A program made the translations under genes and the position numbers. A stretch of 64,000 bases of DNA from Glacieibacterium arshaanense (GTDB lineage Bacteria; Pseudomonadota; Alphaproteobacteria; Sphingomonadales; Sphingomonadaceae). Positions within the stretch are counted from its first letter, which is position 1, and every line of letters starts with the position of its first letter. Of this stretch, positions 1-64,000 are shown piece after piece. Location of the stretch: the NCBI RefSeq assembly GCF_004681125.1, contig NZ_SIHO01000001.1:310001-374000 (forward strand), written 5' to 3'. The notes under the pieces were generated by a model. That model saw only the letters and a list, made by a program, of their open reading frames with translations, ran no database searches and was not told the DNA's origin.

Positions 1-58
1 GGTCGGCGGGTTGCATGGTGCTGCGGGCTGGGACGCGGGGTGCGGATTTCTTGGCCAT
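1..58 (-). CDS. N-terminus of a probable PhoH-family ATPase (runs off the window)
   Basis: An ATG lies 3 nt beyond the miaB stop on the same strand and opens a frame beginning MAKKSAPRVPARS that leaves the window after 19 codons. The basic, Pro/Ser-rich start fits the N-terminus of PhoH-like NTPases, and in sphingomonads miaB is usually followed by phoH and ybeY. The assignment rests on position and start composition only, because no catalytic motif is inside the window. Confidence 0.5.
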   Translation of the reverse strand, partial: MAKKSAPRVPARSTMQPAD

Positions 59-60
59 GC

Positions 61-1398
61 TCAGGCCGCCCGCGCATGGGCAAGTACCACGCCTTCGAGG
101 CTGTTGGGCTGGGCATCGCGCAGTTCGACACGGACGATATCACCGATGACGGCGTCACCCGCCGCGACATGCACCGATTGCAGCCACGGCGACTTGCCGA
201 TCAGCTGGCCGGGACGGCGGCCCTTGCGTTCGAGCAGCACATCCACCTGTTTGCCGACGCTGGCGCGGTTGAACGCCAGTGCCCCCGCGCTTATCGCTTC
301 CTGCAACTCGGCAAGCCGGGCTTCCATGACCGCTTCGGGCACTTGATTCTCCATTGTTGCTGCAGGGGTTCCGGCACGAGGACTGTATTTGAAGCTATAG
401 GCTTGCGCGTAACCGACGCGTTTGACCAGCGCGACGGTGTCGGCGAAGTCCTGGTCGGTTTCGCCAGGGAAGCCGACGATGAAATCGCCCGACAGCGCGA
501 TGTCGGGCCGCACCGCGCGCAGCCGGTCGAGCGTCGCGAGATACGAATCGACGGTGTGTGCGCGGTTCATGGCCTTGAGGATGCGCGTCGAGCCCGACTG
601 CACCGGCAAGTGCAAATACGGCATCAGCTCGGGGACTTCGGCGTGCGCGGCGATCAGCGCATCATCCATGTCGCGCGGGTGCGAGGTCATATAGCGCAGC
701 CGCGCCAGCCCCGGCAGCGCCGCCAGCTCGCGGATCAGCCCCGCCAGCGTGATGGCATTGCCGGTGCCGCCGGTGCCGTGGAAGGCGTTGACGTTCTGGC
801 CGAGCAGCACGATTTCGCGGGCACCCGATGCGACCAGCGACCGCGCTTCGGCAATCAGGTCGGCGACCGGGCGCGAGACTTCGGCGCCGCGCGTGTAGGG
901 CACGACGCAGAAGGTGCAGAATTTGTCGCAGCCTTCCTGCACCGTCAGGAACGCGCTTGGCGGCACGGCGCGGCGGCGCGCGGGCAGGGCATCGAACTTG
1001 GGGTCGAGCGGCATGTCGGTATCGACCGCGGCCTTGCCGCCTTGCGCGGCGGCGAGCAGCGCCGGCAGGCGGTGATAGGCCTGCGGTCCGACGACGACAT
1101 CGACGGTCGGGGCGCGGCGGGCGATTTCGGCGCCTTCGGCCTGCGCGACGCAACCGGCGACGACGATGACCGGCTTTACGCCCGACTTGCGCTTCGAGGC
1201 TTTCAGCCGGCCGATGTCCGAATAGACTTTCTCGGCGGCCTTTTCGCGGATGTGGCAGGTGTTGAGGATGACGACGTCGGCGTCTTCGCTGGTCTTTGCG
1301 GCGACCATGTCGCTGGCTTCGAGCAACTCGCCAATACGTTCGGAATCATAGACGTTCATCTGGCAGCCGAAGGTCTTGACGAAATAGCGTTGGCTCAC
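61..1398 (-). CDS. miaB: tRNA-2-methylthio-N6-dimethylallyladenosine synthase MiaB
   Basis: A radical-SAM methylthiotransferase that converts i6A37 to ms2i6A37 in tRNAs reading UNN codons. The 445-aa length is normal. The N-terminal UPF0004 domain has three Fe-S cysteines (C12 in FGCQMN, C48 in NTCHIRE, C83 in AGCVAQ). The radical-SAM cluster motif is C157/C161/C164 (CDKFCTFC), and a TRAM RNA-binding domain forms the C-terminus. It lies 97 nt downstream of plsC and abuts the probable phoH, so it is probably the third gene of a fur-plsC-miaB transcript. All key residues are present. Confidence 0.97.
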
Positions 1399-1495
1399 AG
1401 GCAGAACGATCTCCGGTCCAGCGCCGCGCAGTTTTGCGGCAACACGACTCCTATACGGGGTAACCGCGGCCGGCGAAAGCGCCGCGCCACGGCCA

Positions 1496-2347
1496 TCATC
1501 GGACAGGTCGCGGCGTGTTGCCGCCGCGCATCAATTGCCGGTAGCTGCTGGCGATGACGGTATGGCAGTGTCGCATCAGCGCCTTGCGGTCGGCGAAATC
1601 AGCAGCGCGCACCGCGGGGTGAAAGACGATCTCGGTGCGGATCGGGCCAAGCCCCATCAGCGTCAGCGCGTGCGGTGCGAGCTCGCTGTCACCGACCCAG
1701 GCGATGTCGGGCAACTGGCCACGCGTAACCGGCATGCCGTTGACGCGGGTATAGGCAATGGTGACCGGCTGGATCAGGAAGTCCGCGGCTTCGGGGCCTT
1801 CGACCACCGCGAACAGCGCCGATTTGAATGGCATGACGCTGACGCCGTCGCTGTTGGTGCCTTCGGGGAACAGGATGACATCGCCGCCATTTGCCAGCCG
1901 CTCGACGATGGCGTTGCGTTGCTCGGCGGTGCGCGACCGGCGCTCGCGTTCGATGTAGACTGTGCGTGCCAGCGTCGCCAGCCAGCCGACCACACCCCAG
2001 CCGGCGACTTCCGATTTGGCGACGAATGCCGCGCGGATCTGGCTGCCGAGCACCGGGATATCGAGGTAGGAGATATGGTTGGCGACGTAGAAGACGCCGC
2101 CCTGGCGTGCCGGTGCGCCATGGATGCCAATACGCAAGCCCAGCGACCGGCACAGCATTTTGTGAAACATCTGCGTCAGTTGCGGCCAGCCACCGGGGCG
2201 CAGTTTGCGTGTCAGCAGTTCGAGCGGTACCAATACGGTAACGGCGGCTCCGGCGCCCAGTGCGGCGCGTGTCCGGCCATAGATTTTGGCGCCAAACCCG
2301 ATCTGCCGTGGCGTCTTCGACGGGTCTGGCGCAGCTGCGTTATTCAG
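1496..2347 (-). CDS. plsC: 1-acyl-sn-glycerol-3-phosphate acyltransferase (PlsC family)
   Basis: Acylates lysophosphatidate to phosphatidate at the inner membrane. The HX4D catalytic motif is NHISYLD, followed by the FPEGT substrate motif about 70 residues later. The first conventional start in frame is TTG at 2233 (245 aa), but it cuts through a hydrophobic stretch ([17 protein letters not shown]) that looks like the family's N-terminal membrane segment. The frame stays open upstream, and a CTG at 2347 overlaps the fur stop as CTGA with GGGA 9 nt before it. I chose that start, which gives 283 aa. If CTG is not used, the protein starts at 2233. Confidence 0.85.
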
Positions 2348-2775
2348 CTGGATTTCCCTGACGGCTTGGCCGGGCTGCCGTAAAGTTCCATGCGGTGATC
2401 GACCAGCTTGTAGCCCAGTCGCGCGGCGATCTTGGCCTGCAGTTCTTCGATCTCGGGATCGTGGAACTCGATGACCTGGCCGGTTTCTATGTCGATCAGA
2501 TGGTCGTGGTGCTCATCGGGGACGGTTTCATAGCGCGAACGCCCGTCACGAAAGTCATGGCGTTCGAGGATGCCGGCTTCTTCGAAGAGGCGGATCGTGC
2601 GGTACACGGTGGCGATTGAAATGCGCGAGTCGATCGCCGCCGAGCGCCGGAACAGCTCCTCGACATCGGGGTGATCCTGCGCATCCGACAGCACACGGGC
2701 AATGACGCGGCGCTGGTCGGTGATCCGCAGGCCCTTGGTGGCGCACAGCGCTTCGATATCGATCCTGCCGCTCAT
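2344..2775 (-). CDS. fur: Fur-family metalloregulator
   Basis: A winged-helix repressor sensing Fe2+ or, in many alphaproteobacteria, Mn2+ (Mur). The recognition-helix region is SRISIATVYRTI and the metal-site motif is DEHHDHLI. The C-terminal CxxC zinc pair of some Fur proteins is absent, as is common in alphaproteobacteria. I use the ATG (MSGRIDIEAL, 143 aa). An in-frame GTG two codons upstream (2781) is possible. The stop overlaps the proposed CTG start of plsC, which suggests one transcript. Irr or Zur identity cannot be excluded from sequence alone, but the HHDHLI context favours Fur/Mur. Confidence 0.93.
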   Translation of the reverse strand: MSGRIDIEALCATKGLRITDQRRVIARVLSDAQDHPDVEELFRRSAAIDSRISIATVYRTIRLFEEAGILERHDFRDGRSRYETVPDEHHDHLIDIETGQVIEFHDPEIEELQAKIAARLGYKLVDHRMELYGSPAKPSGKSS

Positions 2776-2873
2776 GTTCACCCCGGTGAAGATTGTCTCG
2801 CCGCCATATTAGAAAGGCGCCGCGACGGCGGCAAGTGATGGTGCAGCGATTGTCGGATACGCAGCACAAACAA

Positions 2874-2907
2874 AAAGGCGGCGGTTGCCCACCCAACCGC
2901 CGCCTTT
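2874..2907 (-). terminator. Rho-independent terminator of mucR
   Basis: A near-perfect hairpin: the 14-nt arm AAAGGCGGCGGTTG pairs with CAACCGCCGCCTTT across a 6-nt loop. On the minus strand TTTTTGTTTG follows the stem. It starts 20 nt past the mucR stop and separates mucR from fur. The plus-strand side is also followed by TTTCTT, so it could act in both directions. Confidence 0.9.
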
Positions 2908-2927
2908 CTTGTGTCGGTGTCTAAAAA

Positions 2928-3344
2928 CTAGCGCTTGCTGGTGCGCTTGGTGCCGAGACCGATTTTCTTGGCGAGCACGCGACGCTGTGCAGCGTAGTTG
3001 GGTGCAACCATCGGATAGTCGGCGGGCAGGTTCCACTTGGCGCGATACGCATCCGGCGTCAGGCCATAGTGCGTCATCAAGTGGCGCTTGAGCATCTTGA
3101 GCTTCTTGCCGTCTTCAAGGCAGATGACATAGTCGGGCTTGATCGACGCGCGGACGCTGACAGCGGGTTCCTGGCGCGCTTCGGGCGCCTTCACGTCTTG
3201 ACCCAGACGCGCGAGCGTCGTGTAAACATGCTCGATGACATGCGGCAAATCGGATACTGCAACCGTGTTGTTTGCAACATGCGAAGACACAATGTCCGCA
3301 GTCAGCGAAAGCAACTCTTGGTGCGATTCTGTACGATCGTTCAT
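2928..3344 (-). CDS. mucR: MucR/Ros-family zinc-finger transcriptional regulator
   Basis: An alphaproteobacterial regulator that binds AT-rich promoter DNA and controls exopolysaccharide, motility and cell-cycle genes. The 138-aa protein carries the Ros/MucR finger (CLEDGKKLKMLKRHL..H) followed by LTPDAYRAKWNLPADYPMVAPNYA, the usual conserved C-terminal half. The ATG at 3344 (MNDRTESHQ) is preceded by GAGGG at good distance; the frame extends 10 codons further upstream without a better start. It has its own terminator and an upstream palindrome at 3393-3410. Confidence 0.93.
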   Translation of the reverse strand: MNDRTESHQELLSLTADIVSSHVANNTVAVSDLPHVIEHVYTTLARLGQDVKAPEARQEPAVSVRASIKPDYVICLEDGKKLKMLKRHLMTHYGLTPDAYRAKWNLPADYPMVAPNYAAQRRVLAKKIGLGTKRTSKR

Positions 3345-3392
3345 TGGATTGACCCTCAATTTTATCGTTCTCAACCATGGGAACGAGCGTCA

Positions 3393-3410
3393 TATGTCGA
3401 TTATGACATA
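3393..3410 (-). promoter_or_regulatory. Palindrome upstream of mucR (possible operator)
   Basis: TATGTC-GATTAT-GACATA is a perfect 6-bp inverted repeat in an AT-rich stretch 49 nt upstream of the mucR start. MucR/Ros proteins bind AT-rich sites and repress their own genes, so autoregulation is plausible. The link is inferred. Confidence 0.45.
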
Positions 3411-3468
3411 AAAATGCAAGAAGAGTCCGGTGACGTTAACTCAAATTTAGGAATATTGCTACTGCTTT

Positions 3469-3939
3469 TCAAATGCCGAACTTGCAGCGCATGGTAATGG
3501 CATCGAAGCGTTCGGTTCCAGCGCCGGAATAATAGTCTTTGCGGCGGCCGATTTCTGTAAAGTCGCACTTGCGGTAAAGCGCCAGTGCCGCCTCATTGCC
3601 GTCGCGCACTTCGAGGAACATCTCTGCGGCACCGCGTTGGCGCGCCTGCTCTGCCGCTGCCTCAAGCAGCGCGCGACCGCAACCGGCACCGCGACAGTCA
3701 TTGGCGACCGCGACAAGTAAAAGTTCGGCCGAGTCGAGAATCAGCCGCGTCAGCGTGAAGCCGGTGACTGTGCCGTCAGCGCCGTGCGCGACCATCGCCC
3801 AAGTGCCGGGGATCGACAGCGAGCCGGTGAGCTGGCTGACCGACCAGGCCTCGCCGAAGCGCGGGTCAAACGCGTCGCGCATCACCGTCATGATGGCCGA
3901 CACATCGGCGCCGGAGGCAAGGCGCACGTCGACGCTCAT
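3469..3939 (-). CDS. rimI: Ribosomal-protein-alanine N-acetyltransferase (RimI, GNAT)
   Basis: A GNAT-fold acetyltransferase predicted to acetylate the N-terminal alanine of ribosomal protein S18. At 156 aa it has the acetyl-CoA loop (NDCRGAGCGRALLEAA) and the typical C-terminal EVRDGNEAALALYRKCDF motif. The ATG at 3939 overlaps the tsaB stop as ATGA, which fixes the start over a longer upstream extension. The tsaB-rimI pair is a standard arrangement. Confidence 0.93.
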   Translation of the reverse strand: MSVDVRLASGADVSAIMTVMRDAFDPRFGEAWSVSQLTGSLSIPGTWAMVAHGADGTVTGFTLTRLILDSAELLLVAVANDCRGAGCGRALLEAAAEQARQRGAAEMFLEVRDGNEAALALYRKCDFTEIGRRKDYYSGAGTERFDAITMRCKFGI

Positions 3940-4556
3940 GACAGCAGCATCGCCGGTGCCACGGCATCGGGGGCGCGGACATAGAGCGGTGTGGGTGTCA
4001 GCGCGCGCGCCGCGGGCGTCAGCAACCGCGCATCGGCGGCACGCGGCCATGCGTCAGACAATATCCGGGCATCGCCGAGCATCGGCGCACCCGGACCGGC
4101 GACGGCGATTCCGGCGCAGGCGCGCGTCGCGTCGGGGGGGCTCAGCGCGACGATGTCGCCAGCGGGTTGGCCGCGCTCGAAGTGCTGGACATAAAGCTGG
4201 CCACGGCCAGCATCGAGCACGACGGCGAGGCGGTCGCAATCGGGCGCATCGGCGAACGCTGCCGCGGCGACGAGGTCGGTGGCGCGCATGCCGTGCACCG
4301 GCACGCCCCAGGCGAGCCCGAGCGCGCGCGCGGCCGCGATGCCGATGCGCAGGCCGGTGAAACTGCCCGGGCCGATATCGACGACGATGGCGTCAGGTAC
4401 ATCAACCCCGGCCCGCGCCATGACATCGGCGACCACCGGAATCACCGACTCGGCATGGCCGCGGCCAATCAGCACATGGTGTTCGGCGACAATCCGGTCG
4501 CCGTCACACAGCGCCACCGACAGCCCCGCCAATGCCGTATCCATGCAAAGCAGCAT
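3936..4556 (-). CDS. tsaB: tRNA threonylcarbamoyladenosine biosynthesis protein TsaB
   Basis: A noncatalytic ASKHA-fold partner of TsaD in forming t6A37 in tRNAs that read ANN codons. The N-terminus (LLCMDTALAGLSVAL) and the GPGSFTGLRIGIAAARALG motif are diagnostic. At 206 aa the length is normal. Its stop overlaps the rimI start by 4 nt, so the two are translationally coupled. Confidence 0.95.
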   Translation of the reverse strand: MLLCMDTALAGLSVALCDGDRIVAEHHVLIGRGHAESVIPVVADVMARAGVDVPDAIVVDIGPGSFTGLRIGIAAARALGLAWGVPVHGMRATDLVAAAAFADAPDCDRLAVVLDAGRGQLYVQHFERGQPAGDIVALSPPDATRACAGIAVAGPGAPMLGDARILSDAWPRAADARLLTPAARALTPTPLYVRAPDAVAPAMLLS

Positions 4557-4574
4557 CAGCGCGGCCGGTCCGGG

Positions 4575-5168
4575 TCAGACGATCTGCGCGGCGTCTTCGA
4601 AGCTCAGGCGCGGCGAGCGACCGAACAGCTTTTCGGTGGTGCCCTTGCCGAGCGTGCAGATGAAGTTGGTTTCGATCGTCGTGCCGGCGAAGAACGCCGC
4701 ATCGACCAGCGGTTTGGCGAACCCCGACATAGGTCCGGTGTCGAAGCCGAGCGCGCGTGCCGCAAGGATCAGATAGGCGCCCTGCAGCGCGCTGTTGCGG
4801 AATGCCGTTTCGCGGCGCAGCTCGTCATTGTGCGCGAACCAGCTGCGCGCATCGGCGTGCGGGAACAGCTCGGGCAGCCGTTCGTGGAAGTTCATTTCCA
4901 TGCCGATGATGACAGTGACTGGCGCGGTCAGCACCTTGTCCTTGTTGTTCGGCCCGACAAATCCCGCCAGCTTTTCGCGGCCCTCGGCCGACTTGACGAA
5001 GACAAAGCGCGCCGGCGAAGCATTCGCCGACGTCGGCCCCATCTTCACCAGGTCATACAGCGCCCGCAGGTCGGCATCGCTGACGGGGGCATCGGACCAG
5101 CTGTTATAGGTGCGGGCTTCGCGAAACAGCTGATCGAGCGCGGCATCGCCGAGCGGGGAACCGGACAT
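4575..5168 (-). CDS. Nitroreductase-family protein, malonic semialdehyde reductase (RutE)-like
   Basis: An FMN-dependent reductase of the HadB/RutE branch. The 197-aa protein has the RTYNSW start region, the [16 protein letters not shown] flavin/substrate segment and the [14 protein letters not shown] motif typical of RutE-like enzymes. RutE reduces malonic semialdehyde in pyrimidine degradation, but no other rut genes are here, so the in vivo substrate is open. It is 19 nt upstream of tsaB on the same strand. Confidence 0.85.
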
Positions 5169-5192
5169 GGTAACTCCTGTTATGCTGGGGGG

Positions 5193-5753
5193 TCAGACCG
5201 CGCGAACCTCGGTCACTTCGGGCACATAATATTTGAGCAGCGATTCGATGCCGTTCTTGAGCGTCGCCGTCGATGACGGGCAGCCCGAGCAGGCGCCCTG
5301 CATCTGCAACGACACGACGCCCTTGTCGAAGCCGCGGTAGATGATGTCGCCGCCGTCATTGGCGACTTGCGGGCGGACGCGCGTGTCGATCAGCTCGATG
5401 ATCTGCGCGACGATTTCGGCATCTTCGGGGTCGTCGTTGATGGCGGCCGCCGCCGGCGCCTGCGCAGTGAATAGCGGCGCGTTGCTGCTGAAGTGGTCGA
5501 CAAGGACGCCGAGTACCTGCGGTTTGAGATAGCTCCAGTCGGCGCTGGCTTCGGCCTTGGTCACCGCGATGAAGTCGGTGCCGAACAGCACGCGCGTCAC
5601 ATCGCCGAGTGCAAACAGTGCTGCGGCGAGCGGCGAGCCCTCGTCGGCGGCCTCGGCAGTGGCGAATTCGGCGCTGCCTTCGGCGAGCACGGTGCGGCCG
5701 GCGAGGAACTTCAGCGTGGCCGGATTCGGCGTGCGTTCGGTTTCGATGTACAT
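5193..5753 (-). CDS. NifU/NfuA-type Fe-S cluster carrier protein
   Basis: A Fe-S carrier delivering clusters to apo-proteins in the cytoplasm. The N-terminal NFU domain begins MYIETERTPNPATLKFL and the C-terminal NifU domain carries the cluster CxxC (ACSGCPSS). The start is set at 5753 because family members begin exactly there and GGAG lies 8 nt upstream; an upstream in-frame extension lacks homology. It is 186 aa and lies just upstream of the nitroreductase. Confidence 0.93.
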   Translation of the reverse strand: MYIETERTPNPATLKFLAGRTVLAEGSAEFATAEAADEGSPLAAALFALGDVTRVLFGTDFIAVTKAEASADWSYLKPQVLGVLVDHFSSNAPLFTAQAPAAAAINDDPEDAEIVAQIIELIDTRVRPQVANDGGDIIYRGFDKGVVSLQMQGACSGCPSSTATLKNGIESLLKYYVPEVTEVRAV

Positions 5754-5834
5754 TGGGGGGACTCCATGTCTGGCGTCCATGTGGCGCGTTGGCGTCGCAA
5801 TATCAAGCATTCGCCGCAGCGCCGCGACCCGCGC

Positions 5835-6314
5835 TCAGGTCAGTTCTGCCAGCCGGTCGTCAGATACGCCGCCGGGCACGATCATCACCAGACAGGGCAG
5901 GGTGCCGGCGCGTTCGCCAGCGAAGTAGCTGACCAGCGGGCCAGGGGCTCCCTTGGGCGCGGCGCCGAGCACCAGTGCATGGATCGACGGGTCGGCCGCG
6001 ACGGTGTTCATGACGGCGGCAATAGCCTCACCCTTGGCGATGATGACGCCGGGACGGCTGCCCGTCCATTCGACGACTTCGTCGGCAATCCCCGCGAGCA
6101 ATGTCTGGGCGTTTTCGGCGGCCTCGGCTTCAATCGCCGCCTGCACGCCGCCCCATTGCATGAACTCGGTCGCGGGCATGACGTGGAGCAGGATGACGCG
6201 GCCGCTGACACTGCGCGCGCGCAATGCGGCATAGCGCAACGCGACACGGCTTTCGGGCGTCGCGTCGACGACGACGAGATAGGTTCGTACCGAATCGGCA
6301 GCGGCTGCGTTCAT
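5835..6314 (-). CDS. Universal stress protein (UspA family)
   Basis: A single Usp domain of 159 aa with the beta1 segment TYLVVVDATPESRVALRYA and HVMPATEF. A C-terminal LVLGAAPKGAPGPLVSYF segment resembles the GxxG-9-G ATP loop but is degenerate. Usp proteins act as stress-responsive nucleotide-binding modulators in the cytoplasm. It is a single gene between the NifU gene and the lipoprotein gene, on the same strand. Confidence 0.9.
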   Translation of the reverse strand: MNAAAADSVRTYLVVVDATPESRVALRYAALRARSVSGRVILLHVMPATEFMQWGGVQAAIEAEAAENAQTLLAGIADEVVEWTGSRPGVIIAKGEAIAAVMNTVAADPSIHALVLGAAPKGAPGPLVSYFAGERAGTLPCLVMIVPGGVSDDRLAELT

Positions 6315-6359
6315 CGACGGCAGCCTAAGCCGCGCCGACGCCTGACGGCAAGCGCGGTA

Positions 6360-7034
6360 CTATTTGGCAGGCACCGCAGCAACCGGTGTGGGCGCTACCG
6401 GCGGCCGTGTCGGGTCGAAGGTGACCGTCGTCGTCTGGCCCGATACACCGGGGAAGTCGGTGAACAGCGCGCGTACCAGATTGGGTACGAGGAAGGTCAC
6501 CGCGCTCTGCGTGCTATTGGTCTGGGCGCGGCCTTCGAACAGGCTGGTCTTGTCGGCAGCGCGATCGATGTGGAGTTCGGTCCAGGCGTTCCAGGTGTCG
6601 GTCGAATAGATCTGCGGCGCGGCCCAGCCGCCGCCCCAGCCACCCCAGCCGCCCCAGCCGCCATAGCGGCCCCAGCCGGCGCCTGCGCCCCAGGCGCCGC
6701 AGCCCCAGCCACCGCAGGCCGGGCCCCAGCCCGGCGTACTGTTGATCTGCGTCGGACCCTGCATGACGTTGTAGTCGAACTTGGCGATCAGCGTGGCATT
6801 GGTCGGCGTCGGCGCTTCGACAAAGCCGGCGTCGATCAGTCCGCGGCGGACATAGCCGGCGAAGGTGGCGAATTCGATGCTGCCGACCTTGGCGGGATCA
6901 AGCGGCTCGATGGTGAAGCTCTGGCCGGTCGGCGGCGGCAGGACCTGGAAACGCGCGACTTGCGCGGTGAACGTCGGGGCGCAGGCGCTCACCAAGGTCA
7001 GCGACGCCACGGCAAACAGGATCTTCAAACGCAT
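6360..7034 (-). CDS. DUF4136-type lipoprotein with Gly/Trp-rich insert
   Basis: An exported lipoprotein of 224 aa. It has signal peptide MRLKILFAVASLTLVSAC with lipobox VSAC (Cys18). The following fold resembles DUF4136 (YDYNVMQGP, TDTWNAWTELHIDRA, SLFEGRAQTN). In the middle, around residues 105-140, is a low-complexity Gly/Trp/Ala segment (GGWGGWGGWGGGW). Function is unknown; related proteins are outer-membrane or periplasmic. The insert is the odd part and may be a flexible linker. Confidence 0.85.
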   Translation of the reverse strand: MRLKILFAVASLTLVSACAPTFTAQVARFQVLPPPTGQSFTIEPLDPAKVGSIEFATFAGYVRRGLIDAGFVEAPTPTNATLIAKFDYNVMQGPTQINSTPGWGPACGGWGCGAWGAGAGWGRYGGWGGWGGWGGGWAAPQIYSTDTWNAWTELHIDRAADKTSLFEGRAQTNSTQSAVTFLVPNLVRALFTDFPGVSGQTTTVTFDPTRPPVAPTPVAAVPAK

Positions 7035-7153
7035 TGCCCACTACTCCACGGCCAAACGGCCAAACCCACAAGGAACATCAAATCATGCAAATATAGATAT
7101 GAACTCGTCGTGAATTTGAAACAAGTGGCCGCGCCGTCGCACGTCGCTGCGGT

Positions 7154-8170
7154 TCAGCGCAGGAAGCCGACGGTTTCCTGCACCTGCGCCAGCACCGGCT
7201 CGGCAATCGCATTGGCGCGTTCGCCGCCGTCACGCAGCACCTGGCTGAGATAGGCGGGGTCGGCGCGCAAATGCACGAAGCGGTCGTTGATCGGTGCCAG
7301 CGCGGTGATCATCAGCTCGGCGAGCGCCGGCTTGAACGCGCCGAACCCCTTGCCGGCGTAGTCGGCAAGCACCGCATCGACGCTGCAATCGGCGAGCGCC
7401 GCATACAGCCCGACAAGGTTGCGCGCTTCGGGACGTCCCTCAAGCCCGGCGGCGGTTTCGGGCAGCGGCTCGGGGTCGGTCTTGGCGCGCTTGATCTTGT
7501 TCGCGATGGTGTCGGCATCGTCGGTTAGGTTGATGCGGCTCATGTCCGAAGGATCGGACTTCGACATTTTCGCGGTGCCGTCGCGCAGGCTCATGACTCG
7601 GGCCGGACCGGCAGCATTGTGACCGCCGATGACCGGTTCGGGCAGCGGGAACAGCTCGACACCGAAATCGGTGTTGAACTTTGTTGCGATGTCGCGCGCC
7701 AGTTCAAGGTGCTGTTTCTGGTCGTCGCCGACGGGTACGTGCGTCGCCTTGTAGCCGAGGATATCGGCAGCCTGCAGCACCGGATAGACGAACAGCCCGA
7801 CGCTGGCGCCTTCCTTGTCCTTGCCCGACTTGTCCTTGAACTGCGTCATGCGGTTGAGCCAGCCCATGCGCGCCGTGCAGTTGAGGATCCACGCCAGCTC
7901 GGCATGCATGCGGACGCGGCTCTGGTTGAACAGGATGGCGCGCTTGGGGTCGATGCCGCTCGCCAGCAGGGCTGCGGCCATTTCGAGCGTGTTGGCGCGC
8001 AGCTCGGCGGGCACGTGCGGCATGGTGATCGCGTGCAGGTCGACGATGCAATAGATGCATTCATACTCGTCTTGCATCGTCACCCAGTTGCGGATCGCGC
8101 CGAGATAGTTGCCGAGGTGCAGGTTGCCCGTCGGCTGGATGCCCGAAAACACGCGCTTGGTGATGGTCAT
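7154..8170 (-). CDS. trpS: Tryptophanyl-tRNA synthetase
   Basis: A class I aminoacyl-tRNA synthetase charging tRNA-Trp. The 338-aa protein begins [15 protein letters not shown], has the HIGH-like NLHLGN motif and the KMSKS loop ([10 protein letters not shown]). The frame is open far upstream into murJ, but the ATG at 8170 is the family start and lies 8 nt after the murJ stop. It forms an operon with murJ. Confidence 0.97.
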
Positions 8171-8178
8171 AACTCTTC

Positions 8179-9744
8179 TCAACTCTTGCGGCGGGTCAGT
8201 TGCGCGCGCAGGTCGGCAACCGAAAACGCCTTGAGGGCGAACGCGCTTGCCAGATACGCGATACCGCCCGCCGACAGCAACAGTCCAAGGCCAAGGCCGC
8301 GGACGATGATGTTGCCGTGCATCCAGCCCATGATGACCGGATTGAGCGCCAGCAGCACGCCGACCATGGCCAGCGCCGCAACCACCAGCCGCCAGACGGT
8401 GCGCCGCAGCCGCGCATCGACCGCGAAATGCCCGCGCTTGTGCAGCACGACATACAGCGCCCCGGCGTTGACCCAGGCGGCGAGCGCCGTCGAGAGTGCG
8501 ATGCCGACATGCGCCAGCGGCCAGATCAACAGCAGGTTGCCGACGAGGTTGACGAGCATCGACGCGACCGCAATGCGCACCGGCGTCTTGGTATCCGAAC
8601 GGGCATAGAAGCCCGGCGTGAGCACCTTGATCAGCACATAGGCCGGCAACCCGAGCGAAAACGCCGCGAGTGCTGCCGCCGTCGCCGACGAATCGGCCGG
8701 CGTGAACGCGCCGCCTTCGAGCAGCCCGCTGATGATCGGCACCGCCGACACCACCAGCGCGGCAGCGGCGGGCAGGGTGAGCAGCAGCACCAGCTCGATG
8801 GCGCGGTTTTGCGTGTGCAGCGCGACTTGCGGGTTGCCGGCACCAAGCTGCCGCGACAGCGCCGGCAGCAGTGCCGTGCCGACACCGATGCCGATCAGGC
8901 CGAGCGGCAGCTGGTTGAGCCGGTCGGCGTAATACAGATAACTGACCGCACCTTCGGGCAGGAAGCGCGCCGCGAGTGCGGTCGAAATCAGCAGGTTGAA
9001 CTGCACCGCACCGGCACCGAGCGCCGCCGGGCCGATGATGATCAGCAGCCGCTTGACCATCGGCGTAAACGCCGGCCAGTGCAGCCGCAGCTTGATATCG
9101 ACACGCACGCATGCCCACAGCAGCCAGATGAACTGCAAAATTCCGGCAATGGTGACACACGCCGCCTGGACGCGCGCAGTCTGCACATCGCTGTCGCCGC
9201 GGAAGAACAGCATCCCGCCGATCAGCGCGAGGTTGAGCAGGATCGGCGCGGCCGCATTGACCCAGAAGCGCCCGAGCGAGTTGAGGATACCGCCCATCAG
9301 CGACACCAGCGAAATCAGCAGCAGATAGGGAAAGGTGATGCGGGTGAATTCGACCGCCAGCTCGAACTTTTGCGGGCTGGCATCGGGAAAGCCGCCGGTC
9401 AGTGCCCAGACGACAGGGCCAGTGGCGACCAGCATCACCGCAGTGAACACCACCAGAATGGGCAACAGCACCGACAGCACTTCTTCGGCAAAGCGCTGGC
9501 CGGCGCCGCTGTCATCGGGATTGGCGGCGATTGTCCGGCTGAACATCGGCACGAACGCCGCCGAAAACGCGCCTTCGGCGAACAGCGCGCGGAACAGGTT
9601 GGGCAGCCGGAACGCGATCAGGAAAGCGTCCGCCGCCATGCCAGCGCCGACAAACCGCGCCATCAGCACGTCGCGCAGGAAGCCGAGGACGCGGCTGACC
9701 AGCGTCAGGCTGCCGATGGTCGCGGTGGCGCGGACCAAACTCAT
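8179..9744 (-). CDS. murJ: Lipid II flippase MurJ (MviN)
   Basis: A polytopic inner-membrane MOP-superfamily flippase moving lipid II to the periplasmic side for peptidoglycan synthesis. It is 521 aa with about 14 hydrophobic helices. It begins [29 protein letters not shown], the usual MurJ N-terminus, and contains [16 protein letters not shown]. It is followed at 8 nt by trpS. Confidence 0.97.
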
Positions 9745-9767
9745 GCGCAGCGGGGCCTGTGGTGAAG

Positions 9768-9890
9768 GCGAAATTCGTCCTTCACGAATTTTGGCTTCGG
9801 CACGGACTCACGCAAGCACGGCCGGCGGGGCGGGCGGAAACCCCGCCCGAACCCGTCCGACGGCGTGGCTTTGCCACGACGCGTGCCACT
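9768..9890. repeat. Dispersed repeat, family 2, copy A
   Basis: The spacer between secB and murJ holds a series of hairpins: AAATTCGT/ACGAATTT, a GGGCGGG-type stem, and CGTGGC-TTT-GCCACG (9864-9878). The order of motifs (GAAATTCG, AATTT, GACTC-CGCA, CGGCCGGCGGG, CCCGTCCGACG, CG-GGCT) recurs at 47103-47205. It may also serve as the secB terminator on the minus strand. Confidence 0.55.
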
Positions 9891-9903
9891 TGCTTGGCGT
9901 GAA

Positions 9904-10401
9904 CTAGGCGTTGCCAACCGAAGGCTGGCCGGCGTTGCCGGCCTGCTGCTGCATGTACAGCGAGGCAAAGTCGATCGGTTCGAGCAGCAGCGGCGGATAG
10001 CCGCCATCACGCGTGGCGTCCGCCACGATGCGGCGTGCGAACGGGAACAGGATGCGCGGGGCTTCGACGACGAGGAACGGCTCGAGCGCTTCGGCGGGCA
10101 CGTTGCGCAGGCCGAACAAGCCGCCGTAGAGCAGCTCGACGACGAACGCAGCAGCATCGCCATTGAACGCCTTGGCTTCGATCTTGAGCTCGACTTCGAA
10201 CATGTCATCGCTGAGGCGGCGGGCGTTGACGTTGACGTTGATTTCGATGCGCGGCGCAGTTTCCATCTGCAGCGACTGCGGCGCGTTCGGGTTTTCGAAC
10301 GACAGATCCTTGACGTATTGCGTCAGGATGCTGACCTGCGGCTGCGTGTCGGCGCCGTCGCCAAAGGCAGTGGTGTCGATTCCTTCGATCTCGTCGGCCA
10401 T
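9904..10401 (-). CDS. secB: Protein-export chaperone SecB
   Basis: A cytoplasmic homotetrameric chaperone that keeps preproteins unfolded and hands them to SecA. At 165 aa it has the SecB core (TQPQVSILTQYVKDLSFENPNAPQ) and the INVNVNARRLSDDMFEVELKI strand pattern. Of two close ATGs, 10401 has the better-spaced AAGAGA; the other is at 10407. It is divergent from the Tim44-like gene. Confidence 0.96.
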   Translation of the reverse strand: MADEIEGIDTTAFGDGADTQPQVSILTQYVKDLSFENPNAPQSLQMETAPRIEINVNVNARRLSDDMFEVELKIEAKAFNGDAAAFVVELLYGGLFGLRNVPAEALEPFLVVEAPRILFPFARRIVADATRDGGYPPLLLEPIDFASLYMQQQAGNAGQPSVGNA

Positions 10402-10593
10402 GATCATATCTCTTTTTGAAGCTGAAACTGATGGCGCGGTCGCTAGCAGAGGTGAACCCGTTTAGGCAAGCGACGTAGCGTTGTCGCGGCACTTGCGGGC
10501 GCGGCGAAACACCCTATGTCGCATCTGCGGCACAGGCATGGACGATTGACCATCGGCTTGCTACAGTGTTGCAGTTGAATTGAGGCGTATTTG

Positions 10594-11265
10594 ATGAGCG
10601 ATAGCGGAACCTGGATCGAGATCGTGCTGCTGGCGATGCTGGCGGGCTTTATCGGTTTGCGGCTGGTCAGCGTGCTGGGCCGGCGGACGGGCCATGAAAA
10701 GCCCGCGGGCGAACCCTATCGCGCCGGCGCCCCCGAACTGTCGAAGCCCGGCACTGTCGCAACCGACGCGCGCAAGCCGGTCGCCATCGAGCTGCCGTCG
10801 GGAACGCCCGCCGCGCTACGTGCCGATTTGCAGTCGATTGCCGATGCCGATCCGCGTTTTGACCCGGCGCGTTTCCTGACCGGCGCACGCGCCGCCTACG
10901 GCATGATCCTCGAAGCGTTCTGGGCCGGCAATGCCGCCGACATGAAGCATCTGGTTTCGGATGAAGTGCTCGCGCATTTCACCAGCGCCATCGATGCGCG
11001 CAAGGAATCGGGCGTGCGTTTTGAAAACCGCCTCGTCGGCATCGATGCCGCGACGCTGGTGGGCGCGCAGATGGTCGGCCAGATGGCCGAAGTGACCGTG
11101 CGCTTCGATGCGCAGATCGCCGGCATGTCGACCGACGCCAGCGGCGCCGTGGTCGCCGGTTCGAAGTCCGACGCGACGCCGACGCATGACGTGTGGACGT
11201 TCAGCCATCATGTCGGCTCGGCCGATCCGGCGTGGTTGCTGATCGCGACCGACGACGGAGAGTGA
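10594..11265 (+). CDS. Tim44/TimA-like domain protein
   Basis: A membrane-anchored protein with one N-terminal hydrophobic helix (IEIVLLAMLAGFIGLRLVSVLG) and a C-terminal Tim44-like domain of NTF2 fold (ILEAFWAGNAADMKHLVSDEV, VRFDAQIAG, VWTFSHHVGSADPAWLL). In mitochondria the domain belongs to the import motor; the bacterial role is not settled, though location beside secB suggests envelope biogenesis. The ATG at 10594 follows GAGG at proper distance. The stop overlaps the mltA GTG as GTGA. Confidence 0.9.
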   Translation: MSDSGTWIEIVLLAMLAGFIGLRLVSVLGRRTGHEKPAGEPYRAGAPELSKPGTVATDARKPVAIELPSGTPAALRADLQSIADADPRFDPARFLTGARAAYGMILEAFWAGNAADMKHLVSDEVLAHFTSAIDARKESGVRFENRLVGIDAATLVGAQMVGQMAEVTVRFDAQIAGMSTDASGAVVAGSKSDATPTHDVWTFSHHVGSADPAWLLIATDDGE

Positions 11266-12443
11266 CGCCGCGCCTTGCGGCACTGGCGGGACTGCTGTTC
11301 CTCGCCGGCTGCGCAACGACGACGCCCAAGCCGGCAGTACCGGTTGCACCTCCTGCTCCTGCACCGACCGCTGACGCGCGTAGCCTTGCGGTGCGCGCCG
11401 CGCCGCTGATGCAGCAGCCGGGCTGGGCGCAGGCCGATGCGACCGCCGCACTTGCCGCCTTCCGCAAGACCTGTCCGGCGCTGCTCAAACGGACCGATGC
11501 CAGCGGCCTGACGCAGCCCGGCGACTGGGCCGCTGCCTGCACTGCCGCCAAGACCGCGACCGACGCGCGCGGCTTTTTCGAAACCGCGCTGGTGCCGGTG
11601 CGGATCGGCGACGGGCGCGGGCTCAACACGGGTTACTATGAACCTGAAATCGCCGGATCACGCACCGCCGCGCCTGGCTATGCCGTACCGTTTTACCGTC
11701 GGCCGGCCGATTTGATCGAGGTCGATCTCGGGCTGTTCAGCGACAGTCTCAAGGGCAAGAAGGTGCGCGGTCGCGTCGACGGCACGGCGCTGGTGCCCTA
11801 TTACGACCGCGCCGCGATCACCGGTGGTGCGCTCGCCGGGCGCGGGTTGGAACTGGCCTGGGCGGCCGACCCGTATGAGGCGTTCTTCCTCGAAATCCAG
11901 GGCTCGGGGCGGCTGCTACTCCCTGATGGCAGCGTCATGCGCATCGGCTTCGACGGCCAGAATGGCCGCGACTATGTCGCCATCGGGAAGCTGCTGCGTG
12001 ACCGTGGCGCGCTGGCACCGGGGCAGGCGACGATGGATGGCATCATCGGCTGGCTGCGCGCACACCCCGACGAAGCGCCCGCTATCCTCAACGCCAATGG
12101 CAGCTATGTGTTCTTCCGAGAGGTCAAGGGCGACGGGCCGATCGGTGCGCTGGGGCAGGCGCTGACACCGCAGGTCAGCGTTGCCGCCGATCCGCGCTAC
12201 GTGCCTCTCGGTGCGCCGCTGTGGCTCGATACGCGCGTGCCGGCGCCGTTCGCGCGGCTGATGGTGGCGCAGGACACCGGCGGCGCGATCAAGGGCGCCA
12301 ACCGGCTCGATATCTTTTGGGGCGCGGGCGCCGACGCGCGCAAGACCGCCGGCGGATTGTCCACAACGGGCACCACGGTGCTGTTGCTGCCGCCCGCCGC
12401 TGCTGCCCGGCTGTTTCAAAATGGTCCGCAAACTCGGCGCTGA
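11262..12443 (+). CDS. mltA: Membrane-bound lytic murein transglycosylase A
   Basis: A peptidoglycan lytic transglycosylase anchored as a lipoprotein. The GTG start overlaps the preceding stop (GTGA). The signal peptide VTPRLAALAGLLFLAGC ends in a lipobox (LAGC). The MltA domain (LNTGYYEPEIAGS) and the C-terminal 3D domain with catalytic Asp (VAQDTGGAIKGANRLDIFWG) are both intact. It is 393 aa. The upstream in-frame extension inside the previous gene is excluded because it would bury the signal peptide. Confidence 0.95.
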   Translation: MTPRLAALAGLLFLAGCATTTPKPAVPVAPPAPAPTADARSLAVRAAPLMQQPGWAQADATAALAAFRKTCPALLKRTDASGLTQPGDWAAACTAAKTATDARGFFETALVPVRIGDGRGLNTGYYEPEIAGSRTAAPGYAVPFYRRPADLIEVDLGLFSDSLKGKKVRGRVDGTALVPYYDRAAITGGALAGRGLELAWAADPYEAFFLEIQGSGRLLLPDGSVMRIGFDGQNGRDYVAIGKLLRDRGALAPGQATMDGIIGWLRAHPDEAPAILNANGSYVFFREVKGDGPIGALGQALTPQVSVAADPRYVPLGAPLWLDTRVPAPFARLMVAQDTGGAIKGANRLDIFWGAGADARKTAGGLSTTGTTVLLLPPAAAARLFQNGPQTRR

Positions 12444-12966
12444 CGAAACCGCGCTGTGGTCGCATGTCGCGGCTTCGGTGCGGCCGATGGAGGGGCAGTC
12501 GCGGCCACCGTTGCAGCCGTTGCCCAAGGTGGCGTTAAAGCCGCAGCCAACCTCCGCAACCCCGCCCAAGCGCACCGCCGCCGCCAATCGCATCGCCGTC
12601 GATGACGCGACGCTTGACGGCAGCTGGGACAAGGCGATCCGGCGCGGCGTGCTGACCCCCGACACGACGATCGACCTGCACGGCTATACCAGCGACCGCG
12701 CGCACGCATTGCTGGTGCAGCGCATTGGCGACGCGGCGTTGTCAGGCGCGCGCGTGCTGCTCGTCATCACCGGCAAGGGCGCGCGCGATTCCGACACCGA
12801 ACGCGACCACCGCCACCATGACGACCGCCCGCGCGGCGTCATCCGCGCCCGACTGCGCGACTGGCTCAACGGTGCCGAACTGCGACCATTCATTGCCGCA
12901 CTGCGCCCCGCGCACCCGCGCCACGGTGGCGGCGGGGCATGGTATGTCATCCTGCGGCGGCGCTGA
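12421..12966 (+). CDS. Smr-domain protein (MutS2 C-terminal type)
   Basis: A 181-aa protein with a Smr nuclease-like domain: TIDLHGYTSDRA and VITGKGARDSD are the DLHG and GKG motifs, ending in AWYVILRRR. Stand-alone Smr proteins are linked to RNA or branched-DNA cleavage. It overlaps the end of mltA by 23 nt, which implies translational coupling. A His/Asp/Arg-rich stretch (ERDHRHHDDRPRG) sits between the GKG motif and the final helix. Confidence 0.92.
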   Translation: MVRKLGADETALWSHVAASVRPMEGQSRPPLQPLPKVALKPQPTSATPPKRTAAANRIAVDDATLDGSWDKAIRRGVLTPDTTIDLHGYTSDRAHALLVQRIGDAALSGARVLLVITGKGARDSDTERDHRHHDDRPRGVIRARLRDWLNGAELRPFIAALRPAHPRHGGGGAWYVILRRR

Positions 12967-13035
12967 ACGTCCTGCTTGAGCCGGCGCGGCGTTGCGCCTA
13001 GCCTGTCGCCAATCGCTTTTGGGGAGGCTCGCACC

Positions 13036-13797
13036 ATGAAGATTTCACCGTTGCTCGCGTTGCTGTTGCTGACCGCGTCGCCGCTTGCTGCTGCACCCGC
13101 GGCGAACCCTTTGGCGGCCGCCGTCGCCGCTCCCGACCGCCCCGCCGACCAGGTCGAACTCGATGCCGGGCGCAAGCCCGTCGAGGTTCTCGGCTTCTTC
13201 GGGCTCAAACCCGGCGACCGCGTGCTCGATGTCATGGCGGGCGGCGGCTATTACACCGAAATCATGGCGCGCGCCGTCGGCCCCAAGGGCTATGTCATGG
13301 CGCTCGAACCGCCGCAGTTCGTCAAGACCGACAAGGCCAAGGCGGCGTGGGCGTCACTCATTGAACGCGACAAGAATGTCGGGCTAATGCTGATGTCGCC
13401 GCAAAATGTCGCGCTGGCGCCGAGCAGCTATGACTTCGTGCTGATGCACCTCGTCTATCATGACACCTATTGGGAAAGCGCCAAATACGACTTCAAGCGC
13501 ATGGACCCGGCGGCGTTCCTGCAGGTCGTGTTCAATGCCACCAAACCCGGCGGCATCGTCGGCGTCGTCGACCATGTCGGCGCAACCGGCAGCGACACGC
13601 GCGCCACTGTCGACAAGCTGCACCGCATGGACCCGGCGGTCATCAAGGCCGATTTCATCAAGGCCGGCTTCGTGTTCGAAGGCGAATCGCCAGTGCTGGC
13701 GAACCCGGCGGATGATCACACGACTTTGGTGTTCGGCCCCACCATTCGCGGCAAGACCGACCGCGTGGTGTACAAGTTCCGGAGGCCTAAGGGCTGA
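13036..13797 (+). CDS. Exported class I SAM-dependent methyltransferase-like protein
   Basis: A 253-aa protein with a Sec signal peptide (MKISPLLALLLLTASPLAAAPA) and a Rossmann SAM site (VLDVMAGGGYYTEIMARAVGP). The ATG at 13036 follows GGGGAGG. The periplasmic location is unusual for a SAM enzyme, but this exported family is frequent in Proteobacteria. The substrate is unknown. The stop is 1 nt from that of the convergent VOC gene. Confidence 0.87.
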   Translation: MKISPLLALLLLTASPLAAAPAANPLAAAVAAPDRPADQVELDAGRKPVEVLGFFGLKPGDRVLDVMAGGGYYTEIMARAVGPKGYVMALEPPQFVKTDKAKAAWASLIERDKNVGLMLMSPQNVALAPSSYDFVLMHLVYHDTYWESAKYDFKRMDPAAFLQVVFNATKPGGIVGVVDHVGATGSDTRATVDKLHRMDPAVIKADFIKAGFVFEGESPVLANPADDHTTLVFGPTIRGKTDRVVYKFRRPKG

Positions 13798-13798
13798 G

Positions 13799-14176
13799 TC
13801 AACCTTGAGTCAGGCTGAGCGCGTTGCCATCGGGGTCGTTGAAGAACGCCACTTTGGCGCTGCCATCCGGCGCCGTCCAGATGCCGAGCGCATCCTGACC
13901 CATGCCATCGTAGATGGTGAACTTGACGCCGCGGGCGGTGAGGGCAGTTGCGGTGGCGACGATGTCGGCGACCTGCCAGCCGAGCACCGGGTGCGCTGAC
14001 GGGACATGGCCCGGCACCTCGGTCACCCGCAAGGCCACGCCGGCAAGGTCGAAGACCGCGGCAAAGCCGTCATCGCGCCGCAGCGGTAGCCCTAGGGTTT
14101 CGCCGTAGAACGCTTCGGCAACCTTGCGGTTGGCGGTGATGATGAAGGTGATCGGTGCACAACCGGCAAGCGACAT
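13799..14176 (-). CDS. VOC (glyoxalase/bleomycin-resistance) superfamily protein
   Basis: A single-domain VOC protein of 125 aa with beta-alpha-beta-beta-beta modules: PITFIITANRKVAEAFYGETLGL at the start and WTAPDGSAKVAFFNDPDGNALSL at the end. VOC proteins bind a divalent metal and act in isomerase, dioxygenase or resistance reactions; the substrate is unknown. The ATG at 14176 follows GGGAGGC. A longer in-frame start would run into the repeat element and is rejected. Confidence 0.85.
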   Translation of the reverse strand: MSLAGCAPITFIITANRKVAEAFYGETLGLPLRRDDGFAAVFDLAGVALRVTEVPGHVPSAHPVLGWQVADIVATATALTARGVKFTIYDGMGQDALGIWTAPDGSAKVAFFNDPDGNALSLTQG

Positions 14177-14233
14177 GTCTGCCTCCCCTGCAAAGCGGCG
14201 GGAATTTAACATGAAGTGCGGGGTAGAGGTAGA

Positions 14234-14319
14234 GCCTCCGGCGGGCAGGCCTGAGGCCTGCACCCGATTGAAGAGCGCCTAATAATTGGGTGCAGGCGTC
14301 ACGCCTGCCCGCCGGAGGC
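14234..14319. repeat. Dispersed nested-hairpin element, family 1, copy 1
   Basis: Two 32-nt arms (14234-14265 and 14288-14319) form a near-perfect inverted repeat that starts GCCTCCGGCGGGCAGG, joined by a 22-nt AT-richer loop (GATTGAAGAGCGCCTAATAATT). Each arm also contains its own small hairpin: CAGGCC-TGA-GGCCTG on the left, CAGGCG-TCA-CGCCTG on the right. It lies between the atpC stop and the VOC gene. Confidence 0.9.
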
Positions 14320-14322
14320 GCT

Positions 14323-14733
14323 TTAGTTCGCGGCGACAGCCTGCATGGCTTCAAGCCGCGCAACCTGTGCGCCCAGCGTGCGCTGTTCGCCGGCATCGGT
14401 GGCGAGGCGCAGCTTTTCCCGGGCCAGGCTGAGGTCGGCAATGACGGCGTCGACGGCGATGTCGGCGACCGGCGTGGCGCTTTCGGCGAGGATGGTCAGG
14501 CCATTGGCGCCGACTTCGGCGAAGCCGCCGTCGATGAACACGCGTTCGGGGGTGTCGTTGAGGCCGGTCGGATAGACGAGGATCGCGCCGGGGCGGATCG
14601 TCGACATGAACGGCGCGTGGCCCGCGAGCACGCCGAAGTCACCCTCGGCGCCCGGAACGACAACCATGAACACTTCGTCCGAGCGCAACAGCTTCTCGGG
14701 CGAAACGAGTTCGAAGTGGAGGAGGTCTGCCAT
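14323..14733 (-). CDS. atpC: ATP synthase F1 epsilon subunit
   Basis: The central-stalk epsilon subunit of F1. It is 136 aa, with the beta-sandwich domain ([35 protein letters not shown]) and a C-terminal helical region. The start is 1 nt from the stop of the extra gene that separates it from atpD, and its ribosome-binding site (AAGGA) lies inside that gene. Confidence 0.96.
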
Positions 14734-14734
14734 G

Positions 14735-17698
<2,964 letters not shown>

Positions 17699-17745
17699 CG
17701 TATCCTTCTGTCATCCCGGCTTGCGCCGGAACCCAGTTCGTTCCG

Positions 17746-17763
17746 CCGTCACCGGAGTGACGG
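17746..17763. repeat. Short hairpin in the atpG-atpA spacer
   Basis: CCGTCAC-CGGA-GTGACGG is a perfect 7-bp stem. It lies just after the motif TCATCCCGGCTTGCGCCGGAACCC, which resembles a widespread alphaproteobacterial intergenic repeat. Inside the atp transcript it could protect or trim the mRNA; that is inferred. Confidence 0.6.
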
Positions 17764-17771
17764 CTGAAGTT

Positions 17772-19301
<1,530 letters not shown>

Positions 19302-19303
19302 GT

Positions 19304-19870
19304 TCAGCCCTTCAGTCGCTGTCCGAGTGTGTTGAGTTTGGTGGCGATCGACGAATCGATCATGCGCGAACCGACGCGCACGACGAGCCCGCCGAGAATT
19401 TCAGGATCGACATGCAAGTCGAGCGCGACGTCGCGGCCCAAACCGGTCTTGAGCTGCGCGAGCAACGCTGACGTCTGCTTGGCATCGAGCTTGCGGGCGC
19501 TGGTGACGTGCGCGGTGACTTCGCCGCGCGCCGCTGCCGAAAGCTTGCCGAAGTCGGCGATGATCGCGGGCAGCACGGCGAGGCGGCGGCCCTGGGCGAG
19601 CACGCCGAGGAAATTGCTGGTCAGCTTGTCGAGCTTCATCGCCTTGGCGGTGGCGGCAACCGCCTTGCCGGCGTCGGCGCGATCGATCAGCGGGCTGTTG
19701 ATGAGCGACTTCAGGTCCGCCGATTCGGCGAGTGCTGCCGTCAGCGCGGCCAGCGAGGCAGCAACCTTGTCGGTCGCCTTCGCGTCCTGCGCGAGCTGGT
19801 ACAAAGCGGTGGCGTAACGCCCCGAGATACCAGCAACAATTCCGCCCGATGTTTCCACGAACCTCGCCAT
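19304..19870 (-). CDS. atpH: ATP synthase F1 delta subunit
   Basis: The peripheral-stalk OSCP-type subunit joining F1 to Fo. It is 188 aa, has the N-terminal segment [23 protein letters not shown] and ends with the conserved [26 protein letters not shown] use the ATG at 19870 ([10 protein letters not shown]); an upstream ATG (19921) adds 17 residues unlike the family. First gene of the F1 operon here. Confidence 0.95.
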
Positions 19871-20004
19871 TTCCAAAGGATTGGACCTGAATGCACACGC
19901 GCGAAATGCCCCGGAAGGCACGGTCTGCGCGAGCGCGGTGGCCCTAGCATGGGGTCATTCATGTTGCAAGGCAGCGAAACACCGTAGCGCCGCCTCGGGC
20001 GAAT

Positions 20005-20409
20005 TTATCGCCGGCGCAGCAGCGGCACCACCGCAAACAGCAGCTGCGCGGCCAGACCGAGCCTGGCGGCGGCGCCGGTGTAGCTCGCCACAAACTCTGC
20101 CGGGCTGCTGCCGTTGAGGACCCGCGCCAGCGCCATTTCGGCGGCAATCAGCAGCGCGAACGCCGTAGCGCTCATCAATAGCCGCCATGGCCACTGCGGC
20201 GGCACCGCCCAGTGCGCCAGTACCCGCCCGCACACCAGCCACGACACCGCCAGGATCAACGGCGCCTCGATCATGACCGCGGGCAAGGCACCGATGCGCG
20301 GCATCAGCAACAGCGTGCGGACAATGCCGAACACGAACCCCGCCGCGAACACCACGGCAAAATAGACCAATGCGGCCACCAGCGTGCGGCGCAGCGCGCT
20401 AGCGCTCAT
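20005..20409 (-). CDS. Small four-helix membrane protein of unknown function
   Basis: A 134-aa protein with four hydrophobic segments (VYFAVVFAAGFVFGIV, MIEAPLILAVSWLVCG, LMSATAFALLIAAEMALA, LGLAAQLLFAVVPLL) and a basic C-terminus (LLRRR). No family was recognised with confidence. The start overlaps the stop of the DUF3376 patatin gene as ATGA, so the two are probably co-translated. Confidence 0.75.
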   Translation of the reverse strand: MSASALRRTLVAALVYFAVVFAAGFVFGIVRTLLLMPRIGALPAVMIEAPLILAVSWLVCGRVLAHWAVPPQWPWRLLMSATAFALLIAAEMALARVLNGSSPAEFVASYTGAAARLGLAAQLLFAVVPLLRRR

Positions 20410-22871
20410 TCATTGTCTTCAGCGCTGGGCAGCGGGCTGGTAGGGTCGCCGCTCGCCGCCATCAGCACCGCAATATCGGCTTCGAGCGATTCGATCAGGT
20501 CGGGAATGCTGGTCAGCACGCCGCGCTCGGCGGTCAGAATGGCAGCGAACGCCCGCGCCTTGATGCCGCGCAGCCGCTCGGGGGCGATGGCCTGATTGTC
20601 GGGCAGGGTCGAAGCGACGATGTCGATCAGCCGTTCGGCGCCGTGCAGCCGGCCCCACAGATAGTCGTTTTCGCGGTAGGCGCGCGAAAAGAACGCGCCG
20701 AACGAATTGAGCTGCGTGCCCTTGAGTGGGCTGGCCCTGACCGGATCGACGGTGCTGGTGGCCGACGTCGTCGCCTTGGCGAGCGCCACGGTGGCGCGGC
20801 CGCGGCTCAGGCTGTTGGCGTCGGCGGGCGAGATGCGGTCAACCATGATCTCGTCGAATTCGTCGATGCCGTCGCCCTGCAGCAGCGGCAGCACGGTAAT
20901 GTCGTAGAAGGCAAAGCCGAGATAGGCGCGCAGCAGCGCCTGGCGATGCGACTTGGCGCTGATCGTTTCGAACAGCGTGACCAGATCGCGATCGGTCGCG
21001 GTGTCGAGCGCATTGAGGTCCATCGCATCGGCGAGCGCTTCCATCGCCATCACCGGATCGAGCGGCGAGGCGGCGGCGACCGAGCGCAGCGTGTCCGAAT
21101 AGTGCCCGTCGCTGCGGCACGCCAGATACGGCGCCATCAGCCGGTAGATGCCGGCCTTGACCTTTTCGAGACGCTCGCGCTCGTCCTCGTCGTCGATGGC
21201 TTCCGCCAGGCTGTTGAGGCGCCGCAGCAGAAAGCGCAGGCGGCGGATGCGGAATTCGAGGTCGTATCGCCGCAGGAACTCGACAAACGGCGAATGCGCG
21301 CCGCCGCGTGCGGTGACCTGCGCCACCTCGCCGAGCTTGCGCGCGGTGACATTGTCCCAGATTTCGCGGCGCAGTTCGGCGGCGCCGCCGCGCATGTCGA
21401 AGCCGCCGAGGTGGATCAGCCGGCCGATCAGCGATTCGACAACGCCGGCGAATTTGAGCTGGCCGTAAGCGGCATAGGCAAAGCCCGCCTCGACCGCCGC
21501 CAGCGTCTGCGTCTTGCTGCGCCATTCGGACAGCCGCGCCGGGGTCAGCTTGCGCAGGAAAAACCGCCGGCCGACAGCGCGCGCAATCGCGGCATCGACT
21601 TGCGGCTGCATGCCGTCGACGACATAGCGCAGCCGGCGCACGCGCGCCGACACGCCCTCGATCGCTTCAAGGTTGTCGCGGATCGGCTGCTCGCGCGGGA
21701 TATCGGCCAGGCTGCGCAAAATCGTCGTGAAGAATCCCGGCGGCGCCCCGGCCTTGCCCGCCGGATCACCGCGTGCGCCGGGCTTGGGGTCGATATAGAC
21801 GAAGCGCCGGTCGACCTCGCGGTGCGCCGGGCGGTGGCGCAGCGCCTCGATCGCCGGACCGAACGGCCGGTTGTTGAGCACGCTGCCATCGATCAGCGTC
21901 GCGCCTTCGGGTGGTAGCCCGGCCGACGTCCGGCGCGCCAATATCCGCCGCAGAAACGCATCACGCCCCGGCCATGACACGCCGCGCGCCGCCAGCACGC
22001 CATCGATTTCGCCGACCTGCGTCGGCGGAAACGCGCCGGGGAACGACGCCGTCGCGCGCGCCGCCAGCGTCAGCTCGGCGCGGTGGCCCAGGCTGCGCGT
22101 CGTCGTGACCGTCGAACCGTCGTCGATTTCGCTGTGGAAGCCGATGATCAGTCGGTGCTCGGTCTCGATGATTTCCTTGGGCGAGTGCAGTTGCAGGTTT
22201 TGCGGCGAACCGTGGAAATCGGTGACGGTGACGAACAGGTCGAGCGGCTGGCTGGCGGGGATCAGCGGCGGCCCGGGCGGCGCCTTTTCCATCGCGGTCA
22301 GCGCGTCGAACAGATAGCCCGAAAACCCCGGCCCCGAAAACGGCGGCTGGAACCAGCGCGATCGGATAAAGCGCGACAGCTTGGCGCGGACTTCGGCGCG
22401 CGCTTCGGGGTCGAGATCGTCCTCCATATTGTCGGGCAGGCGATTGGTGCGGCCGTTGAGCCACCAGATCAGCGGGCGCGCCCACCACTTCGAAAACCGG
22501 CTCGATGCGGCCTCGGCATCGAGCAGATTATCGATGTCGGCGTTGACCAGCCACAGGTCGCGCAGCGCTTCCATGTCGTAGCCGCCGGCGATGGCGTGCG
22601 CGAGCTGGATGCCGTTGATGCCGCCCGCCGACGCGCCCGCGACGATATCGACGATGACGTGCAGGTCGACCTGTTCACCGATGACGTCGAGCAATTCGGC
22701 GTAGACGTCCTCGGTGCAGGCGCCGGGCAGCGCGCAGGCGCTGGTCAACCGCGCGCGGGCGGTCGAGGCGCGGAGCAGCTTCCACACCTCTTTGGTGATG
22801 CCGTGCATGTAGATGGCCAGGCTGACGCCGCCGTAGCAGACGAGTGCGAGCCGCAGTTCCTTTTCGCGCAT
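20406..22871 (-). CDS. Patatin-like lipid acyl hydrolase with DUF3376
   Basis: An 821-aa patatin-like protein. The N-terminal catalytic domain has the oxyanion segment CYGGVSLAIYMHG, nucleophile motif GASAGG (Ser in GxSxG) and catalytic Asp in LIDGSVLNNRPFG. The long C-terminal half matches the DUF3376 architecture. No signal peptide is evident. The ATG at 22871 (MREKELRLALVCYGG) is preferred to an upstream start because the patatin core begins there. Members are predicted phospholipases. It is coupled to the downstream membrane protein. Confidence 0.88.
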   Translation of the reverse strand: MREKELRLALVCYGGVSLAIYMHGITKEVWKLLRASTARARLTSACALPGACTEDVYAELLDVIGEQVDLHVIVDIVAGASAGGINGIQLAHAIAGGYDMEALRDLWLVNADIDNLLDAEAASSRFSKWWARPLIWWLNGRTNRLPDNMEDDLDPEARAEVRAKLSRFIRSRWFQPPFSGPGFSGYLFDALTAMEKAPPGPPLIPASQPLDLFVTVTDFHGSPQNLQLHSPKEIIETEHRLIIGFHSEIDDGSTVTTTRSLGHRAELTLAARATASFPGAFPPTQVGEIDGVLAARGVSWPGRDAFLRRILARRTSAGLPPEGATLIDGSVLNNRPFGPAIEALRHRPAHREVDRRFVYIDPKPGARGDPAGKAGAPPGFFTTILRSLADIPREQPIRDNLEAIEGVSARVRRLRYVVDGMQPQVDAAIARAVGRRFFLRKLTPARLSEWRSKTQTLAAVEAGFAYAAYGQLKFAGVVESLIGRLIHLGGFDMRGGAAELRREIWDNVTARKLGEVAQVTARGGAHSPFVEFLRRYDLEFRIRRLRFLLRRLNSLAEAIDDEDERERLEKVKAGIYRLMAPYLACRSDGHYSDTLRSVAAASPLDPVMAMEALADAMDLNALDTATDRDLVTLFETISAKSHRQALLRAYLGFAFYDITVLPLLQGDGIDEFDEIMVDRISPADANSLSRGRATVALAKATTSATSTVDPVRASPLKGTQLNSFGAFFSRAYRENDYLWGRLHGAERLIDIVASTLPDNQAIAPERLRGIKARAFAAILTAERGVLTSIPDLIESLEADIAVLMAASGDPTSPLPSAEDNE

Positions 22872-23034
22872 GCGCGCTGTTTCCCCAAACTGGACGCCCG
22901 GCGCCCGCTTCAACTAAATACGGCATTTGCGTCGCGCACAACACCGCGTTGATTTGACGGCGAAATAATTGCCGCAGCCGGCGAAGCTTTGTAGGGCCTT
23001 GCCGGCAATTCAAGTCACAGGGAGCACCCGGCGC

Positions 23035-23334
23035 ATGATCATCGTCATTGGCACGTTGCGATTTCCACCCGAAGCGCTGGCGACGCTGCGCCCGGCGCTG
23101 ACCGAGCTGGTCGAAACGACGCGGCGTGATGACGGCTGCTTCAGCTATGACGTTGCCGAGGACGTGTTTGATCCGGGACTGCTGCGGTTTTCGGAAAGCT
23201 GGCCCGATCGGGCCAGTCTCGACCGCCATCTCGGCGCGCCGCACATTGCCCCGTGGCGCGCCGCCGCCGCGGCACACGGGCTGATCTCGAGGGCGTTCAC
23301 CGCCTATGAGGCGAGTGCCCCGACTTCGGTCTAG
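23035..23334 (+). CDS. Antibiotic biosynthesis monooxygenase (ABM)-domain protein
   Basis: A 99-aa dimeric ferredoxin-like fold protein of the YgiN/quinol monooxygenase type. It starts MIIVIGTLRFPPEA, has DDGCFSYDVAEDVFDPGLLRFSESW and ends with a helix. The ATG at 23035 follows GGGAG. The substrate is unknown. A hairpin with 8-bp arms (22967-23010, AATTGCCG/CGGCAATT) lies just upstream. Confidence 0.85.
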   Translation: MIIVIGTLRFPPEALATLRPALTELVETTRRDDGCFSYDVAEDVFDPGLLRFSESWPDRASLDRHLGAPHIAPWRAAAAAHGLISRAFTAYEASAPTSV

Positions 23335-23392
23335 GTGAAAGCTTGCGGAAACGTGACGACCGCCTAGTCTGGCCGCGACCGGGGGAATTGCC

Positions 23393-24676
23393 ATGCAGCT
23401 GCGTTTGATGTTGCCGATTGTCGCGCTGCTGCTGATGGCGCTGGCGCCCGCCGCCGCACCGCTCGACCGCATTGCCCGCGACTATGTCCAGTTGACGCTG
23501 GAGGCCGGGACGCACGAGGACGGCTATGTCGATGCCTATTACGGCCCGCCCGAATGGGCCGCCGCCGCCAAGGCCAAGCCGCGAACGGTCGCAGAGCTTA
23601 AGGCCGCCGCTGCCGCGCTTGAAGCCGAAGCCCGCGCCGTCGATCCCGCAGGACTGACGCCGATCGAGCGCCAGCGCGCCGCCAACCTCGCGCTGCAACT
23701 GCACGCCGCGCAAACCCGGCTGGCGATGATCAGTGGCGCCAAGTTCAGTTTCGACGACGAAGCCTTCGGGCTATTCGGCGTGCATCCGGTGCTCAAGCCG
23801 CTCGCCGACTATGACGCGACGCTCGCCGAAATCGACAAGCTGCTGCCCGGCCCGGGGCCGCTGTGGCAGCGCGTCGACAGCTGGCGCAACGCGGCACTGA
23901 TCCCCGCGGACAGGCTCAATGCAGTGATGCAGGCGGCAATCGCCGAATGCCGAGCGCGCACACTCGCGCATATCGCACTGCCCAAGGATGAAAAGTTCAC
24001 GCTCGAATTCGTCAGGAACCAGCCGTGGAGCGGCTACAACTGGTACAAGGGCAACGCCACCAGCCTGATCCAGGTCAACACCGACCTGCCCGTCGAAATG
24101 TCGCGCGCCGTGGGGCTCGGCTGTCACGAAGGCTATCCAGGCCATCACGTCTATAATGCGCTGCTCGAACAGCAGCTGACGCGCGGCCGCGGCTGGGTCG
24201 AATTCAGCGTCTATCCGCTCTACAGCCCGATGTCGTTACTCGCCGAAGGCTCGGCCAATTACGGGCGCTATCTGGCGTTTCCGGGCGACGAGCAGGCGGC
24301 ATTCGAAGCGCGCACACTGTATCCGCTCGCCGGTCTCGATCCGGCATTGGCGCGTCGCAACGTCGCGCTTTATGCCGCGCTCGAGCGACTGGGCGGGGCG
24401 CGGCTGACCATCGCGCGCGATTATCTCGACGGCCATATCGACCGCGTGACGGCACTGGCGCTGACGCAGAAATACCTGCTGCTGTCGCCCGAACGCGCCG
24501 CGCAGTCGGTCAAGTTCACCGAGCACTACCGCAGCTATGTCATCAACTACGGTCTCGGACAGGATCTCGTGCGCGCACACATCGAAGGTGCCGGTCCCGA
24601 CCAGACGGCGCGCTGGACGGCGATGCAGCAAATCCTGTCGCGCCCGACGACACCCGCCGATCTCGGCGCGCGCTGA
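23393..24676 (+). CDS. Exported DUF885-like putative metallopeptidase
   Basis: A 427-aa protein with a signal peptide (MQLRLMLPIVALLLMALAPAAA). A CHEGYPGHH motif near residue 245 looks like the metal-binding HExxxxHH of DUF885-type proteins. Other conserved parts are YVDAYYGPPEW and a C-terminal KFTEHYRSYVINYGLGQD. Probably a periplasmic zinc-dependent hydrolase; substrate unknown. Confidence 0.8.
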   Translation: MQLRLMLPIVALLLMALAPAAAPLDRIARDYVQLTLEAGTHEDGYVDAYYGPPEWAAAAKAKPRTVAELKAAAAALEAEARAVDPAGLTPIERQRAANLALQLHAAQTRLAMISGAKFSFDDEAFGLFGVHPVLKPLADYDATLAEIDKLLPGPGPLWQRVDSWRNAALIPADRLNAVMQAAIAECRARTLAHIALPKDEKFTLEFVRNQPWSGYNWYKGNATSLIQVNTDLPVEMSRAVGLGCHEGYPGHHVYNALLEQQLTRGRGWVEFSVYPLYSPMSLLAEGSANYGRYLAFPGDEQAAFEARTLYPLAGLDPALARRNVALYAALERLGGARLTIARDYLDGHIDRVTALALTQKYLLLSPERAAQSVKFTEHYRSYVINYGLGQDLVRAHIEGAGPDQTARWTAMQQILSRPTTPADLGAR

Positions 24677-24736
24677 CGGTTGTCGCCAAGGGCGCGGAGG
24701 CATATTGTAACGGCGTCGCTTCAGGGGAGTTTCGAC

Positions 24737-25648
24737 ATGGTCGACAGTCTGCACCGCCGCCTGATGTATCTGTGTAATCTTAGCTACGAACTCGCGCCGG
24801 GTGCCATCGCCGTGCCGGTCCGCCCCGGCGAGACCGGCCGGCGCGACGCCGCCATCGGGCTTGGTCATCAAGGCGCCGTGATCGCGCGCAACGCGGCGGG
24901 CGGGCTGTTCCGCGACGTGGCGCTGGTCGGTCACATCCCCGAAGGCATCGTCATCGCGGCGCGCGGCACGATGCCGCCCGATCCGCACGCGAAGGGGCCG
25001 GCGGCGCTCGCCATCATCCGCGACTGGCTCAACGACGGCAATCTGTTCGACAAGGCGTCGAACGACTTCGTCGACCGCGTTCATGGCGGTTTTGCCGCAT
25101 CGGCGATTGCGTTGTGCGGCGGCGATGACGGCATCAAGGCGGTGCTGACCGACCTGCTGGCGCGCGACGACATCCCCAGGCATGTTTTCGTCACCGGTCA
25201 CAGCAAGGGCGGCCCCGTCGCCAACCTGATCGCCTGGGCCATTCGCGCCCGCTGGGGCATTTCCAGCGTGCCGGTCACCGTCGTCACCTTTGCCGCGGCA
25301 CGCACCGGCAATGCGGCCTTCCGCGCCGATTTCAACTCGCGCGGCATCGAATGCACGCGCTACGAAGCATTTTTCGATCAGGTCCCCAAGCTGCCGCTCG
25401 GCACCGACCAGAACGCTGCGCTGCGCAAGCTGCTCGACCATTTCGGCATCAAGGTTTCGGGCGACGGCGTCGGCTTTGTCGGTATCGGCAGCAAGGTCGA
25501 GGAAAACCCGTTCCAGGCAATTTTCAAGAACGCCGGCGGGCTGGTCCACCTCGGCAACGGCAAGATCGATTTCATCGACAACCTCGAAATGATCGTCAAG
25601 GCGCACAGCATCGGGCCGGAAACCTCCTACGACGGGCTGGTGCAGTAA
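24737..25648 (+). CDS. Class 3 lipase-like alpha/beta hydrolase
   Basis: A 303-aa protein. The nucleophile elbow is VTGHSKGGPVANL (GxSxG) and the downstream pattern VVTFAAARTGN...FDQVPKLP matches class 3 lipases (FGxPRxGN...DxVPxLP). No signal peptide is seen. The ATG at 24737 has GGGGAG 8 nt upstream. Substrate is unknown. Confidence 0.8.
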   Translation: MVDSLHRRLMYLCNLSYELAPGAIAVPVRPGETGRRDAAIGLGHQGAVIARNAAGGLFRDVALVGHIPEGIVIAARGTMPPDPHAKGPAALAIIRDWLNDGNLFDKASNDFVDRVHGGFAASAIALCGGDDGIKAVLTDLLARDDIPRHVFVTGHSKGGPVANLIAWAIRARWGISSVPVTVVTFAAARTGNAAFRADFNSRGIECTRYEAFFDQVPKLPLGTDQNAALRKLLDHFGIKVSGDGVGFVGIGSKVEENPFQAIFKNAGGLVHLGNGKIDFIDNLEMIVKAHSIGPETSYDGLVQ

Positions 25649-25713
25649 CGGCACTTGCAGGCGCGCCGCTGCGATGCTACGTTCCCGTTTCGTTCGCATC
25701 TTCCGGAGTCGCC

Positions 25714-27099
25714 ATGGCCCGCCCCGCCACCCGCTATGTCTGCCAGACCTGCGGCTCGGTGACGTCGAAATGGATGGGGCAATGCGCCGACTGTAACGAA
25801 TGGAACACCATCCAGCAGGAAGCCGCGCCCGTCGTCAGCGTGTTTTCCGCCAAGCACTCGCTGAGCGCCGGTGGCGCGCGCATCGACATGACGGGATTGA
25901 ACGACGATGTCGCGCTGCCCGAACGGCTGTCGACCGGCATCGCCGAACTTGACCGCGCACTGGGCGGCGTGCCTGGCGGTGGCGGCCTGGTCGCCGGCTC
26001 CGCCGTCTTGATCGGCGGCGACCCCGGCATCGGCAAATCGACGCTGCTGCTGCAGGCGGCGGGCAAGATGGCGCTGAATGGCCTTCGCGTCAGCTATATT
26101 TCAGGCGAGGAGGCTGCCGATCAGGTGCGGTTGCGTGCCCGCCGGTTGGGCCTTGCCAAGGCGCCAGTGCAGCTTGCCGCCGCGTCGTCGGTGCGCGACA
26201 TTCTGACGACGCTGGCCGCCGGCCCACCACCAGCGCTACTGATCATCGATTCAATCCAGACGATGGTATCCGACACGCTTGAAGGTGCGCCGGGCACTGT
26301 CAGCCAAGTACGCGCCTCGGCGATGGAACTCATCCGCTACGCCAAGACCAGTGGTGCGGCGGTGGTGCTCGTCGGCCATGTCACCAAAGATGGGCAGATC
26401 GCCGGACCGCGGGTTCTGGAGCACATGGTCGATACCGTGCTCTATTTCGAAGGCGAGCGCAGCCACCAGTACCGCATCCTGCGCGCCGTCAAGAACCGCT
26501 TCGGCGGCACCGACGAAATCGGCGTGTTCGCGATGGGCGCCGATGGCTTGGAGGAGGTGGCGAATCCGTCGTCGCTGTTCCTCACCGACCGAGAACGCCC
26601 GGTATCGGGTGCAGTGGTGTTCCCGGCGCTCGAGGGCACACGGCCGGTGCTGTGCGAGATCCAGGCGCTGGTGGTGCGTGTTGCCTCGGGCGCAACGCCG
26701 CGCCGCGCCGTGGTCGGCTGGGACAGCGCGCGGCTGGCAATGATTTTGGCCGTTCTGGAGTCGCGCTGCGGACTGAGCTTTTCGGCTTGCGAAGTCTATC
26801 TCAACGTGGCGGGCGGCCTGAAAGTCTCCGACCCCGGCGCCGACCTTGCGGTGGCGGCGGCGCTGATATCGGCGCTGACCGAGACCGTGGTGCCGCACGA
26901 CACGGTGGCATTCGGCGAAATCGCGCTGTCAGGCGAAGTCCGCAGCGTCGGCCACGCCGCACTACGCCTCAAAGAAGCTGCGAAACTCGGTTTCAACGCC
27001 GCGTTGGTGCCGGCGGGCACGAAGGGCGTCGGGTCGCTGACGCCGCGCAACTTTGCCACCGTCGGCGCGCTCGTCGATTGGCTCGGCGCCAAGGGCTAG
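25714..27099 (+). CDS. radA: DNA repair protein RadA
   Basis: A RecA-like branch-migration helicase acting in recombination. It is 461 aa, with an N-terminal C4 zinc finger (CQTCG, CADC), Walker A GGDPGIGKST, the RadA KNRFG motif and a C-terminal Lon-protease-like domain (GEIALSGEVRSVGH). The ATG at 25714 follows GGAG; the frame stays open 121 codons further upstream inside the lipase gene, but only this start fits. Its TAG stop shares CTAG with the convergent gene. Confidence 0.96.
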   Translation: MARPATRYVCQTCGSVTSKWMGQCADCNEWNTIQQEAAPVVSVFSAKHSLSAGGARIDMTGLNDDVALPERLSTGIAELDRALGGVPGGGGLVAGSAVLIGGDPGIGKSTLLLQAAGKMALNGLRVSYISGEEAADQVRLRARRLGLAKAPVQLAAASSVRDILTTLAAGPPPALLIIDSIQTMVSDTLEGAPGTVSQVRASAMELIRYAKTSGAAVVLVGHVTKDGQIAGPRVLEHMVDTVLYFEGERSHQYRILRAVKNRFGGTDEIGVFAMGADGLEEVANPSSLFLTDRERPVSGAVVFPALEGTRPVLCEIQALVVRVASGATPRRAVVGWDSARLAMILAVLESRCGLSFSACEVYLNVAGGLKVSDPGADLAVAAALISALTETVVPHDTVAFGEIALSGEVRSVGHAALRLKEAAKLGFNAALVPAGTKGVGSLTPRNFATVGALVDWLGAKG

Positions 27100-28007
27100 C
27101 GCGCCCAGGTCGTGATGAAATCCGCCAGACTCGGCAGGAAGTCCACCGACCCGTGCAGCGCCGCGACCAGCAACAGGCTGCGCGTACGCCACCACGCCGT
27201 GCCGAGCATCAGCGACAGCGGCGACAGCGTCGCGATGGTGAATGCCGCCACCTGCCACGGGTCGGTCGACCAGCCATCGGTGCCGGGACCGCCGCGCAGA
27301 TACAGCCCCGGCCAATGCGCCAGCGCGAAGATGATTGAGGCAACCGGAATTGCGCCCGCCGGTGATCGCAGCACCGCCGCCAGCCGCGATTGCAGAACGG
27401 CGCGGTACAGGAATTCCTCGTTCAATCCCGCGACGATGCTGATCGCGACGAAGTTGAGTGGCACTGCCCACAACAGCGTCGGCAATGTCGCTCCGGTCGC
27501 CGCGACCTGCTTGAGGCTGGGGCTGACAACCGCCAGCAGCCCGATCAGCGCCCCGCCGACCACCAGCAGCACCGGCCAGAACCCGCGCCGCTCGATGCCG
27601 CTGTCGAACAACGTCCGCACCGGTGCGCGCAGGGCCAGCAGCAACAGCACCGGCAGCAGCACATGCGCGGTCAGCTTGACCAGTGCGGTGACAATGTCAT
27701 GACTGCGCGGATCAGTGATGCTGTGCGTCCACGCCATCACCGGGCCGAGGAAAACCGTGGCGTAAACCAGCAGATACGCGAGCACCGCGCCAAGCTCGAC
27801 CACTGGTCGCCGCACCGGCACCGCCGGTGCCTTGGTGTGGCGCGTCAGTACCAGCACCAGTCCCGAGCCGGTGATCCCGAAGATGGCCATCGACACCAGC
27901 GGAAAGCCCCAGTCGCCACCCGTCGCGGCGAGATAGGCCACCGATGCTATCCAGGCGAGCGCATAGGCCAGCAAGCAGTTGCGGGTGGCGGCAGGATTTG
28001 CGTTCAT
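27096..28007 (-). CDS. CPBP-family intramembrane protease/immunity-like protein
   Basis: A polytopic membrane protein of 303 aa. The CPBP (Abi/CAAX protease) motifs are present: NEEFLYRAVLQS (EExxxR), FALAHW and a terminal ALHGSVDF. Such glutamate-dependent proteases act in membrane processing or bacteriocin self-immunity; the target is unknown. It converges on radA. Confidence 0.87.
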   Translation of the reverse strand: MNANPAATRNCLLAYALAWIASVAYLAATGGDWGFPLVSMAIFGITGSGLVLVLTRHTKAPAVPVRRPVVELGAVLAYLLVYATVFLGPVMAWTHSITDPRSHDIVTALVKLTAHVLLPVLLLLALRAPVRTLFDSGIERRGFWPVLLVVGGALIGLLAVVSPSLKQVAATGATLPTLLWAVPLNFVAISIVAGLNEEFLYRAVLQSRLAAVLRSPAGAIPVASIIFALAHWPGLYLRGGPGTDGWSTDPWQVAAFTIATLSPLSLMLGTAWWRTRSLLLVAALHGSVDFLPSLADFITTWAR

Positions 28008-28108
28008 CGTTGCTGTATTATCACACTAATACGCAAATGCAACGGGGATTGCGCCGCGTCCAGCGCGCAGGGCTTTAGCTTGGCGCCAAATATCGCTACA
28101 CCGGCGCC

Positions 28109-28798
28109 ATGCTAGCCAGTCTTACCCCGTTCGACATTGTCGTCATCCTGCTCATCGGCCTCGGCGGCGTTGCCGGGCTGTTGCGCGGTTTTGTCACCGA
28201 AGTGCTGTCGCTGCTCGCCTGGGTGGCGGGCATTGTCGCGGTGCGTTTCCTCTATGCGCCGACGCGCGACTTTGCGCTGCGCTATCTGGGCAACGAGGCC
28301 GGCGCGGCAATTCTGGCGTTCGTGCTGATTTTCTTCACCGCCTATATCGGCTTTCGCTTTGTCGCGCAGATGCTCGGCACCCGCACGCGGTCGTCGATCG
28401 TCGGGCCGCTCGACCGGTTGCTCGGGCTCGGCTTCGGCGCGTTCAAGGGGCTGATTGGCGCTGCCGTGCTGTTCCTGTTGCTGACCTTTGGGCTCGATCT
28501 GCTCGACAAGGGCGGCCCGCGCCCGGCGTGGCTGCAGGCCGGCCGCACCGAGCCGCTGCTCAACATGACGTCGAAGGCGATGATCGATTTCGTCGACAAG
28601 ACCCGCGCTGGCCAGCCCATCGGCAAGTCGCTGAGCGAAGCGGTGACCTTGCCCAAGGACAAGGCCGTAAAGCCAACCGACAAGCCCGCAGGCAATTTGG
28701 CCGCCAAACCCGCCGAAAGCGGCTATCAGCCCACCGATCGCAAGGCGCTCGACAGCTTGCTTGGCGACACCGACGCCACCGGCGGCGACAAGACCTGA
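28109..28798 (+). CDS. CvpA-family membrane protein
   Basis: A 229-aa protein with four hydrophobic segments and the CvpA start pattern FDIVVILLIGLGGVAGLLRGFVTEVLSLLAWVAGI. CvpA homologues affect colicin V production, biofilm formation and envelope stress. The Lys/Pro-rich C-terminus (KDKAVKPTDKPAG) is probably cytoplasmic and disordered. It is divergent from the CPBP gene and 14 nt upstream of cysS. Confidence 0.9.
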   Translation: MLASLTPFDIVVILLIGLGGVAGLLRGFVTEVLSLLAWVAGIVAVRFLYAPTRDFALRYLGNEAGAAILAFVLIFFTAYIGFRFVAQMLGTRTRSSIVGPLDRLLGLGFGAFKGLIGAAVLFLLLTFGLDLLDKGGPRPAWLQAGRTEPLLNMTSKAMIDFVDKTRAGQPIGKSLSEAVTLPKDKAVKPTDKPAGNLAAKPAESGYQPTDRKALDSLLGDTDATGGDKT

Positions 28799-28812
28799 CC
28801 GCAAGGCGCAGC

Positions 28813-30117
28813 ATGCAGATCAAGCTTTACGATACCATGGCGCGCGCCAAGCGCGTCTTCGTGCCCGCCGACCCCGACCGCGTGACGATGTATGTCTGCG
28901 GCCCGACGGTTTATGGCCGCGCGCATATCGGCAATGCCCGCCCCGCGGTGGTGTTCGACGTGCTGGCGCGACTGTTGCGCCACCAGTACGGCGCGAACCA
29001 CGTCATCTACGCGCGCAACATCACCGACATTGACGACAAGATCAACGCCGCCGCCGCCGCCGAAGGCGTCGACATCAGCGTGATTTCAAAGCGTTGGGAA
29101 GATTTCTATCTCGCCGACATGGACGCGCTCGGCGTGCTGCGTCCCGATATCGAACCGCATGCAGTGGCGAGCATTCCGGCAATGGTGGCGATGATCAGCG
29201 ACCTGGTTGCCAAGGGCGCGGCCTATGCCGCCGAAGGTCATGTGCTGTTCGATGTCACAGCAAGCCACGACTATGGCGTGCTGTCGCGGCGCCCGCTCGA
29301 CGAGATGATCGCCGGCGCGCGCGTCGAAATCGCGCCCTACAAGAAGAACGCCGCCGACTTCGTGCTGTGGAAGCCCAGCGCCGCCGGCCAGCCGGGTTGG
29401 GATAGCCCCTGGAGCCACGGCCGCCCGGGCTGGCACATCGAATGCTCGGCGATGATTGCCGAAAACCTTGGTACCACGATCGACATCCACGGCGGCGGGC
29501 AGGACCTGATATTCCCGCACCATGAAAACGAGCACGCGCAAAGCCATTGCGCGCATGGTGCGCCGCTGGCGAATTATTGGCTGCATAACGGCTTCCTCAA
29601 CATGGGCGACACCAAGATGTCGAAGTCGCTCGGCAATATCGTCAGCGTCGGCGATCTGCTCGAAGCGGGCTGGGATGGCGCGGTTTTGCGGTTGGCGCTG
29701 CTCAGTGCGCATTACCGCCAGCCTCTGGCGTGGACGCAGGACCTGCTCGAAGCGACCAAGGCGCAGCTCGAACGCTGGCGGCGCGTCGCCGGCAGCGGCT
29801 GGGATAGCGCGTCGGAGCCGCACCCCGATGTCGTCGGTGCACTTGCCGATGACCTCAACACCCCCAAGGCGTTCGCGGCGCTGTCGGCGCTCGCCAATGC
29901 CGGCGATATTGAGGCATTGCGCGGCTCGCTGGCGTTCATCGGCATCGGCGAGGCCGAGGCAGACGTTGACCCCGAAATCGATGCCCTCGTCGCGGCACGC
30001 ACCGCGGCACGGGCGCGCAAGGACTTCGCCGAGTCCGATCGCATCCGCGACGAACTTGGCGCACGCGGCATCGTGCTCGAAGACGGCGCGGCTGGCACCA
30101 GCTGGCGTCGCGCCTGA
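28813..30117 (+). CDS. cysS: Cysteinyl-tRNA synthetase
   Basis: A class I synthetase for tRNA-Cys. It is 434 aa (slightly short for the family) and has zinc/ATP motifs CGPTVYGRAHIGNAR and HIECSAM, HHENEHAQS, and the KMSKSLGN loop. The ATG at 28813 (MQIKLYDT) is the family start; the frame extends upstream without homology. The C-terminal DALR region is shortened. Confidence 0.96.
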   Translation: MQIKLYDTMARAKRVFVPADPDRVTMYVCGPTVYGRAHIGNARPAVVFDVLARLLRHQYGANHVIYARNITDIDDKINAAAAAEGVDISVISKRWEDFYLADMDALGVLRPDIEPHAVASIPAMVAMISDLVAKGAAYAAEGHVLFDVTASHDYGVLSRRPLDEMIAGARVEIAPYKKNAADFVLWKPSAAGQPGWDSPWSHGRPGWHIECSAMIAENLGTTIDIHGGGQDLIFPHHENEHAQSHCAHGAPLANYWLHNGFLNMGDTKMSKSLGNIVSVGDLLEAGWDGAVLRLALLSAHYRQPLAWTQDLLEATKAQLERWRRVAGSGWDSASEPHPDVVGALADDLNTPKAFAALSALANAGDIEALRGSLAFIGIGEAEADVDPEIDALVAARTAARARKDFAESDRIRDELGARGIVLEDGAAGTSWRRA

Positions 30118-30195
30118 CCCCGCGCAATCGTGCTTTCACCCCGGCGCGCCAGCGTCTATGACGTTCGCATTGCGCGTCATTAATCGGGGACTGTC

Positions 30196-30954
30196 ATGGG
30201 TATGCGTTTGGGTTCGGTTGCGCTGGCGGTGATGGCGCTGGCGTTGGCGCCGGTTTTAGCGACGTCGGCGGGGGCCGCGCCAATTCTGGCGAGCGACCTC
30301 ATCCTCAAGAGCAACACCGCGAACCTCCAATACAGCTGGCGCGTCCCACCCGAAGTCGGTGTCGAACCGCCGCTGTTCGAAGTCATGCGCGGCAAGGCCG
30401 AAGCGGGTTTCGCCGCCGGTCTGGCGCAGGCCAATGCCGACGCCGCCGAAGCCAAGAAGTCCGGCTTCCCGGTCCACCAATATACCGACCTGCGCTACTG
30501 GACGGTGGCTGCCGACACGACGCGGCTGCTGGCGCTGACCGGGCAATTGTACGGTTACACCGGCGGCGCGCACGGCAACACCGGCTATGACAGCGTCATC
30601 TGGGACCGCAAGACCAGGACCGCCATTAGCCTGCCGTCGCTGTTCAGCGACCGCGTCAAGGCGCGCGCCATTATCGAGCCTTTGGTCTGCAAGGCACTTG
30701 CCGAGGAGCAGAAAGAACGCCGTGGCGGCCAGAAAATGCCCGATTTCGAAAAGTGCCCGCCGCTGAGCCAAGCGACGCTGGTACCGTATGGCGGCATGAC
30801 GCCGGTCGCGCATTCGCTGCGCGTCATATTCGCGCCGTATGTCGCGGGCCCCTATGTCGAAGGCAGCTACGAGCTGACCATCCCCTGGCCCGAAGCCGTC
30901 AAGCCGCTGGTCAAACCCGAATTTCGCGAAGCGCTGTTCGGCGTGATGCAATAA
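30196..30954 (+). CDS. Exported DUF3298/DUF4163-type protein
   Basis: A 252-aa protein with signal peptide MGMRLGSVALAVMALALAPVLATSAGAA. The GYTGGAHGN motif and YELTIPWPEAVKPLVKPEF end are typical of the PdaC/RsiV-like DUF4163-DUF3298 module. The family is periplasmic and often binds or modifies cell wall. Two mature cysteines (VCKALAEE and EKCPPL) could form a disulfide. Confidence 0.82.
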   Translation: MGMRLGSVALAVMALALAPVLATSAGAAPILASDLILKSNTANLQYSWRVPPEVGVEPPLFEVMRGKAEAGFAAGLAQANADAAEAKKSGFPVHQYTDLRYWTVAADTTRLLALTGQLYGYTGGAHGNTGYDSVIWDRKTRTAISLPSLFSDRVKARAIIEPLVCKALAEEQKERRGGQKMPDFEKCPPLSQATLVPYGGMTPVAHSLRVIFAPYVAGPYVEGSYELTIPWPEAVKPLVKPEFREALFGVMQ

Positions 30955-30980
30955 CGGCGCAGCCGCGCTATATCGGCGGC

Positions 30981-31418
30981 ATGTCCGAAGCGCTCTACAA
31001 CACCGCCATCCTGCGTCTGGCCGCATCGATCCCGCATCAGGCGCGCCTGACCGCGCCGCAGGCGAGCGTCGTCAAGGTGTCGCCGGTGTGCGGCAGCCGC
31101 GTCACCGTCGATGTCGATCTCGATGCGCAGGGCCGCGTCGTGCGTTTCGGGCAGGAAGTCCGCGCCTGTGCATTGGGGCAGGCGTCCGCCAGCCTGTTCG
31201 GCGCGCACGTCATCGGCCGCACGCCCGAAGAACTCGCCGCCGCGCGCGATGCGCTCGCCGCCTATCTGAAGGGCGACGCCGATACCGCCGGCGACTGGCC
31301 GGGGCTCGAGCTGTTCGCGCCGGCACGGCCGCACACCGCGCGCCACGGCTCGATCCGGCTGGCGTTCGAAGCCGGCGCCGAAGCCGCCGCACTTGCCGCC
31401 CGCGCGGCAGCGGCATGA
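30981..31418 (+). CDS. IscU/NifU-like Fe-S scaffold protein, divergent
   Basis: A 145-aa NifU-N family protein. Two of the three IscU cluster cysteines are at canonical positions, C37 (PVCGS) and C63 (RACALGQASAS). The third is missing, and the usual CGD Asp is Ser. The stop overlaps the antiporter start as ATGA. This lineage is common in sphingomonads; whether it still assembles clusters is uncertain. Confidence 0.82.
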   Translation: MSEALYNTAILRLAASIPHQARLTAPQASVVKVSPVCGSRVTVDVDLDAQGRVVRFGQEVRACALGQASASLFGAHVIGRTPEELAAARDALAAYLKGDADTAGDWPGLELFAPARPHTARHGSIRLAFEAGAEAAALAARAAAA

Positions 31419-33229
31419 CCGAAGGCGGTTCGGGCTATCTGATCGAAACCGTCGGCTATCTGGCGGCGGCGGTGGTGATGGTGCCGCTGTTCGTGCGCTT
31501 CAAACTCGGCGCGGTGCTCGGCTATCTCGGCGCTGGTATATTGATCGGTCCGTCGGTGCTCGGGTTGCTGGGCGATCCCGAACAGACGTCGCGGCTTGCT
31601 GAATTTGGCATCGTGCTGCTGATGTTCATCATCGGGCTCGAACTCAAACCATCGCGGCTGTGGGCGCTGCGACGCGACATATTCGGGCTGGGGCTGCTGC
31701 AGGTCGTGCTGTGCGGGCTGGCGCTGACCGGCGTACTGCTGCTGCTGACATCAATGAGCTGGCAGGCGGCGCTGGTCGTCGGGCTGCCGCTCGGGCTGTC
31801 GTCGACGGCGCTGGTCATGCAATTGCTCGAAGAACGCGACCTGACCAACACGCCGTTCGGCGAGCGCGCGTTTTCGATGCTGCTGTTCCAGGACCTTGCC
31901 ATCGTGCCGCTGTTGACCGTAGTCGCGGCGCTGTCGCGGGTGCCCGATCCCGATGCGATGCCGGGCTGGCTGCAGGCGCTGGCAACCGTCGGCGCGATTG
32001 TCGTGCTGGTGCTTGGCGGGCGTTTCCTGCTGCGGCCGGGCCTGCGCCAGCTGGCATTGTTCGGCGCCCGCGAGGCGTTCACCGCCGCCGCGCTGCTCAC
32101 CGTGCTGGCGGCCGCATTACTGATGGCGAGCCTCGGGCTGTCGATGGCGCTCGGCGCCTTCGTCGCCGGCGTCATCCTCGCCGACTCGCCGTACCGCCAC
32201 GCGCTCGAAGCCGATATCGAGCCGTTCCGCGGGCTGCTGATGGGGCTGTTCTTCGCCTCAGTCGGGGCGTTGCTCGATTTCAGTGTCATCCGCGACCAAT
32301 GGCCGCTGGTCATCGCGCTGGTCATCGCCGTGCTGGCGACCAAAACCCTGGTTATCGGGCTGCTGGCACGCGCCTTCGGCAGCAGCTGGCTGCGTGCCTT
32401 CCAGATGGGTCTGCTGCTCGCGCAGGGCGGCGAATTCGGCTTCGTGCTGTTCGCCAGTGCGCAGCGCGGCCTGCTGATCGAACCGCAGGCGGCGGCATTG
32501 TTCAGCGCGGTGGTGACGGTGACGATGGCGCTGACACCGCTACTGATCCGGCTGGCGGCAAAGCTTAATCCGAAGGCTCAGCCACGTACCGATCTCGACG
32601 GCCCCGACGCGGCGCCGCGCGAAAATGCCGACAGCAGCGTCGGCCGCGTACTGCTCGTCGGCACCGGCCGCGTCGGGCAGGGCGTCGCGCAGATGCTGCT
32701 GGCGCGCGGCGCCGATGTCGTGGCGATCGACAATGACCCCGAAATCATCGACGTCAGCAAATTGTTCGGCAACCGCGTCTATTTCGGCGACGGCCGCCGC
32801 GTCGATATCCTGCGCGCCGCCGGCGCTGCCGAGGCGCGGCTGCTGGTGTTCGCCATCGACGGCAAATGGGACCCCGAAACCGTGCTCGGGCCGATCCGCG
32901 CGGCGTTCCCGCAGCTCGAAATCGTCGCACGCGCTTTCGACCGCGTGCATCTCCTCGACTTGCTGCGCGCCGACGTCGGCGTCGCCGTACGCGAGATGTT
33001 CGATGGCAGCATTGCGCTTGGCCGTGCGGCGCTCACCGCGCTCGATACCGATTCCGAAACCATCGCGGCGATCGAGGCCGAATTCCGCAGCCGCGACGCC
33101 GAAAGGCTGGCGCTGCAACTGGTCAGCGGCGACCAGCTTTCGGGCGCCGACCGGCTGTTCCGCCCTGGTAGCGTCTTCATCCCCGATGCGCTCGGCGAGA
33201 TTCCCTTTGAGGAAGCCCCCGCGGACTGA
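31415..33229 (+). CDS. CPA2-family monovalent cation:proton antiporter (Kef type)
   Basis: A 604-aa protein with about 12 transmembrane helices (Na_H_Exchanger domain) and a C-terminal RCK/TrkA-N NAD-binding domain (RVLLVGTGRVGQGVAQMLL). It resembles KefB/KefC/YbaL K+ efflux systems. The ATG start overlaps the scaffold gene stop. No KefF/KefG ancillary gene is nearby. Confidence 0.93.
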   Translation: MTEGGSGYLIETVGYLAAAVVMVPLFVRFKLGAVLGYLGAGILIGPSVLGLLGDPEQTSRLAEFGIVLLMFIIGLELKPSRLWALRRDIFGLGLLQVVLCGLALTGVLLLLTSMSWQAALVVGLPLGLSSTALVMQLLEERDLTNTPFGERAFSMLLFQDLAIVPLLTVVAALSRVPDPDAMPGWLQALATVGAIVVLVLGGRFLLRPGLRQLALFGAREAFTAAALLTVLAAALLMASLGLSMALGAFVAGVILADSPYRHALEADIEPFRGLLMGLFFASVGALLDFSVIRDQWPLVIALVIAVLATKTLVIGLLARAFGSSWLRAFQMGLLLAQGGEFGFVLFASAQRGLLIEPQAAALFSAVVTVTMALTPLLIRLAAKLNPKAQPRTDLDGPDAAPRENADSSVGRVLLVGTGRVGQGVAQMLLARGADVVAIDNDPEIIDVSKLFGNRVYFGDGRRVDILRAAGAAEARLLVFAIDGKWDPETVLGPIRAAFPQLEIVARAFDRVHLLDLLRADVGVAVREMFDGSIALGRAALTALDTDSETIAAIEAEFRSRDAERLALQLVSGDQLSGADRLFRPGSVFIPDALGEIPFEEAPAD

Positions 33230-33262
33230 TACGCGCTGCCTACAAACCTTGGGAGAACTGCA

Positions 33263-34264
33263 ATGACCGTTTCGCGCGAAGTCCGTTTGGCGAGCCGCCC
33301 CGTCGGGCTGCCGACCGCCGCCAATTTTGCCGTCGCCGACGTGACGCTCGCCGCACCCGGCCCCGGCCAGGTGCTCGTCGCCAACCGCTGGATGTCGGTC
33401 GACCCCTATATGCGCGGCCGCATGTACGACCGCGAAAGTTATGTGCCGCCGTTTCAGGTCGGCGAGGTGCTGCAGGGCGGTGCCGTCGGCGAAGTGATCG
33501 AATCGAACGATCCGGGCTTCAAGGCCGGCGACCTGGTGATGTCTTTCTTCGGCTGGCGCACGGCGTTCGTCGCGCCTGCTGCCGCGCTCGAAAAGCTGCC
33601 GGCCGTCGCCGGTGTGCCGACGCAGGCGTTTCTCGGCGTGATGGGCATGCCGGGGCTGACCGCCTGGGGCGGGCTGCTCGACGTCGGCCAGCCCAAGGCG
33701 GGTGACACGGTATTCGTGTCGGGCGCCGCCGGCGCTGTCGGCTCGCTGGTCGCGCAGATTGCCAAGATCAAGGGCTGTACCGTCGTGGCGAGTGCCGGCA
33801 CCGACGCCAAATGCGCCTGGCTCAAGTCGCTCGGCATCGACCATGTCATCAACTACAAGACCTGCGGCAACCTGCTTGAAGCCGTCAAGGCGGCAGCGCC
33901 CAAGGGCATCGACGTCTATTTCGACAATGTCGGCGGCGAGCATCTCGAGGTCGCGATCGAATGTGCCAAGCCGTTCGCCCGCCTCGTCGAATGCGGCATG
34001 ATCGGCGACTATAATGCCACCGAGCCTTCGCCCGGTCCGCGCAACATCATCATGGTCGTCGGCAAGAGCCTGAAGATCCAGGGCTTCATCAGCACGCAGT
34101 TCGCCGGCAAGCGCGCCGAATTCGCTGCCGAAATGGCCGGCTGGATTGCCGCCGGCAAGATCAAGTGGGAAGAAACCGTGTTCGAAGGCATCGACAAGGC
34201 CGGCGACGCTTTCCTCGGGCTGTTTTCGGGTGCCAACACCGGCAAGATGCTGGTCAAGCTGTGA
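33263..34264 (+). CDS. NADP-dependent medium-chain oxidoreductase (CurA/leukotriene B4 dehydrogenase-like)
   Basis: A zinc-independent MDR enzyme reducing alpha,beta-unsaturated ketones or aldehydes. It is 333 aa, with SVDPYMRGRMYD near the N-terminus, the nucleotide site SGAAGAVGSLVAQIAK and the FDNVGGEHLEVAIE segment. The stop TGA overlaps the ATG of the small DUF333 gene (TGATG). Confidence 0.92.
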   Translation: MTVSREVRLASRPVGLPTAANFAVADVTLAAPGPGQVLVANRWMSVDPYMRGRMYDRESYVPPFQVGEVLQGGAVGEVIESNDPGFKAGDLVMSFFGWRTAFVAPAAALEKLPAVAGVPTQAFLGVMGMPGLTAWGGLLDVGQPKAGDTVFVSGAAGAVGSLVAQIAKIKGCTVVASAGTDAKCAWLKSLGIDHVINYKTCGNLLEAVKAAAPKGIDVYFDNVGGEHLEVAIECAKPFARLVECGMIGDYNATEPSPGPRNIIMVVGKSLKIQGFISTQFAGKRAEFAAEMAGWIAAGKIKWEETVFEGIDKAGDAFLGLFSGANTGKMLVKL

Positions 34265-34521
34265 TGCTGTTGCTGCTGGCAGCTGTGGTTGGCAGCGTCG
34301 CCGCGACGCCGCCACCGGCAGCACCGCCGACCGCAACGACGACGCTCGCCAATCCGGCGAGCGTCGCCTGCGGCAAGGATGGCGGCACCATCGAGATGGT
34401 GCCCGATGTGGCGGGCAACATCACCGGCATCTGCCACCGCAAGGACGGCAGCGCCTGCGAGGAATGGGCGCTGTTCCGCACCGGCCAGTGCGTGTTGCCG
34501 CCACCACAAATCAAGAACTAG
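34264..34521 (+). CDS. Small exported DUF333-type protein
   Basis: An 85-aa protein with a short signal sequence (MLLLLAAVVGSVAA), a Pro/Thr-rich linker and a DUF333 module (NPASVACGKDGGTIEMV, GICHRKDGSACEEWALFRTGQC). The four cysteines probably form two disulfides in the periplasm. Related modules appear in small hemolysin-like lipoproteins; function unknown. Start is coupled to the preceding gene as TGATG. Confidence 0.85.
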   Translation: MLLLLAAVVGSVAATPPPAAPPTATTTLANPASVACGKDGGTIEMVPDVAGNITGICHRKDGSACEEWALFRTGQCVLPPPQIKN

Positions 34522-34546
34522 ACCAACGACCTCAGGGCATTACGAA

Positions 34547-35692
34547 ATGCAATTCGATCTGACCGAAGACCAGCGCAGCATCCAGGAAATGGCGCGCCGC
34601 TTCACTGCCGACCGCGTCGTGCCGTTCGCCGCCGGCTGGGACCAGCGCAGCGAGTTCCCGCGCGACACCATCGTCGAGGCGGCGGGGCTGGGCTTCGGCA
34701 GCATCTACATTTCGGAAGCGTCGGGAGGCATCGGGCTGGGGCGCATGGAAGCGGCGCTGATCATGGAAGCCATGGCCTATGGCTGCCCGAGTTTTTCGGC
34801 GTTCATTTCGATCCACAACATGGCGTCGTGGATGATCGATTGCTACGGCGACGCCGACGTCAAGGCGCGCTACCTGCCCGACCTCGTGCCGATGACGCGC
34901 ATCGCCAGCTACTGCCTGACCGAGCCGGGCTCGGGCTCCGACGCCGCCGCCTTGCGAACCCGCGCAGTGCGTGACGGCGACCACTATGTCGTCAACGGCA
35001 GCAAGGCATTCATTTCGGGCGCCGGCGTCAACGAAGTCTATGTGACGATGGTGCGCACCGGCGAGGACGGGCCGCGCGGCGTCTCGTGCCTTGTCATCGA
35101 CAAGGACACGCCCGGCGTCAGCTTCGGCGCCAACGAACACAAGATGGGCTGGCGCAACCAGCCGACCGCGGTGGTCAATTTCGACAACGCCCGCGTGCCC
35201 GTCGCCAACCGCCTAGGTGCCGAGGGCGAGGGCTTCAAGATTGCCATGTCGGGCCTCGACGGTGGCCGCCTCAACATCGGCGCGTGCTCGCTCGGCGGTG
35301 CCCAGCGCGCGCTCGACGACGCGATTGCCTATACCCGCACGCGCAACCAGTTCGGCAAGGCCATCGTCGATTTCCAGGCAACGCAGTTCAAGCTCGCCGA
35401 CATGGAAACCGAACTGCAGGCGGCGCGCACCTTGCTCTACGCCGCCGCCGCGAAGGTCAGCGCCAATGCCCCTGACAAGACCAAGTTCGCCGCAATGGCC
35501 AAGCGGCTGGCGACCGATACCGGCATGAGCGTCGTCGACCGCGCGCTGCAGCTTCACGGCGGCTATGGCTATCTGCAGGACTATGGCATCGAAAAGCTGT
35601 TCCGCGACCTGCGCGTCCACCAGATACTCGAAGGCACCAACGAGATCATGCGCGTCATCATCAGCCGGGAATTGCTGCGCGAGAGTAATTAA
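34547..35692 (+). CDS. Acyl-CoA dehydrogenase (isobutyryl-CoA dehydrogenase-like)
   Basis: An FAD enzyme oxidising short, probably branched acyl-CoA. It is 381 aa, with signature CLTEPGSGSDAAALRTRA, RTRNQFGKAI and C-terminal QLHGGYGYLQDYGIEKLFRDLRV. The SASGGIGLGRMEAALIMEAMAYG region resembles ACAD8. The ATG at 34547 is the family start (MQFDLTEDQRSIQEM). The family-1 repeat copy 2 starts 2 nt past its stop. Confidence 0.93.
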   Translation: MQFDLTEDQRSIQEMARRFTADRVVPFAAGWDQRSEFPRDTIVEAAGLGFGSIYISEASGGIGLGRMEAALIMEAMAYGCPSFSAFISIHNMASWMIDCYGDADVKARYLPDLVPMTRIASYCLTEPGSGSDAAALRTRAVRDGDHYVVNGSKAFISGAGVNEVYVTMVRTGEDGPRGVSCLVIDKDTPGVSFGANEHKMGWRNQPTAVVNFDNARVPVANRLGAEGEGFKIAMSGLDGGRLNIGACSLGGAQRALDDAIAYTRTRNQFGKAIVDFQATQFKLADMETELQAARTLLYAAAAKVSANAPDKTKFAAMAKRLATDTGMSVVDRALQLHGGYGYLQDYGIEKLFRDLRVHQILEGTNEIMRVIISRELLRESN

Positions 35693-35694
35693 GA

Positions 35695-35780
35695 GCCTCC
35701 GGCGGGCAGGCCTGAGGCCTGCACCCGATTGAAGAGCGCCAAACAAATGGGTCCAGGCCTCAGGCCTGCCCGCCGGAGGC
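35695..35780. repeat. Dispersed nested-hairpin element, family 1, copy 2
   Basis: Same 86-bp layout as the copy at 14234: 32-nt arms (35695-35726 and 35749-35780) beginning GCCTCCGGCGGGCAGGCC, with a GATTGAAGAGCGCC loop. Both inner hairpins here are CAGGCC/GGCCTG. It lies between the acyl-CoA dehydrogenase gene and the phosphotransferase gene and could terminate the former. Confidence 0.9.
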
Positions 35781-35865
35781 CCTTGAATTGGTTGACTGAA
35801 AGAGTCGCCACTGGCCTGTTCTGCGGCTAGACCAAATCGTACCAACACCGTTCTGGGGAGGACGC

Positions 35866-36954
35866 ATGACCAATCCTTTGATCGTCGCCGATGCGGCGAC
35901 AATCGATGCCGCCTGGATGACGATGGCGCTGCGCCACGCCGGCGTGCTCGGCAGCGGCAGCGTCGCCAGCCTGACGCGCAAGGCGGTCGGTAACGGGTTG
36001 GTGGCCGACAGCTACCGCTTCGAAATGACCTATACCGGGGATGCCGGGACGGCGCCGCGCAGCGTGGTCGGCAAGTTCCCCGCGACCGACCCGGTGAGCC
36101 GCAAGGCGGGGTCGGAGCATGTGCTGTATCTGCGTGAGGTCAGCTTCTACCGCGAATTGGCGCGGACGCTCGAAATCCACACGCCGCACGCCTATGTCGC
36201 CGAAGTCGACCCTGACAATGATGATTTCACGCTGTTGCTCGCCGATCTCGCGCCGGCGCGGCAGGGCGACCAGCTCGCCGGCTGCTCGGTGGCGGATGCG
36301 CGCGTGGCGCTGCGCGAGGCGGCGATGCTGCATGCGCCGCGGTGGGGTGATGCATCGGTGGAAAGCATCGACTGGCTGGTGAACCGGCCGGCGCGGTTGC
36401 AGCCAATGGTCGAAGCTGCGCTGCCGACGATCGCGGGCCTGTTCCAGGAACGCTACGCGGGCGTGCTCGAGCCCGAATACATCGACCTCGTCAACCGGCT
36501 GCCGGCGGCGCTGGCGGGCAGCCGCGAGGACCGGTCATCGCCGCGTACGCTGATACACGGTGACTTCCGGCTCGATAACATTCTGTTCGATGTCTATGGC
36601 GGCGCGCGGCCGATGGCTACGCTCGACTGGCAGACCGTCACCGTCGGGCCGGGGCTGACCGATGTCGCCTATTTCCTGTCGGCCGGGCTCGACCCCGATG
36701 TCCGCCGCGCGCACGAAGTCGAGCTGGTGCGCGGTTATCACGCCGAGCTGCTGCAACGCGGCGTCACCGGCTATGGCTGGGATGACTGCTGGCGCGATTA
36801 CCGGCGCTACACGCTGCACGGCATCATGATGGGCGTGTTTTCGGCGCTGTCGGTCGAACGCACCGAGCGCGGCGATGCGCTGTTCCTCAAGATGACGCGC
36901 GGCGCCTGCGCGCAAGCGCTCGACCATGGAAGCTTCAGCTTCTGGGAGGGCTGA
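35866..36954 (+). CDS. Aminoglycoside-phosphotransferase-like (APH) kinase family protein
   Basis: A 362-aa protein kinase-like fold protein. HGDFRLDNILFD is the catalytic loop (HGDxxxxN) and TLDWQTVTVGPG the metal-binding DxD-type loop. It resembles the ecdysteroid-kinase/acyl-CoA-associated phosphotransferases rather than true resistance enzymes. The preceding acyl-CoA dehydrogenase gene hints at lipid or CoA-thioester metabolism. Confidence 0.87.
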   Translation: MTNPLIVADAATIDAAWMTMALRHAGVLGSGSVASLTRKAVGNGLVADSYRFEMTYTGDAGTAPRSVVGKFPATDPVSRKAGSEHVLYLREVSFYRELARTLEIHTPHAYVAEVDPDNDDFTLLLADLAPARQGDQLAGCSVADARVALREAAMLHAPRWGDASVESIDWLVNRPARLQPMVEAALPTIAGLFQERYAGVLEPEYIDLVNRLPAALAGSREDRSSPRTLIHGDFRLDNILFDVYGGARPMATLDWQTVTVGPGLTDVAYFLSAGLDPDVRRAHEVELVRGYHAELLQRGVTGYGWDDCWRDYRRYTLHGIMMGVFSALSVERTERGDALFLKMTRGACAQALDHGSFSFWEG

Positions 36955-36958
36955 AACG

Positions 36959-37975
36959 CTATTGCGCCGGCACCGGCATCAGTCTTGTGCGCCGCGCAAT
37001 GCGCCAGTCTTCAATCGGCCGATCAATGAAGCGATAAGTCAGGAGCGTCACCACGACCGTGGCGAGCAGCGCGACAAGCTTGCCGGCCCAGCCCGGCGCA
37101 AACCAGCCGGCCGCCATCCCGATCGACAGCACCGGATAGTGTAGCAGGTAGAATGGGTAGGACAGATTGCCGAGCAGCCGGTCGATTGGTGGTGCGATTT
37201 GCCGCACGTTCCATGCGATGAACGGTATCAGCAACAGGCACCACGCCATGCCGACGCGCAGATCGGCGTCCGACCACACCCCCGGCGTCTTGAGGACTAT
37301 ATGGCTTAATCCGGGCACCAGAAAACAGACCAGCCCGAAGCCCGCGAATGTAACGACGGACGCCAACGCCGAACGCCCAGTACATGTCCAGCCGGTCAAG
37401 CGGATCGCCAGCCCGGCGCCGAACGCTGGTACCAGTACCAACACGGTAGCGATGTCATGATTGCATAGCAGCCAAAGCCCGACCGGCGTCGCCACCAACA
37501 GCAGCAGTAGTGCCCGCCATCTGACCAGCACGCCGGCCGGTGCGACCAGCAGCATCAGCAGCGGCAGCAATATGTAGAATTGTAGTTCGAAATCGAGCGA
37601 CCAGGCGACGCCGAGCACATCATGGTGGCGCGTCGCCAGTCCGAGCAGCAGCAGCGTCGACGCCAGATTGCCCGCCGCCGGCAATGCCAGCCACTGACGC
37701 ACCGCAACCGTGGCTATTGTGGCAATCGCCATCAGCGGCCAGATACGCAGCCAACGATCGAGAATGAAGCTGCCGATGCTGCCGTTGTGGCGCACGAAAA
37801 GCCCCGTCACCCAAAAACCGCTGAGCACAAAGAAAACGATGACTGCGGGGCCACCGATTTGCAGGCGCGACGTGTGCGAAACCCACACAAGCAATGCCAG
37901 CAGCAACCGCAGCATGCCGGGGCCGCGAAGAACCGGCAGCCAAAATGCCTGCAAACTGCCTGAATTTCCTGTCAC
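36959..37975 (-). CDS. Membrane acyltransferase family 3 (OafA/YrhL type)
   Basis: A 338-aa polytopic protein with about 10 hydrophobic segments. The conserved early part WVSHTSRLQIGGPAVIVFFVLSGFWV and RWLRIWPL match acyltransferase 3, which O-acylates surface polysaccharides. The N-terminus is uncertain: GTG at 37975 is used, with ATG at 37915 possible. It is convergent with the phosphotransferase gene, 4 nt between stops. Confidence 0.85.
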   Translation of the reverse strand: MTGNSGSLQAFWLPVLRGPGMLRLLLALLVWVSHTSRLQIGGPAVIVFFVLSGFWVTGLFVRHNGSIGSFILDRWLRIWPLMAIATIATVAVRQWLALPAAGNLASTLLLLGLATRHHDVLGVAWSLDFELQFYILLPLLMLLVAPAGVLVRWRALLLLLVATPVGLWLLCNHDIATVLVLVPAFGAGLAIRLTGWTCTGRSALASVVTFAGFGLVCFLVPGLSHIVLKTPGVWSDADLRVGMAWCLLLIPFIAWNVRQIAPPIDRLLGNLSYPFYLLHYPVLSIGMAAGWFAPGWAGKLVALLATVVVTLLTYRFIDRPIEDWRIARRTRLMPVPAQ

Positions 37976-38105
37976 TCGCCCCCGCGCCCGCCCTTCGCAC
38001 GATGGCTATAATGTTTCCAATTTATTAATTCTAATGACTTGTTTGAATGCTGGCAACATTCGGCATATGCGTTTTCGGCGCAATTCCTGCGGTGGACCCC
38101 TGCTG

Positions 38106-38477
38106 ATGGCCAATCTTCAACCTGCCGGCGCACGCTGGCTGCCGACGCTGGCGGCGCTCAACGGGCTGCTCGCCGTTGGTGTCGGTGCAATGGCTGCGCA
38201 CGCACTGACCGATCCGCAGGCCAAGGCGTGGGCGACGACGGCGGCGGCTTATCAGCTACCGCACGCGATCGCGGTGTTCGCGCTGCTGGCGTGGCGCGAC
38301 AGCCGCGCGGTGCGTGGCGGTGCGTGGGCACTGACGCTGGGGACGTTGCTGTTCGGGCTCAGCCTCGACGCGCTGGCGCTGGGTGCGCCGCGCAGCGTTG
38401 CCCTGTTCGCGCCGGTCGGCGGTTCGCTGATGCTCGGCGGCTGGGCGTGGCTGATCTGGGTGGCGGCGCGGCGGTGA
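38106..38477 (+). CDS. DUF423-family small membrane protein
   Basis: A 123-aa four-helix membrane protein. It shows the DUF423 patterns GLLAVGVGAMAAHAL, AYQLPHAIAVFALL and GGSLMLGGWAWLIW. The ATG at 38106 follows GGTGGA; an upstream in-frame ATG at 38067 is possible. Function is unknown. It lies alone upstream of a convergent aldolase gene. Confidence 0.87.
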   Translation: MANLQPAGARWLPTLAALNGLLAVGVGAMAAHALTDPQAKAWATTAAAYQLPHAIAVFALLAWRDSRAVRGGAWALTLGTLLFGLSLDALALGAPRSVALFAPVGGSLMLGGWAWLIWVAARR

Positions 38478-38496
38478 GGCCGCGCCGTAGCCGTCG

Positions 38497-39273
38497 CTAG
38501 TTGGCGTAACCCGGATTGTGGCGGTCGAGCTTGCGCAGCAGCGCCGGCCACGCCAGTTTGTCGGCAATCACGCCGATCATTTCGGTCTGGCCATGGACCT
38601 TTTCGGGCGTGCCCTGCGGCGGGTTGTTGAGGCCCTTCAGCCCGGCGCTGAGCGCCTTGACCTGCACTTCGCAGGCGCGTTCGAGATAGTACATCGACAC
38701 GAACGCCTCGGCCATCGTCTTGCCGACGGTCAGCGTGCCATGGTTGCGCAGGATCATCGCGGTGTTGGTGGCGCCAAGGTCCGTGCCCAAGCGCGCGCGC
38801 TCTTCGAGGTCGGTCGCGATGCCTTCATAGTCGTGATACGACAGCCGGTTGACGACGGCCATTGCGGTCTGGCTGATCGGCAGCAGCCCTTCGGCCTGGG
38901 CGGCGACGGCCTGGCCCGACGGCGTGTGCAGGTGGATGACCGCATGCGCGTCCTCGCGCGCCATGTGCACCGCCGAATGGACGGTGAAGCCAGCGGCGTT
39001 GACCATGTACGGCGTCTCGTCGACGGGGTTGCCGTTCATGTCGATCTTGACGAGGCTCGACGCGGTGATTTCCTCGAACATCAGGTTGTACGGGTTGATC
39101 AGGAAGTGATGTTCGGGACCGGGGATGCGCACCGATAGATGCGTGAAGATCATATCGTCCCAGCCGTACATCGCGACCAGCCGGTAAGCGGCGGCCAGAT
39201 CGACGCGCAGCGCCCATTCCTCGGCACTGCAGCTGTCCTTGACGCTGGGCGCGGCCTTCATTGCGGTAGCCAT
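38497..39273 (-). CDS. Class II aldolase/adducin family protein
   Basis: A 258-aa protein with metal ligands in HAVIHLHTPSGQA (HxH) and a C-terminal His in MILRNHGTLTVG. The N-terminal WDDMIFTHLSVRIPG segment is the usual one. These enzymes carry out retro-aldol or decarboxylation reactions on sugar- or lactate-like substrates; the substrate here is not evident. Confidence 0.9.
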   Translation of the reverse strand: MATAMKAAPSVKDSCSAEEWALRVDLAAAYRLVAMYGWDDMIFTHLSVRIPGPEHHFLINPYNLMFEEITASSLVKIDMNGNPVDETPYMVNAAGFTVHSAVHMAREDAHAVIHLHTPSGQAVAAQAEGLLPISQTAMAVVNRLSYHDYEGIATDLEERARLGTDLGATNTAMILRNHGTLTVGKTMAEAFVSMYYLERACEVQVKALSAGLKGLNNPPQGTPEKVHGQTEMIGVIADKLAWPALLRKLDRHNPGYAN

Positions 39274-39313
39274 GATAAATCTCCCCGGAGATGGAATTTG
39301 CTAAACCGAGAGC

Positions 39314-39490
39314 CTATGCCCGACTCGGTGGCAAAGGCAAGTCCCGCGGTGTGCGCTGCGTCCGGCAGGCATCCGAACAGTAGCGCACATTTTCCCAGTC
39401 GCGTTCACACTTCTTGCGCCAGCTGAACGGTCGCCCACAGCACTGGCAAATTTTTGTCGGCAGGTCGGCCTTGTTGCGCATCTTGGGCAT
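39314..39490 (-). CDS. Small DUF2256 zinc-ribbon-like protein
   Basis: A 58-aa protein starting [13 protein letters not shown]. The pattern [14 protein letters not shown]..., [15 protein letters not shown] matches DUF2256, a C4-type small zinc-binding protein often found beside cryptochrome or deoxyribodipyrimidine photolyase genes. None is next to it here. The reading frame sits in the 297-nt space between the aldolase and PhoD genes and is shorter than most automatic cut-offs. Function is unknown. Confidence 0.88.
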
Positions 39491-39570
39491 ATTGTTAGTC
39501 TAGGCGCGCGCATCGCAGCTGCCAATCGGCAGCTGTCCAGTGCGCCAACGATAGTCCCGGGGGATGCGCG

Positions 39571-41229
39571 ATGATCGACTTTCTGCAAATGGCGATGAAT
39601 CGCCGCAACCTGCTCGGCAGCGGCGCGCTGGCAGCCGGCGCGATGATGCTGCCGGGCCGGCTGAATGCCGCCACCGCGCCGACCAGCGGCTTCACCCACA
39701 GCGTCGCCAGCGGCGAACCGGGGCCGACATCGGTATTGCTGTGGACGCGCTACATCGGCGCCGATGACCGGCCAATCCTGCGCGCCGAAGTCGCCGCCGA
39801 TGCGGGTTTCGCCACCGTGCTGCGTCACCGCGAAGTCAGCGCCAACAGCGCCAGCGACGGCTGCGCCAAGGTCGTCGTCGACGGGCTGAAACCCGGCACC
39901 ATCTATTACTACCGCTTCGTCGCGCCCGATGGCAGCAAGTCGCCCGTCGGCCGCACGCGGACGCTGCCGACAGGCGCGCTGGCACAATATAAGGTCGCGG
40001 TATTCAGCTGCTCGAACATCGGCTTCGGCTGGTTCAACGCCTATGGCCATGCCGCCAAGCGCGACGACCTCGACCTCGTCATCCACGTCGGCGACTATCT
40101 GTACGAATATCAGCGCGGCGAATACCCGAGCGCCGCCGAAACCGTGCCTGGCCGGCTGGTCGAACCCGCCAACGAAATCATCACGCTGAGCGACTACCGC
40201 ACACGCTACGCCAGCTACCGCAGCGACCCCGATTTGCAGGAACTGCACCGGCTGTTCCCGTGGGTGGCGATCTGGGATGACCATGAATTCGCCAATGACG
40301 CCTGGATGGGCGGCGCCGAAAACCATGATCCCAAGACCGAAGGCGACTGGTACGCACGCAAGGCGGCGGCCAAGCAGGCACACAGCGAATGGCTGCCGGT
40401 CAGCGGCAAGCCGTACCAGCGCTATGACATCGGCGACCTGCTATCGCTGATAACGCTCGATACGCGTGTCGAAGGCCGCGACAAGCAGCTCGACATGTTC
40501 GGCGCGATCAAGGGTGCGCCCGACCCCAAGGCGGCGCTGGTGGCGTTCCGCGACGGACCCTGGTCGGACCCCAAGCGCAGCCTACTCGGGCCGGCGCAGG
40601 AACAATGGGTCGCCGACCAGCTCAAGGCCTCGGTCAAGGCCGGCAAGAAATGGCAGCTCGTCGCCCAGCAGATCGTCATGGGCGGTTTGATTCTGCCGCC
40701 GGCGGCAGCGGGCTGGCTGGCCCCCGATGCCGACAAGCGCGCCGTCGGTTTCCTCAAGGTCGGCGTGCTCGCGGGCACAGTCGGGCTGCCGCTGAGCATG
40801 GACAGCTGGGAAGGCTATAGCCCGGCGCGGATGCGCTTCTACAAGGCGGCGCAGGCGGCGAAGGCCAACCTCGTCGTCGTGTCGGGCGACAGCCACAACG
40901 CCTGGGCGAACAATCTGTCGCTGAACGGCAAACCCGTCGGGGTCGAATTCGCCGGGCAGGGGGTGACCTCGCCAGGGTTCGAATCGGTGCTCGGTATCGC
41001 GCCGACGAAGGCCGCCGCCGATCTGGTCGCTGCAAACCCCGGCCTCAAATGGTGCGACCTCAGCCGGCGTGGCTATTTGACGGTGACGCTCACGCCTGAA
41101 GCCGCACGGTCGGACTGGGTGTTCATGAACACGGTCCGTGAGCCGTCGCTGGCGCTGTCGGCCGGCAAGACCGCCATCGCCAATCACGGCACCAACAGCA
41201 TGGTGATGATCGAGCCGGTATCCGGCTGA
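39571..41229 (+). CDS. PhoD-like alkaline phosphatase/phosphodiesterase
   Basis: A 552-aa exported metallophosphatase. The N-terminus MAMNRRNLLGSGALAAGA contains a twin-Arg (RR) motif, so Tat export is likely. The PhoD patterns VASGEPGPTSVLLWTR, HVGDYLYEY, WDDHEFANDAW and VSGDSHNAWANN supply the metal ligands. PhoD enzymes cleave phosphodiesters under phosphate limitation. A Pho box was not searched for in detail. Confidence 0.92.
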   Translation: MIDFLQMAMNRRNLLGSGALAAGAMMLPGRLNAATAPTSGFTHSVASGEPGPTSVLLWTRYIGADDRPILRAEVAADAGFATVLRHREVSANSASDGCAKVVVDGLKPGTIYYYRFVAPDGSKSPVGRTRTLPTGALAQYKVAVFSCSNIGFGWFNAYGHAAKRDDLDLVIHVGDYLYEYQRGEYPSAAETVPGRLVEPANEIITLSDYRTRYASYRSDPDLQELHRLFPWVAIWDDHEFANDAWMGGAENHDPKTEGDWYARKAAAKQAHSEWLPVSGKPYQRYDIGDLLSLITLDTRVEGRDKQLDMFGAIKGAPDPKAALVAFRDGPWSDPKRSLLGPAQEQWVADQLKASVKAGKKWQLVAQQIVMGGLILPPAAAGWLAPDADKRAVGFLKVGVLAGTVGLPLSMDSWEGYSPARMRFYKAAQAAKANLVVVSGDSHNAWANNLSLNGKPVGVEFAGQGVTSPGFESVLGIAPTKAAADLVAANPGLKWCDLSRRGYLTVTLTPEAARSDWVFMNTVREPSLALSAGKTAIANHGTNSMVMIEPVSG

Positions 41230-41238
41230 ACGGCGGCG

Positions 41239-42129
41239 TTACGGCTCTTCGCGTAATAGCAGCAACAGCGGCGCCACATGGTTGCGGCGTAGCGCCACGA
41301 TCAGCACGCCGGTCAGCGCCAGCGCCGCGCCGATCGCCATCCGCATGTCGAAATGGTCGTGGGTGATGAGCACGCCAAACGCAATCGTCGCCAGCGGCGC
41401 CATCAAGGTCAGCGGCGCAATCAGATTGGCTTCGTAGCGCTGGATCAGGCCGTAGAACGCCGTGTGGCCGACCACCGAAACGATCAGCGCGGTAAACGCC
41501 ACCGCGCCGACGAACGGCCAGCCCGCCGCCATCGCCGACGGCCATTGATTGTGCTCGAACAGCAGCGAGCCCAGCGCCATCGGCACCAGCGAGGCGAGCG
41601 CCACCCAGGCCTGGAAGCGCAACGGCGCAACGCCCTCCATCTGCTTCATCATGATGCCGCCGAGCGAGCCGACGACGGTGGCGCCGGCAATCAGCCACAG
41701 GCCGTACGACAACTCCACGCCTTCGGGGTGCCAGATGACGGTCAGCGCGCCGGCCATGGTCAGCGCGATGCCGAGCGCGCGGCGCCAGTGGATGCGCTCG
41801 CCCAGCATGAATACCGACAGCAAGGTGGTGATCGGCACGCCAAGCTGCAGCACGATTGCCGCGGCGGATGGTGATGCGGTCTGCAACCCCATGAACAGCA
41901 GCGCGAAGTTGCCGCCGCCCATCAGCACGCCGATCATCAGGATGCGCCAGATCGGCCGCGGTGCCGGCAGCAGCCACGGGAAGGTGACCGCCAGCACGAC
42001 AGCAAAGCGCAGCGCGGTGTAGAACAGTGGCGCGACGCCCCACTGGCCGACGACAATCTTGCTGACAACGTTGCTCAGCCCCCAGACGAGGCAGATGGCA
42101 ATCAGCAGGGCAAGGTCGCGCAGCGACAT
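41239..42129 (-). CDS. EamA-family (DMT) transporter
   Basis: A 296-aa protein with ten hydrophobic helices in two EamA repeats (IAICLVWGLSNVVSKI; AGATVVGSLGGIMMKQ). It is a drug/metabolite exporter; substrate unknown. I use the ATG at 42129 (MSLRDLALLI); the frame is open upstream but without membrane segments. It is convergent with phoD, 9 nt between. Confidence 0.9.
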   Translation of the reverse strand: MSLRDLALLIAICLVWGLSNVVSKIVVGQWGVAPLFYTALRFAVVLAVTFPWLLPAPRPIWRILMIGVLMGGGNFALLFMGLQTASPSAAAIVLQLGVPITTLLSVFMLGERIHWRRALGIALTMAGALTVIWHPEGVELSYGLWLIAGATVVGSLGGIMMKQMEGVAPLRFQAWVALASLVPMALGSLLFEHNQWPSAMAAGWPFVGAVAFTALIVSVVGHTAFYGLIQRYEANLIAPLTLMAPLATIAFGVLITHDHFDMRMAIGAALALTGVLIVALRRNHVAPLLLLLREEP

Positions 42130-42295
42130 GGTCGGGCCTTCATTGGCGCACGCCGGAGGTCGACGTGGCGCGACTGGTAGTGGCTGCACGCCGCGCGTCA
42201 AGCATTCAACCGCAGCTATTCTAGTGCGGGCGCCTCTTCCCTTGTTGTCGCAACCGTGGAATAGCGCCGCCATATTGCAAGTGACGGAGGCGGCG

Positions 42296-43363
42296 ATGGC
42301 GACAAGCGAGATCAAGCAACTGGTGCTGCGCCAGCCCGACGATTGGCACGTGCATCTGCGCGACGGCGCCATGCTCGGCGCGGTGGCAAACCATACCGCG
42401 CGGCAGTTCGCGCGCGCCATCGTCATGCCCAACCTGTCGCCGCCGGTGACCAGCGTCGCCGCTGCCGCCGCCTACCGCGACCGCATAATTGCCGCGGTCG
42501 ATCCGGCGTACAATTTCACGCCGCTGATGACCGCCTATCTGACCGACAGCAGCGACGGCGCTGAGCTGGCGCGCGGCCATGCCGAGGGCGTGTTCACCGC
42601 CGCCAAGCTGTATCCGGCGAACGCCACCACCAACTCGAGCCACGGCGTCACCCGCATCCAGGCGCTGTATCCGGCGCTCGAGGCGATGCAGAAGGCCGGC
42701 ATGCCGCTGCTGGTGCACGGCGAAGTCACCGACCGCGACATCGACATCTTCGACCGCGAGGCGGTGTTCATCGACCGCGTGCTGGCGCCGCTGCTCAAGG
42801 ATTTCCCCGGCCTGAAAACGGTGTTCGAACACATCACCACCGCCGAAGCCGTGGCATTCGTGCAAACCGCCGGTGCCAATATCGCCGCGACCGTCACGCC
42901 GCACCACCTCGCGCTCAACCGCAATGCCATGTTCGATGGCGGCATCCGCCCGCACGCCTATTGCCTGCCGGTCATCAAGCGCGAACGCCATCGGCTGGCG
43001 CTGCGCGGCGCAGCGGTTTCAGGCTCACCGAAATTCTTCCTCGGCACCGATTCCGCCCCGCACGCCGCACCGACCAAGGAAGCCGCATGCGGCTGCGCCG
43101 GGATCTACAACGCCCCCTACGCCCTCGAAAGCTACGCCAAGACCTTCGCTGAGGAGGGCGCGCTCGACAAGCTCGAAGGCTTCGCCAGCGAATACGGCCC
43201 GCGCTTCTACGGCCTGCCGCTCAATGCGGGCACGGTGACGCTCGACCGCATCGACACGCTGGTGCCCGCCGACCTGCCGGCTGCCGGCACGACGATCGTA
43301 CCATTCCATGCCGGCGAGACATTGGCATGGCGGTTTTCAAGGGCCTCCGGCGGGCAGACCTGA
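42296..43363 (+). CDS. pyrC: Dihydroorotase (PyrC, type II)
   Basis: Catalyses cyclisation of carbamoyl-aspartate to dihydroorotate in pyrimidine synthesis. It is 355 aa, with the metal motif DDWHVHLRDG, carbamylated-Lys region (AAKLYPANATTNS), VHGEVTD and GTDSAPHAAPTKE. GGAGG lies 6 nt before the ATG. The last residues (FSRASGGQT) and the stop are encoded inside the left arm of the repeat element at 43343. Confidence 0.97.
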   Translation: MATSEIKQLVLRQPDDWHVHLRDGAMLGAVANHTARQFARAIVMPNLSPPVTSVAAAAAYRDRIIAAVDPAYNFTPLMTAYLTDSSDGAELARGHAEGVFTAAKLYPANATTNSSHGVTRIQALYPALEAMQKAGMPLLVHGEVTDRDIDIFDREAVFIDRVLAPLLKDFPGLKTVFEHITTAEAVAFVQTAGANIAATVTPHHLALNRNAMFDGGIRPHAYCLPVIKRERHRLALRGAAVSGSPKFFLGTDSAPHAAPTKEAACGCAGIYNAPYALESYAKTFAEEGALDKLEGFASEYGPRFYGLPLNAGTVTLDRIDTLVPADLPAAGTTIVPFHAGETLAWRFSRASGGQT

Positions 43364-43430
43364 GGCCTGCACCCATTTGAAGATCGCCAAATAATCGGGT
43401 GCAGGGCCTGAGGCCCTGCCCGCCGGAGGC
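43343..43430. repeat. Dispersed nested-hairpin element, family 1, copy 3
   Basis: 88 bp, with arms 43343-43374 and 43397-43430. The inner hairpin of the right arm has gained one base pair on each side (CAGGGCC-TGA-GGCCCTG), which is a compensated insertion. The left arm contains the pyrC C-terminus and stop. The right arm ends 4 nt from the GMC oxidoreductase stop, so the element sits between convergent genes. Confidence 0.9.
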
Positions 43431-43434
43431 GCTT

Positions 43435-45066
43435 CTAAGCCGCCACCGCCTTGCGCGCTGCCGCCCGGATCATGTCGCTGGCCTTTTCGGCGATCATGAT
43501 GGTGGGCGCGTTGGTGTTGCCTGACACCAGCCGCGGCATCACCGAGGCATCGACAACGCGCAAGCCGTCGATTCCGTGAACGCGGCAATCCGGCCCGACA
43601 ACGCTGCGCGGATCGTCCGCCCGGCCCATCGCGCAGGTGCCGACGGGGTGGTAGATCGTGCTGCCCGATTCACGGATGAACGCCAGCATGTCGGCATCGG
43701 TTTCGACCGCCGCGCCGGGCAATTGCTCATGGTCGATATAGGGCGCCAGCGCCGGCTGCGCGGCAATCTTGCGGCCCCAGCGCATGCCCGCGACGATGGT
43801 GTCGCAATCGACTTGCGCGCTGAGGTAGTTGGGCTTGATCGACGGATGGTCGAACGGGTTGGCGGTGCGCAGGTGGATGGTGCCGCGGCTTTCGGGGCGC
43901 AGCTGGCACGGCGCGATGGTCAGGCCGGGCGTGCGCTCGAGTTCCATCACCTGGTGCAAAGTCAGCTTTTCGACATCCATCGTCGCCGGCAGGATGTGGA
44001 ACTGCACATCGGGCCCGGCGAGACCCGGCCGCGTGCGGACATAGGCCTGGATATGCGCTGCCGACAGCGCCAACAGCCCCTTGCGCGTCACCGCATAGCG
44101 CGCCGCCTCGCGCACCAGCCGCCAGCCGCGGCTGAGTTCGTTGACCGACAGGCAGCCGGGCTTGAGCCGGAACTGCGCGCTGACGACATAGTGATCCTGC
44201 AAATTGGTGCCGACGCCCGGCAGCGCTTGCACGACATCGATGCCCAGCGGCTTGAGCACCTCGGGGTCACCGATGCCCGACAGCTCCAGCAACTGCGGCG
44301 AGTTGACCGCGCCGCCGGCCAGAATGACCTCGCGCCGCGCCTTGGCTTCGACAACCACGCCCTTCTGGTTGTAGCGCACGCCGGTGGCGCGCTTGCCGTC
44401 GAAGGTGATGCGTTCGGCCTGTGCGTTGATTTCGAGCTTGAGGTTCGGCCGGTTCAACGCCGGGCGCAGATACGCCATCGCCGCCGACCAGCGCCGGCCG
44501 TTCTTCACCGTCATCTGGAAATAGCTGATGCCGTCCTGGCTTTCGCCGTTGACGTCATTGTTGAACGGGATGCCGGCTTCGACGCCGGCAGCGATGCAGG
44601 CGTCCGAAATCGGGTGGTGGTCGGCGGGGTCCGACACGTTCAATGGTCCGTCGCTGCCGTGCAGGTCATCGCTCAACCGCTCGTTGCCCTCGGCGCGCTT
44701 GAAGTACGGCAGCACGTCCGAATAACTCCACCCCGCGCACCCGAGCTGCGCCCACTGGTCATAATCCGCCGCCTGGCCGCGCACATACAGCAGGCCGTTG
44801 ATCGACGATGAGCCACCGAGCACCTTGCCGCGCGGCCACACGTGCGGGCGGCCACCGCTCGACGGGTCCTCGTCGGTTTCGTACAGCCAGTTGACCTTGG
44901 GATCCTTGAGCGTCTGCGAATAGCCGACGGGGATGTGGATCATCGGGTTGGTGTCCTTGCCACCCGCTTCGAGCAGCAGCACCGTGGCACTGCCGTCCTC
45001 GGTCAGCCGGTTGGCCAGCACGCAACCGGCGCTGCCGGCGCCGATGATGATGTAATCGAATTCCAC
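43435..45066 (-). CDS. GMC-family FAD oxidoreductase (choline/alcohol dehydrogenase-like)
   Basis: A flavoprotein of 543 aa. It has FAD site IIGAGSAGCVLANRL, the GMC signature (GKVLGGSSSINGLLYVRG), LAGGAVNSPQLL and active-site His in YHPVGTCAMG. The GTG at 45066 (EFDYIIIGAG) has GGGGAG upstream; another GTG lies at 45102. It oxidises an alcohol of unknown identity. No betaine-pathway gene is adjacent. Confidence 0.92.
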   Translation of the reverse strand: MEFDYIIIGAGSAGCVLANRLTEDGSATVLLLEAGGKDTNPMIHIPVGYSQTLKDPKVNWLYETDEDPSSGGRPHVWPRGKVLGGSSSINGLLYVRGQAADYDQWAQLGCAGWSYSDVLPYFKRAEGNERLSDDLHGSDGPLNVSDPADHHPISDACIAAGVEAGIPFNNDVNGESQDGISYFQMTVKNGRRWSAAMAYLRPALNRPNLKLEINAQAERITFDGKRATGVRYNQKGVVVEAKARREVILAGGAVNSPQLLELSGIGDPEVLKPLGIDVVQALPGVGTNLQDHYVVSAQFRLKPGCLSVNELSRGWRLVREAARYAVTRKGLLALSAAHIQAYVRTRPGLAGPDVQFHILPATMDVEKLTLHQVMELERTPGLTIAPCQLRPESRGTIHLRTANPFDHPSIKPNYLSAQVDCDTIVAGMRWGRKIAAQPALAPYIDHEQLPGAAVETDADMLAFIRESGSTIYHPVGTCAMGRADDPRSVVGPDCRVHGIDGLRVVDASVMPRLVSGNTNAPTIMIAEKASDMIRAAARKAVAA

Positions 45067-45149
45067 TGACCCACTCCCCGAATGTTTTACTTGGGGCGAC
45101 ACTGCGCCAAATCAGCGCCTTGGGAAAGTACGTATCAGCACTACCAGCG

Positions 45150-45779
45150 CTATCCGGGGTTACCGGCTTTCCAGCGCGCTTCGAGCTTCGCTTCAAGCTT
45201 GTCACCCAGCCCGCGCGACACCAGGCTCAACCCCTGCAACTCGACGCGGTCCGACCGCAGCGTCCGCGGGTGCAGCGTATAGCCCAGGTCATAGAGCGCG
45301 GTATCGGTGACGGACTCGCCGTTCACCTCGAATTTGGTGATGATGCCCACTGGCATGCGGCCGGTGAAGGTGCCGTCATGGTCGGGCACGGTCTTGAGCA
45401 AGCCGCTTTCGAACCAGCTGGCATCGATATGCGCATCGCCGGTGGTGTCGACGGCGCTGGCGTCGAGCGCCTTGGGGAAGATGACCGTCTGCGTCTGCAC
45501 GACAATGCCGTCGGCACTCGCCGCCAGATCGAGCCGCGCGCCGTCGTCGACCGCCTTGCTGGTCAGCGTCAGCTTGGGCTTGGCCTTGGGGGCGGCTTCG
45601 CGGGCTTCGCTGCGGACACGTTCCTGATGGCTGTCCCAGAAACTCGCCGCCGAAATCAGCAGCGCAATGACCCCGACGGTTTCAGCGAAGGTCAGCCAGC
45701 GGCGACGGCGGCGTGCCTCGGCGGCGGCAGGCGTATCGGCACCGGCGGGACGATCGACGGGGTCGGGCAGCGGGCTCAT
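45150..45779 (-). CDS. Single-pass membrane protein of unknown function
   Basis: A 209-aa protein with a basic N-terminal part (AEARRRRRWLTF), one membrane helix (AETVGVIALLISAASFW) and a long soluble periplasmic tail with beta-rich pattern and basic residues. I do not recognise a family. It lies between the GMC gene and the cationic repeat-like protein gene on the same strand. Confidence 0.7.
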   Translation of the reverse strand: MSPLPDPVDRPAGADTPAAAEARRRRRWLTFAETVGVIALLISAASFWDSHQERVRSEAREAAPKAKPKLTLTSKAVDDGARLDLAASADGIVVQTQTVIFPKALDASAVDTTGDAHIDASWFESGLLKTVPDHDGTFTGRMPVGIITKFEVNGESVTDTALYDLGYTLHPRTLRSDRVELQGLSLVSRGLGDKLEAKLEARWKAGNPG

Positions 45780-45857
45780 GCAGGTCCTCGGTTGGGTGAA
45801 CCGATGATGTGGGAGGCGCTGTACGGCGGTGCAATCCCGCGCCGGAAATATTGACCG

Positions 45858-46325
45858 TTAGTTGCAGCCGGCGTTGGCATGGCCCTTGACGCAGGTCTTG
45901 CCACCCGGGCCGGTCGCGACGCCGTAGCCGTTCTTCGACTTGGCGGTGACGCCGGTGTTGGTCTGCGTGGTCTTGACGCCGTTGTACGGGTTGGTGGTCT
46001 GCACCGCTGCCTTGCCGGTGTTGGGGTTGTACGCGGCCTTGTCGCCATAGGCGCCAGTCGCGGTGGTGACGCCCGACGGGTAGCGCGTTGCGGTGGCGAC
46101 CGGCGCGGCAACCACGGCATGTGGCGCAACAACCACGGGCGCTGGGGCGACAACGACCGCCTTGGGCGCGGCAACGACCGGCGCTGGTGCAACCACGGCG
46201 CCCGCTGCGGTTTCACAAACGGTGCGGCCGTAGCGCGTGGTGATGCAGCCGGCAGCGTGTGCGGTGTTGGCGAGGAAGACCGAGCTGGTCAGCAGTGCGG
46301 TCGCGGCGAGAAAGACGAACTTCAT
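45858..46325 (-). CDS. Exported low-complexity protein of unknown function
   Basis: A 155-aa protein with signal peptide MKFVFLAATALLTSSVFLANTAHA. The mature part has an Ala/Val/Pro-rich segment (repeats of VVAAPKAVVVAPAP type) and a Gly/Thr/Asn-rich C-terminal half (AYNPNTGKAAVQTTNPYNG). Four cysteines remain (GCITTR, VCETAA, TCVKGH, AGCN). It is probably periplasmic or surface-located. Confidence 0.75.
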   Translation of the reverse strand: MKFVFLAATALLTSSVFLANTAHAAGCITTRYGRTVCETAAGAVVAPAPVVAAPKAVVVAPAPVVVAPHAVVAAPVATATRYPSGVTTATGAYGDKAAYNPNTGKAAVQTTNPYNGVKTTQTNTGVTAKSKNGYGVATGPGGKTCVKGHANAGCN

Positions 46326-46427
46326 GGTGCACTCCCTGACGGCGGATGCTGCGGACATCAGGTCACGCAGGCACTCCGCTGTGCAGGGACATGCTATGCC
46401 TTTGTCGGCGCGGCGGCAAGCCGCCGC

Positions 46428-46751
46428 CTAGTCGGCGCAGTTCACGCAGCGGGTGGCGGTGGGCACGGCGCGCAGGCGGGCGGCGGGGATTTCGGCGCCG
46501 CAGTTGCTGCATTCGCCGTAGTTGCCCGCCGCGATCCGCGCCAGTGCGGCGTGGATGGCCTGGGCCTCGGCGAGGTGGCTGCCTTCGATGCCGTGCAGCG
46601 CGTCCTGGCCCTCCAGCTCGGCGGCCTGTTCGGCGAAGTCGGCGTCGAGCGGGGCGCGCAACGCGGTTTCGATGCGCGCGATATTGCCGCCGAGTTCGGC
46701 GAGCCGGGCGTGCAGCGTCTTGACGATATCGTCGGGGACGGTTGCAGCCAT
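46428..46751 (-). CDS. TraR/DksA-family C4 zinc-finger protein
   Basis: A 107-aa protein with an N-terminal helical region and a C-terminal DksA/TraR zinc finger (GECSNCGAEIPAARLRA...TRCVNC). Short DksA-like proteins bind the secondary channel of RNA polymerase and may act in stringent-type control. The N-terminal acidic coiled-coil tip is not clear. It follows the DUF465 gene after 1 nt and is on the same strand. Confidence 0.85.
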   Translation of the reverse strand: MAATVPDDIVKTLHARLAELGGNIARIETALRAPLDADFAEQAAELEGQDALHGIEGSHLAEAQAIHAALARIAAGNYGECSNCGAEIPAARLRAVPTATRCVNCAD

Positions 46752-46752
46752 G

Positions 46753-47004
46753 TCAGGCGGCCGTCTTGGCGGCGGCGACGCAGGCGGCGATCTCGTCGAG
46801 CAGCGCCAGCCGGTGCTTCTTGATTTCTTCGAGGCGGATATCCGACGCGGGTTCGGTGCCGGCTTCGATGCGCAGCACTTCCTCGTCGAGTTCGTCGAAG
46901 CGTGCCGACAGCGTCTGGAAGTGGCGGTCTTCGGCCTTGAGCTGACGCAGCACCGCCTCGTCATCGGGGAAGGCGTTGTGCAGGTCTTGCGAGATATGCG
47001 TCAT
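46753..47004 (-). CDS. YdcH-type DUF465 protein
   Basis: An 83-aa helical protein of DUF465 (MTHISQDLHNAFPDDEAVLRQLK...HFQTLSARFDELDEEV). The ATG at 47004 is preceded by GAGT. These small coiled-coil proteins are widespread in Proteobacteria; function unknown. It forms a pair with the DksA-like gene. Confidence 0.85.
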   Translation of the reverse strand: MTHISQDLHNAFPDDEAVLRQLKAEDRHFQTLSARFDELDEEVLRIEAGTEPASDIRLEEIKKHRLALLDEIAACVAAAKTAA

Positions 47005-47240
47005 GGGAAACTCCACTCTGGTGTGATCGAGTCGGGTTATGCGCCGGTTTTGGCAGCAAGGTCGATGATTTAGATCAAAAAGGCCAAGGCGGCAGCGCGC
47101 TGGAGGAAATTCGCGCAGCAAATTTCCGAAGTCCGCTGACTCGCCGCAGCGTCCGGCCGGCGGGCGGCAAAGCCGACCCGTCCGACGACGCGGCTCCGCA
47201 GCGATGGAGGAAGCAGTTTGACAGCAGTGGACGTGATTCC
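47005..47240. repeat. Intergenic spacer with family 2 repeat copy B
   Basis: Between 47103 and 47205 lies a second copy of the hairpin-rich element also found at 9768-9890: GGAAATT/AATTTCC (stem 1), then GACTCGCCGCAGC, GTCCGGCCGGCGGGCGGC and ACCCGTCCGACGACGCGGCT. I see no gene in the spacer. It separates the minus-strand DUF465 pair from the plus-strand DGQHR unit. Confidence 0.5.
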
Positions 47241-47286
47241 AGATCTCGAAATCTGATCTGTTAAAATAGATCTGAAAAAAAGATCT
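47241..47286 (+). promoter_or_regulatory. Tandem GATCT repeat upstream of the DGQHR gene
   Basis: Four half-sites AGATCT (47241), TGATCT (47254), AGATCT (47268) and AGATCT (47281) are spaced 13, 14 and 13 bp, each followed by an AT-rich run such as GAAAAAA. Three of the four are the palindrome AGATCT. The last overlaps the first base of the TTGATA -35 box, so this is a likely operator or iteron-like array. Confidence 0.7.
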
Positions 47287-47314
47287 TGATACGTGGATCG
47301 GATTTGCTTATATC
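47286..47314 (+). promoter_or_regulatory. Predicted sigma-70 promoter of the DGQHR gene
   Basis: TTGATA (47286-47291), a 17-bp spacer and TATATC (47309-47314) form a near-consensus promoter. The inferred start point near 47321 gives a leader of about 40 nt before the ATG. Confidence 0.65.
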
Positions 47315-47362
47315 GGATTCACAGCGGCCGGCATTGTGCCAGCCTGATTGAAGGGAAATGCG

Positions 47363-48541
47363 ATGGGTGAATTTGATGATTTCGAAGACCTGAAGAGCCT
47401 TGAAGGCGCTGGTACGCACGTCGCGGCATTCGCGATTCCGATTGTCGTGGGTCCGAAGCTCTCGTCTGGTGTCCAGCTAATTTCGGGGTTTATCCCGGTC
47501 AAAGCACTTTTGGGACGCTTCACCGTGCCATCTTACAACCCGGTCAGCCGCATTGGCTACCAGCGGATGCCGGGCAAGGCACGCGTCAACCAGTTGGCCG
47601 CCGCCTTGCGGGCCGGTAGCGTAGATCTGCCGAACTCGGTGATCCTTAACATCCGCTCGCAGGATGCCGCTTCGATGGTGTCTGGCGGTCACCTTCATCT
47701 CCCGGGCATTAGCGGAAATCCGACTGACGACCAGATCATTCACGTGGTTGACGGCCAGCATCGCGTCTTGGCGCTATCGAAGGCCGTAAGTGATGGCTGG
47801 GAATACGGCGAGGAGTATCTCTTGCCGTTTGTTTGCATGCTAGGTGGTAACGAACTGGAAGAGATGAAGCAGTTCTATCTGGTAAATTCGAACGCCAAGC
47901 CCGTGCGCACCGATCTCGCGTTGGCGCTCATGAAGCGTATGAGCGTGGCTGATCCGTCGGTGATGGATGAATTGGAAGGAAAAGGGCGGGCATGGCAGAT
48001 TAACGGTCAGACTCTAGTTGAGCGGCTTGCGAATGAGTCGGGCATCTGGCGTTTGCGCATCCGACTGCCTGGTATGGACAAGGGGCAGACCACGATGCCG
48101 TCCGCGTCGATGGTCAAGTCGCTTCAGGGTGTACTCAAGTCGCCGTTCTTCCAGCGCCTGAATCAGGACCAACAGGTGCGCATTCTCGAGGCATATTGGG
48201 AAGGTGTCCGGCAGGTTCTGCCTGCGGCATTTTCCAACGCCGAAGACTATACGATCATGAAGGGTGTAGGTGTGCGCGTGTTGCATAACCTCTTACCTGA
48301 CGTGATTGAAATCATTCGCGATTCTGGGAAGTCTACTGCTGATCCCAACAACTACGAGGAAGTCCTTGCGCAGCCACTGCTCGAAGTGAGCGGCTACGAC
48401 TCAGAAGGTGACGAAGTCACTGGTGACAGGTTCTGGCTCAGCGGTGCAGAAGGTGGCGCGGGTAGCTTCAGCAGCGAGTCCGGCATCAACAGGCTAACTG
48501 CGTCCCTGCAGAAAGCGTTGCCGAACCTCGAAATCGGCTAA
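47363..48541 (+). CDS. Lone DGQHR-domain protein (DndB-like)
   Basis: A 392-aa protein. The DGQHR motif (HVVDGQHRVLAL) and the ensuing FYLVNSNAKPVRTDLA segment are characteristic of the DGQHR family, which includes DndB of phosphorothioation clusters and ParB-like nucleases. The ATG at 47363 has AGGGA 8 nt upstream. No dnd, BREX or other defence gene is adjacent. It is visibly less GC-biased than neighbours, with its own promoter, GATCT array and terminator. Function of orphan members is unknown; transcriptional regulation or DNA binding is plausible. Confidence 0.82.
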   Translation: MGEFDDFEDLKSLEGAGTHVAAFAIPIVVGPKLSSGVQLISGFIPVKALLGRFTVPSYNPVSRIGYQRMPGKARVNQLAAALRAGSVDLPNSVILNIRSQDAASMVSGGHLHLPGISGNPTDDQIIHVVDGQHRVLALSKAVSDGWEYGEEYLLPFVCMLGGNELEEMKQFYLVNSNAKPVRTDLALALMKRMSVADPSVMDELEGKGRAWQINGQTLVERLANESGIWRLRIRLPGMDKGQTTMPSASMVKSLQGVLKSPFFQRLNQDQQVRILEAYWEGVRQVLPAAFSNAEDYTIMKGVGVRVLHNLLPDVIEIIRDSGKSTADPNNYEEVLAQPLLEVSGYDSEGDEVTGDRFWLSGAEGGAGSFSSESGINRLTASLQKALPNLEIG

Positions 48542-48565
48542 GTTGCGGTCCCCAATCTTGATCAT

Positions 48566-48597
48566 CGGCCCGCCTTTATTGGCGGGCCGAACCTTTT
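48566..48597 (+). terminator. Rho-independent terminator of the DGQHR gene
   Basis: The stem CGGCCCGCC/GGCGGGCCG with a TTTATT loop is followed by AACCTTTTT. It starts 24 nt after the DGQHR stop. Confidence 0.9.
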
Positions 48598-49010
48598 TGA
48601 GTCGTTGGCTAAATACTGTTTGCCTTAGAATTGCGGTCACCAAAATTACCGTGACAATGCATGCAGCATCGGGCGAGTTTCGCGACTTGAGAAACCGGCG
48701 AACGAGTGGGCGCGGATTTGTAACGCTGCACGCAGGCGTTGCTGCGGGTTTGATGATGGCCTTGGGCGGGCGGCACCGTTGGTAACGGCAGCGGCCAGCG
48801 CCGCTTCCCCCTCACCCCGCCGCGCTGGGGCGCGAGTCGCCCTCTCCCTCGAGGGGAGAGGGGCAAGAGGGCGGCGCGCTTCAATCGGGTGCAGGCGTCA
48901 CGCCTGCCCGCCGGAGGCTCTTGGCTTCGGTCTTGGTACGTGGCGAAGTGCCCACCCCCGCTCGCCTATGGCGAGTCGCCCCTCCCTTGGCAGGGAGGGG
49001 GTTGATGGGG
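48598..49010. other. Repeat-rich intergenic spacer
   Basis: This spacer has no supported gene. It contains a palindrome CCTCTCCCTCGAGGGGAGAGG (48841-48861), a half copy of the family 1 element, and CCCCTCCCTTGGCAGGGAGGGG (48981-49002). Such sequences are typical intergenic hairpins and may terminate uvrA. Confidence 0.6.
48887..48918. repeat. Dispersed nested-hairpin element, family 1, half copy 4
   Basis: A single 32-nt arm with inner hairpin CAGGCG-TCA-CGCCTG. It is preceded by CTTCAATC, the reverse complement of the loop start GATTGAAG. It therefore matches a left arm plus loop in the opposite orientation; the second arm is missing. Confidence 0.85.
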
Positions 49011-51878
49011 TCAGGCGGTGGCTTGGGCTTTGGGCGCTTCCAACAGCGCCTTCAAATACCCCCCCGTCCAGCTCCGCGCACTCGCCGCCACCTGCTCCGG
49101 CGTCCCCGTCGCGACAATCTCCCCGCCCTTATCCCCGCCGTCGGGTCCAAGGTCGATGATCCAGTCGGCGGTTTTGATGACCTCCAGATTATGTTCGATG
49201 ACGACGACGGTGTTGCCCTGGTCGACGAGCGCGTGGAGGACCTCCAGCAGTTTGCGGACGTCTTCGAAGTGCAGGCCGGTGGTGGGTTCGTCCAATATAT
49301 ACAGCGTGCTGCCGGTGGCGCGGCGGGCGAGTTCCTTGGCGAGTTTGACGCGCTGCGCCTCGCCGCCCGACAGCGTGGTGGCTTGCTGGCCGATCTTGAC
49401 GTAGCCGAGGCCGACTTCGTGGAGCATGGCGAGCTTGTCGCGGATCGGCGGGACGGCCTTGAAGAATTCGACGCCGTCTTCGACGGTCATGTCGAGCACG
49501 TCGGCGATGCTCATGCCCTTGAACTTCACTTCGAGCGTTTCGCGGTTGTAGCGGTGGCCGTGGCAGACGTCGCAGGTGACGTAGACATCGGGGAGGAAGT
49601 GCATTTCGATCTTGATCAGCCCGTCGCCGGTGCAGGCTTCGCAGCGGCCGCCCTTGACGTTGAAGCTGAAGCGGCCGGGTTTGTAGCCGCGCGCCAGTGA
49701 CTCGGGCAGCCCGGCGAACCAGTCGCGGATGTTGGTGAAGGCGCCGGTGTAGGTGGCGGGGTTCGAGCGCGGGGTGCGGCCGATCGGCGACTGGTCGATG
49801 TCGATGACCTTGTCGAGGTGTTGCAGCCCCTCGACGCTGTCATGCGCGCCGGCCAGCAGGCGCGCGCCGTTGAGCTCACGCGCCGCGGCGGCGTAGAGCG
49901 TATCGATGGTGAAGGTCGATTTGCCGCTGCCCGAGACACCGGTGATGCAGGTGAAGGTGCCGAGCGGGATGCTGGCGGTGACGTTCTGCAGGTTGTTCGA
50001 GCGTGCGCCCTTGACCGTCAGCTTCTTGCCGCTGCCCTTGCGGCGGATGAGCGGGACGGGGACGGCGCGACGGCCCGACAGGTAATCGCCGGTGACGCTG
50101 CCGGGCGTGGCGATGATGTCGGCGACCGAGCCTTGCGCGACGACATGGCCGCCGTGGACGCCGGCGCCGGGGCCCATGTCGACGACATAGTCGGCGGCGC
50201 GGATGGCGTCCTCGTCATGTTCGACGACCAGCACGGTGTTGCCGAGGTCGCGCAGGCGCTTGAGGGTGAGGAGGAGGCGGTCGTTGTCGCGTTGATGCAG
50301 CCCGATGCTGGGTTCGTCGAGCACGTAGAGCACGCCCGACAGGCCCGAGCCGATTTGCGAGGCGAGACGGATGCGCTGGCTTTCGCCGCCGGACAGCGTC
50401 CCTGATTTGCGATCGAGGTTGAGGTATTCGAGGCCGACGTTGTTGAGGAAGCCGAGGCGTTCGACGATTTCCTTGAGGACGCGCTCGCCGATCTGGCGCT
50501 CCTTGGGGGTGAGCTTTTCGGCGAGGTCGCGGGCCCAGGGGTAGGCTTGTGAGACGGGGCGGCGGACGGCGTCGGCGATGGTCTCACCGGCGATTTTGAC
50601 CGCGAGCGCTTCGGGCTTGAGGCGGTCGCCGTGGCAGGTTTCGCAGGGGGCCGACGACTGGTAGCGGCTGAGTTCCTCGCGCATCCAGGCGGATTCGGTG
50701 GCGCGGAAGCGCTTGTCGAGGTTGGCGATGACGCCGTCGAACGCCTTGATGACGTCGTACGACTTGCGGCCGTCGGTGAAGGTCAGCGGGATGGCCTTGC
50801 CGCCAGTGCCGTGGAGGATGGCGTGCTGCTGTTCGGGCGTGAGGTCGCGCCACGCGGTTTTGAGGCTGAAGTCATAGGCGCGGCCGACGCTGGCGAGCAC
50901 CTGCATATAATAGGGCGAGGGCGGGTTGGATTTCGCCCACGGCATGACGGCGCCCTGCGCGATGGTCAGGCTTTCGTTGGGGACGATGAGCGCGGGGTCG
51001 AAGTAGAGCTTGTCGCCGAGGCCGTCGCAGGCGGGGCAAGCGCCTTGCGGGGCGTTGAAGGAGAACAGCCGCGGTTCGATTTCGGCGATGGTGAAGCCGG
51101 AGACGGGGCAGGCGAATTTTTCGGAGAAGGTGATGCGTTCGGGGGTTTCGCCTTCGGGGGCGTCGGCGAATTCGGCGATGGCGAGGCCTTCGGCGAGCTT
51201 CAATGCGGCTTCGAAGCTTTCGGCGAGGCGGCCGCCGAGGCCTTCCTTGACGACGATGCGATCGACGACGACGTCGATGTCATGCTTGTATTTCTTGTCG
51301 AGCACGGGGGCGTCATCGATGTCGTAGAAGGCGCCATCGACCTTGACGCGCTGGTAGCCGTCCTTCTTCAGCGTCGCGAGTTCCTTGCGGTATTCGCCCT
51401 TGCGGCCGCGCACGATGGGGGCGAGCAGGTAAAGCCGGGTGCCTTCGGGGAGCGCCATGACGCGGTCGACCATCTGGCTGACGGTCTGCGCGGTGATCGG
51501 CAGGCCGGTGGTCGGCGAATAGGGGGTGCCGACGCGCGCCCACAGCAGCCGCATGTAGTCGTAGATTTCGGTGACGGTGCCGACCGTCGAGCGCGGGTTC
51601 TTCGACGTGGTCTTCTGTTCGATGCTGATGGCGGGCGACAGGCCTTCGATATGATCGACATCGGGCTTCTGCATCAGTTCGAGGAATTGGCGGGCATAAG
51701 CGCTCAGCGATTCGACGTAGCGGCGCTGGCCCTCGGCGTAGATGGTGTCGAACGCGAGGGACGACTTGCCGCTGCCGGACAGGCCGGTGATGACGACCAG
51801 CTTGTCGCGGGGCAGGTCGATATCGACCGACTTGAGGTTGTGTTCGCGCGCGCCGCGCACCTGAATGTGAGTCAGCAT
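49011..51878 (-). CDS. uvrA: Excinuclease ABC subunit A
   Basis: The damage-recognition ATPase of nucleotide excision repair. It is 955 aa, with two ABC modules: Walker [14 protein letters not shown] and [13 protein letters not shown], signatures [12 protein letters not shown] and [12 protein letters not shown]. Zinc motifs CPVSG...CPACDGLG and CEACTGDG...CDVCHGHR are intact. The ATG at 51878 ([15 protein letters not shown]) is the family start; the longer frame upstream is rejected. Confidence 0.98.
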
Positions 51879-52093
51879 GGGTGGTTTGTTCCAGATTTGT
51901 TCGCTTTTGGCAAGCGCGCGGAGGTGCGGGAATGTGGTTTCCGAAATAGGGGTTCGACGGGGCGACCGCAACCGCGCGACATCGCCGCATGCATCAGCCA
52001 GTGTCGGCGATTGCGGCGGCGCGCCAAATCTTCCAAAGTGGCGGCGGACGGGTGTGCAGCAGTTGCTGCCGTTGCGAAACAAGGGATATGGCT

Positions 52094-52606
52094 ATGCGGT
52101 TGAAAACTTTGGCAGTGCCTGTGGTGCTGATGCTGGCGGGCGCTGCGTCGGCGCAATCGAGCGTCGGCAATATGGTGGGTTCGGCGGTCAATTCGGCGGT
52201 CGATTCAACCACGAGCCTGGTCAATGCCAACCCCAAGCAGGTGCCGCAGATCCTCGAAGATGCCATCAAGCGGCCCTATACGCTGCAGGGCACGGCGAAT
52301 TGCGCGCAGCTGACGGCGAGTGTACAGGCGCTCAATGCGGTGCTTGGTCCTGACGTCGATGCACCGCCGCCGCCGAGCAGCGACAACACCGGCACCGAGC
52401 TGGCGATGGCGGCGGGCCAGTCGGCGGTGAGCATGTTCATTCCCGGCACCGGGCTGATCCGCCAGATTTCGGGTGCGGCGGCGGCGCAGAAGCACGCGCA
52501 GACGGCGGTCTATGCTGGCTCGATCCGGCGTGGCTTCCTGAAGGGGCTGGGCCAGGCCAAGCGCTGTGCGCCGCCGGCCGCACCACTGCCGGCCGCGCTG
52601 CAGTAA
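52094..52606 (+). CDS. Exported protein of unknown function
   Basis: A 170-aa protein with signal peptide MRLKTLAVPVVLMLAGAASAQ. The mature part has a TANCAQLTASVQALNAVLGPDVDAPPPP segment and AQKHAQTAVYAGSIRRGFLKGLG, a pattern common in sphingomonad secreted proteins. I chose the second ATG because AAGGGA is better spaced to it (first ATG at 52088). It is divergent from uvrA. Function unknown. Confidence 0.75.
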   Translation: MRLKTLAVPVVLMLAGAASAQSSVGNMVGSAVNSAVDSTTSLVNANPKQVPQILEDAIKRPYTLQGTANCAQLTASVQALNAVLGPDVDAPPPPSSDNTGTELAMAAGQSAVSMFIPGTGLIRQISGAAAAQKHAQTAVYAGSIRRGFLKGLGQAKRCAPPAAPLPAALQ

Positions 52607-52607
52607 G

Positions 52608-52892
52608 TCAGTTGCCGGCGCGCGCGGCGAGGGCCTTGTAGACATAGGCCATCAGTAGCTCGAAAAAGCCGATCTGGCCGTTGGCGTTGGCGTCGATCTT
52701 GGCGAAGGTCGTGTCGGCGCCACCGGCCGCACTGAACTCGCTGGCGCTGATCGTCCGGCTGTTGTCGGTGTCGACTTTCTGGATGGTTTTGACCGTGGCA
52801 GCGACGATCGGGCGCTTTTTGGCGAGCGCGGGCGAGGCGGTGGCGGTTAGCGTGACGGCAAGCATTGCAGCGACCAAAGTGGCGTTCTTCAT
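52608..52892 (-). CDS. Small exported EF-hand protein
   Basis: A 94-aa protein with signal peptide MKNATLVAAMLAVTLTATASPALA. It has two EF-hand-like loops, DTDNSRTISASEF and DANANGQIGFFEL, suggesting Ca2+ binding in the periplasm. The ATG at 52892 has GGGGAG 7 nt upstream. It converges on the preceding gene with 1 nt between stops. Confidence 0.85.
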   Translation of the reverse strand: MKNATLVAAMLAVTLTATASPALAKKRPIVAATVKTIQKVDTDNSRTISASEFSAAGGADTTFAKIDANANGQIGFFELLMAYVYKALAARAGN

Positions 52893-53220
52893 TGTCATTC
52901 TCCCCGTTGCGGCGGACTTTATGGCCCGCACGTAAAAACATTACGCCGATGCTGCACTTTTCCCTCGCGCACTTCAACTCGACCCTGAAATCAGGGCATT
53001 TGGCCGATGAAAGCCACCAATGTGGCAGTTTCGGGGGTGGCACGACGGCGCTTCGGCGGCTATGGAAACCTTAGGCTGAGGCTCGGTCGGTAATGGCGCT
53101 GTCACTAGCACATGGCAGGAATACGGGCGGACTGGATGTGCGATTGTAAACGCCATCGAGTCTGCGCGCAGCAAGGGATCGCTGCCATCCATGGTTCAGG
53201 ATGGTACGAAGAAGGACAAG
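52893..53220. other. Divergent spacer with two small hairpins
   Basis: This 328-nt spacer between the EF-hand gene and manA has no convincing gene. It holds CCCTGA-AA-TCAGGG (52983-52996) and GCCAC-CAAT-GTGGC (53013-53026). It should contain promoters for both divergent genes, but I cannot place them firmly. Confidence 0.5.
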
Positions 53221-54108
53221 ATGACTGCGACGCGCCTCCAACCACGCTATGTGCACAAGCCTTGGGGCCGCCGCGATCTGACGCCGTGGTCCGACGGCCT
53301 ACCGCCGACGACGGAGCCGGTCGGTGAGATCATTTTTGATGTCGGCCACGGGCTACCTGCCGACCCGGAACTACTGATCAAGGTATTGTTCACTTCCGAG
53401 GCGCTGTCGGTGCAGGTTCATCCCGATGCCCCTACCGCGACATCGCTTGGCCTGCCGCGCGGCAAGGATGAGGCATGGGTCGTGCTGTCGGCCGAGCCCG
53501 GCGCACGCATTGGCTTGGGCCTGACGGCGCCGGTCAGTGCCGAAGTGCTCGCGGCTGCAGCGCTTGATGGCTCGATCGAGAAGCTGCTCGATTCGCGCCC
53601 CGTATACGCCGGCGATGTGATGCTGGCACAGGCCGGCACTATCCATGCCATCGGTGCCGGGGTGGTGTTGATCGAAGTCCAGCAGAATCTCGACCTGACC
53701 TACCGCCTGTATGACTATGGCCGGCTTGATCATGGCGTCCCGCGCGATCTCCATCTGGGGCCTGCTCTGGCGGTCGCCAAGTGTGAAGTCTGGCAGCCGG
53801 CAACGTCGCCGCGCGCGATGGGGGCCGGGCGGACGGCGTTTGTCGAGGGGCCGAACTTCGTGGTCGAGCGCGTCCGCGCACATGGCACGGGGCGCATCTG
53901 CGGTAGTCGCGAACGGCCGGTCTGGGTCGCTGCCGTGGCGGGTAGCGGCACGGTCGACGACGCCGCATTCATCCCCGGCGAAGTGTGGTTCCACACCGGC
54001 GCCGCGCAGTGGCATTTTGAAGGCGAAGCCGACCTCGTGCTGGCCTATCCCGGAGACTGCGCGGTCGACGTGGCCTGGCAGCAGATCCAGGCGCGCGCCG
54101 TAGCCTAG
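53221..54108 (+). CDS. manA: Class I mannose-6-phosphate isomerase
   Basis: Interconverts mannose-6-phosphate and fructose-6-phosphate for GDP-mannose and exopolysaccharide supply. The 295-aa protein has zinc-site motifs VQVHPDAPTA and VLIEVQQNLDLTYRLYDYGR. The ATG at 53221 (MTATRLQPRYVHKPWGRRD) follows AAGGA; an upstream start at 53191 is possible. Length fits short bacterial ManA. Confidence 0.9.
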   Translation: MTATRLQPRYVHKPWGRRDLTPWSDGLPPTTEPVGEIIFDVGHGLPADPELLIKVLFTSEALSVQVHPDAPTATSLGLPRGKDEAWVVLSAEPGARIGLGLTAPVSAEVLAAAALDGSIEKLLDSRPVYAGDVMLAQAGTIHAIGAGVVLIEVQQNLDLTYRLYDYGRLDHGVPRDLHLGPALAVAKCEVWQPATSPRAMGAGRTAFVEGPNFVVERVRAHGTGRICGSRERPVWVAAVAGSGTVDDAAFIPGEVWFHTGAAQWHFEGEADLVLAYPGDCAVDVAWQQIQARAVA

Positions 54109-54121
54109 CCGCGCTCTGGTC

Positions 54122-54928
54122 TCAGCCCCGCATCGCGCTTTCCATCTTTTCTTCGGTAATCGGATAGTCGGCACCTGTCGGGATGGTCAGGAACATGCCG
54201 TCGTCGCGTTTGACGATTTCGGGCTGGATGAGCTGCAGTTTGCGTGCCGCCGTTCCCGCCCACAGCGCCTCGACGGTCGGGTATTGCGCCAGTCGTTCGA
54301 GGTTGCGGCGCGTCGGGAAGATTACGCCAATTTCCTTGGCATCGGCGCGCGCAAGTGCCGCCGCCGCCGTCGACCAGTGCGCGGTTACCGCTTCGCGGCC
54401 GTCGGGCGTCATGACCTCGCCGTCGGGTAAGCGAGCGATGTAGAACAGCGTGTCGAAACGCTTGGCGACACCATGCGCCATCGGCGGGATCCAGTGCGAG
54501 AATGGCAGCAGCGCCGCTGCATCGAGGACATGGCCGGTGGCTTCGAGAATTTCCGCGTAGCGCTTCGATTCGTCATGGTCGTTCGCCAGGTTGAGGCGTC
54601 GGCGCCATTCGGCGCGCGTCGCGGCGTCGAGTGCCGGACCATCGGAGAGCAGTACGCCGGCTTCCTCGAACGTCTCGCGTGCGGAGGCGACGCGGCCCGC
54701 GGCGTCGGCATCCGATAGCCCGTCGAACCCGCGCGTCCACTTCGGGTTGCGCGCGATTGCGAGGTCGCCGTCATCGACCTTGCCGCCGGGGAAGACGTAC
54801 ATGCCGCCGGCAAAGCCCATGCTGCGGGCACGCTCGACGAGCAGGATTTCGGGGGCGTCTTTGCCTGCACGCAGCAGGACGACGGTGGCGGCAGGCTGCG
54901 CGGCAGCGGCGGGTTTTTCATCGGACAT
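54122..54928 (-). CDS. NUDIX hydrolase (NUDT19-like)
   Basis: A 268-aa NUDIX protein. The box is split: GGKVDDGD (residues ~49-56) and ARETFEEAGVLL (about 35 residues later), a spacing typical of the NUDT7/19 CoA-type branch. It probably cleaves nucleoside-diphosphate or CoA derivatives. It converges on manA, 13 nt between stops. Confidence 0.88.
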   Translation of the reverse strand: MSDEKPAAAAQPAATVVLLRAGKDAPEILLVERARSMGFAGGMYVFPGGKVDDGDLAIARNPKWTRGFDGLSDADAAGRVASARETFEEAGVLLSDGPALDAATRAEWRRRLNLANDHDESKRYAEILEATGHVLDAAALLPFSHWIPPMAHGVAKRFDTLFYIARLPDGEVMTPDGREAVTAHWSTAAAALARADAKEIGVIFPTRRNLERLAQYPTVEALWAGTAARKLQLIQPEIVKRDDGMFLTIPTGADYPITEEKMESAMRG

Positions 54929-55002
54929 GCAACCACCTTAGGACGCAGTTGGCGAACTTGCCAAGCGCGCGTATCATTCCGGTGCAAACGGGGATCTGCA
55001 AG

Positions 55003-55611
55003 ATGGGGGCAGTCGAAGTCATCGGTGTTGCGACCAGCCTGAGCCTGTTGGCCGGCTGGCGCCTGTACGCCTGTGTTTTCGCCTGCGGGCTGGCGATGCG
55101 ATTCGGCGTGTTGCCGTTGCCCGAGAACTTTCATGCGCTAGATGCGTTGGCGAGTTGGTGGGTGATTGGCGCGGCGGCGGTAGGCCTGATCGCGGAATTC
55201 TTCGCCGACAAGGTCGCGTGGGTCGATAGCATCTGGGACACCATTCATACGCTGGTGCGACCCGTTGGCGGCGCGATGCTGGCGCTCGCCGTGGTCGATC
55301 CGAGCAATACCAGCCTGCAGATCGTGACGCTGCTGCTCGGCGGCGGTGCGGCGCTCGCCAGCCATGCCGCCAAGGCCGGCGGCCGCGCGATGATCAATCT
55401 CAGCCCCGAGCCGGTGAGCAACATTGTCACCTCGACCACCGAGGACGGCGTCACCGCGGGCGCACTATATGTCGTGCTCGCACATCCGCAGGAGGCGGCG
55501 ATGGTGGCGGCGCTGCTGCTAGCCGGCGTGGTGTTGCTCGCATGGTGGAGTTGGCGCAAGCTACGGCCGTTGTGGAAGCGCTGGAACGATTGGGGCGACC
55601 GGAATCTTTAG
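55003..55611 (+). CDS. DUF4126-family membrane protein
   Basis: A 202-aa protein with four or five hydrophobic segments. The DUF4126 patterns LAGWRLYACVFACGLAMRFG, ADKVAWVDSIWDTIHTLVRPVGGAML and INLSPEPVSN are present. The ATG at 55003 is chosen because hydrophobic similarity starts there. Function unknown; it lies 29 nt upstream of the membrane patatin gene. Confidence 0.87.
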   Translation: MGAVEVIGVATSLSLLAGWRLYACVFACGLAMRFGVLPLPENFHALDALASWWVIGAAAVGLIAEFFADKVAWVDSIWDTIHTLVRPVGGAMLALAVVDPSNTSLQIVTLLLGGGAALASHAAKAGGRAMINLSPEPVSNIVTSTTEDGVTAGALYVVLAHPQEAAMVAALLLAGVVLLAWWSWRKLRPLWKRWNDWGDRNL

Positions 55612-55640
55612 ACAGGCGCCGGTGATCAAAGGGGGCATTG

Positions 55641-58304
55641 ATGCCGCAGGCACGCAAGTACGAACCGAGCGAAGCCGACAAGCTGGCGGCACTGCGCGCC
55701 TATGAACTGTCGCGTATCGCCCGGCGTCGTGCCGCCCAGGGTGATGCCCGCGCGCCCGATGTCGATATGTCGGCGCTGGCGCTGTCGGGCGGCGGCATCC
55801 GCAGCGCGACGTTCAGCCTTGGCCTGATGCGGACACTGTCGCGGCTCGGGCTGTTGCACCGTTTCGATTATCTCTCGACAGTGTCGGGCGGTAGCTACAT
55901 CGGCAGCTTTATCGGCGGGCTCTATGCGCGCCGCGACGGTCAACCCGGCATGCTCGAGGGTGTGGCTGCCGACGGTGTCGATCCGCTCGGCAAGCTGCAG
56001 GTGCGGCGCTCGATCGCGTGGCTGCGCGATTCAGGCAATTATCTCGCGCCAACCGGCGCGGGAGATTTTCTGTATGCATTGACCTTGCTGGTGCGCAACT
56101 GGTTCGGCGTGCAGCTGGTGATCGGCGCGGCGCTGTTTCTGGTGGCGCTGGTAGCGGTGGCGCTAAGGCTGGCGTTCGGCTCGGCATTATTTGGCCCCGT
56201 GCAGGCACTCGCTGGCTGGGCATTGCCGCTACCCGACACAGAAGCGCTCAGTCCGTTCGTCGTAATGGCGCTGGTGCCGGCGATGGGAGCGGTGATTGCC
56301 AGCTGGTCATACTGGCTGACGCGCCGCGAGGCGTTGAGCCGTTGGGCGCTACCTTGGCCGGCGCTTGGAGGGACAGCATTGGTTGGCTGGACAGCCTGTT
56401 ATGTCTGGCGCCACATGCAGACGCATCCGAAGGCCGGGCTGGTGATCGCCGTGATGGCGTTTTTGGCGTTCGCACTCTGGGCGATGGTGACATTTCACCG
56501 GCTGCGCGCGGCAACGCCAAAGGGACCACGCGCGCAATTCGAACTGGCGCGCGCCTGGGATCTGGTGCGGCAGGACCTGACCGGGTTGCAAGCGCGGCTG
56601 GTGCGCTGGGCGCTGGTGCTGCTGGCGGTCGGCATCATCGATTCGGTAGCGATTTTCTTGTGGCAAATGCTCGCGAAGACAGCGGCGACGGGCGGCTGGA
56701 ACACCAGCCTGGGTGATGCCATAAGGTTGTCGCCATTCGCGGCGGCGGTGCTGGTCCCGACGGCACGCTGGCTGCTCAAGCAGGTTGGGCCGGTCGACCC
56801 CAAATCGATCATCGACCGGCTGAAGGCCATGGGGCTCAAAGCCGCAACAGCGCTGATCTCGGTGTTGTTGGTGCTGTTCGTCGCCCTGTTCTGGTCGATT
56901 GCGGCCTATACGGTGGCGTGGCGGGTTTATGACGGCGCGCTGCCGGGGCTGCCGACGGGGCGCACCGGGCTGCTGTGGCTGATTGGACTGACAGTGCTGC
57001 TCAACCTGTTGCTCGGCTATGTTGCGGCGTTCCTCAACCTGTCGTCGCTATCGACCTTCTACGCCTCGCGGTTGCGGCGCGCTTACCTCGGCGGCAGCAA
57101 CCGCAACCGCTTCGATGGCCGCGAAATGGGCGTCGACAAGGCCGAGCGCAACGACGAAATCCGCATCAGCGACTATTACGGCGCTGACGCCGCGCCGCTG
57201 CACCTGATCAACATCACGCTCAACGAGACGGCGAGCGAAGGTTCGAACCTTGTCCAGCGCGACCGTCACGGCCGCAATCTGGTGCTGTCGCCGGCGGGCA
57301 TCATCACCACGCGCGGTACCTATGACCGGCTGCTGCGCGTCCATACATCGCCGCCCGAATATGCCAGCACGGCCGAAACCGCGGCGCTCGAAGCGCTCGA
57401 CAAAGGGTTCCCTGCTAACCCGCCAGGCGAGCCGATCGCGATGTCGGCATGGGTGGCAATTTCGGGCGCGGCGTTCTCGACCGGGTTGGGCGCACAGACC
57501 AGCATCGGTATGGCGATGCTGGCGGGACTGGCGAACATCCGGCTCGGCTATTGGTGGAACCGTACGCGCAACCCGCCGGGCGAAGTCATCGGCGCGGCAT
57601 TGAAAAAGCCGTTCAAGCTGCTCACCGAAGTGCACAAATGGCCGCGCTATTTGCTTGCCGGCTGGCAGGCATTCGTCGCGCACAAACCCTGGGTCATCCA
57701 GATCTACCTGCTCGGCGAATTTACCGGCACTTTCCACGGCTCGGACCGCCAGCGCTGGTATCTGACCGACGGCGGGCATTTCGAAAACACTGCGGTCTAT
57801 GAACTGATACGCCGCAAGCTGCCGTTTATCGTGGTGTCCGACAATGGAGAGGACAGCGCGCGGATTTTCGACGACCTCGCCAATCTTGTGCGCAAGGCGC
57901 GCGTCGATTTCGGCGCCGAAATCGTCTTTGAAGACGACGCTGGGCTCGATGCGGCGGTCGGCCATGACAAGACGCTGCGCAGCGCCTTCCGTGCGCTGCC
58001 CAAGCTCGCCGGCGATGATGACGGTGTCAGCTCGGCGGTGGCGATGCTGGCGCGGATTACCTATCAGGACGGCAGCGGCGGTACGCTGGTGGTGGTCAAG
58101 CCGCGGCTGGCCGGTTACGCGCCTCTCGACGTGCTGAGCTACCACTACCGCAACCCGATTTTCCCAAATGAACCGACGATCGACCAGTTCTTCGACGAGG
58201 CGCAGTGGGAAAGCTATTTCCGCCTCGGGCGACTGAGCGGCGAGCGGGTGTTTGCGGCGTCGGAAACGGGGTGGCATCCGGCACAGTTCAAGCGGCACTT
58301 TTGA
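55641..58304 (+). CDS. Membrane-spanning patatin-like phospholipase
   Basis: An 887-aa patatin. The first part of the catalytic fold (LSGGGIRSATFSLGL and nucleophile motif STVSGGSYIG) lies at residues ~50-100. The dyad Asp (LTDGGHFENTAVYEL) lies near residue 710. Between them is a module with about seven membrane helices. No signal peptide. The ATG at 55641 follows GGGGG. The stop is 3 nt before the GST-like gene start, so the two are coupled. Likely an inner-membrane lipid hydrolase. Confidence 0.88.
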   Translation: MPQARKYEPSEADKLAALRAYELSRIARRRAAQGDARAPDVDMSALALSGGGIRSATFSLGLMRTLSRLGLLHRFDYLSTVSGGSYIGSFIGGLYARRDGQPGMLEGVAADGVDPLGKLQVRRSIAWLRDSGNYLAPTGAGDFLYALTLLVRNWFGVQLVIGAALFLVALVAVALRLAFGSALFGPVQALAGWALPLPDTEALSPFVVMALVPAMGAVIASWSYWLTRREALSRWALPWPALGGTALVGWTACYVWRHMQTHPKAGLVIAVMAFLAFALWAMVTFHRLRAATPKGPRAQFELARAWDLVRQDLTGLQARLVRWALVLLAVGIIDSVAIFLWQMLAKTAATGGWNTSLGDAIRLSPFAAAVLVPTARWLLKQVGPVDPKSIIDRLKAMGLKAATALISVLLVLFVALFWSIAAYTVAWRVYDGALPGLPTGRTGLLWLIGLTVLLNLLLGYVAAFLNLSSLSTFYASRLRRAYLGGSNRNRFDGREMGVDKAERNDEIRISDYYGADAAPLHLINITLNETASEGSNLVQRDRHGRNLVLSPAGIITTRGTYDRLLRVHTSPPEYASTAETAALEALDKGFPANPPGEPIAMSAWVAISGAAFSTGLGAQTSIGMAMLAGLANIRLGYWWNRTRNPPGEVIGAALKKPFKLLTEVHKWPRYLLAGWQAFVAHKPWVIQIYLLGEFTGTFHGSDRQRWYLTDGGHFENTAVYELIRRKLPFIVVSDNGEDSARIFDDLANLVRKARVDFGAEIVFEDDAGLDAAVGHDKTLRSAFRALPKLAGDDDGVSSAVAMLARITYQDGSGGTLVVVKPRLAGYAPLDVLSYHYRNPIFPNEPTIDQFFDEAQWESYFRLGRLSGERVFAASETGWHPAQFKRHF

Positions 58305-58307
58305 GTG

Positions 58308-59417
58308 ATGATACCTGCGCAGCCGGGCGCGCCGTGGCGCGTCCACGGGCTCGACCTGTCGTATTTCACCGGCAAGATCGAAGCCTATCTGCGCGCCAAG
58401 GGCATCGCCTATAAGCTCGTTGAAATGGACACGGCGGGCTTTGCCGCCTGCGCGCTTGCCACGGGTGTCCGGCAGATGCCGCAGATCGAACTGGGTGACG
58501 GCCGCTGGCTGACCGATACGACGCCGTCCATGGGCTGGATCGAGGCGCAGTATCCGGAACCGCGCATTGCCCCTGAAAACGCGCTGGTGGGGTTCGTCAG
58601 TCGGCTGATCGAGGATTTCGGTGACGAGGCGCTGTGGCGGCCGGCGCTCTATTATCGCTGGGCCAAGCCGGACGATGCACGGCTGATGAGCGGGCGCATC
58701 GCGGCGGGGATGCTGCGCGATATCAAGCTGCCGCTGGCACTACGCCGGCAATTCATCCTGCGCCGCCAGCGACACCATTATCTGCGCGGCGAGGGTGTGA
58801 CGGCGGCAAATAGTGCTGCGGTCGAGGCGCTGTATCTCGATTCCCTCGCCGTCCTCGAGCCGGTGCTGGCGACGCGCGACTTCATTATGGGCGCGCGGCC
58901 GTGCGAGGCAGATTTCGGGCTGTTCGCGTCGATGTTCCGGCATTTCTTCTGCGACCCGACACCGGCACAAATCATGCGCGACCGCGCGCCGCATGTGCTG
59001 GCCTGGGTGACGAGGCTCTGGGCGATTTCACCGGACGATTTCGCCGATGCGCCGGCGCTGGAAACTGTTCCCGCTGACCTCGCACCATTGCTGGCGCTGA
59101 TCGGGCGCGATTATCTACCTTATCTCGCGGCCAATGCGGCTGCCTGCGCAGCCGGCGACAAGACGGTGCGCTACACCTTCTACGGCGGCGATTTCGAAAC
59201 GCGCTGTAACGCATATCATGCCTGGTGCCTCGATCAGCTGCGGATCGGCTTTGCGCCGTTAGCGCAATCCGATCATGCAAAGCTCGAAACATGGCTGGGT
59301 GCCGATGCGCTGGCCGTGTTGGTAGTGCCGCGAGACGCCGGCATCGCGGTTGCGCAGGTACTACCAATCGCGGCGCCGCCGATGACGGCATTGCGCGACC
59401 GACAGTGGCGCAGCTGA
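58308..59417 (+). CDS. Glutathione S-transferase-like protein
   Basis: A 369-aa protein with an N-terminal thioredoxin-fold GST domain (SYFTGKIEAYLRAKGIAY, VRQMPQIELGDGRWLTDT) and a helical C-terminal domain that extends about 100 residues past a normal GST. The start is ATG at 58308, 3 nt after the patatin stop. The link to the membrane patatin is by position only. Confidence 0.82.
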   Translation: MIPAQPGAPWRVHGLDLSYFTGKIEAYLRAKGIAYKLVEMDTAGFAACALATGVRQMPQIELGDGRWLTDTTPSMGWIEAQYPEPRIAPENALVGFVSRLIEDFGDEALWRPALYYRWAKPDDARLMSGRIAAGMLRDIKLPLALRRQFILRRQRHHYLRGEGVTAANSAAVEALYLDSLAVLEPVLATRDFIMGARPCEADFGLFASMFRHFFCDPTPAQIMRDRAPHVLAWVTRLWAISPDDFADAPALETVPADLAPLLALIGRDYLPYLAANAAACAAGDKTVRYTFYGGDFETRCNAYHAWCLDQLRIGFAPLAQSDHAKLETWLGADALAVLVVPRDAGIAVAQVLPIAAPPMTALRDRQWRS

Positions 59418-59782
59418 AGGCCTAAGAAAGCGGCTGTCTGGCGACCTGCTCAGGCTTGGCGGTACTACGTCGTGGGAACGGGCCCGGAAATGCGATCCGT
59501 TGACCCAAAAATCGCTAAAGCGGACGAAGCGACCTAGGTACGCACCACAGCGTAAAATTTACCGTTAATCAATAATAATGAAATAAAATAGCAAGCAGAG
59601 TGCCAATTTAACATGTCGAAACACGTAAATCTTGCGCGCGAAACGCTCAACCGTTCAAAAAGTCGCATCGTCTGTGTTAATTTTTTGTGCTGTTAACTAT
59701 TTATTCTGATTTGCTCTGCGACTTGATGCCTCGGGGTCGGAACTGAACAAGGGCAATCCAGATTTCTAAGAGGTAGCGTAAT
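59418..59782. promoter_or_regulatory. AT-rich leader upstream of the RTX gene
   Basis: A 365-nt spacer, AT-rich from about 59550 on (for example ACCGTTAATCAATAATAATG and GTTAATTTTTTGTGCTGTTAAC). It contrasts with the GC-rich surroundings and fits a regulated promoter region. I see no convincing gene and cannot assign a -35/-10 pair. Confidence 0.45.
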
Positions 59783-62389
59783 ATGACAACCCAGACAATT
59801 CAGGTTTCGACTGCAGCCGGACTTATGTCGGCGCTCGCGTCGGCCACCGGCGGCGAGACGATTCAGCTGGCGGCCGGCAATTATGGCGGCGTGTATTTAT
59901 ATCAGTATAATTTCGCACAGAAGGTGAACATCGTTGGCGGTACGTTCTCCAGCATCCAGGTTGTCAGCAGCAACGGCCTGAATTTCGAAGGCACGACGGT
60001 CAATTTCGTGCCCGATGCAACCAGTACCAGCAACAGTCAGGGCGTCCGCGTCTATCTGAGCCAGAACATCAATTTCAACAATTCGACTGTGGTTGGCGGG
60101 CTGTCGGTCAACGGTGTGGACCCGAGCGCCGCGTCAGGCGATGCGACGGGAAATGTGCTGGGCTATCCAGTTGGCAAGGGGGTCAACTTCGAGAACTCGA
60201 GCTTCTGCTCGATCACCAATAGTGACGTTTCGGTATTCGCCAAGGGAATCACCATAACTGGCGGGCATGACTACCTGATCGACAACAACACCATTCACGA
60301 CCTGCGCACGACGCCGATCAGCGGCTCGGTTACGTCGAACCTGACGATCAGCAATAATCACACCTGGGACAGCCATCCGTGGCAATTCGGGACCCAGGAT
60401 CACGGCGACCGTATCCATGTTTGGACCAACGGCACGCCGATCTCCGGTCTGGTAATTGCCAACAACTACCTCGACCAAGGCGCCGGCGATCCGATGCTGG
60501 GCATTTATCTCGATGACAATGGCGCCGGTATGGGCTTCACCAATGCTGTCATCAGCGGCAACACGTTGATCGATGGTACAGGTCAAGGTGTGCTGCTCGA
60601 AAACGTAACCGGGACGGTATCGAACAACACACTGATCTGGTCGGGCACCGGGACGCAGGCGAACAATTCGCCGCGCTTTGATATCAATGCCGGCAGCGAT
60701 CACATTAACTTCACTGACAACACCGGCAATGTCTCGATCCAGACCGGTTCGACCTTTCTCAATTTTGTGCGCCAAACCGGCATGATTGCCGAAGACGCGA
60801 CGATGTCTTCTGCTGATCGCGATACCATTACTATCGACTATATGGTAATCACCGCGCACAACAGCTACGCGCTCAATGCCACAACCTCTGACCTTTATTT
60901 TCAAGGTGGGATTGGCGATTTCGTTGGCACTGGCAACACGCTTGCCAACCACATCGTCGGCAGCACTGGCAATGACACGCTGACAGGCAATGGTGGTGCC
61001 GACTATCTCGAAGGCAAAACCGGCAATGATACCTATGTCGTCGATAATCTCTCGCAGGTTATCTACGATTCGGGGGGCACCGAGCTGGTCAAATCAAAGA
61101 TTTCGTGGACACTGCAGACCGGCTTAGAAAACCTCACCTTTATCGGCACCGGCAGCGCTACGCTGGCGGGCAACGCGGCGCCGAATATCATTATCGGCGG
61201 CGGCGGTGCCGACCGGCTTATCGGCAATGGCGGTGCGGACACACTGCAGGGCGGACTTGGCAACGACACCTATGTCATCGACAATCTGGGCCAGAAGATA
61301 ACCGATACAGGCGGCACCGACACCATCGAAGCCAGCCTGAACTGGACGCTACAATCCGGAATCGAAAATTTGACGCTGACCGGCGCTGCAGTGTTCGCCA
61401 CTGGCAACACCAGCGCCAATACGTTGCGGGGAAACGGGCTCAACAACACACTCGACGGCAAAACCGGCGCGGATTCGATGTATGGCGGCGCGGGAGATGA
61501 TATCTACATCGTCGACAACGCCGGCGACAAAGTCTTTGAAGTCGTCGCCGGCATAGATTCGGGTGGTTTTGACACGGTCAAGACCGCCTTGGCGTCGTGG
61601 ACAATGGCGGCTGGTGTTGAGGTGCTGACCTACACCGGCTCGGCAGCGTTCACTGGTACTGGCAACACACTCAACAACACTATTAGCGGCGGAGCGGCGA
61701 TTGATACGCTCAACGGGCTCGCCGGCGACGACAAGCTGATCGGCAATGCCGGCGATGACAAGATCAACGGCGGTGCCGGATCCGATACGCTTACCGGCGG
61801 CACCGGTAACGACACCTTCATCTTCTACCGAGGCGAGGCGTACAGTGACTCGATCACCGACTTCAACGGTCGCATTTCGACAGTCGGCGATTCGATCGAA
61901 CTGCGAGGTTGGGGCACGGGTTCGACCTTTACCAATATCGCCGGCACCAACTTCTGGGTGATCCACGACGGGCTGGACGGATACGAGGAATACATCTCGG
62001 TGACGGGTGGCGTCGACCCGAGCGATTGGAGCTTCACCCAGTCGGTCACCAGCGTTGTCGCGCCAGCTGCGGCGGTGATGCCGATGTCGGTCTTGGCGCT
62101 CGACACGCAGGGAGTCGATCTGACGTCGGTGGCAGCGACCGAAACCGATCTGGTGCTCGCCACCAGCGACACGCCCGACCTGTCCAGTGTGCTCGATGAT
62201 AGTGTCGATCAGACCGACATGTTCCCCGATGATAGTGCACAGGCAGCGCAGCAGGTCACCGAGGACGCTGGCACTTTTGATCCCGCCGTCCCCGAAGCAG
62301 CCGCTGCGCAGGGCCATGACGGTGGACGGGACGGAGTGTGGCTTCCGTTCGCCAACGCCGACCACCACGTGCCGTACCACCACGCTTGA
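59783..62389 (+). CDS. Large exoprotein with parallel beta-helix and RTX repeats
   Basis: An 868-aa protein. Residues ~1-370 form repeated short beta strands (GVYLYQYNF, FNNSTVVGG, LTISNNHTW, LVIANNYLD, AVISGNTLI) as in right-handed parallel beta-helices of polysaccharide lyases and epimerases. Residues ~385-690 hold several GGxGxD-type calcium nonapeptides (TGNDTLTGNGGADYLEG, GGAGDDIYIVDN). There is no N-terminal signal peptide, which fits type I secretion. A low-complexity tail (~755-868) ends in a His-rich HHVPYHHA. No exporter genes are in the window. Activity is unproven. Confidence 0.85.
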   Translation: MTTQTIQVSTAAGLMSALASATGGETIQLAAGNYGGVYLYQYNFAQKVNIVGGTFSSIQVVSSNGLNFEGTTVNFVPDATSTSNSQGVRVYLSQNINFNNSTVVGGLSVNGVDPSAASGDATGNVLGYPVGKGVNFENSSFCSITNSDVSVFAKGITITGGHDYLIDNNTIHDLRTTPISGSVTSNLTISNNHTWDSHPWQFGTQDHGDRIHVWTNGTPISGLVIANNYLDQGAGDPMLGIYLDDNGAGMGFTNAVISGNTLIDGTGQGVLLENVTGTVSNNTLIWSGTGTQANNSPRFDINAGSDHINFTDNTGNVSIQTGSTFLNFVRQTGMIAEDATMSSADRDTITIDYMVITAHNSYALNATTSDLYFQGGIGDFVGTGNTLANHIVGSTGNDTLTGNGGADYLEGKTGNDTYVVDNLSQVIYDSGGTELVKSKISWTLQTGLENLTFIGTGSATLAGNAAPNIIIGGGGADRLIGNGGADTLQGGLGNDTYVIDNLGQKITDTGGTDTIEASLNWTLQSGIENLTLTGAAVFATGNTSANTLRGNGLNNTLDGKTGADSMYGGAGDDIYIVDNAGDKVFEVVAGIDSGGFDTVKTALASWTMAAGVEVLTYTGSAAFTGTGNTLNNTISGGAAIDTLNGLAGDDKLIGNAGDDKINGGAGSDTLTGGTGNDTFIFYRGEAYSDSITDFNGRISTVGDSIELRGWGTGSTFTNIAGTNFWVIHDGLDGYEEYISVTGGVDPSDWSFTQSVTSVVAPAAAVMPMSVLALDTQGVDLTSVAATETDLVLATSDTPDLSSVLDDSVDQTDMFPDDSAQAAQQVTEDAGTFDPAVPEAAAAQGHDGGRDGVWLPFANADHHVPYHHA

Positions 62390-62400
62390 CCTGACGCAGG

Positions 62401-62450
62401 GCCGCGCGCCACCGGTGCACCCACCGGTGCACCCACCGGTGGCGCGCGGC
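62401..62450. repeat. Large palindrome with triplicated CACCGGTG
   Basis: GCCGCGCGCCACCGGTG and CACCGGTGGCGCGCGGC form 17-nt inverted arms around a centre holding another ACCGGT; the palindrome CACCGGTG occurs three times in 12-bp steps. It starts 11 nt after the RTX stop and can form a long hairpin. No T-run follows. Confidence 0.75.
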
Positions 62451-62572
62451 TTGCGCTGCACGCGCCGGACTGCCATTCATTCGCGTATGACATCCGTCAC
62501 CAAGCGCAAGGGAGCCCGCGTGCCAAAGGCCAATTGCAACACCTATCGCCGCATTGGCGGCCAGGGCGCCGC

Positions 62573-63547
62573 ATGACCGCGCGCCAGTCTGCCGAATGGG
62601 CGCTCCACGCCGCTTGCTGGACAGCGTTCCCCAGCGCCGCCGACCTGTGGGAGGACAATCTGGCCCCCGCACAGGCAGAAGTCGCGGCGATGGTCCGCGT
62701 CATCGCGGAGAGTGAACGCGTCGAGCTGCTGGTCAACGGACTGGCGGCCGAACTCGCTGCGCGCGACCTGCTGGGCGCGGCCAATGTCGGCTTCCACCAG
62801 TTCGGTTTCGGCGACATCTGGCTGCGCGATACCGGTCCGTTGTTCCTGTCATCGCCGGTCGGCCATGCCGCCGCGGCGTTCCGCTTCAATGGCTGGGGCG
62901 GCAAGTACGACTTGCCGGGCGATGATGCGGTCGCCGCGTTCGTCGCGTCGACCGCCGGCGTGCCGCTGGCGCGACATGACTGGGTGCTGGAGGGCGGCGC
63001 GATCGACGTCGACGGTACGGGCCTCGCGGTAACTACCGAACAATGCCTGCTCAACCCCAACCGCAACCCGCGCATGGACGCCAATGAAATCGCCTCGCAC
63101 CTGCGCCGCGACCTCGGCATCGACCGTCTGCTCTGGCTCGGTGACGGGTTGGAGGGCGACCACACAGACGGCCATGTCGACAATCTCGCGCGCTTCGTCG
63201 CGCCCGGCGTGCTCGCCGTGCCGGCGCCGAGCGGTGCCGACGACCCCAACGCTGAAATCTACGAAGACGCGCACCAACGCGCCCGCGATTTCGGGCTAGA
63301 TGTCGTGACGATTCCCTCGCCGGGGCGCGTCGTCGTCGATGGCGACGTCGTGCCGGCCAGCCACATGAATTTCTACATCGCCAATGGCGCCGTCGTCGTG
63401 CCGACCTATGGCAGCCCCTACGGCGACGCTGCGGTCGCGGCGGTCGCCGCGCTGTTCCCGACGCGCAAGGTCGTCGGGCTGCAGGCATTGCATGTGTTGA
63501 GTGGCGGTGGCAGCTTCCACTGCATCACCCAGCAACAGCCGCTTTGA
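62573..63547 (+). CDS. aguA: Agmatine deiminase
   Basis: A PPAD-fold hydrolase converting agmatine to N-carbamoylputrescine and ammonia. It is 324 aa. The catalytic parts are FGDIWLRDTGPLFL, EGGAIDVDG, DHTDGHVDN and the nucleophile Cys in GGGSFHCITQQQP. ATG at 62573 follows AGGG. Its stop overlaps the DUF3147-like gene start region. It forms a pathway with the amidase at 63914. Confidence 0.95.
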   Translation: MTARQSAEWALHAACWTAFPSAADLWEDNLAPAQAEVAAMVRVIAESERVELLVNGLAAELAARDLLGAANVGFHQFGFGDIWLRDTGPLFLSSPVGHAAAAFRFNGWGGKYDLPGDDAVAAFVASTAGVPLARHDWVLEGGAIDVDGTGLAVTTEQCLLNPNRNPRMDANEIASHLRRDLGIDRLLWLGDGLEGDHTDGHVDNLARFVAPGVLAVPAPSGADDPNAEIYEDAHQRARDFGLDVVTIPSPGRVVVDGDVVPASHMNFYIANGAVVVPTYGSPYGDAAVAAVAALFPTRKVVGLQALHVLSGGGSFHCITQQQPL

Positions 63548-63897
63548 TGCTCTACCTAGCGGTCAAGGCGTTGGTATCGGGCATCATCGTTGCGGCAGTG
63601 TCGGAAATTGCGCGGCGCAGCCCGGCCGGCGGCGCGCTGCTGGCGTCGCTGCCACTGGTGTCGGTACTCGGCATGATCTGGCTGTGGCGCGACACGCATG
63701 ACCCGGTACGGATGGCGTCGCATGTCGGCGCGACATTCTGGTATGTGCTGCCGTCGCTGCCGATGTTTCTGGTCATCCCGCTGCTGCTTCGCGCTGGCGT
63801 CGGCTTCGCGCCGGCGTTGGTCGCGGGTTGCGTGCTGACGATGGTGCTGTATCTGGCGATGGTAGTGGTGCTGGCGCGCTTCGGCATCACGCTTTAA
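63547..63897 (+). CDS. Small membrane protein, DUF3147-like
   Basis: A 116-aa protein with four hydrophobic segments (LAVKALVSGIIVAAVSEIA, LPLVSVLGMIWLW, VLPSLPMFLVIPLLL, GCVLTMVLYLAMVVVLA). It resembles DUF3147. The ATG overlaps the aguA stop as TGATG, and aguB follows 16 nt later, so it is inside the agmatine operon. Role unknown; transport or membrane anchoring cannot be told from sequence. Confidence 0.8.
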   Translation: MLYLAVKALVSGIIVAAVSEIARRSPAGGALLASLPLVSVLGMIWLWRDTHDPVRMASHVGATFWYVLPSLPMFLVIPLLLRAGVGFAPALVAGCVLTMVLYLAMVVVLARFGITL

Positions 63898-63913
63898 CTG
63901 CAGGAGTCGGGCG

Positions 63914-64000
63914 ATGCGCCAAGTCACCGTAGCCGGATTGCAACTGGCGTTCAGCGACAACCGCGACAAGGATATCGCTATGACTGCCGCTGCGGTGCGC
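63914..64000 (+). CDS. aguB: N-carbamoylputrescine amidase, N-terminal part
   Basis: The first 29 codons of a nitrilase-family hydrolase (MRQVTVAGLQLAFSDNRDKD), cut by the window end. GCAGGAG precedes the ATG. N-carbamoylputrescine amidase completes agmatine to putrescine. The catalytic Glu-Lys-Cys is outside the window, so the call rests on the start and on operon position after aguA. Confidence 0.85.
   Translation, partial: MRQVTVAGLQLAFSDNRDKDIAMTAAAVR

Follow-up and report, generated by a model that had tools for sequence, protein, structure and literature searches.

In the stretch of Glacieibacterium arshaanense DNA analysed here (64,000 nucleotides, hereafter the window), a gene for a DGQHR-domain protein is preceded by an array of palindromic RGRYCY hexamers that runs over its own promoter. 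The unit of array and gene is real, conserved and new to the literature searched, in which no title or abstract described a stand-alone DGQHR unit. We consider it likely that it is a horizontally acquired, self-contained single-gene unit in which the DGQHR protein represses its own synthesis through its own RGRYCY array.

The DGQHR gene and its array in the window

The gene lies among small opposite-strand genes, one of them a TraR/DksA-like reading frame, and an opposite-strand uvrA, and it was the only DGQHR gene recovered by a genome-wide search (Table 1). Its GC content is 56.5%, compared with 64.9% for the window, and its GC3 is 66%, compared with 88% for uvrA. The initial annotation had described a gene of lower GC, alone between repeats, with a near-consensus promoter and a terminator of its own. 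The GC difference, dispersed repeats on both flanks and a hairpin followed by a T run were all found, and the term near-consensus suits mainly the −35 box and less the −10 box. The flanking repeats belong to two dispersed intergenic kinds, which are genus-specific and occur in tens of copies in the window's own genome (G000) and in G001 and G002. Elsewhere, the two kinds are also seen to adjoin directly with nothing in between. We discarded an insertion of the cassette into a single dispersed repeat, as the repeats to its left and right are of two kinds that are often adjacent.

Upstream of the gene, GATC cores begin at 47242, 47255, 47269, 47282 and 47296, with a spacing of 13/14/13/14 bp. 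The four GATCT half-sites at 13/14/13 bp noted in the initial annotation were thus correctly spaced, but the repeating unit is a palindromic hexamer (RGRYCY family-wide) and the fifth core had been missed. When the 162-bp stretch between the genes was put through 20,000 dinucleotide shuffles, neither a chain of five nor a chain of four appeared, and a chain of three appeared in 10, which bears out the array noted earlier at the promoter. The five-core chain is unique within the window. Further, a scan of the whole genome, which had been proposed as a check, found no RGATCY array other than that at the DGQHR gene; one more GATC triplet stands at C4:197464, without the R/Y pattern on its flanks.

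Table 1. Positions, in window numbering, of the DGQHR gene, its putative operator sites and the surrounding elements
Feature	Position	Strand	Remarks
Dispersed repeat, left of cassette	47134..47200	n/a	outside the unit; repeat comparison
Operator site 1, AGATCT	47241..47246	n/a	putative
Operator site 2, TGATCT	47254..47259	n/a	putative; 13 bp after site 1
Operator site 3, AGATCT	47268..47273	n/a	putative; 14 bp after site 2; −18 from first −35 base
Operator site 4, AGATCT	47281..47286	n/a	putative; overlaps first −35 base; register −5
−35 box, TTGATA	47286..47291	+	1 mismatch to consensus
Degenerate operator site 5, GGATCG	47295..47300	n/a	putative; in −35/−10 spacer, +9
−10 box, TATATC	47309..47314	+	2 mismatches to consensus; 17-bp spacer from −35
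DGQHR-domain protein gene, 392 aa	47363..48541	+	ATG 47363 most likely start; in-frame TTG 47348 alternative
Intrinsic terminator, CGGCCCGCC / GGCGGGCCG stem, then T run	48566..48598	+	direct reading of sequence
Dispersed repeat, right of cassette	48795..48874	n/a	outside the unit; repeat comparison

Conservation and spread of array and gene

A five-member alignment was used to scan GTDB genomes and yielded 26 close homologues (L013–L038), which share 32–46% identity with the window protein and come from Proteobacteria, Chloroflexi, Actinomycetes, Acidobacteria and Myxococcales. The initial annotation had read the locus as an autoregulated stand-alone DGQHR unit and had taken homologues lacking the repeats as an argument against operator function. 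An RGRYCY array, pair or degenerate array at 12–14 bp precedes 20 of the 26, and no iterated hexamer was found upstream of any of the 49 DGQHR loci that are more distant, both of which support that reading. The six homologues with no recognisable array are L017, L028 and L035–L038, and three of them are deep branches. At least three RGRYCY hexamers at 12–14 bp occur in 16 of the 27 family upstream regions of 350 bp, against a mean of 0.007 and a maximum of 1 in shuffles, and the distances between hexamers over the 27 regions peak at 13, 14, 26–28 and 39–40.

The arrays differ from member to member. L015 and L016 carry up to six sites each, L020 and L029 only two, and L034 five degenerate ones as counted by eye; the AGATCT sites of L026 are spaced 12 bp apart. 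The sites read GGATCC in L021, GGGTCC/GGACCC in L022 and AGACCT/GGACCT in L023. Sites start at about −31, −18, −5 and +8 from the first −35 base, wholly or in part, in the window, L013, L019, L022, L024, L027 and L032, to which loci we limit the statement, automatic promoter picking being implausible in L015, L016, L018, L020, L025, L026 and L033. The −5 register of site 4 is common to L013, L024, L027 and L032, and the degenerate fifth site of the window, at +9, is matched in several homologues by a full site at +8. In L013, the array precedes a small gene, which we take to be SinR-like, that itself lies before the DGQHR gene; there, the array therefore controls an operon. A later homologue outside the motif definition, L152, has GGATCT and AGATCT 13 bp apart, which is a weak held-out test given its closeness to L029 and L031.

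Several further observations concern individual copies. Two TGACCA words stand 13 bp apart directly before the start codon (4411) of the array-less L028 and are perhaps a diverged operator. The related copies L029, L031 and L152 have long leaders of about 170–240 nt and apparently occupy the same site downstream of an nrdB-looking gene, which suggests vertical retention after one insertion. Hairpins between promoter and start codon are strong in L014, L024, L026, L031 and L033 (z −3 to −6), possibly as an attenuation layer; leader hairpins were dropped as a family feature, being present in some members only, and a search for a leader RNA family gave no Rfam match. The copy of Chelativorans multitrophicus (L045:5857–6825) is broken over several frames and is apparently a defective gene.

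Across 35 other genomes of the host family, two of them from its genus, we found no close homologue and one remote match, which makes a regulator resident in the host improbable. The family profile matched 1 of 398 genomes in a phylum sample and 2 of 399 in an order sample, the host's own genome included in both. Because of this near-absence from family, phylum and order samples, the DGQHR unit was most likely acquired horizontally. In the viral collection, a scan with the single protein found no relative and one with the alignment only two remote relatives; tblastn against plasmids and phages returned only remote DGQHR proteins (22–27% identity). As to the contigs of individual copies, the traJ-II RNA at L016:1461–1562 makes a conjugative or mobilisable plasmid the probable location of L016, and L018 and L020 look like plasmid copies too.

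Three-site RGATCY arrays, sought in 20 homologue genomes, were present in 12, and in 11 of these all matches were at the DGQHR locus. One stray three-site match was seen in G452, which itself has an AGACCT-type operator, and we estimate that about one such stray is to be expected by chance. Beside the family, no other gene recurs at more than three loci. Since the array is single, travels with the gene and has no recurrent neighbour, its dedicated regulator should be the DGQHR protein, unless the regulator is encoded elsewhere and has spread together with it. The array is also a simple sequence tag by which more family members can be found.

The protein, its relatives and its operator variants

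The window protein scores 82.4 bits against the DGQHR-domain model TIGR03187, above the cut-off of 58.85, and its VDGQHR at residues 129–134 is invariant in 27 members. DGQHR is a nucleotide-binding signature of the ParB/Srx fold (PMC4619093). The AlphaFold2 model (pLDDT 90.4, pTM 0.83) has a ParB/Srx-type N-terminal domain, a helical C-terminal part, a GSFSSESG motif and a last helix at residues 372–385, with E372 as its N-cap. A search of the PDB found no sequence relative. The best Foldseek match there was the ParB-like domain of PadC, with a probability of 0.99 but a weak E of 0.064, and viral ParB/Spo0J, DndB-like and GmrSD N-terminal models matched the predicted structure at E < 0.001. 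On the strength of the model, the window protein is best read as a DGQHR protein of the ParB/Srx fold.

NTPases of the ParB/Spo0J/KorB type bind short palindromes. The window protein shares a predicted ParB-like domain with them but is only remotely related in sequence, and its gene differs in having no ParA partner and an array placed over a promoter. WYL-type defence regulators (BrxR/CapW) accompany defence systems and bind repeats at promoters; they have another fold and usually stand in the defence operon, whereas the window gene is apparently self-regulating. DpdB, the ParB-like ATPase of 7-deazaguanine DNA modification, provides the closest named model (NF041060, 56.1 bits over residues 65–322; 61.8 bits with PADLOC), but the curated cut-off, 300 bits, lies far above these scores, and no dpdA was matched in the window's genome. 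What is described for DpdB is an ATPase function in base insertion (PMC12839542), not self-repression. The N-terminal domains of GmrS/DUF262, SspE and BrxU have the ParB/Srx fold with a DGQQR motif and NTPase activity (PMC4619093), and the structural matches include viral GmrSD N-terminal models; unlike these proteins, the window protein had no HNH (DUF1524) or other nuclease domain that we could find.

The likeness to DndB (TIGR03233; Salmonella enterica) lies in the DGQHR motif and, by the predicted fold, the ParB/Srx superfamily, yet the window protein reaches 12.9 bits where the cut-off is 328, and its gene stands alone. As the initial annotation had noted for dnd genes, none accompanies it: dndC was matched neither in the window's genome nor in 20 homologue genomes (21 in total). 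Salmonella DndB autoregulates through two TACG-N10-CGTA boxes with half-sites 14 bp apart (PMC4507180), close to the 13–14 bp pitch of the window array, whereas the window operator is an iterated RGRYCY palindrome rather than TACG/CGTA. The repressor role of DndB is disputed (PMC10853773), and its modulation by ATP is reported in a paper cited there. By this comparison, the window unit appears to resemble DndB autoregulation, yet it would not be DndB by any criterion that we tested.

The operators vary together with the protein. GRYC-type operators (GGGTCC/GGACCC/AGACCT) occur in L022, L023 and L032, whose proteins form one weakly supported clade (SH-aLRT 83, drawn open) and whose hosts belong to three phyla; judged from the sequences, the operator variants track the protein and not the host phylum. 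Among 366 well-filled alignment columns, column 463 (E372 in the window protein) is the sole one that parts members with an array, which have S (15), N (3), E (2) or H (1) there, from members without one, which have G (4) or A (2). The column was picked post hoc; when labels were assigned at random, a column of this kind turned up in 8 of 3000 trials. Column 463 falls in the conserved motif G-A-A-G-S-Y-S-S-x-A-G-R-R, where the last helix begins. Members with N or H at this column have GGATCC-only or GRYC sites, and those with E (the window protein and L034) include TGATCT sites. Residue and array states change jointly five times on the best tree, with one of these five independent contrasts on well-supported branches. 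We regard the E372 position, from these alignments, as a lead to a recognition element, not as proof of one.

Proposed self-repression, alternatives and a possible defence role

We infer that the DGQHR protein binds the array and acts as a repressor, that it is gated by nucleotide and that a burst of it would be put to use in defence. The protein would occupy the upstream RGRYCY hexamers side by side at the 13–14 bp pitch, in the simplest mode by DndB-like binding on the self-complementary core, with each GATC or GRYC serving as the right half of one site and the left half of the next, so that the operator could be extended at will. Bound protein would cover the −35 box and the −35/−10 spacer and switch off its own promoter. 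The position of the sites over −35 box and spacer implies repression; activation is formally conceivable in its place. If DndB is a guide, DNA binding is probably modulated by the nucleotide bound at the DGQHR site, and derepression of the DGQHR gene would follow when the nucleotide state changes or the protein is removed.

The description of the gene as stand-alone holds for the window and most homologues, since most family members are monocistronic and without a partner, but not for some that have operon partners or defence neighbours. Among the homologue loci, the defence neighbours that we picked by hand are a type III Res-like helicase 37 bp downstream in L021 and, directly or closely downstream, a CD-NTase in L023, a CAP12-type TIR protein in L032 and Mrr with a ThsB-like TIR in the array-less L036; an AbiJ-like domain and a methyltransferase-like gene lie on the plasmid-like contig of L020, and type IIG and type II restriction-modification genes in the neighbourhoods of L028 and L035. 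From gene content, the DGQHR unit may plausibly serve in defence; it is conceivable as well that it is purely regulatory or has some other nucleotide-linked role. Small HTH-like reading frames overlap or directly follow the DGQHR gene (L015:7119–7388, L020:4662–4937, L045:6797–7042) and possibly encode a partner protein; that of L020 had no Pfam match, nor had the 96-aa, presumably SinR-like frames linked to the gene at L013:3239–3529 and L036:8047–8337.

The defence genes downstream in L021, L023, L032 and L036 raise the question of whether the DGQHR protein primarily regulates neighbouring defence genes, like the WYL-type regulators of BREX and CBASS, with stand-alone copies as remnants. We consider this unlikely: the array is found only before the DGQHR gene, or before the upstream operon gene in L013, and the stand-alone copies that make up most of the family keep the conserved motifs. 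It is less probable still that the array is read by another regulator, be it a host nucleoid or stress factor or the product of another gene, and that the DGQHR protein is the regulated product only. Binding by the DGQHR protein itself is deduced, and small HTH-like (L015, L020) or SinR-like (L013, L036) genes exist at a few loci, but none co-occurs family-wide, the array tracks the DGQHR gene across phyla in single copy per genome, and both operator variants and absence of the array follow the protein.

A replication iteron, a centromere-like (parS) site or an integration site would suit the ParB-like fold and the plasmid-like contigs of L016 (with its traJ-II RNA), L018 and L020. The fixed register to the −35 box, the location of most copies among ordinary chromosomal genes, with one array per genome, and the missing ParA partner at most loci make such a function very improbable. 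We give even less credit to Dam-like GATC methylation as the switch: most cores are GATC, but L022 and L023 have GGGTCC, GGACCC or AGACCT at the same place, and with such GATC-less sites methylation cannot be a general signal. That the repeats are functionless, arising by chance or local tandem duplication, is next to impossible. Unrelated viral contigs do contain perfect tandem repeats of 13 bp that include this hexamer; the repeats there are mostly ordinary near-perfect repeats with no DGQHR gene nearby. In the family, by contrast, hexamers are kept while spacers diverge, so the array is not a set of young tandem repeats, and both its conservation beyond shuffles across homologues and its register across phyla oppose this origin.

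Self-repression of a mobile DGQHR gene through its own array is thus the reading that we retain. A more far-reaching and rather doubtful proposal is that of a hitherto undescribed, mobile single-gene unit for immunity or nucleotide sensing, in which one ParB-fold DGQHR NTPase would be sensor, self-repressor and effector, lined up on its own RGRYCY array, whose bases it would read with the N-terminus of its last helix and from which a phage-induced nucleotide change would free it. DGQHR proteins (DndB, DpdB and DUF262 relatives) are widespread in defence systems and the way they contact DNA is unsettled. In a minimal, partner-free member whose operator varies in nature and for which there is a candidate specificity residue, DNA recognition and nucleotide gating would be testable in one protein.
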